A stretch of 13,756 bases of DNA from a bacterium (lineage in GTDB: Bacteria > JAJRZV01): NCBI GenBank assembly GCA_024275095.1, contig JAJRZV010000095.1:1-13756 (forward strand). The letters are read 5' to 3'. Within the stretch, counting starts at the first letter, position 1; each line of letters begins with the position of its first letter. The translations under genes and the position numbers were made by a program. Below are positions 1-13,756 of this stretch, one piece after another. Below the pieces are notes generated by a model, which saw only the letters and a list, made by a program, of their open reading frames with translations, was not told the origin of the DNA and ran no database searches.

Positions 1-147
1 GCAGCTGGCGTGTATCAGCAGGTTGGAGAACAGGTGATTCTTCTCCCGTTAAATCCTGTGCTTCCCCCAGAGGTGCTCTCACGGGATGCACATCTCATTC
101 GTGTTATGTGGGTTTTTTGCCCGGAGAAAAGCGGGCGTGATAAATGA
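1..147 (+). CDS. C-terminal fragment of an unrecognised protein (5' end outside window)
   Basis: The first reading frame is open from base 1 to a TGA at 145-147, giving 48 residues that begin AAGVYQQVGEQVILLPLNPV and end PEKSGRDK. The composition and codon choice look protein-like: a beta-prone, Val/Leu-rich stretch followed by a charged tail. The reading frame starting at base 2 hits a stop early; the one starting at base 3 is also open but gives a serine/cysteine-rich, less plausible peptide. I do not recognise the family and assign no function. If real, the gene ends 20 nt from the stop codon of the convergent alpha-galactosidase gene, with no convincing terminator between them. The open frame is short and has no visible start, so this remains tentative. 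Confidence 0.45.
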   Translation, partial: AAGVYQQVGEQVILLPLNPVLPPEVLSRDAHLIRVMWVFCPEKSGRDK

Positions 148-167
148 AGGTTTTCCAGGTAAAGGTT

Positions 168-2237
168 TTACTCATCCACCACCACCCACAGCTGGCTGAC
201 ACGGGGCAAAAGCTGCACGCGGAGTATCGGGCTTTTTTGTGACAGGCCCGTCCAGGCTTCAACTGCTGTGCAGCTGTCGGTGCACGCGCCGGTACGGCGA
301 AGATCAAATGAGATCGTACTTGGTGCATCCGTCCAGTTGAAGATCCCGACAATCGTGCTGCCCGGGCCGATGGTGCTCCATACAATTGAAGGGACGCTGT
401 ATCTGGAAGGCATGAACAACTGCGTTAGAATATCTGCCGGTGCACCACCGGGTTTTTGATGATCTTTCTCAATGGAAGGGATTGGGAAACTTGTACGTTG
501 TGTGACCAGTGCTTTGAATATTTCGGTGGAAAATATACGTTTCAACAGTTCTTTCTTTTCTGTTTCCATCTGTACAAGGTCATCTCCGAGTGCAAAAATT
601 TTACCAGCCAGCAGAGCCGCGTTGATAAAAGTACGTGCCTCTTCTGCAGAAAGATCCCGGAGAAGTACCGTGTCCGGGTCTCCGGCAAACACACGGTTCC
701 AGTGAAATCGCCAGAAAACATTGCGCATTTCATTTTTTACAAAAGGCCAGCCGTACGGCATTGCTTCGAAAGCAATATCAGAACCGACTCTCGCACCGTG
801 AAACAACCCAGCTGATGGAAGGAGCGGGGCACCGCACGCGAGCAAATAGGTATCCGGTCCGGCCTCTTCCGCAATAATTTCTATCCCTCGCCGGTAGGCT
901 TCAATAGAGGTCATGTAAGGCTTGTACCGGATTCCGGGCATGGCAGCGGCAAATAAAAAATCCAGTTTGAGGTACCTGAACCCCCAATGCCTCAATTCCC
1001 GTATGACACTCCGCAGAAAGTTTTCCGCTTCCGGGTGTGTAATGTCGAGGACGAGGTATGTTTTCCCGGAACCGGGATTGAGGTATCGAACGAAAGAGCC
1101 GTCAGGGTTTTTGAGGAACCAGTGGGGATGCGATGTTGCACCAGGAAGTGATTCATCGTACAGAAAAGGTGCAATCCATATGCCCGGTATAAATCCTTGG
1201 TCTATCAGCTTTTGGGCCATTTCGCTCATCGCAGTAAAAAAAGGTTTGAGAAAAGAGGGATCTCCTTTCCACTCTCCCCAGGCTTTTTCCCAGCCGTCAT
1301 CGATCTGAATGACAAGAGGAATGTCCTCGACCAGTGTTTTTAATGCTTCTGCCTGCTGCAGTATCAGACCGGCTGTAATGGAAGAGAAAAAAGTATTCCA
1401 CGAATTCCAGCCCACAGGAATAAAAGGTGCAGAAGGCCGTGTGTTGAATTTCCCGAGCAGGGTCCCGTATGTTTTTAACCCTGCTTCTATGGATTCGGCC
1501 ACCACCACTGCCAGTATGTCAGAGGAAAGCGTCTCCCCGGGGAATAAACTTTTGGCGTCACCTTCGCTGCAACCATTGACGATTTTTACGGAGCCCCCCG
1601 GGTGGAGAAGCACTCGGGTTTTAAAAACGTGACTCCGGAGAGCACCTGCTATCACTGCAAAGGAAAGGCTTTCAAATCCTCCATCCCACCAGGATACATA
1701 GGGATTTACAACGGGGTCATTGGGGTTTTCTCCGCTGTTTGACCAGATGTCTTCTGAAGGAGGTGATTCCCACTGGCCGTTCCACACAAATGCGGGGGAC
1801 CAGGACTGGTATCCATCGTGAAACATGCGGGTAATCTCGAGGCTTGTGGAGGGATTGAACTCTACGAGAAAGCATTTCACTTTTACGGGTTTGGTGGAGG
1901 TGTTTGTGTATGTAATTGAAAGAGTTGCCGAGGAAGCAAACTTTTCTGAATCCGGGGTTACATCCAGGCGGATGGAGGTGTTGTCACACTCGGGAAGCTG
2001 GTTTCCTTTCCTCCACACGCATCCTTTCACGTGAAAGGAAAAGTTTCCCGAAGTGGTATGAACAACCATTGCCGGGCCTTCTGGTGCCATGGAATATTCG
2101 AGATGAGGGGGAAGGGCACCGCCTTTTTCGCAGCCTGTTGTTATGTGAAGGGGTAAAAGCAAAAAACTTATTATTTGAAGGGCCTTTATCGTCTTTGTGG
2201 TACCGGGTCTTTCTCGGTCAATTCTCATACCCGGCAT
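168..2237 (-). CDS. Exported (probably lipid-anchored) alpha-galactosidase, GH36/melibiase-type
   Basis: This is a retaining glycoside hydrolase of the GH36/melibiase type, expected to release terminal alpha-galactosyl residues from oligosaccharides such as melibiose or raffinose, or from side chains of galactomannan. Seen, numbered from the ATG at 2237 (689 aa): a basic N-terminus and a hydrophobic stretch (about residues 20-32) ending at ITTGC, Cys36, a weak lipobox; an N-terminal beta domain with GYQSWSP (about 142-148); a (beta/alpha)8 barrel opening with WNSWN (277-281) and IQIDDGW (310-316); YLKLD with the predicted nucleophile Asp426; CGAPLLPSAG (468-477); and ARVGSD with the predicted acid/base Asp487. 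A C-terminal beta domain ends in VSQLWVVVDE. Length fits the family. The start is unsure: TTG at 2249, ATG at 2237 and ATG at 2228 share the frame and none has a strong ribosome-binding site. The gene is divergent from the nuo genes and functionally unrelated to them. Exact substrate is inferred; other GH36 activities are possible. Confidence 0.9.
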   Translation of the reverse strand: MPGMRIDRERPGTTKTIKALQIISFLLLPLHITTGCEKGGALPPHLEYSMAPEGPAMVVHTTSGNFSFHVKGCVWRKGNQLPECDNTSIRLDVTPDSEKFASSATLSITYTNTSTKPVKVKCFLVEFNPSTSLEITRMFHDGYQSWSPAFVWNGQWESPPSEDIWSNSGENPNDPVVNPYVSWWDGGFESLSFAVIAGALRSHVFKTRVLLHPGGSVKIVNGCSEGDAKSLFPGETLSSDILAVVVAESIEAGLKTYGTLLGKFNTRPSAPFIPVGWNSWNTFFSSITAGLILQQAEALKTLVEDIPLVIQIDDGWEKAWGEWKGDPSFLKPFFTAMSEMAQKLIDQGFIPGIWIAPFLYDESLPGATSHPHWFLKNPDGSFVRYLNPGSGKTYLVLDITHPEAENFLRSVIRELRHWGFRYLKLDFLFAAAMPGIRYKPYMTSIEAYRRGIEIIAEEAGPDTYLLACGAPLLPSAGLFHGARVGSDIAFEAMPYGWPFVKNEMRNVFWRFHWNRVFAGDPDTVLLRDLSAEEARTFINAALLAGKIFALGDDLVQMETEKKELLKRIFSTEIFKALVTQRTSFPIPSIEKDHQKPGGAPADILTQLFMPSRYSVPSIVWSTIGPGSTIVGIFNWTDAPSTISFDLRRTGACTDSCTAVEAWTGLSQKSPILRVQLLPRVSQLWVVVDE

Positions 2238-2275
2238 TTTATCAGTCAAATCACCAAGAGGTACACAGTTTCTTT

Positions 2276-2289
2276 TACATCATGGTGTA
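2276..2289. promoter_or_regulatory. Imperfect palindrome in divergent control region; possible operator
   Basis: TACATCATGGTGTA pairs with itself at all but one symmetrical base pair around a CATG core. It is flanked by an exact 6-bp inverted repeat, GTACAC at 2261-2266 and GTGTAC at 2318-2323. The elements lie between the divergent alpha-galactosidase and nuoA genes, and the right-hand element falls inside the spacer of the predicted nuo promoter. That placement would suit a transcription factor site. No regulator gene is visible and short palindromes occur by chance, so this is only a candidate. Confidence 0.25.
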
Positions 2290-2306
2290 GACATTACAGA
2301 ATTCCC

Positions 2307-2336
2307 TTGACGAAAGGGTGTACTCAACCATATTTT
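2307..2336 (+). promoter_or_regulatory. Predicted sigma-70-type promoter for the nuo operon
   Basis: TTGACG at 2307-2312 matches five of six bases of the -35 consensus. An 18-bp spacer separates it from TATTTT at 2331-2336, a four-of-six match to the -10 element. Transcription would begin near 2342-2345, about 20-25 nt upstream of the preferred TTG start of nuoA. This placement would put the ATG at 2337 outside the mRNA. No other good candidate was seen in the roughly 130-bp divergent region, and no convincing promoter was found for the alpha-galactosidase. Read by eye only. Confidence 0.45.
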
Positions 2337-2350
2337 ATGCACTGCATCAT

Positions 2351-2360
2351 AAAGAGGGGG
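2351..2360 (+). promoter_or_regulatory. Ribosome-binding site that decides the nuoA start
   Basis: AAAGAGGGGG ends 6 nt before the TTG at 2367, and its GAGG core is 9 nt away, which is normal Shine-Dalgarno spacing. The in-frame ATG at 2337 has no purine-rich site at a usable distance. The second nuoA also has a run of five G about 10 nt before its start. Confidence 0.5.
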
Positions 2361-2366
2361 TTGAAG

Positions 2367-2738
2367 TTGGCATATCTTGCTGTGGGAGTTGCGGTTTTTG
2401 CAATCACAGCCATCGGTTTTGTGCTGATTTCCATTATTATTAATCACCTGTTGGCACCGCGACGCGTTACTCCCCTGAAAGTAGAACCTTATGAATGTGG
2501 AGAAAAAGTCGTTGGTGATGCACGGATACGGTTTGATATGCGTTTTTACATAATAGCTCTGGCATTTATTATTTTTGAAGCAGAAGTCGTCTTCTTTTTC
2601 CCATGGGCAGTGGTACTCAAAAGACTGCGATATCTTGCATTTTTTGACATGCTTGTTTTTCTCATCATTCTCGTTGTGGGGCTTTACTATATCTGGAAAC
2701 GCGGTGACCTCAAGTGGGTAAAAACCCCTGTGAGGTAG
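2367..2738 (+). CDS. nuoA: Complex I subunit NuoA (first set)
   Basis: NuoA is a small inner-membrane subunit with three helices that holds the loop near the quinone site and helps join the peripheral and membrane arms. Seen, about 123 aa: helix 1 right at the N-terminus; LLAPRR and then PYECG, the hallmark of the TM1-2 loop; MRFYIIALAFIIFEAEV followed by FFFPWAV in helix 2; and a third helix before a basic tail. The usual FDxE of helix 2 reads FEAE here, with Glu replacing the common Asp. I prefer the TTG at 2367 because of its ribosome-binding site, the promoter position and length agreement with the second NuoA (122 aa). An ATG at 2337 would add 10 residues. nuoB follows after 3 nt. Identity is certain; the start is not. 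Confidence 0.93.
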   Translation: MAYLAVGVAVFAITAIGFVLISIIINHLLAPRRVTPLKVEPYECGEKVVGDARIRFDMRFYIIALAFIIFEAEVVFFFPWAVVLKRLRYLAFFDMLVFLIILVVGLYYIWKRGDLKWVKTPVR

Positions 2739-2741
2739 AAA

Positions 2742-3224
2742 ATGGGTGTTCTTGATAACAGGCTGCCGGATAATGTGTTTTTTGCAATGGCGGATGATTT
2801 TGTTAACTGGTCACGCAAAAACTCTCTCTGGTATCTCCTTTTTGCCACTGCATGTTGTGGCATAGAACTCATGCACACGGGAGGTCCGCGGTTTGATCTG
2901 GACCGGTTCGGCTCGGTATTTCGAGCATCGCCGCGACAATCGGATTTGATGATTGTCGCAGGTACGATTACGTATAAAATGGCAGACCCGGTACGCCGTC
3001 TTTACGAGCAAATGCCTGAACCCAAGTGGGTTATTTCCATGGGTTCCTGTGCGAACTCAGGGTGTCCGTTTAATCCTCACACGTACTCAGTGGTCAAAGG
3101 TGTGGACCGGATTATACCCGTTGATGTTTACATTCCCGGTTGCCCTCCACCTCCTGAAGCGCTGATAGAAGGCATTATGAAACTTCAGAGAAAAATCGAA
3201 GCATCCAAGGTCTTCAGGAAATAG
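2742..3224 (+). CDS. nuoB: Complex I subunit NuoB (first set), N2 [4Fe-4S] cluster protein
   Basis: NuoB carries cluster N2, the last Fe-S centre, which passes electrons to quinone bound between NuoB and NuoD. Seen, 160 aa: the tandem cysteines of TACCGIE (Cys38, Cys39), Cys103 in MGSCANSG, and Cys134 in [10 protein letters not shown], so all four N2 ligands are present. The signatures [17 protein letters not shown] and MPEPKWV are intact. An extra cysteine (Cys108) and one additional residue follow Cys103, in [13 protein letters not shown], where the second NuoB has [10 protein letters not shown]. Length is normal for the family. The ATG at 2742 has TGAGG about 6 nt upstream, and nuoA ends 3 nt before it. 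The stop is directly followed by nuoC. Confidence 0.97.
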
Positions 3225-3233
3225 GTGAAACAC

Positions 3234-3704
3234 ATGAAGGACCTGAACACATTGGTACAGGATTTGCAAGCCGCTGTTGAAGGTGCGATAGAAGAGGTTG
3301 TCACAGAAAACACACAACCACCTTATATTATTGTGAAAAAAGAAAAAATTGTTCCTGTGCTTGAGTACCTGAAAAAAGAAGGTTTCAATCATCTTTCCGC
3401 TGTTTCTGCAGTGGATGAGCCGCCTGAAAAGATATGGGTGGTTTATCATCTTGTAGCAATAGGAGAGAAATCAACCCTCGCTGTTAAAACCGTTCTGCCC
3501 CGCGATGCTGCTGAGGTTGATTCGGTGGGCAATGTGTATCCAACGGCACTGTGGCACGAGCGCGAGGCCTATGACCTGATGGGAGTGAAATTTAAAGGTC
3601 ATCCTGATTTGAGGCGCATACTCATGCCCGATGACTGGGTTGGACATCCCCTTCGGAAAGATTACGAACAGATAAAAGAGTACCACGGGATTAAGACGGA
3701 CTGA
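3234..3704 (+). CDS. nuoC: Complex I subunit NuoC (first set), 30-kDa-type
   Basis: NuoC is a soluble subunit of the peripheral arm that packs against NuoD and NuoI. Seen, 156 aa from the ATG at 3234: an alpha/beta N-terminal part and then the family signature, WHEREAYDLMGVKFKGHPDL followed by RRILMPDDW and GHPLRKDY near the C-terminus. It is a separate gene, not fused to nuoD as in E. coli. A GTG at 3225, directly after the nuoB stop, is in frame and would add three residues. I prefer the ATG because AGGTGA lies 5 nt before it, but either start is plausible. nuoD follows one base after the stop. Confidence 0.95.
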   Translation: MKDLNTLVQDLQAAVEGAIEEVVTENTQPPYIIVKKEKIVPVLEYLKKEGFNHLSAVSAVDEPPEKIWVVYHLVAIGEKSTLAVKTVLPRDAAEVDSVGNVYPTALWHEREAYDLMGVKFKGHPDLRRILMPDDWVGHPLRKDYEQIKEYHGIKTD

Positions 3705-3705
3705 G

Positions 3706-4818
3706 ATGCTGGAGACGCAGGAACTTGTAATAAACATGGGACCTCAGCACCCTTCGACCCACGGGGTGCTGAGATTGTTGCTTCATACAGACGGAGAAAT
3801 TATTGTAGAAGCCCAGCCTCATGTTGGTTATCTCCATCGCGGAATAGAAAAAATCGCCGAAAAGGTGAATTACCACCAGTTTATGCCCTATACCGACCGC
3901 ATTGATTACCTTGCATCCATGAACTGCAATCACGCTTATGCCTGTGCTGTTGAGCGTCTCATGGGCATTGAGGTTCCGGAGAGAGCCCAGTTTATCCGGG
4001 TGATTATGAGCGAACTCAACCGCATCGCATCGCATCTTGTGTTTTTTGGCAGCTTCGGAATGGACGTGGGAGCATTTACGCCCTTTTTGTACGGTCTTCG
4101 GGAAAGAGAAAGGACCTTAGACCTGTTTGAAGCAGCATGTGGTCAGCGGCTTACCTACAACTACATGAAAATTGGCGGTGTTCGCTGGGACCTTCCTCCG
4201 GGATGGACAGACAAGTGTCGGGAATTTTGCGATTATTTTGAGCCCAAAATTCAGGAATATCACGACTTGCTCACGTATAACTACATTTTTATGAAGCGTC
4301 TTGGAAACATTGGTGTGCTTACACCGGAAGACGCGCTTGCCTACGGTGTTACAGGTCCCAACCTCCGGGCCAGTGGGGTGGCTTACGATATCAGAAAGGA
4401 AGAACCTTACGATGTATACGACCGTCTGGAATTTGATATTCCAGTGGGCACTGGTGAAGCGGGGGCTGTGGGAGATTGTTTTGACCGTTATATGGTTCGT
4501 ATCAAAGAGATGCAGCAGAGCGTAAGAATCATTCGTCAGTGTCTGGACATGATGCCGGAAGGCGATGTTCAGGCACGGGTGCCCCGGGTGCTCAAAATTC
4601 CGCCCAAGGAGATCTATTTCCGCGCAGAAAATCCTCGTGGTGAGCTCGGGTTTTACATTGTCGCCAACGGCAAACCATCTCCAGAGCGGCTTAAAATTCG
4701 GGGTGCCAGCTTTTCCAACATCCATGTGATGGAGAAAATACTCCCGGGCCTCATGGTGGCAGACGCGGTGGCCGTGATAGCAAGTCTTGATGTAATTCTG
4801 CCGGAATGTGACAGGTAA
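3706..4818 (+). CDS. nuoD: Complex I subunit NuoD (first set), 49-kDa-type quinone-site subunit
   Basis: NuoD is homologous to the large subunit of [NiFe] hydrogenases without the metal site, and with NuoB it forms the quinone-binding cavity. Seen, 370 aa: MGPQHPSTHGVLRL (residues 11-24) forming the loop that contributes the quinone-site histidine; HVGYLHRGIEK (39-49); YTDRIDYLASM (62-72) with the conserved Asp-Tyr; NRIASHLVFFG; and the C-terminal ending ILPECDR in place of the commoner GEVDR-type tail. Length fits stand-alone NuoD. The ATG is one base after the nuoC stop. It is followed by a 48-nt gap and then nuoH: the nuoE, nuoF and nuoG genes normally found here in 14-gene operons are missing. 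Confidence 0.97.
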   Translation: MLETQELVINMGPQHPSTHGVLRLLLHTDGEIIVEAQPHVGYLHRGIEKIAEKVNYHQFMPYTDRIDYLASMNCNHAYACAVERLMGIEVPERAQFIRVIMSELNRIASHLVFFGSFGMDVGAFTPFLYGLRERERTLDLFEAACGQRLTYNYMKIGGVRWDLPPGWTDKCREFCDYFEPKIQEYHDLLTYNYIFMKRLGNIGVLTPEDALAYGVTGPNLRASGVAYDIRKEEPYDVYDRLEFDIPVGTGEAGAVGDCFDRYMVRIKEMQQSVRIIRQCLDMMPEGDVQARVPRVLKIPPKEIYFRAENPRGELGFYIVANGKPSPERLKIRGASFSNIHVMEKILPGLMVADAVAVIASLDVILPECDR

Positions 4819-4866
4819 GGAGTCGTGCTTGAGAATGTCAAACGAGGATGTTAAAGGGATGAGACC

Positions 4867-5958
4867 ATGGATCAGCTGACGAAATTATTTTACAGTCTGG
4901 GCCTTTCTCCTTATTACGGGATTTTTGTGGCTGCATTCTTGCTGGCGGTCATTATCCTTGCCTTTGCCCTTCTTTACGAGGGTGTGGCCACGTATGTGGA
5001 AAGAAAAGTGGCGGGTGATATTCAGTCGCGTATTGGTCCGAACAGGGTGGGTCCTTACGGAACGCTGCAGTGGCTTGCTGATGGTGTTAAGTTGTTTCTC
5101 AAGGAAGATTTTATTCCCGCCCAGGCGGATAAACTCATATTTCGAATTGCTCCTTATTTCGTATTTGTCGGTTCTTTTTTACCATTTGCAGCCCTGCCGC
5201 TGTGGGACAGATTTGTACCGGTGCCCATGAATATAGGGCTTCTTTACATCATAGCCGTTACTGCCATGGTGACACCGGGTATCGTGCTTGCAGGTTGGGG
5301 TTCCAACAACAAATGGGCATTGCTGGGCGGCATGCGGTCTGCGGCACAATTGATCAGTTATGAAGTACCCAATGCCGTTGCTTTGCTTATTCCCGTGCTT
5401 ATTGCAGGCACACTTAATCTCGATGAAATTGTGCGTGCCCAGGGCGGTGGTGGAGGAATACTGCGCTGGTTCATCTTTCACGATCCTTTTTCTTTTATGG
5501 CGTTTTTCATCTTTTTTACAGCCGGCCTGGCGGAGTGCAATCGCACCCCCTTTGACCTCCCTGAAGCCGAATCTGAACTCGTTGCCGGGTACTCGGTGGA
5601 ATATTCAGCCATTCGGTACGCCTTTTTTTACATGGGCGAGTATGGTGACATGTTCATTATTTCAGCCATGGCTTCTGCCGCGTTTCTTGGCGGATGGCAG
5701 CTTCCTCTTATTGATCCTCTCGTAAAGATTGGCTGGTTAAAAGCAGTTCTTCAGCTGGGTATCTTTTTGACCAAGACGCTGTTGCTTGTACTTGTAATGA
5801 TGTGGATACGCTGGACCTTTCCGCGTCTCCGTGTGGACCAGCTCATGGAACTTTCGTGGAAAAGATTGCTTCCCATAGCACTTTTTCTGCTCATGGGTGC
5901 AGCCTTGTGGACGGTGGTGTTTCACGGAAAAGGAATCTACGACCTCATAGTGGGGTAA
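4867..5958 (+). CDS. nuoH: Complex I subunit NuoH (ND1-type) at the quinone channel
   Basis: NuoH is the membrane subunit that forms the entry of the quinone channel and links it to the proton-transfer path. Seen, 363 aa with about eight to nine membrane helices: VERKVAGDIQSRIGPNRVGP (44-63) and the following ADGVKLFLKED; SYEVPNA (164-170); and AECNRTPFDLPEAESELVAG (222-241) running on into YSVEYS, the acidic loop conserved across the family. It is somewhat longer than the E. coli protein (325 aa). A five-glycine run (193-197) sits in a loop before the next helix. The ATG has AAGGGA about 7 nt upstream and cannot be extended, because an in-frame TAA lies at 4852. nuoI begins 3 nt after the stop. 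Confidence 0.97.
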   Translation: MDQLTKLFYSLGLSPYYGIFVAAFLLAVIILAFALLYEGVATYVERKVAGDIQSRIGPNRVGPYGTLQWLADGVKLFLKEDFIPAQADKLIFRIAPYFVFVGSFLPFAALPLWDRFVPVPMNIGLLYIIAVTAMVTPGIVLAGWGSNNKWALLGGMRSAAQLISYEVPNAVALLIPVLIAGTLNLDEIVRAQGGGGGILRWFIFHDPFSFMAFFIFFTAGLAECNRTPFDLPEAESELVAGYSVEYSAIRYAFFYMGEYGDMFIISAMASAAFLGGWQLPLIDPLVKIGWLKAVLQLGIFLTKTLLLVLVMMWIRWTFPRLRVDQLMELSWKRLLPIALFLLMGAALWTVVFHGKGIYDLIVG

Positions 5959-5961
5959 AAA

Positions 5962-6498
5962 GTGGGAGTGATTAAGGAAATTATTGATGTGGCGAAGTCT
6001 CTGGGTAAAGGCCTGAAGGTTACTGTGAAGTATTGGTTCAGTCCCTCTTCCACCATTACCGTGCAGTATCCCGAAGAAAAGAGAGCCCTTTCCGAGCGTA
6101 CCAGAGGTATTCTTTTCAATGATGTGGTGAAATGCACTGCCTGTTCAGCCTGTGTGCTTGCGTGCCCCGTAAAATGCATTTCTCTGGTGCCGGTTGGAAA
6201 GGGGAAAGCACGGAAGCCCAAATCCTTCGTCATCACCATCAGCCAGTGCATGTTTTGCGGGTTGTGTGTGGATGCCTGTCCGACGAAGAGCCTGCAGCAC
6301 ACTCAGGAGTTAACCATGGCCCGGTATGGACTGGAGGATTTACAGATTGAATACGTCACCCCTGAGATGGCGGAACGTTTTGTACGTGAAGCTGAAGAGT
6401 ATGAAAGAACTCAGGCAGAGAAAGCGAAGAAGGAAGCGGAGAAGTCCGCACGGAAACCTGAAGAGAAGGGTGAAGGAGATCAGGGAGGCTCTCAGTGA
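5962..6498 (+). CDS. nuoI: Complex I subunit NuoI, two [4Fe-4S] ferredoxin-like protein with charged tail
   Basis: NuoI holds clusters N6a and N6b, which relay electrons to N2 in NuoB. In complexes lacking NuoEFG it lies near the likely docking site of the electron donor. Seen, 178 aa: an amphipathic N-terminus; CTACSACVLACP with Cys58, 61, 64 and 68; an insertion rich in Lys, Gly and Pro; and CMFCGLCVDACP with Cys96, 99, 102 and 106, giving two complete CxxCxxCxxxCP motifs. From about residue 133 the protein has a very charged Glu/Lys-rich tail, probably helical and then disordered, ending GGSQ. The start is GTG at 5962, with a second in-frame GTG at 5968 also possible. The stop overlaps the nuoJ start by 4 nt (GTGA). 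Confidence 0.96.
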   Translation: MGVIKEIIDVAKSLGKGLKVTVKYWFSPSSTITVQYPEEKRALSERTRGILFNDVVKCTACSACVLACPVKCISLVPVGKGKARKPKSFVITISQCMFCGLCVDACPTKSLQHTQELTMARYGLEDLQIEYVTPEMAERFVREAEEYERTQAEKAKKEAEKSARKPEEKGEGDQGGSQ

Positions 6499-7004
6499 AG
6501 GGGAACCCCGCCATTATTGTTTTCTGGTTGTGTGCCATGCTCACGTTGCTTTTTGCTGTGTGTGTGATTGTGGCACGTGACCTCGTGAGAGCAGTGACGG
6601 CCTTGCTTTTTGCTTTGCTCATGACAGCGGGCATGTATTTCGCTCTGGGTGCGGATTTTCTGGGCGCGGTGCAGATTGTCCTTTACGTGGGTGGAGTGGT
6701 TGTACTGGTGCTGTTCGGAGTGATGCTTACAAGGGATGTAGAAATGACAGTTCCTTACCTGGGATTTGGACAGTTTTTGCCTGCACTTATTGTCGCTGGT
6801 GCTGTGACATGGGGGTTGTGGCATCTGGCAGACTTCCTCCCCCGAAAAGCTTTTCCACCTGTACATCGCAGTGTCACCCCCATTCTTGGAGAGTTGTTTA
6901 TGAAGAAGTACATCGTCGCATTTGAGGTTGCTTCTGTTCTTCTGGTGGGAGTGCTTATTGGAGCTGCATATCTTGTGAGACGCGAAGTGAGGCGGGAAGA
7001 ATGA
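6495..7004 (+). CDS. nuoJ: Complex I subunit NuoJ (ND6-type)
   Basis: NuoJ is a five-helix membrane subunit whose third helix undergoes a conformational change during coupling. Seen, 169 aa: five hydrophobic segments; ADFLGAVQIVLYVGGVVVLV (53-72), containing the Q-x3-Y-VGG pi-bulge motif of helix 3; FGVML after it; and an acidic residue in FEVASVLL (Glu144) in the last helix, before an Arg/Glu-rich end. The start is GTG at 6495, overlapping the nuoI stop, with GGAGG at 6484-6488 as a good ribosome-binding site. The stop overlaps the nuoK start as ATGA. Confidence 0.95.
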   Translation: MKGNPAIIVFWLCAMLTLLFAVCVIVARDLVRAVTALLFALLMTAGMYFALGADFLGAVQIVLYVGGVVVLVLFGVMLTRDVEMTVPYLGFGQFLPALIVAGAVTWGLWHLADFLPRKAFPPVHRSVTPILGELFMKKYIVAFEVASVLLVGVLIGAAYLVRREVRREE

Positions 7005-7309
7005 TTCTTTACACGTATCACATATTCCGTGTTTCAGCAGTGCTTTTTGGATTGGGTGTTTTTGGAATGCGGGTCAGGCGAAATGCCATCAGCATGCTTC
7101 TTTCTCTGGAACTCATGATTAATGCTGCAGCTCTTAATCTCGTGGCAGCCGCTGCGTTTACGGGCACATACATCAGTGGTTTCAGCATGGCTGTTTTTGT
7201 CATCGTTATCGCGGCGGCGGAGGCGGCTGTCGCTCTGGCAATATTTATTGCTCTGTTTAAATCTCGCAGGTCCATTGATGTGGACGAAGCAGCGGAGATG
7301 AAGGGATGA
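7001..7309 (+). CDS. nuoK: Complex I subunit NuoK (ND4L-type)
   Basis: NuoK is a small three-helix subunit related to MrpC of cation antiporters and forms part of the proton path beside NuoJ. Seen, 102 aa: SLELMINAAALNL with Glu37, and AAAEAAVALAIF with Glu74, the two buried glutamates essential for pumping in studied complexes. Length is typical (about 100 aa). ATG at 7001 overlaps the nuoJ stop by 4 nt, and the nuoL ATG overlaps the nuoK stop by 4 nt, so translation of J, K and L is probably coupled. Confidence 0.96.
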   Translation: MILYTYHIFRVSAVLFGLGVFGMRVRRNAISMLLSLELMINAAALNLVAAAAFTGTYISGFSMAVFVIVIAAAEAAVALAIFIALFKSRRSIDVDEAAEMKG

Positions 7310-9288
7310 GCGAACACTCACTTCAAACACTGCTGGTCATTATTCCTCTTCTTCCCATGGCGGGATTTATCATCAATCGTTTCTTTGGTCGGCGTTTGGG
7401 AGAGCGTGCTGTGTCTCTGATTGGTCCTGGAGTGGTTGGGCTGGCATTCCTGCTCTCTGTAATAGTTATTGTCAGCCTTTCACTTTCAGGTGAAGAGCGC
7501 CTGGTCGCCTATGTTCTTCCCTGGATGCACGTTGGGCAATTCCAGGTGGATTTTGCGTACGTGCTTGATCACCTTTCCGCAGTAATGCTTCTGGTTGTTA
7601 CCGGTGTTGGTTTTCTCATTCACGTGTATTCCATCGGCTATATGCACGGCGACAAGAGTTATCACGTGTATTTTTCGTACCTTAACCTTTTCGTCTTTAT
7701 GATGCTTACTCTTGTAATGGCCGAGAATGTTTTGCTCATGTTTCTCGGATGGGAAGGAGTGGGACTCTGTTCGTATCTTCTTATCGGGTTCTGGTTCGAG
7801 GAGTGGGAAAGAGCCCGCGCCGGTATGAAGGCGTTTGTCGTCAACCGGGTGGGCGATTTTGGCTTTTTGCTGGGGATCCTTCTGCTGTTCTGGACTTCCT
7901 GGGAGCTGGGACATCCCACCCTCAGTTTTCACTCGCTGGAAGAGATTGTTACCCGGATGTCACCACCGGTGATAACGATTATTTGCCTCCTTTTGTTTGT
8001 TGGGGCCACAGGCAAATCCGCCCAGATTCCTCTTTACGTGTGGCTTCCTGATGCCATGGCCGGTCCAACACCTGTGAGTGCTCTTATTCACGCGGCTACC
8101 ATGGTAACGGCCGGTGTGTACATGGTGGCGCGGCTCAACTTCATGTATTCTCTTTCTCCCACCGCCTCCCTTGTTGTTGCTGCTGTGGGTGCGCTCACCG
8201 CCTTTTACGCAGGGACGATGGGAGTGGTGGCCACCGGGATCAAGAAGGTACTTGCGTATTCCACAATTTCTCAACTTGGCTACATGTTTCTGGGTGTGGG
8301 CGTGGGTGCATACGTGGACGGAATGTTTCACCTCACGACCCACGCTTTTTTCAAAGCCCTTCTCTTTTTAGGAGCCGGCAGTGTGATGCACGCCATGGCC
8401 GACGAAGAAGACATCATGAAAATGGGAGGCTTGCGCAAGTACATTCCGTATACGTACTGGGTGTTTCTCTTCGGTGCTCTTGCTCTCGCTGGAGTGCCTC
8501 CATTTGCAGGATTTTTCTCCAAGGATGAGATTCTTCTCAAGACATTTGCACAGGGCCATTATGTGCTTTATGCCATTGGACTTGCAGGAGCATTTGTCAC
8601 TGCTTTTTACACATTCCGACTCGTGTTTTTGACTTTCCACGGTGAGGAAAGATTTGACCATCACAAAGTTCATCCTCACGAATCACCGTGGGTGATGATT
8701 GTACCCATGATGATACTGGCAGTTCTTTCTCTGATAGGAGGGGCGGTGCTGGGCTTTCCTCATCACAGTTTAATGGAAGGGTATCTTGAGGAACTGTTCC
8801 GTTACGAGGTTCATGCTGAAGGAGCACCCGCTGGTTTGCTCATGCTCGTGTCCACAGTGGTTGCTCTCTCCGGCATTGGGCTTGCAGGATATGTGTATCT
8901 TCTGAGACCTGAGTTGCCGTCACGGATTGCCGAACGGTTCAAGGGACTCTATAGCCTCCTGTGGAATAAATACTGGGTGGATGAAATCTATCAGGCACTG
9001 TTTGTCAACGGTGCTCTGGGGCTGGCCCGTTCTTTAGCACGTTTTGACCTCGGCGTTGTTGATTTCCTCGTCAATTTCTCCGCACGCTTTACCGTTCTTG
9101 TCTCCCGGTTCAGCGGCTGGTTTGATCTTAAAGGTGTGGATGGAGCTGTGAATGCGATAGCGAGTGCAACAGAAGGCGCGGGGGATGGGGTTCGTCGTGT
9201 TCAAACAGGGGTGCTGCAGAATTATCTCTTGATATTCATACTCGGTGTAGCCTGTATTGTGGCTTATAAAATTTTCTTTGGAGGGTAA
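7306..9288 (+). CDS. nuoL: Complex I subunit NuoL (ND5-type antiporter-like proton channel)
   Basis: NuoL is the distal Mrp-antiporter-like pump subunit, with a long lateral helix that runs along the membrane arm. Seen, 660 aa: MFLGWEGVGLCSYLLIGFW with key Glu150; GATGKSAQIPLYVWLPDAMA with Lys237; GPTPVSALIHAATMVTAGVY; KKVLAYSTISQLGYMF; and GVPPFAGFFSKDEIL with Lys406. These match the Glu/Lys proton-path residues of the family. After about residue 480 come the sequence for the amphipathic lateral helix and a final hydrophobic segment (about 641-658). Length is slightly above that of E. coli NuoL (613 aa). The start overlaps nuoK and nuoM starts 6 nt downstream. Confidence 0.97.
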   Translation: MSEHSLQTLLVIIPLLPMAGFIINRFFGRRLGERAVSLIGPGVVGLAFLLSVIVIVSLSLSGEERLVAYVLPWMHVGQFQVDFAYVLDHLSAVMLLVVTGVGFLIHVYSIGYMHGDKSYHVYFSYLNLFVFMMLTLVMAENVLLMFLGWEGVGLCSYLLIGFWFEEWERARAGMKAFVVNRVGDFGFLLGILLLFWTSWELGHPTLSFHSLEEIVTRMSPPVITIICLLLFVGATGKSAQIPLYVWLPDAMAGPTPVSALIHAATMVTAGVYMVARLNFMYSLSPTASLVVAAVGALTAFYAGTMGVVATGIKKVLAYSTISQLGYMFLGVGVGAYVDGMFHLTTHAFFKALLFLGAGSVMHAMADEEDIMKMGGLRKYIPYTYWVFLFGALALAGVPPFAGFFSKDEILLKTFAQGHYVLYAIGLAGAFVTAFYTFRLVFLTFHGEERFDHHKVHPHESPWVMIVPMMILAVLSLIGGAVLGFPHHSLMEGYLEELFRYEVHAEGAPAGLLMLVSTVVALSGIGLAGYVYLLRPELPSRIAERFKGLYSLLWNKYWVDEIYQALFVNGALGLARSLARFDLGVVDFLVNFSARFTVLVSRFSGWFDLKGVDGAVNAIASATEGAGDGVRRVQTGVLQNYLLIFILGVACIVAYKIFFGG

Positions 9289-9294
9289 GGAATC

Positions 9295-10767
9295 ATGGGT
9301 TCTCACCTTCTTTCATGGATGACATTTTTGCCGCTTGCAGGAGCGGTACTCGTATTGCTGGTGCCGCGTTCTCGCAAGGAATTGATGAAGTGGGTTGCAT
9401 TAATATCCACTTTACCCTCACTGGGCATATCTGTTTATCTACTCACTCAGTTCAACTTTTCTTCAAGCAGTTTTCAGTTTGTGGAGAAAGGTCTCTGGAT
9501 CCCTGCTTTTAACATTCATTACTACATGGGGGTGGATGGCCTTTCCATGCCCATGGTGTTCCTTACCACCCTTCTTGTCACCATCTGCATTATAGCATCG
9601 TGGAGAATCGATACGGGACTGAAGGGGTATCTGGCCCTTTTCCTCATGCTGGAAACAGGGATGCTGGGGGTGTTTGAGGCGCTGGATTTCTTTCTCTTCT
9701 ACGTTTTCTGGGAAGTAGGACTCTTCCCCATGTACTTTATTATCGGAATATGGGGAGGGCCTCGAAAAGAGTATGCAGCCATCAAGTTCTTTCTCTATAC
9801 ACTGTTTGGCAGCGTGTTCATGCTCTTGAGCATGCTCTACATGTACTTTACAACCAATCCTCATACATTTGACCTCACTGTACTCATGCAGTCCGCTGCA
9901 GGATATCCGCTTCGTATTCAGATGATCCTTTTCGCTGCATTTTATATTGCGTTTTCCATCAAGGTGCCCGTGTTCCCCTTCCATACATGGTTGCCTGATG
10001 CTCACGTGGAAGCTCCTACCGCCGGTAGCGTTATTCTTGCAGGGATTCTTCTGAAAATGGGCACTTATGGATTGCTTCGTTTTAATTATCAGCTTCTTCC
10101 AGATGCCACCCGTGCCGCTGCTTACTTTCTCGCCGTGATGGGGACCATCAATATTGTATATGGTGCACTTGTCGCCATGGCTCAAACAGATTTCAAAAAA
10201 CTGGTGGCTTACTCCTCTATTTCTCACATGGGCTATGTATTGCTGGGGATTGCGTCTCTAACGGACCAGGGAATTATCGGCGGTACCATGCAGATGTTCA
10301 ATCACGGTGTGATCACAGCCATGCTCTTTTTGATTGTAGGTGTGATTTACGACAGGGTACATCATCGCGACCTCAACCGCTTTGGAGGCCTCGCTTCGGC
10401 AATGCCATTGTATGCAGGTATTACGAGCATTGCCTTTTTCGCGGGAATGGGTTTACCCGGGCTCAACGGATTTATTTCTGAAGCGCTCACGTTTCTCGGT
10501 GCGTTTAAGATTTACAAGATCCTCACAATTATTTCTGCAACAGGGGTGGTGCTGACAGCAGGTTACATGCTCTGGACAATGGAACGGGTGTTTCTTGGAC
10601 CCCTCAACGAAGCGTACAAGGGGATTAAAGAGATCAGCGCTCGAGAGATGCTGTGCCTGGTACCGCTGGCTGTTATCGTGGTGTTCCTGGGAATATACCC
10701 AACTCCGCTAATAGACTTAATGAAAGCGACGCTTATTGCTATCAAAGGAGGCGTACTGGGGTTCTGA
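9295..10767 (+). CDS. nuoM: Complex I subunit NuoM (ND4-type antiporter-like proton channel)
   Basis: NuoM is the middle antiporter-like pump subunit. Seen, 490 aa with about 14 helices: YMGVDGLSMP (77-86) typical of NuoM; FWEVGLFPMYFIIGIWGG with key Glu140; SIKVPVFPFHTWLPDAHVEA with Lys223; SVILAGILLKMGTYGLLR with Lys254; KKLVAYSSISHMG; and GLPGLNGFISEAL with Glu396, the acidic residue that in NuoM replaces the lysine of NuoL and NuoN. Length is usual. ATG at 9295 is served by GGAGG at 9280-9284. nuoN starts one base after the stop. Confidence 0.97.
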   Translation: MGSHLLSWMTFLPLAGAVLVLLVPRSRKELMKWVALISTLPSLGISVYLLTQFNFSSSSFQFVEKGLWIPAFNIHYYMGVDGLSMPMVFLTTLLVTICIIASWRIDTGLKGYLALFLMLETGMLGVFEALDFFLFYVFWEVGLFPMYFIIGIWGGPRKEYAAIKFFLYTLFGSVFMLLSMLYMYFTTNPHTFDLTVLMQSAAGYPLRIQMILFAAFYIAFSIKVPVFPFHTWLPDAHVEAPTAGSVILAGILLKMGTYGLLRFNYQLLPDATRAAAYFLAVMGTINIVYGALVAMAQTDFKKLVAYSSISHMGYVLLGIASLTDQGIIGGTMQMFNHGVITAMLFLIVGVIYDRVHHRDLNRFGGLASAMPLYAGITSIAFFAGMGLPGLNGFISEALTFLGAFKIYKILTIISATGVVLTAGYMLWTMERVFLGPLNEAYKGIKEISAREMLCLVPLAVIVVFLGIYPTPLIDLMKATLIAIKGGVLGF

Positions 10768-10768
10768 G

Positions 10769-12238
10769 ATGACGATACTGTCCCAGATTCGATTTTTAAT
10801 CCCAGAGATTATTGTCAGTGCAGGTGCGCTTACCGCGCTGGTGGCTAATGCGCTGTTGGAGAGCAAAGAACGAATACAAACTCCCTATGTGGTTCTTGTG
10901 TCCTTTGCTACAGCCCTGTTAACGCTTGTCATTCTCGCAGCAGATGCCCCACAAAAACTGTTATGGGGCACCTATATGTTTGATGCTTATGCAGTATATT
11001 TCAAAGGATTTTTCCTGGTGCTCGGAACAGTAATTGCTCTTCTGGCAGTGCACACGCCTTCCATTAGCTCTTTGCAGTCAGGAGGAGAATTCGCTTCGTT
11101 ACTGGGTTTTTCCATTGTTGGAGCCATGGTTGCCGCCTCAGCAGGAGATTTCATTACCATGGTTGTGGCTGTCGAGACGGTGAGTATGCTGGGGTATGTG
11201 CTCGCCGGGTTTACGCGTACACGCCTCTCCAGAGAGGCTGCGGTCAAATACGTGCTTTACGGAGCATTTTCAACAGCCATATCCCTTTTTGGTATCAGCA
11301 TGATTTTCTGGGCTACCGGGCAGCTTGAATTCAAGCAGCTTTCAGCCGTGGTTCAGATAAGTCCGTACAAACAGTTCGTATTTGCGGGATTGATAATCTT
11401 TTTGACAGGACTCTTCTTCAAGGCAGCGGCTGTACCATTTCACATGTGGTCTCCTGACGTGTATCAGGGTTCTCCCACACTGGTTACAGCCTACTTTTCA
11501 GTAGGGCCGAAAGCGGCGGCTTTTGCTGTAATCGGGAGGGTCTTGCTGGACGGCTTTGCAAGACGTACGATGTCCGTTGACTGGATTGTTCCACCGGGTA
11601 TTGATTGGCCCATCGTGATCGCGGTGATTTCCGCTCTTACCATGACGGTTGGCAATCTTTCCGCTCTTTTGCAAAAAGACCTCAAACGCATGCTTGCTTA
11701 CTCTTCAATTGCACATGCAGGATACATGCTCGCAGGTTTTGCCGCCAAAAACGTAATTGGTACCTCCGGTGTACTTTACTACCTGGGTGCGTATTTGCTC
11801 ATGAACCTGGGCGCTTTCTTTGTTGTGCTCGCTGTTGAGGAGACGGGAAAGGGTACTCATCTCGACTCTATCCGCGGTCTTGGCTGGACCAGCCCTCTTG
11901 CCGGAGCCACGATGGCGATATTTCTTCTCTCTCTCACAGGGATTCCACCCTTTGCAGGGTTTGTGGGAAAACTCGTAGTTTTCGGTGCTGTTGTGAAAAG
12001 CAAGCTTTACTGGCTGGCCGTGCTGGGGGTGCTCAATAGTGTGATTTCTCTCGGGTATTACGGACTTATGCTCAAGAAAATATACCTGGAGCGCAGCGAT
12101 GAGCAGGTCATACTTCCGCGAGTGTATTCACCTGTTCTTGTGGCTCTGGCAGCCTTGACGGTTTTCCTTGGAATTTGTTTCAACCCGTTGATAGAATACA
12201 CCGCCCACGGGGCAAAGTTATTGGGGGTGCTTTTTTGA
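10769..12238 (+). CDS. nuoN: Complex I subunit NuoN (ND2-type antiporter-like proton channel)
   Basis: NuoN is the antiporter-like subunit closest to NuoK. Seen, 489 aa: VAVETVSMLGYVLAGF with Glu136; GLFFKAAAVPFHMWSPDVYQ with Lys218; SVGPKAAAFAV with Lys248; KRMLAYSSIAHAGYML; and TGIPPFAGFVGKLVVF with Lys401. These correspond to the proton-channel residues known from E. coli NuoN. I chose the ATG at 10769 over an in-frame TTG at 10736, because the latter would overlap nuoM by 32 nt and add a hydrophilic extension not usual in the family. The TGA at 12236-12238 shares its last base with the ATG of the second nuoA (TGATG), so the two complex I sets are directly joined. Confidence 0.96.
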   Translation: MTILSQIRFLIPEIIVSAGALTALVANALLESKERIQTPYVVLVSFATALLTLVILAADAPQKLLWGTYMFDAYAVYFKGFFLVLGTVIALLAVHTPSISSLQSGGEFASLLGFSIVGAMVAASAGDFITMVVAVETVSMLGYVLAGFTRTRLSREAAVKYVLYGAFSTAISLFGISMIFWATGQLEFKQLSAVVQISPYKQFVFAGLIIFLTGLFFKAAAVPFHMWSPDVYQGSPTLVTAYFSVGPKAAAFAVIGRVLLDGFARRTMSVDWIVPPGIDWPIVIAVISALTMTVGNLSALLQKDLKRMLAYSSIAHAGYMLAGFAAKNVIGTSGVLYYLGAYLLMNLGAFFVVLAVEETGKGTHLDSIRGLGWTSPLAGATMAIFLLSLTGIPPFAGFVGKLVVFGAVVKSKLYWLAVLGVLNSVISLGYYGLMLKKIYLERSDEQVILPRVYSPVLVALAALTVFLGICFNPLIEYTAHGAKLLGVLF

Positions 12239-12606
12239 TGGGAAGTATTCCCCTTGATTTTCTGAGACTTGCTTTCTGGATTCTTGTTGTTCTTGCCATT
12301 ACAGCAGGAATGCTTGTTTTAACTCACCTGTTGGGTCCGCGCAGGCCTGACCCGACAAAAAGTTCTCCGTATGAGTGTGGTTTTCCGCCTTTTCACGATG
12401 CAAGAAAGCGCCTGTCCGTACGCTTTTACACGATTGCCATGATTTTTCTCATCTTCGATGTGGAAGTGGCGCTCATTTATCCCTGGGCGGTTGTTCACAG
12501 GGACATGGGCACCCTGGGATTTGTGGAAATATTGATTTTTCTTGTAATTTTGTTTGCCGGCTATATTTATGTAATCTTGCGGCGGGCTGTTGAGGTTGAA
12601 CGGTGA
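12238..12606 (+). CDS. nuoA: Second complex I subunit NuoA
   Basis: A second NuoA, 122 aa, clearly distinct from the one at 2367. Seen: helix 1; [20 protein letters not shown], the loop signature; [17 protein letters not shown] with the usual FDVE acidic pair; IYPWAV; and a third helix ending in [11 protein letters not shown] at 12238 is the last base of the nuoN stop plus two more, with GGGGG at 12223-12227 as a possible ribosome-binding site about 10 nt upstream. This suggests translation by termination-reinitiation from nuoN. The stop overlaps the next gene by 4 nt (GTGA). A longer reading frame from 12175 exists but would invade nuoN and is not preferred. Confidence 0.96.
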
Positions 12607-13082
12607 GCGAAGGTTTCTTTATCAGCAAACTGGAATGGCTTATAGGGTGGGGGCGTAAGTATTCCCTGTGGCCTCTTCCTTTTGGTACTGCATGTTGCGC
12701 CATTGAGTTCATGTCATCCGTGTCCTCTCATTACGACATTTCGCGTTTTGGCGCAGAGGTGGTGCGTTTTTCACCCCGCCAGGCGGACCTGATGATTGTT
12801 GCAGGAACCATTACTTACAAGCAGGTGCCTGTGCTCAAGCGAATTTACGCTCAGATGCCCGAACCCAAATGGGTAATCGTTATGGGAAATTGTGCCTGTT
12901 CCGGCGGAATTTTCGACACCTATTCCACCCACCAGGGAGTGGACATGGAAATCCCTGTGGATGTGTACGTGACAGGATGTCCTCCGAGACCAGAGGCCTT
13001 AATTGACGCCATCGTAAAAGTTCAAGAAATGGCTCAAAGAGGCGAGTGGCATGGATCGAGAAAGCGCCAAAAAGCTGGTTGA
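12603..13082 (+). CDS. nuoB: Second complex I subunit NuoB, N2 [4Fe-4S] cluster protein
   Basis: A second NuoB, 159 aa, with all four N2 ligands: Cys31 and Cys32 in GTACCAIEF, Cys97 in [10 protein letters not shown] and Cys126 in [11 protein letters not shown]. Cys99 is an additional cysteine beside the third ligand. [17 protein letters not shown] and MPEPKWVI are conserved with the first NuoB, while the N-terminus, the segment after the CC pair and the loop after Cys97 differ, indicating an old divergence and not a recent duplication. GTG at 12603 has GAGG about 7 nt upstream and overlaps the preceding stop. Its basic C-terminal tail ([11 protein letters not shown]) is encoded in the region shared with the next gene. 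Confidence 0.96.
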
Positions 13083-13563
13083 AGAAGTAGCAGGAGAAGC
13101 CTTAGAGGGCTTCCTTGAGACAGGAGACGTACTCGCGGATGCTTTTGTCTCCAGGGATAAAATTGTTGATGTGCTTTTGACCTTGCGGGAAGAAAAAGGA
13201 TTCAAAATGCTTGTAGACCTGTTCGGGGTGGACCGTCGCCCCGATGAAGAACGGTTGGAGGTTGTTTATCTGCTGCTAAATCTCAAGGAAAAGGCTCGCA
13301 TTCGAATTCGCGTAAAGGTTCCTTTCGACGATCCGGTTGTCCCGTCTCTCACTCCTCGCTGGAAGGGTGCCGACTGGTTCGAGCGTGAAGCATACGACAT
13401 GTTCGGCATCGTATTTAAGGGTCATCCTGATCTTCGTCGTCTCCTCATGTGGGAGGGATTCGACGGGCATCCGCTGAGGAAGGATTTTCCGCTCAAGGGA
13501 AAATTGCTCCCTGACCAGCGTTACAGTAGAAATGACCCGCGCAGACACGGATGGGAGGCATAG
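13051..13563 (+). CDS. nuoC: Second complex I subunit NuoC, 30-kDa-type
   Basis: A second NuoC, 170 aa, again separate from nuoD. Seen: an N-terminal alpha/beta region ([20 protein letters not shown]), then the signature [20 protein letters not shown] with RRLLMWEGF and [12 protein letters not shown] following. It carries a longer C-terminal extension (about 20 residues after GHPLRKDF) than the first NuoC. The ATG at 13051 lies 32 nt inside nuoB and has AGAGG 8 nt upstream; no later ATG looks better placed. Such an overlap is larger than the 1-4 nt joints elsewhere in the operon. nuoD follows after 5 nt. Confidence 0.95.
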
Positions 13564-13568
13564 CAAGC

Positions 13569-13756
13569 ATGCAGTTCTGGGAAAAGGATGAAGATGGACG
13601 GATGATCATTAACGTTGGGCCGTCTCATCCGGCCATGCACGGGACACTCCGTGTGATTGTAGAACTGGATGGAGAGGTCATCCTTCGTGCAGACCCGGAA
13701 ATCGGGTATCTGCACAGGGGGGTGGAAAAACTGGCGGAACATCTCAACTATCAGGC
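13569..13756 (+). CDS. nuoD: Second complex I subunit NuoD, N-terminal part (runs off window)
   Basis: The first 62 codons of a second NuoD, cut by the window end and not by a stop. Seen: [20 protein letters not shown] (14-33), the quinone-site loop, with Ser and Ala-Met where the first NuoD has GPQHPSTHG; and [18 protein letters not shown] (45-62). ATG at 13569 has GGGAGG about 10 nt upstream. The signature differs enough from the first copy to mark a separate NuoD lineage. What follows outside the window (nuoE, F, G or not) would show whether this set encodes a full NADH-linked complex I. Confidence 0.94.

Follow-up and report, generated by a model that had tools for sequence, protein, structure and literature searches.

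Two complex I gene sets, one of 11 and one of 14 subunits, were found joined through a single shared base in a locus of 25 nuo genes carried on one strand. The window, i.e. the whole stretch of 13,756 nucleotides that was analysed, is the entire contig C62 of a draft genome (2.45 Mb in 136 contigs, 97% completeness), and the junction is known from this one contig of one genome. The 11-subunit set (set 1) comes first. Its last gene, nuoN1, ends in a TGA (12236-12238) whose final A is also the first base of the ATG of a second nuoA, nuoA2 (12238-12240), as the preliminary description had stated; the letters at 12230-12240 are CTTTTTTGATG. This one-base overlap is the unusual part of the locus, the pairing of two nuo sets being in itself uncommon but not new. 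We consider it fairly probable that the locus is one nuo cluster, co-expressed and translationally coupled, that yields two separate complex I enzymes.

Set 1 consists of nuoA, B, C, D, H, I, J, K, L, M and N, and lacks nuoE, F and G. All 11 products were matched in NCBIfam scans, which agrees with the earlier claim that a complete nuoABCDHIJKLMN set precedes the joint. The NuoD1 protein carries the GPQHPSTHG and NYM motifs and lacks the paired CxxC motifs with which hydrogenases bind NiFe, and NuoD equivalog models score far above hydrogenase models on it. In gene content and in NuoD motifs, set 1 is thus an 11-subunit complex I without the NADH module. A hydrogenase or an Mrp-type complex was also considered for these nuo genes and was excluded by the family scans and the NuoD motifs. 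Set 2 starts in the window and is interrupted within nuoD2 by the contig end. Contig C41 (14186 bp, reverse strand) shares 302 bp with the end of the window (13455-13756, matching 13885-14186 of locus L006) with 2 mismatches, probably because differences between strains interrupted the assembly near nuoD2, and adds nuoD2-E-F-G-H-I-J-K-L-M-N. The result is a canonical 14-subunit complex I, nuoA to nuoN, in which NuoE, F and G have the 2Fe-2S, FMN and 4Fe-4S domains. The cluster and quinone motifs of NuoB, NuoI and NuoD are intact in both sets, as are those of NuoE, F and G in set 2. The whole genome contains exactly two nuoA and two nuoD genes. The C-terminal tail of NuoI1 is highly charged and rich in Lys and Glu, whereas NuoI2 has no such tail; a soluble donor might dock there. 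Features of the window are listed in Table 1.

Table 1. Positions of nuo genes and junction signals in the 13,756-nucleotide window.
Feature	Position	Strand	Remarks
nuoA1	2367..2738	+	start TTG 2367 with AGAGGGGG upstream, or ATG 2337; start picked by eye
nuoB1	2742..3224	+	cluster N2 cysteines present
nuoC1	3225..3704	+	NCBIfam
nuoD1	3706..4818	+	quinone-site GPQHPSTHG and NYM motifs
nuoH1	4867..5958	+	NCBIfam; tree
nuoI1	5962..6498	+	two 4Fe-4S motifs; charged Lys/Glu-rich C-terminal tail
nuoJ1	6495..7004	+	NCBIfam
nuoK1	7001..7309	+	NCBIfam
nuoL1	7306..9288	+	NCBIfam; tree sister of nuoL2 of the same genome
nuoM1	9295..10767	+	NCBIfam; tree
nuoN1	10769..12238	+	NCBIfam
Promoter-like TTGGAA-18-TAGAAT	12168..12197	+	within nuoN1; TG before second hexamer; 9/12
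Predicted RNA hairpin	12215..12260	+	centred on nuoA2 start; Shine-Dalgarno-like GGGGGTG in stem; loop UGAU
TGATG stop/start overlap	12236..12240	+	nuoN1 stop over nuoA2 start by one base
nuoA2	12238..12606	+	first gene of 14-subunit set; NCBIfam NuoA
nuoB2	12603..13082	+	NCBIfam NuoB
nuoC2	13051..13563	+	NCBIfam NuoC
nuoD2, 5' part	13569..13756	+	cut by contig end; continues in contig C41 (L006, reverse strand)

Among the 24 junctions of the cluster, a single one has a gap of more than 10 nt (nuoD1-nuoH1, 48 nt) and 13 are overlapping under the starts used, so that the tight TGATG joint is ordinary packing for this cluster. The motif is frequent by itself (54 occurrences in ~27 kb), and its significance here lies in the two intact reading frames that it joins rather than in the motif alone. 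GC and GC3 are level on both sides of the junction. The cluster is bordered at its 5' end by a divergent gene on the minus strand (168-2249) and at its 3' end by a convergent gene encoding a PAS/GAF histidine kinase, 28 nt beyond nuoN2. The product of the divergent gene (693 aa) had a sub-threshold match to melibiase as its sole match, and is perhaps a distant hydrolase of the alpha-galactosidase type. From this organization, a single transcription unit would be the simplest reading for both sets, and their co-transcription and translational coupling are plausible. A promoter located before nuoA1 would most likely drive all 25 genes. After finishing nuoN1 at its UGA, ribosomes would then begin anew at the AUG of nuoA2 that overlaps it and unfold a hairpin by which the nuoA2 ribosome site would otherwise be covered, and two separate proton-pumping enzymes would be made together.

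This predicted hairpin has a folding energy of -17.8 kcal/mol and a z-score of -3.66 in a 46-nt frame, but when the frame is widened to 91 nt the z-score is just -1.06. Of the 25 start-site folds of the cluster, the other 24 are all less stable. Equally stable folds were obtained for 33 of 2274 windows along the cluster (1.5%), so that chance alone would give a fold this stable at one of 25 starts about one time in three. The predicted structure fits coupling through the terminating ribosome and could attenuate expression instead. The earlier statement that no terminator or promoter space separates the sets is correct for the length of the spacer. It does not hold strictly, as consensus matches occur at the junction (a terminator-like stem, 12223-12252, which is that of the hairpin) and just before it (the promoter-like match within nuoN1, which may be a chance occurrence). 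Since the hairpin and the promoter-like and terminator-like matches lie at the joint, regulation of each set on its own, by attenuation or separate transcription, retains some probability. In that case, the two sets would be adjacent without being tightly co-expressed: the level of each enzyme would be set separately, either because the hairpin terminates part of the transcripts or is a place of RNA processing, or because set 2 is driven from an internal promoter in the last part of nuoN1. Both matches at the joint speak for this alternative, as does the roominess of the other tandem loci described below, whose spacers offer space for promoters. We nevertheless regard it as rather unlikely. 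Promoter-like sites in the window numbered 20, against 13.8 +/- 3.6 in shuffled sequences, and terminator-like sites 18, against 16.4 +/- 4.3, so that neither count clearly exceeds the shuffled expectation. Moreover, the scan counted no more than 4 G-C pairs in the stem, its T run is broken, and the one-base overlap favours coupled translation.

The preliminary description had called the two oxidoreductases divergent, and this was borne out: identity between set 1 and set 2 ranges from 29 to 54% for ten subunits and reaches 61% for NuoL. In phylogenetic trees, several branches of which are weakly supported, NuoD, NuoM and NuoH of set 1 group with the 11-subunit sets, and those of set 2 with the 14-subunit sets, found in other phyla. 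Low identities and separate placement in the trees indicate an ancient divergence and rule out a recent local duplication. NuoL departs from this pattern. NuoL1 and NuoL2 (L006, 5506-7413) are sisters with a support of 100/99 and are mutual closest relatives among the genomes sampled, and an AU test rejected the grouping of NuoL1 with other 11-subunit NuoLs (p = 2e-4). Their pairing points to a putative old copying of nuoL from one set to the other. Homogenisation of NuoL as a result of the tandem placement was not upheld. In eight control genomes with two complexes encoded by separated sets, NuoL ranked first or second in similarity among the subunits, and pairing of NuoLs within a genome was also observed in other two-complex genomes (G020, G039, G043 and G209). 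The similarity is therefore part of a wider pattern and not an effect of the fusion. The closeness of the two NuoLs could also be taken as a sign of mixed enzymes, in which NuoEFG of set 2 docks on the core of set 1 as well, or in which subunits such as NuoL are swapped. We judge this improbable, given that each set encodes a full core, that identity between the sets does not exceed 29-44% for NuoH, I and J, and that high NuoL similarity also occurs where two sets lie far apart. It is very improbable that the fusion serves to fix the ratio of enzymes sharing parts (one NuoEFG or interchangeable NuoLs), which would let the cell alternate between ferredoxin and NADH as the entry while using machinery that is partly shared.

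To assess the distribution of tandem sets, the NuoN1 sequence was used as the query against a collection of 84,980 genomes, which yielded 80 loci. All were at most 43% identical to NuoN1, and the host bacterium is an isolated lineage: its ribosomal protein L2 is no more than 65% identical to that of the 12 named genomes searched, and the relatives sampled share only the domain with it. No 16S gene was found in the genome. The 11-then-14 order was present in 8 of the 80 loci, all from Neomarinimicrobiota/Marinimicrobia (L042, L048, L055, L062, L076, L088, L089 and L102), with spacers of ~40-1400 nt between the sets. A set of 290 diverse genomes comprised 168 with nuoA and, besides that of the window, 75 with two or more nuoA genes. 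Adjacent nuoA genes on the same strand were detected in at least 4 of these 75, among the matches listed. The order is 11-then-14 in G256 (71 nt between sets) and G209 (~1.7 kb), and 14-then-11 in G130 and G255, which belong to one family (~150 nt). The earlier view that two complex I operons usually lie apart is thus broadly right, with the qualification that adjacency recurs and has been published for MBNT15. All other tandem loci examined have spacers of ~40-1700 nt; among them the window locus alone has a stop/start overlap, and its joint is the tightest among the tandems of two full sets found here. An assembly or binning chimera joining two distant nuo operons at nuoN1/nuoA2 is scarcely credible: the draft is in 136 contigs, the 2 mismatches in the 302 bp contig overlap hint at a strain mixture and a second genome of this lineage confirming the joint was not found in the collection searched, but both frames run intact through the one-base overlap, GC is even and the 11-then-14 order is also found in several unrelated assemblies.

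The closest published arrangement is that of the candidate phylum MBNT15 bacterium SHF-111, in which nuoABCDEFGHIJKLMN and nuoABCDHIJKLMN clusters "follow each other" with 31-60% identity; the pair was read as showing no recent duplication and the short set was given a non-NADH donor (PMC9386147). The locus described here resembles this tandem in that its two sets lie side by side on a single strand and diverged long ago, but the order listed there is 14-then-11 and a stop/start overlap is not described (PMC9386147). The window locus is a tighter, reversed-order variant of this pairing. The Neomarinimicrobiota loci share its order, strand and gene content over the available sequence and differ by their spacers and by their diverged proteins (for example, NuoD1 ~55%, NuoN1 ~40%). 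Marinimicrobia are known to carry both complex I types (PMC6143742), and we found no mention in that work of the two enzymes being adjacent. The published stand-alone 11-subunit complex I has the same nuoABCDHIJKLMN order without nuoEFG as set 1. It is described as standing alone in its genome, whereas set 1 is immediately followed by a 14-subunit set. Caldithrix abyssi (PMC5317091) and Rhodobacter sphaeroides (PMC4859585) also have two enzymes per cell, but encoded at separate loci or in separate operons.

Two 2-oxoacid:ferredoxin oxidoreductase-type matches were found in the genome. Neither Rnf/Nqr subunits nor heme-copper or bd oxidases were detected in it, at 97% completeness. These results point to an anaerobe in which electrons would enter a single quinone pool by two routes. 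Set 1 would oxidise a non-NADH donor, most likely ferredoxin or else another low-potential donor, set 2 would take electrons from NADH, and both would reduce the same quinones. Ferredoxin or other non-NADH donors have been proposed for 11-subunit enzymes elsewhere (PMC11238625, PMC5317091), and the electron donor of these enzymes is still debated (PMC11238625). Several bacterial lineages pair an NADH-free with an NADH-linked complex I in one locus, some in one order and some in the other, and this recurrence suggests selection for joint production of the two enzymes. If they are made in step, 11-subunit enzymes act beside NADH-linked complex I and not instead of it, which bears on the unsettled question of their donor. 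The overlapping joint offers a simple test case for such in-step production.

Other arrangements were observed during the survey. In G091 (L157/L158), nuoLM overlaps nuoA by 4 nt and is followed by nuoA-C-D-E-F-H-J-K-N and then by a second J-K-L-M-N. This composite cluster suggests one peripheral arm with putative extra membrane-arm genes. In G030 (L156), K-L-M-N of one set precede an 11-type nuoA-C-D-H-J-K-L-M, probably another 14-then-11 tandem that is cut by the contig start. Finally, in the 14-subunit sets of Neomarinimicrobiota, the gene following nuoK (from 20275 in L042, 17440 in L102 and 20396 in L089) encodes a product only ~30% identical to either NuoL, which forms a very long branch in those cases that were placed in the tree. 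The gene may code for another kind of antiporter-like subunit or be a truncated fragment.
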